Shown piece after piece: positions 1 through 9,944 of a stretch of DNA of 9,944 nt. The translations under genes and the position numbers were made by a program. How positions within the stretch are numbered: position 1 is the stretch's first letter; each line of letters starts with the position of its first letter. The notes under the pieces were generated by a model, which saw nothing but the letters and a program-made list of their open reading frames with translations, did no database searches and had not been told where the DNA came from. The stretch is from an uncultured Chryseolinea sp. (GTDB lineage Bacteria; Bacteroidota; Bacteroidia; Cytophagales; Cyclobacteriaceae), in contig CAMLER010000139.1 in assembly GCA_946478915.1 (NCBI GenBank), positions 1 to 9,944 on the forward strand. Direction: 5' to 3'.

Positions 1-1288
1 CTTCCTTTGGATTCATGCCATGTTCAATGTTGTGCATAACGGCTTCTACGACAACAATGGCATCATCCACCACAAGACCAATGGCGAGTACGAGCCCTAA
101 CAGGGATAAGACGTTCACCGAGAAACCCAGCAACGGAAAAATAATAAACGTTCCGATTAGCGAAACAGGAACGGTCAAGAGGGGAATGAGTGTAGCCCGC
201 CAATCTTGCAGGAATAAAAACACAACCACGATAACAAGAAAAACGGCCTCAAAAAGAGTGTGAATGATTTCCTCAATACCTACCGACACAGCTCGTGTGG
301 TATTTAGTGAAATATCATACTTCAAGTCTTCAGGAAAACGTGAACTCAATTCAGACATATTGCTTTGGACAAGGTCGGCAACTTCCAAAGCATTAGAGCC
401 TGGCATCTGGTATACGACGATCGTGCTAGCCGGCTTACCATTTAAACGACTAAATGAGTTATAATTTTCCATCCCCAATTCAAGTCGCGCTATATCTTTC
501 AGGCGGATGATTGAACCTCTTTCATCCGACTTCACGATGATATTCCCAAATTCTTCTTCTGTAACCAGACGCTCCTGCAACAACACGCTGTATGTATACT
601 CAACTCCTTTCGGTGAAGGTTGTGCACCAAATTTTCCACCTGGAGCAATCGCATTTTGCTTTTTTATCGCATTGGCCACATCGGTTACAGTAAGATTAAG
701 TTTCGTGAGTTGGTCAGGTTTGAGCCAAACCCGCATGGAATAGTCGGCCCCGCCAAATAGTATCACATCCCCGACACCTTTCAACCGTTTTAATTGATCG
801 ACGATATTGATATTAGCGTAGTTGTTCAGGAATAGACCGTCGTATGTTGAATCGGGTGACGACAGCGACACCAACATCAACGGGAACACTAGTGATTTCT
901 TGGTAGTCACGCCGTAAGCTTTTACTTCGTTAGGCATTTTCGCGCTTGCCTGAGATACCCGGTTCTGAGTGAGCATGTTCGCATTATCAAGGTCGGTTCC
1001 AACTTCAAACGATACCTGCAAGGTCAACGATCCATCTGCCGCATTAATAGATTTCATATACAGCATCTCCTCTACCCCATTAACCTGCTGTTCAATGGGT
1101 GTTGCTACAGCCTGCTCCACATTTACCGCATTGGCACCATTGAACAGAGTAGTAACCTGAACCATAGGGGGAGTAATTTCAGGATACTTCGAAATGGGAA
1201 TAGTAGTCAAGGTGATCAACCCCATTATGATCATCAGAATGGAAATTACCATCGCTACAATTGGCCTTCGTATGAAAAATTCACTCAT
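1..1288 (-). CDS. RND-family multidrug efflux pump, inner-membrane subunit (AcrB/MexB-like, HAE1), 3' part missing
   Basis: The reading frame is open from the ATG at 1288 to the left edge and gives the first 429 residues of a protein that is usually about 1,040 residues long. It starts MSEFFIRRPIVAMVISI, the usual RND opening with the first membrane helix at about residues 10-28, followed by the periplasmic porter domain. The visible end, GLVVDDAIVVVEAVMHN, is the TM4 signature. Asp408 and Asp409 correspond to the proton-relay pair Asp407/Asp408 of E. coli AcrB. Other family landmarks are PISKYPEITPP (about 31-41), GVGDVILFGG and FLFLQDWRATLIPLLTVPV. Family knowledge says it takes up drugs, detergents or similar compounds from the periplasm or membrane and exports them by proton antiport, as a trimer with the adaptor and an outer-membrane channel. 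It begins 16 bp after the adaptor gene, so the two are co-transcribed. Substrates cannot be inferred. The frame has no stops or shifts. Confidence 0.95.
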   Translation of the reverse strand, partial: MSEFFIRRPIVAMVISILMIIMGLITLTTIPISKYPEITPPMVQVTTLFNGANAVNVEQAVATPIEQQVNGVEEMLYMKSINAADGSLTLQVSFEVGTDLDNANMLTQNRVSQASAKMPNEVKAYGVTTKKSLVFPLMLVSLSSPDSTYDGLFLNNYANINIVDQLKRLKGVGDVILFGGADYSMRVWLKPDQLTKLNLTVTDVANAIKKQNAIAPGGKFGAQPSPKGVEYTYSVLLQERLVTEEEFGNIIVKSDERGSIIRLKDIARLELGMENYNSFSRLNGKPASTIVVYQMPGSNALEVADLVQSNMSELSSRFPEDLKYDISLNTTRAVSVGIEEIIHTLFEAVFLVIVVVFLFLQDWRATLIPLLTVPVSLIGTFIIFPLLGFSVNVLSLLGLVLAIGLVVDDAIVVVEAVMHNIEHGMNPKE

Positions 1289-1304
1289 GATATTACTTTC
1301 TGAA

Positions 1305-2471
1305 CTAGTTGGTCATCATTGACTTTTGAGCGTCATCCGGCCACTTCATTTCAACAGTTTCAATTTTTGAATCCGGCGTCAACGATGCTGTTCCTATTAC
1401 CGCTACCTTTTCTCCCTTCTTTAAACCTTTCGTTATTATCCAGGCGTCTCCAATCTTTGCTCCCGTTTCAACAATGTTTATTTTCAAGGTGCTGGAATCT
1501 GTTACCGTGAATACTTGTGCTAAGTTTTGCAATTGAACTACCGATCTTTGCGGCACCAGTACAGCGTTCGGATAGGTACTTAACAAAATGCGCGCTTTGA
1601 CAAATAAACCGGGACGCAACAGTTCTTGGGGATTGGGGAAACGTGCCTCTATAGTTAACGTCCCTGTTTTGGGATCGATTTCGCGATCGGCGAAGTTGAC
1701 CTCTCCTCTTTCACTATACAATGAGCCGTCGGCCAGAATAAGTTGAACATTTTTTTTAGCCGAATTCAATTCTTCTTTTGTCAGTCGGGCAATGCGCAAA
1801 TATTCCCGCTCGCTAATTTGAAATCGAATTCTAACGTTATCGATACTGGAAATCGTGGTGAGCACGGACGATGCCCCGGCGCGGCTTATATAGTCACCAA
1901 CCCTAACGTTAGAGATACCAACAATTCCATCAAATGGTGCATACACGCGGGTATACCCAAATTCAATTCTGGCATTTCGAAGCGATGCCTCTGAAGCATG
2001 GACTTGTGCTTGTGCTGCGTCAAACGCGGCGACTGCGTTGTCAAGATCTTTTTGGCTGAGCGCGTTAAGTTCAGTCAGAGGCTTAACCCTCCCCAGTTCA
2101 TTTTGTGCACGAACAAACTCTGTCTTAGCACGCGCGAGCTCATTGGCTTCACGGTCCACCCGAGTTTGGTATTGAGCATCATCGATAATATAAAGCTGGT
2201 CACCCTTTCTAACACGAGAACCTTCTTTAAAATTGACAGCAGTTACCCATCCCTCAACCCTCGATCGAATGTCTACGTCAGATTCGCCGTACACCTGTGC
2301 TACAAATTCTTCGTAAAGTGGAACATCATTTTCAACCGCCTTCACTACGTTCACTTTAACTGCCGCTATGCCTCCTGCCTCATTATTTTTTCTACAGGAC
2401 GCAGCTACAAGTACCACGGAAAGAATCAGTAAAACATTTTGTAGGCCGACGGTATTTCCATAAAGTTTCAT
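1305..2471 (-). CDS. RND efflux periplasmic adaptor (membrane fusion protein, AcrA/MexA-like lipoprotein)
   Basis: This 388-residue protein has the full adaptor length. The N-terminus has a hydrophobic stretch (about 12-24) ending in VAASC, so Cys26 is a likely lipidation site that anchors the protein to a membrane. The domain order fits the HlyD/AcrA family: first membrane-proximal strand (about 38-60), first lipoyl half (about 65-98, with VEGWVTAVNFKEGSRVRKGD), alpha-hairpin (about 100-168, rich in Ala, Glu and Arg), second lipoyl half (about 170-205, YAPFDGIVG and VGDYI), beta-barrel (about 210-300) and C-terminal membrane-proximal domain (about 300-375, with VLVPQRSVV). Its role is to join the inner-membrane pump encoded just downstream to an outer-membrane channel. 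The start is preceded by TTACACT and has no Shine-Dalgarno sequence. A terminator upstream separates it from the preceding gene, so the operon probably has its own promoter in 2472-2740. I could not identify that promoter with confidence. Confidence 0.95.
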   Translation of the reverse strand: MKLYGNTVGLQNVLLILSVVLVAASCRKNNEAGGIAAVKVNVVKAVENDVPLYEEFVAQVYGESDVDIRSRVEGWVTAVNFKEGSRVRKGDQLYIIDDAQYQTRVDREANELARAKTEFVRAQNELGRVKPLTELNALSQKDLDNAVAAFDAAQAQVHASEASLRNARIEFGYTRVYAPFDGIVGISNVRVGDYISRAGASSVLTTISSIDNVRIRFQISEREYLRIARLTKEELNSAKKNVQLILADGSLYSERGEVNFADREIDPKTGTLTIEARFPNPQELLRPGLFVKARILLSTYPNAVLVPQRSVVQLQNLAQVFTVTDSSTLKINIVETGAKIGDAWIITKGLKKGEKVAVIGTASLTPDSKIETVEMKWPDDAQKSMMTN

Positions 2472-2623
2472 AGTGTAAGCGATTCAAAAATGACGTTTAG
2501 AAAAGATTATCTATTTGAGTTATTAATCATTAGCGACTTCCATGAACTTCGCGGGTTACTTACAAACAAACCCCAAGAGTATTTCTGCATAAAAAAACCG
2601 TCAGCCATTTACGGATGAAAGCG

Positions 2624-2709
2624 TTCTCAGCAATTGTTGTGAGGTAAAGTAAAATCTATTTCCTAAGTTTTATTAAACGGTGGCGTCTATACAGAAGACT
2701 TGCTGAGAA
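2624..2709. repeat. 10-bp perfect inverted repeat enclosing a dispersed motif
   Basis: TTCTCAGCAA at 2624-2633 is exactly complementary to TTGCTGAGAA at 2700-2709, with 66 bp between them. Inside, near the right arm, lies ATTAAACGGTGGCGTCTAT (2672-2690). This matches 17 of 19 positions of a segment at 6524-6542 in another intergenic region. The arrangement resembles a small structured repeat or a decayed mobile element, but no transposase or target duplication was seen. It lies between the terminator and the adaptor gene, so an effect on operon expression is possible. Confidence 0.4.
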
Positions 2710-2748
2710 GATTTAGAAAAAGAATTATGAGAAGTATTATGGGATAAA

Positions 2749-2779
2749 AAAAGGTTCAAACTTTTTATTTGAACCTTTT
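2749..2779 (-). terminator. Intrinsic terminator of the small secreted-protein gene
   Basis: AAAAGGTTCAAA (2749-2760) and TTTGAACCTTTT (2768-2779) form a perfect 12-bp stem with a 7-nt loop. Read on the minus strand, the 3' arm runs into seven consecutive T residues, as expected of an intrinsic terminator. It begins 17 bp past the stop codon of the gene at 2796-3284. The run of T on the plus-strand side is only four bases, so termination should be mainly in the minus direction. It separates that gene from the efflux operon. Confidence 0.85.
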
Positions 2780-2795
2780 ATGGATTTAATGATGA

Positions 2796-3284
2796 CTAAT
2801 TTTTAACCAATACACTAACCGGAGCAGCAACTTTATTTTTCTTTGGTTTATCGTTCAAAAATTTGTAGAAAAATAACTTTATAGTTTCATGATCTGTCGT
2901 ATATGCTGTAACGCTCATGCCATCCGTAATAACGATGGCTGCATCTGACGTCTTTGCCGCTACAGAGGTTGGATCAAGCTTCAACCCAGTATCTGCTAAC
3001 GTTTCATAAGTACCATCCTCTTTGGCAATGTAAACAGGGAGTTTCAGTTTTCCATTTTCCACATCGACTTTTCCAACAAAACATTGACTGTAGCCGTCTT
3101 TGCGGATCGAAATAATGATCTCCTGTGTTCCATCAGGAATCGGTTTGGCACCACGCTCTCTGAATATTGTGTACCATTCACCATAACAATCCTTACTCGG
3201 CGAGGGAGGTTTGGTTTGCGACAATACAGGCGACGTGAGCAACAGCAGAACCATAGCTATCAAAGATTTTTTAAATTTTAACAT
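2796..3284 (-). CDS. Small secreted protein of unknown function
   Basis: I do not recognise this 162-residue protein. It has a clear signal peptide: MLKFKK, a hydrophobic core (about 8-21), and likely cleavage at VLS|Q after Ser22. The mature part begins with a Pro/Lys/Ser linker (about 23-31) and then a domain of about 110 residues predicted to be mostly beta-strand, with alternating hydrophobic residues (QEIIISIRKDG, KLKLPVYIA, AAIVITDG). It has two Cys, 33 and 68, which could form a disulfide after export. The C-terminus is Lys-rich. The frame can be extended to an ATG at 3317, but that would put 11 extra residues before the signal peptide. The ATG at 3284 shares the upstream sequence TTACACT with the adaptor gene and is preferred. 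It has its own terminator and lies downstream of the glycoside hydrolase gene with a 172-bp gap, so it is probably transcribed alone. Export to the periplasm or beyond is inferred; the role is unknown. Confidence 0.8.
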   Translation of the reverse strand: MLKFKKSLIAMVLLLLTSPVLSQTKPPSPSKDCYGEWYTIFRERGAKPIPDGTQEIIISIRKDGYSQCFVGKVDVENGKLKLPVYIAKEDGTYETLADTGLKLDPTSVAAKTSDAAIVITDGMSVTAYTTDHETIKLFFYKFLNDKPKKNKVAAPVSVLVKN

Positions 3285-3299
3285 AGTGTAAAAGTGTAA
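3285..3299 (-). promoter_or_regulatory. Tandem TTACACT repeat in front of the secreted-protein start
   Basis: On the minus strand the ATG at 3284 is directly preceded by TTACACTTTTACACT, a tandem pair of (T)TACACT units. The adaptor gene start at 2471 is also directly preceded by TTACACT, so both genes share the 10-mer TTACACTATG. It sits where a ribosome binding site would be but is not Shine-Dalgarno-like. This may be a lineage-specific initiation context or chance. It supports choosing 3284 over 3317 as the start. Confidence 0.3.
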
Positions 3300-3456
3300 G
3301 TTAAATATCAAGGACATTGAATTAAATCACGAATTTGAATTGTTATTGGACTTGGTGAATCCACTTTATTTGCAACGCTCATATCTTTCACTTGTAGGCG
3401 TCGTTCCTCCAGTCGATTTGTTTTTATCTTCGTGCCCGCCCTCCGTGTCATGACAT

Positions 3457-6222
3457 TTAGTTTAGCGTTTCCAGTGTCTCTTTCCTTATGTTTTCGACTT
3501 TTATTGTTTCGAATTCAGGAGCAAATGCAGCCTTCTTCCCAATTGCAAGAGCCTCGTCGGGATCGAGCGAGCCATAAAGATGAATGAGCTTTGCAACTAC
3601 ACCAGTCCAACCTGTTTGGTGACTTGCCCCAAGCCCGGCACCATTGTCGCCATGGAAGTACTCGTAAAAAAGAATGTTGTCAGACCAATGTGGATCTGTC
3701 TGAAATTTCTCCGACCCACCGAACACTGGACGCCGGCCATTTTCATCTCGAATGAAGATCCGCGTCAACCGGTCAGCGATTTCCTTACTGACCTCAAAGA
3801 GGTTCATCATGTTACCAGATCCGGTCGGGCATTCGATCTTGAAGTTATCACCATGGTACAGATAGAAATCCTGAAGCGCCCGGATGATCAGTGTGTTTAT
3901 CGGAAACCACACTGGTCCTCTCCAGTTCGAGTTGCCACCAAACATTCCGGTGTCGGATTCAGCCGGCAAATAGCCCACCCGATACTCCTGACCACCGGCA
4001 TGCAAAACGTAAGGATTTTGCTCGTGAAATTTGGAGATAGAGCGAATTCCATAGGGACCGAGGAATTCGTTCTCGTCAAGCATCTTCGTGAGCACGCGAC
4101 GAAGCCGCTCTGGATTAACAAGAGCAAGTATTCCCCGTTCTGCTACGCCTAAGTGCCCCGGCCCGGTAGGGTGAATAGTTTGCATTAGGTGCGGCATCCG
4201 GCGCATGCGTTCTTCTATCGCGGCCATTGCGCTGGGCACCACATCCCGCTGTTTTCTCTCAATTATTGTAGTAGCACATAGTGGCAGTAACCCCACTAAA
4301 GAACGCACCTTGAGTCGCGTGGCATTGCCATCCGGTAACCTCAGCAGATCGTAATAAAATCCATCTTCCTCATCCCACATACCGTCTTGACCTGCTCGGT
4401 TCATGGCAGAGGCGATATAACAGAAATGCTCAACGAATTTAACCACCATCTCCTCATAGACTTTGTCATATGCAGCCAGTTCAACTGCAAGTTCCAGCAT
4501 ATTTTGGCTAAACAATGCCATCCATGATGTGCCGTCTGCCTGTTCGAGATGGCCGCCAGTCGGAAGTGGAGCGCTACGGTCGAACACACCAATGTTGTCA
4601 AGTCCGAGGAAGCCACCCTCAAACACATTCTTACCAAACTTATCTTTGCGATTTACCCACCATGTAAAATTCAGCAGGAGTTTGTTAAATGCCTTTTTAA
4701 GAAAATCGATGTCAGGTTGACCGCTCAGCGCTTGCTCTGTACGATGCAGGAACAGCGTGGCAAAAGCGTGGACAGGCGGGTTTACATCACTAAAGTTCCA
4801 TTCATACGCTGGCATTTGGCCACTGGGATGAAGATATCTATGCAGAACCATGAGCTTCAATTGATCCTTGGCGAAGTCTGGGTCGACGATCATGATGGGT
4901 ATCGTATGAAAAGCCAAGTCCCATGCCGCGTACCATGGATATTCCCATTTATCTGGCATCGAAATAATATCTTCATTGAGCATATGGTACCAATCCGAGT
5001 TCCTGGAGTTACGGTAACCAGTATGCAATGGATTAGAGTTGTGTTCATCCAGCCAACTGTTACCGTCGAAGAAAAAATACTGCTTGCTCCAAAGCATGCC
5101 GGCAATAGCCTGGCGCATCACGTCAGCTGTATCTTTACTCACAGATGCAGGTGTTACGGACCTGTAAAAGTCATTGGCTTCACGAATCCTTTCAGAAAAG
5201 GTCTCATGAAATTGCTTTCCAAAAGCATTGCCCTTTGAACCGTTGGAACCGTTGGAAAGTCTAACGCATACCTCTGAACTTTTGCCTGCTTCTATTGACA
5301 AAAGATAGTGGGCCGCAACTTTGGTTCCCTTTTTTGCCGGGTTGACTGCGGCCTTAGATCCATTTATTATAAAATCATTAATCCCATCCTTGACAAAAGG
5401 ACTTTCATTTTTCTCACCTGGGAATAGCCGCTCATGATTGGTTTCGTTTTCGGTAAACAGTAGCGGTACCGTGCCTTCACAGGAAAAAATAAAGTTACCC
5501 AGCTTTGTATGTGCAGCTTCTACAATACTGTTGTTTGCTTTGGTATTGACTTGAGCGAGACTTGGCTTGCTGGCTGCTCTATGCGGCTCTGCTATCCACG
5601 ATGACCAGTCATTCCGGAACCAGAGTGTGGGCAGTATATGAAGTTCTGCTGTGTCCGGTCCCCTGTTGATCGCGGTGATCTTGACCAGGATATCTTCAGG
5701 TGCTGCTTTGGCGTACTCTATAAAAATGTCAAAGTAGCGGTCTTGATCAAAGATGCCAGTATCAAGCAACTCATATTCCATCTGCTGACGTGTACGCTGA
5801 GCATTTTTTTGAACAAGATCACTGTATGGATACGCGGCCTGCGGATATTTGTAAAGACATTTCATATAGGAATGCGTTGGCGTACTGTCGAGGTAGAAAT
5901 AGTACTCCTTAACGTCTTCGCCATGATTACCCTCAGCGTTCGTCAATCCAAAGAATCGCTCTTTAAGAATAGGGTCATTGCCATTCCAAAAAGCCAAGGC
6001 AAAACAAAGCAACTGCTTCTCATCAGAGATCCCGGCAATACCATCCTCACCCCAACGGTATGCGCGCGATCGCGCATGATCATGGGTGAAAAAATTCCAT
6101 GCATCACCGTTCTCACTATAGTCCTCCCGGACAGTTCCCCACTGACGATCACTTAAATAAGGTCCCCACTTTTTCCAGGGAGCTGTTTGTTCTCGCGCTT
6201 CCCTTAATCTTCGATTTTCCAT
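3457..6222 (-). CDS. Large GH63/MGH1-like glycoside hydrolase (putative glucosidase)
   Basis: The protein has 921 residues and no signal peptide (it starts MENRRLREAREQTAPWKKWG), so it is probably cytoplasmic. The N-terminal part (about 20-350) looks like a beta-rich domain. From about 360 to 890 it resembles the (alpha/alpha)6 barrel of clan GH-G (GH63 alpha-glucosidases and mannosylglycerate hydrolases). Landmarks are YPWYAAWDLAFHTIPIM (about 428-444), EWNFSDVNPPVHA (474-486), NSNWRGPVWFPIN (764-776) and FYEYFHGDNGAG (852-863), then a Trp-rich end (GWTGVVAKLI). By rough analogy with GH63 enzymes, Asp479 is my candidate general acid and Glu854 my candidate base; neither was checked by alignment. 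Proteins of this size are commonly annotated as glucosidase in bacteria, and a related uncharacterised protein exists in yeast. The substrate is unknown; an intracellular alpha-glucoside or compatible solute is possible. No sugar transporter or regulator lies beside it. Residues 323-332 (SNGSNGSKGN) come from a short DNA duplication. Confidence 0.85.
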   Translation of the reverse strand: MENRRLREAREQTAPWKKWGPYLSDRQWGTVREDYSENGDAWNFFTHDHARSRAYRWGEDGIAGISDEKQLLCFALAFWNGNDPILKERFFGLTNAEGNHGEDVKEYYFYLDSTPTHSYMKCLYKYPQAAYPYSDLVQKNAQRTRQQMEYELLDTGIFDQDRYFDIFIEYAKAAPEDILVKITAINRGPDTAELHILPTLWFRNDWSSWIAEPHRAASKPSLAQVNTKANNSIVEAAHTKLGNFIFSCEGTVPLLFTENETNHERLFPGEKNESPFVKDGINDFIINGSKAAVNPAKKGTKVAAHYLLSIEAGKSSEVCVRLSNGSNGSKGNAFGKQFHETFSERIREANDFYRSVTPASVSKDTADVMRQAIAGMLWSKQYFFFDGNSWLDEHNSNPLHTGYRNSRNSDWYHMLNEDIISMPDKWEYPWYAAWDLAFHTIPIMIVDPDFAKDQLKLMVLHRYLHPSGQMPAYEWNFSDVNPPVHAFATLFLHRTEQALSGQPDIDFLKKAFNKLLLNFTWWVNRKDKFGKNVFEGGFLGLDNIGVFDRSAPLPTGGHLEQADGTSWMALFSQNMLELAVELAAYDKVYEEMVVKFVEHFCYIASAMNRAGQDGMWDEEDGFYYDLLRLPDGNATRLKVRSLVGLLPLCATTIIERKQRDVVPSAMAAIEERMRRMPHLMQTIHPTGPGHLGVAERGILALVNPERLRRVLTKMLDENEFLGPYGIRSISKFHEQNPYVLHAGGQEYRVGYLPAESDTGMFGGNSNWRGPVWFPINTLIIRALQDFYLYHGDNFKIECPTGSGNMMNLFEVSKEIADRLTRIFIRDENGRRPVFGGSEKFQTDPHWSDNILFYEYFHGDNGAGLGASHQTGWTGVVAKLIHLYGSLDPDEALAIGKKAAFAPEFETIKVENIRKETLETLN

Positions 6223-6469
6223 ATTTTTTTACGGGTTATTAATGACGCAGCTTTTAATACACCCCTCTCACAAGCCATAGCACTACGTCCATTTCCGTGA
6301 TATTTTTCTTTCGGACGGTGGCGGCGTCGTACACATTCCCACCATATCATCCGGTTGCTTTCATGGACTTTAGTAATTTCAAATCTCCGGTCACATTATA
6401 ATTATTCGTTCAATCGATAATGTATAGTATCAGCCGAATACTTAAACTACGGTATTTGTAATGACTTCG

Positions 6470-6543
6470 AATAGACGTTAGCGTTCAATTTATGACGACT
6501 CGGTTGATCAATTCACTTCCCGAATTAAACGGCGTCGTCTATT
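6470..6543. repeat. Imperfect long inverted repeat with dispersed intergenic motif
   Basis: AATAGACG at 6470-6477 is the exact complement of CGTCTATT at 6536-6543. Extending inwards to 22 bp per arm, 16 of 22 positions still pair, giving a potential 74-nt hairpin. The right arm contains ATTAAACGGCGTCGTCTAT (6524-6542), matching 17 of 19 positions of 2672-2690. A similar TAGACG...CGTCTA pair occurs at 9771-9802. No U-run follows, so it is not a terminator. It could be an extragenic palindromic repeat, a recombination site or a structured RNA leader. Confidence 0.45.
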
Positions 6544-6712
6544 TGTATAATCTAAATTTATTCAACTTACAATCGAAAGGTTGAAATGCCTTGACTGTTT
6601 GGCACTATCGGCCTTCTCAATATCCCTGCATCTCTCTCGATAATTTAAGAGACCTCATGATCGATGGCATTATATCTTTCATTGTAGAAAACAATCCAAC
6701 GAATATTAGATC

Positions 6713-6724
6713 CACGTAAACGTG
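6713..6724. promoter_or_regulatory. Short perfect dyad upstream of the AI-2E fusion gene
   Basis: CACGT-AA-ACGTG is a perfect 5-bp dyad with a 2-bp centre. It ends 22 bp before the ATG at 6747, in the expected leader or promoter region. It could be an operator half-site pair or chance. No regulator gene is adjacent to support either view. Confidence 0.2.
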
Positions 6725-6746
6725 CGGGAGCTTTTAACAAGAAACT

Positions 6747-8333
6747 ATGGAATCAGATAAACCTCTTATTAACCGTACGGAATTCACTTTCGAAAAAATA
6801 GTGGATACAATGATTCGGCTTGCCATTCTATTTTTCTTGGCGGGATGGTGTGTAACCATATTGCGACCGTTTTTTTTGATTTTGATTTGGGCCGCTGTAA
6901 TCGCAATTGCCATTTATCCATTGTACCGTGTTTTTATAGTGATCTTCCGCAATCGGAGGAGTTGGGCGGCCGTGGTACTAACCATTTTAATGCTGGCTGT
7001 GTTAGTAATTCCTAGTTGGCTGGTGCTCGATGCTTCACTTGACGAAGTGCGTCATTTACGCGACCTTAATGATCAGGGAAGACTTGTCATTCCACCTCCC
7101 GGTGAACGCACTGACAATTGGCCCAGAATTATGAAACCTATTATTGATTTTTGGTCGCTTGCTTCCGGGAATTTACAATCTGCAGTGGTGAAGTATTCCG
7201 ACCAGTTAAAAGTTGTAGGCGCTTGGTTGCTTTCGACAGCGGCCGGGTTTGGAAAAGGGATCCTGCAATTTGTCGTGTCGATGATAATTGCCGGTATATT
7301 ACTTGCGTACTCCGCTACCGTTGGAAACGCAGCTACTGGAATTTTTGTAAAGTTAGCCGGGAAAAATGGGGAAACCTTTGCAGACACCATTGTTACTACA
7401 GTTCGCAGTGTTGTAAAAGGTATTTTGGGTGTTGCTGTGATTCAAGCGGTGATGGCTGGAACAGGTTTTTTTATTGCAGGAGTTCCATATGCAGGTCTTT
7501 GGACAGTAGCTAGCTTGTTCTTTGCGATAATTCAGATCGGCGCAGGTCCGGTGGCGATTCCGGTAATGATTTATATGTTCTCCGCTACGGATACTTTAAC
7601 TGCTGTTTTGCTTGCCATCTGGTTAGTCATTACTCTTATATCGGATAACATATTAAAACCGCTCTTGTTAGGTCGTGGCGCGCCAGCACCTATGCTGGTC
7701 GTTTTTTTGGGAGCAATCGGAGGATTCATTGCCAACGGTTTCCTCGGATTGTTCTTGGGGGCTGTTATACTAACGATCGGATATAAGCTTTTTAGCCTTT
7801 GGTTAAATACCCCTTCACAATTTGATGTGGCTGGTGCCACCCAGAAAATAAAGGATGTACGGGTCCTAATAGTGCCAGCTGTAATGACATTAATGTTTTC
7901 GTGCAACACGAAGATGGACGAACACAAAGTAATTGCCATTGACAAGGTAGAACTAAAAAAAGCGATCCAAACAAAGGAAGATGAATTTGCTGCAACCTAT
8001 AATTCAGGAGAACTTAAAAATATTGGTTACTATGCGGAGGATGCTATATCCTTTTCTCAAAATAAACCTCCTCTTGTAGGCAAGGCTGCAATTATAGAAT
8101 TTTTGAAAGAAGGGATTGAATCTTCCACTAACGGAAATAAGATTTCATTTACCACCAATGAAGTTTTCGTTTCAAGTGATGGTCATCAGGTTGTTGAAAT
8201 CGGTTATTACAAATTAGTTGACTCAACTAATGTCGAGATCAATACAGGGAACTATATGGTTTTGTTTGAAAAAAGAGACGGAAAGTATGTCGTTGTAAGA
8301 GATATGAGTGCTTCGGACATGCCACTTGAATAA
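6747..8333 (+). CDS. AI-2E/PerM-family transporter fused to a lipoprotein-like NTF2/SnoaL-type domain
   Basis: This 528-residue protein has two parts. Residues about 1-357 match the AI-2E transporter family (PerM/TqsA, formerly UPF0118). They contain paired N-terminal helices (about 22-64 and 72-95), a soluble loop, a helix at about 158-192, and the conserved C-terminal helices with GVPYAGLW, IPVMIYMF, SDNILKPLLLGRG and GFLGLFLGAVILTIGYKLF. Family members export autoinducer-2 or act as Na+/H+ antiporters; the substrate here is unknown. Residues about 390-528 resemble a DUF4440/SnoaL-like NTF2 fold (LKKAIQTKEDEFAATYNSGE, PPLVGKAAIIEFL, GNYMVLFEKRDGKYVVVRDM). Between them, KIKDVRVLIVPAVMTLMFSC has the form of a lipoprotein signal peptide with Cys386 as the lipidation site. 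The typical family length is about 350, so the tail is an addition. The frame is unbroken through the junction. A GTG at 7827 could start the lipoprotein separately. The gene stands alone on the plus strand, without a Shine-Dalgarno sequence, and converges on the next gene. Confidence 0.85.
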   Translation: MESDKPLINRTEFTFEKIVDTMIRLAILFFLAGWCVTILRPFFLILIWAAVIAIAIYPLYRVFIVIFRNRRSWAAVVLTILMLAVLVIPSWLVLDASLDEVRHLRDLNDQGRLVIPPPGERTDNWPRIMKPIIDFWSLASGNLQSAVVKYSDQLKVVGAWLLSTAAGFGKGILQFVVSMIIAGILLAYSATVGNAATGIFVKLAGKNGETFADTIVTTVRSVVKGILGVAVIQAVMAGTGFFIAGVPYAGLWTVASLFFAIIQIGAGPVAIPVMIYMFSATDTLTAVLLAIWLVITLISDNILKPLLLGRGAPAPMLVVFLGAIGGFIANGFLGLFLGAVILTIGYKLFSLWLNTPSQFDVAGATQKIKDVRVLIVPAVMTLMFSCNTKMDEHKVIAIDKVELKKAIQTKEDEFAATYNSGELKNIGYYAEDAISFSQNKPPLVGKAAIIEFLKEGIESSTNGNKISFTTNEVFVSSDGHQVVEIGYYKLVDSTNVEINTGNYMVLFEKRDGKYVVVRDMSASDMPLE

Positions 8334-8414
8334 GGAATGTTATTTTTAGATCCTATCGACAAAGAAGATCATCAGTAAACAGAATTTGAATTTCTTCCTA
8401 TCTGCCAATTAATA

Positions 8415-8426
8415 AATTTGCAAATT
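8415..8426. repeat. 12-bp perfect palindrome between convergent genes
   Basis: AATTTGCAAATT is a perfect palindrome in the 139-bp gap between two convergent genes. It is AT-rich and has no loop or T-run, so it is a poor terminator candidate. No better terminator was found in this gap for either gene. Confidence 0.25.
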
Positions 8427-8472
8427 AAGAACGTTTTCTGTTCACGCAACCATCAAAATTTAAAGCTATCTG

Positions 8473-9597
8473 CTAACGCCTTCTACCGCCCGCTCCCCTG
8501 GATCCACCGCCACTAAAACCACCACTTCCTTTGAAACTTCCTGAACTGCGATAGCGGGATGCCCCGGATGAACCTGACCTGGAATGTTGTGACGAATATC
8601 CAGATGACGAACGAGATGATGTTGACCCCACCGTTGACTGACGGTCTGTACGTGATGATGCGTCCGGCTGGCGTACTACAGGAGACTGAGTTGCTGATGG
8701 TCGGTTTGATTGCCGCGTTGAGGATCCCGGCGAGGGACGTGTTGATGCGTTAGCTGACCGATCCCTTGCCGGTGTTGTCGATGGACGTGTTGCAGACGAA
8801 TTGCCCCTATTGTAGTTGCCGCTAGCTTTATGATGATTGACAGTATTTGATCTGTTTCTCGAATTATTGTAATTGTTAAAATTGTTGCTATTATGGATTA
8901 TTGTTGTGTTTCCATGATACCCATAACCATGGTGGTGATAGGAATGATGACCTATGTACATACCCACCGCCATCACGGTAAACGCTGCAAAATATGGCGG
9001 ATAATATCCGTAATAATAAGGGGGATGATAGGGAACATAAGCAGGCGAATAAACATATTGAACAATGGGTGTAGATTCAACCACTACAACTGTGGTCTTA
9101 GCCGGCGCACTGACAACGACAGTATCATTTCCTGTGTACCCTGGGTTAGCTGTCACGGCAGGAGTTTTAGACTCCTTGAGTTCTACAATGTAATCTTTAC
9201 CATACAAATCGCTATCACCTACAATTTGCATTGTGATTTTTTTAGCTTCGTCCTTTGACACTAAAATAACTGCGACATCCTGGGTTTCAGTTTTGCTGAC
9301 AGCAACTTGAAGAACAAATGTAAAATCGTCTCCATCACTATTTGTTACAACTTTTATAAAATCGACCTTATTATCCAGATCTAAATCCAGGTTATTGACG
9401 CCTGTAGCCTCAAGATTTAACGATTTTTCAAACTCCTCTATGGTCTTTGATTTTTGGAATAGATCTAATACAGCATATAGATCAAGGTTATCTCCAGGTA
9501 AGCCTAATAATGTTGAGTCCTTTTCTGTTTGACTAAAGACTTGCAGGTGTACTAAACTTATAGCCACCGCTAAAACGGGAATAATGTGATTTTTCAT
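8473..9597 (-). CDS. Secreted protein with acidic Asp loop, His/Tyr-rich segment and Ser/Arg/Gly-rich tail
   Basis: The protein has 374 residues and no function I can name. The signal peptide (about 1-22) ends VFS|Q. Residues about 30-140 form a compact domain beginning LLGLPGDNLDLYAVLDLF. It includes DLDLDNKVD (Asp71, 73, 75 and 79), a DxDxD loop like calcium-binding loops of EF-hand or dockerin type, followed by a strand-rich part (FTFVLQVAV, DVAVILVS). Similar N-terminal domains occur in uncharacterised Bacteroidota proteins, as far as I recall. Residues 180-203 are Tyr/Pro-rich and 204-216 (AAFTVMAVGMYIG) may be a membrane helix or a hydrophobic strand. Then follow a His/Gly patch (217-229), an Asn-rich stretch (236-263) and about 100 residues dominated by Ser, Arg, Thr and Gly ending GAGGRRR. 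The tail is probably disordered and strongly basic, suited to binding polyanions such as polysaccharide or DNA (inference). It is monocistronic in this window. Confidence 0.8.
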   Translation of the reverse strand: MKNHIIPVLAVAISLVHLQVFSQTEKDSTLLGLPGDNLDLYAVLDLFQKSKTIEEFEKSLNLEATGVNNLDLDLDNKVDFIKVVTNSDGDDFTFVLQVAVSKTETQDVAVILVSKDEAKKITMQIVGDSDLYGKDYIVELKESKTPAVTANPGYTGNDTVVVSAPAKTTVVVVESTPIVQYVYSPAYVPYHPPYYYGYYPPYFAAFTVMAVGMYIGHHSYHHHGYGYHGNTTIIHNSNNFNNYNNSRNRSNTVNHHKASGNYNRGNSSATRPSTTPARDRSANASTRPSPGSSTRQSNRPSATQSPVVRQPDASSRTDRQSTVGSTSSRSSSGYSSQHSRSGSSGASRYRSSGSFKGSGGFSGGGSRGAGGRRR

Positions 9598-9770
9598 GAT
9601 GGGATTTATTTAGGAGGCCAGCTATGCAAGTTAACGAATTGCAATCCATATTAACATGGTTCGTCTTAGAATAAGATACTATTTCAAAGAAAATATTTTA
9701 AGTACAACGTTGAAGTGGCAGCGCAACAAATATTGCTTCGCGTATCGGTGGTTCGCGCTTTAAGAATACG

Positions 9771-9802
9771 TAGACGACCGGAGTTGTGGTCGCTGCCGTC
9801 TA
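9771..9802. repeat. Hairpin with TAGACG/CGTCTA ends (intergenic motif copy)
   Basis: TAGACG (9771-9776) pairs with CGTCTA (9797-9802). Internally, CGACC (9775-9779) can alternatively pair with GGTCG (9788-9792) as the main stem, with an 8-nt loop. The right side, TCGCTGCCGTCTATA, matches ACGGTGGCGTCTATA near 2677-2691 at 12 of 15 positions. It ends in the same outer bases as the hairpin at 6470-6543. It is not followed by a T-run. Confidence 0.35.
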
Positions 9803-9855
9803 TAACTTTTGGAATCGGTAGGCTAATCTCTTTTATCGATAATATTCAGCTACGC

Positions 9856-9882
9856 GTTTGTTGGTGTTCTTCATCAACAAAC
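9856..9882. repeat. 8-bp perfect stem-loop
   Basis: GTTTGTTG (9856-9863) and CAACAAAC (9875-9882) form a perfect 8-bp stem around an 11-nt loop. No T-run follows on either strand, so a terminator is unlikely. It lies about 50 bp before a possible start codon at 9933 and could be part of a leader or an operator. Confidence 0.3.
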
Positions 9883-9944
9883 CTTCGCACTTCGATAACA
9901 GGTGTTGATCGAAATAAAATTTAGAAATTATTATGGCCACGCTT

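Follow-up and report, generated by a model that had tools for sequence, protein, structure and literature searches.

Among transporters of the AI-2E family, the nearest solved structure to the protein described here is that of E. coli YdiK (PDB 7ot9), with which residues 24-354 align in a phmmer search (E 6.2e-38). For a distant member of the family, from Halobacillus, PhoA fusions placed the C terminus in the periplasm (PMC7221264). As regards lipoproteins, C-X-K-(D/E)2 is given as a rule for surface export in C. canimorsus (PMC5080379); the CNTKMDE sequence of the lipoprotein considered below does not fit the rule in that form, and a surface-export signal was discarded as a reading. A literature search on AI-2E with DUF4440 found nothing, while those on internal lipoprotein signals and on AI-2E, fusion, lipoprotein or Chryseolinea gave no paper on the topic among those listed, as judged by titles and the beginnings of abstracts.

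The window analysed here is a stretch of 9,944 nucleotides from an uncultured Chryseolinea sp. In particular, an ORF check of its sequence confirmed the in-frame transporter-lipoprotein fusion that the original prediction had described, that is, a single uninterrupted frame of 528 codons at positions 6747-8333 of the + strand. On present evidence this frame is either a private fusion or an artefact.

Two complete proteins in one frame

The combined frame is made of two ordinary bacterial genes, one for a membrane transporter and one for a small lipoprotein, both of which are complete. Its parts, and the sequence elements around the place where they meet, are as follows.

6747..7844, + strand: AI-2E/YdiK-type transporter half, residues 1-366 (family matches, tail comparison)
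7827..7829, + strand: GTG codon 361, in frame, a possible internal start (start-codon scan)
7842..7853, + strand: junction, codon 366 lying in the start-Met column of the lipoprotein (alignment A1, spacing in relatives)
7842-7844, + strand: codon 366, CAG, for Q366 (sequence)
7845-7848, + strand: A run at the junction (sequence)
7849-7851, + strand: TAA in the +1 frame, just past the A run (sequence)
7845..7901, + strand: former lipoprotein signal peptide, residues 367-385, with the lipobox residues before Cys386 (alignment, hydropathy)
7902..8333, + strand: mature lipoprotein part, Cys386 to residue 528 plus stop, with the DUF4440/NTF2-like domain (Pfam, fold model)

The transporter half is recognized by the Pfam profile PF01594, which matches residues 26-349 with 123 bits versus a cut-off of 34.3 and over profile positions 4-323 of 327. 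Among the curated NCBIfam models YdiK (NF008216) is the nearest, with a score below the cut-off of that model. Several comparisons bear on where this protein would end. The best 120 of 2346 transporter matches are 299-394 aa long and, in the 114 of these 120 listed relatives that carry the YKLF motif, 2-27 residues follow it, most commonly 15; in the window there are 18, counted to K367. The relatives P0122 (81% identity) and P0123 (79%) terminate in LKTPEPEILALK and LNTPSSRSDVIGIAKN, respectively, the corresponding window sequence being LNTPSQFDVAGATQK, and the window tail NTPSQFDVAGATQK is similar to the end of P0123, NTPSSRSDVIGIAKN. In the closest relative for which DNA was compared, a Chryseolinea MAG (L001, 75% identity), the transporter has 370 aa and its own stop. 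The native tail of the transporter, to judge from these alignments, probably ends near residue 366-367.

The remainder of the frame, residues 367-528, makes up a Bacteroidota lipoprotein that is complete and contains a DUF4440/NTF2-like domain. Specifically, a charged n-region is followed by a hydrophobic stretch, the lipobox LMFSC and, according to domain matches, a DUF4440/SnoaL-like domain, and the model of this part adopts an NTF2-like cone fold. The lipobox Cys is invariant in alignments A1 (31 sequences) and A4 (34 sequences), and a script placed it in 116 of the 120 listed lipoprotein relatives, the remaining 4 being unscorable. These best 120 listed standalone relatives are 146-186 aa long. 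Exactly 20 residues precede the Cys in 99 of the 116 scorable ones, the same number that is obtained in the window when counting from Q366, and a K or R occupies position 2 in 88 of these 99, as does K367 in the window. The closest listed relative, P0002 (83% identity; 157 aa, on a 28,899-base contig), is an exception, with 14 residues ahead of the Cys; the usual MK n-region is missing at its predicted start as well. The best 19-residue hydropathy mean of the added segment is a modest 1.54, at 368-386. The domain boundaries originally drawn, the lipoprotein nature of the C-terminal part and its NTF2-like fold are borne out by Pfam, by the alignment of relatives and by the fold model, the similarity to lipoproteins and NTF2-like proteins having been found both as a DUF4440 match and among Bacteroidota lipoprotein relatives.

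In alignment A1, Q366 falls in the column of the start Met. A start Met at the N terminus proper to the lipoprotein is thus absent in the window, where that column is occupied by Q366 within a longer frame. Taken together with the length of the transporter tail, this indicates that a natural protein end has been joined to a natural protein start within a few codons. The region around the join is A-rich and, between 7771 and the n-region, the sole in-frame ATG, GTG or TTG is the GTG at 7827; the later in-frame starts at 7872, 7884 and 7893 lie 10, 6 and 3 residues before Cys386. The full-length structure model has a mean pLDDT of 65.2, which falls below 50 over residues 357-399, and the helix drawn at 358-385 lies inside this stretch. 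Being so poorly modelled at the junction, the composite protein is without structural support, and the model was discarded as junction evidence. In a Foldseek search with this weak model, 7ot9_A was the sole match at E <= 0.001 (E 1.3e-4, TM 0.63 by target length, rmsd 10.9).

Genome context and a conserved gene pair

The genes that flank the combined frame in the window, listed below, were compared with those of related genomes.

1305..2471, - strand: HlyD-type adaptor gene, in the transporter's block in relatives (family match, neighbourhood comparison)
2796..3317, - strand: 173-aa gene of the same transporter block (neighbourhood comparison)
3457-6222: 921-aa GH63/MGH1-like glycosidase gene, between the 173-aa gene and the transporter (domain match)
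8473..9597, - strand: 374-aa gene, in convergent orientation to the lipoprotein part; its place beside the lipoprotein gene is conserved in relatives (neighbourhood comparison)

Beside the HlyD-type gene lies a further gene (2-1288), which from its sequence we take to be of AcrB type. The transporter sits with the AcrB, HlyD and 173-aa genes in Chryseolinea soli (G137), in G536 and in the window alike, the first two being of the same genus as the L001 MAG; no counterpart of the 921-aa GH63/MGH1-like gene was seen in the regions of relatives compared. Likewise, in all three the lipoprotein gene is convergent to the 374-aa gene. The distance from the transporter block to the lipoprotein block is 356 kb in G536 and about 360 kb in G137, the latter counted across the ends of a contig of 8,241,389 bases taken as circular. 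Accordingly, the proposed check of whether relatives carry the same fusion or two adjacent genes gave neither: the genes are unfused and some 356-360 kb apart in G137 and G536. The window unites the two blocks at the fusion point, a picture that a rearrangement with loss of the gene boundary or a misjoin would both give.

In L001 a QEGLA-motif gene lies after the transporter, and searches of this MAG, which may be incomplete, found no lipoprotein and no 374-aa gene. The same QEGLA/MATCAP-type gene, presumably DUF1704, lies beside the lipoprotein in G137, its NCBIfam match being below the cut-off. A local deletion of this gene from between transporter and lipoprotein was considered and rejected, as one simple deletion would not account for the orientations of the genes. 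As for base composition, the window, G137 and G536 agree in that the GC3 of the lipoprotein and 374-aa genes is below that of the transporter gene and of the AcrB and HlyD genes; it is also below that of the 173-aa gene in the window and in G536, whereas in G137 this does not hold for the 374-aa gene. The composition agrees with a single genome as the source of both halves, and a cross-species chimera was rejected because no half appears foreign.

A result that is firmer than any reading of the fusion emerges from the same comparison: in Bacteroidota, the genes for the DUF4440 lipoprotein and for the 374-aa protein are conserved as a pair. Among genomes with close lipoprotein matches (E <= 1e-25; distant matches, at 38% identity and below, being left out), a homologue of the 374-aa gene lies within about 0.65 kb of the lipoprotein, convergent or in tandem, in seven out of seven (G137, G536, G549, G267, G173, G365, G458). 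In a draw of 395 genomes of the phylum, the same draw for both proteins by its handles, the 4 genomes with the lipoprotein (E <= 1e-25) are exactly the 4 with the 374-aa protein (E <= 1e-100). Weaker relatives of the latter (E 6.1e-54 to 1.7e-62) occur without the lipoprotein in 5 more of the 395, and the genus also holds weaker relatives. Of the 391 relatives of G001 searched, 3 have the lipoprotein at E <= 1e-25, with the 374-aa gene beside it in each. Neither Pfam nor NCBIfam gives a match to the 374-aa protein at E <= 0.001. In three further genomes (loci L076, L077, L078) the lipoprotein and 374-aa genes are separated by a small conserved gene (159 aa, fam19), with all of them running in the same direction. 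A useful by-product of the analysis is this conserved link between the lipoprotein family and an uncharacterised gene family.

Searches for the same combination

When residues 355-528 were compared with proteins of about 290-924 aa, a single match was obtained among 404 candidates, P0001. The transporter search also admitted proteins of about 290-924 aa, hence of fusion length, and 2346 of 7998 scored candidates passed the E-value limit. In 148 genomes from the family of G001, the transporter was present in 30, with 34 matches in open frames of 87-431 aa. No AI-2E-lipoprotein fusion was seen in the one fusion-length match, the 34 genome matches and the best 120 of 2346 transporter matches. The standalone-lipoprotein search, being restricted to short proteins, could not return longer ones and is silent on fusions. 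The window's own protein was not among the matches listed in the fusion-length, standalone-lipoprotein or transporter searches, so that no second reading of the same organism was found here. A joint alignment (A2) was left unused, since its invariant columns suggest that transporter tails were set against the lipoprotein domain. As far as these searches reach, the combination appears private to the window sequence. With no close relative found to have both parts joined, it looks less like a new kind of protein than like a sequencing artefact or a fusion that occurred once.

P0001 (311 aa, on a 1760-base contig) resembles the window in that a lipoprotein is extended in frame from an upstream gene. 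Unlike the window, it has a truncated IF-2 N terminus as its upstream part and a lipoprotein that has retained its start Met. Its first 145 or so residues match the start of a 938-1021-aa open frame, at 39-60% identity, in all four genomes searched, the open frame being identified as IF-2 in G267. The IF-2 gene is essential and P0001 truncates it; P0001 is therefore probably a chimera. It had suggested a mobile cassette, with the lipoprotein gene inserting into other genes, an idea that was dropped, as there is no plasmid or phage match and P0001 looks chimeric. Among 9 pattern-matched stretches of viral contigs, no relative was confirmed. A second fusion candidate came from G549, where an open frame of 283 codons surrounds the lipoprotein. 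At this locus (L087, 1498-2325, - strand) a 275-aa ORF contains the lipoprotein and extends upstream over the 374-aa gene in another frame. In view of this out-of-frame overlap and of a family-type start (MEKRLI...) within the ORF, the candidate was rejected and the ORF is probably a chance open frame.

Origin and possible fate of the combined frame

The explanation that we prefer, and to which we give an even chance, is a young and accidental in-frame gene fusion private to this lineage. Through a rearrangement, the lipoprotein/374-aa pair would have come to lie downstream of the AI-2E transporter gene. The transporter stop and the lipoprotein start would then have disappeared with a small deletion, or a change of frame, where the two genes meet in A-rich sequence, so that both proteins stayed whole in one frame. 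In its favour are the join at both gene ends, the unfused state of the relatives, a base composition of one genome and the integrity of both parts, unlike in P0001. Against it, the fusion occurs in one sequence only, without a second copy to check, and the two blocks are separated by about 356 kb in one related genome and by about 360 kb in another.

The main rival, quite conceivable if somewhat doubtful, is an assembly or sequence artefact: either the contig brings together two places of one genome, or the A-rich junction contains a small error that conceals the stop of one gene and the start of the next. A misjoin would give the picture observed, given the distance between the blocks in G137 and G536 that meet here, and the same lipoprotein family occurs in another odd join, that of P0001 with IF-2. 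The join of the window is nevertheless in frame, it falls at both gene ends and leaves the two proteins complete, and the base composition is without a foreign half. As to a local error, the TAA in the +1 frame lies just past the A run and a one-base error in this run would restore a transporter stop; yet in that frame the lipoprotein would still be without an ATG, GTG or TTG before its n-region. The original prediction had listed a recent fusion or an assembly error as its third option, and it is this option that fits best.

It is rather unlikely, albeit compatible with a real fusion, that the lipoprotein is also or mainly made alone from an internal start, such as the GTG at 7827. A lipoprotein started at this codon would carry K367, K369 and R372 in its n-region and have 25 residues ahead of Cys386, a length that departs from the 20 usual in the family; the starts at 7872, 7884 and 7893 would leave 10, 6 and 3 residues, respectively.

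Even less probable is that selection keeps the fusion as a precursor, possibly split by signal peptidase II, or as a tethered sensor, delivering or tying a periplasmic NTF2-like domain. The lipobox, Cys386, the n-region charges and the hydrophobic segment are all intact, but a very young fusion would show intact parts too. Moreover, no fused relative was found in the searches, and the conserved partner of the lipoprotein is the 374-aa gene rather than the transporter. The self-splitting precursor or tethered sensor originally put forward hence finds no comparative support, and no new function for the combined protein is indicated.

If the preferred young fusion is real and expressed, its product would be a full transporter, a positively charged linker and then the old signal sequence, which would become an extra membrane segment with the NTF2-like domain in the periplasm. 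The linker (346-373) has 4 K/R (K347, K367, K369 and R372) versus 2 D/E, and this net positive charge favours a cytoplasmic linker, with 368-386 spanning the membrane. The N-terminal stretch 1-26 has 4 K/R versus 5 D/E, and charge alone cannot place the N terminus inside. On the initial premise of an even number of transporter helices the evidence is divided: the linker charges favour the cytoplasmic side, whereas a periplasmic C terminus like that of the distant Halobacillus protein (PMC7221264) would make the added segment face the wrong way.

Lipidation and cutting at Cys386 by Lgt and signal peptidase II would be putative steps, for and against which the odds appear about even. A polytopic transporter with a working internal lipoprotein signal, that is, one chain whose last segment serves as signal anchor and which Lgt and signal peptidase II process at Cys386 into equal amounts of transporter and lipoprotein, seems very improbable. 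If the fusion were both real and processed, it would demonstrate that signal peptidase II is able to act on an internal signal sequence that comes after a polytopic membrane domain.

The YdiK structure 7ot9 is a chain of 370 residues, whereas the window frame carries about 162 residues more after the transporter. P0097 of Chryseolinea soli (G137), a YybH/NTF2-family lipoprotein of about 66% identity, shares the lipobox Cys and the convergent 374-aa neighbour; it has a Met of its own 20 residues ahead of the Cys, whereas in the window a CAG stands at that place and the frame runs upstream into the transporter.
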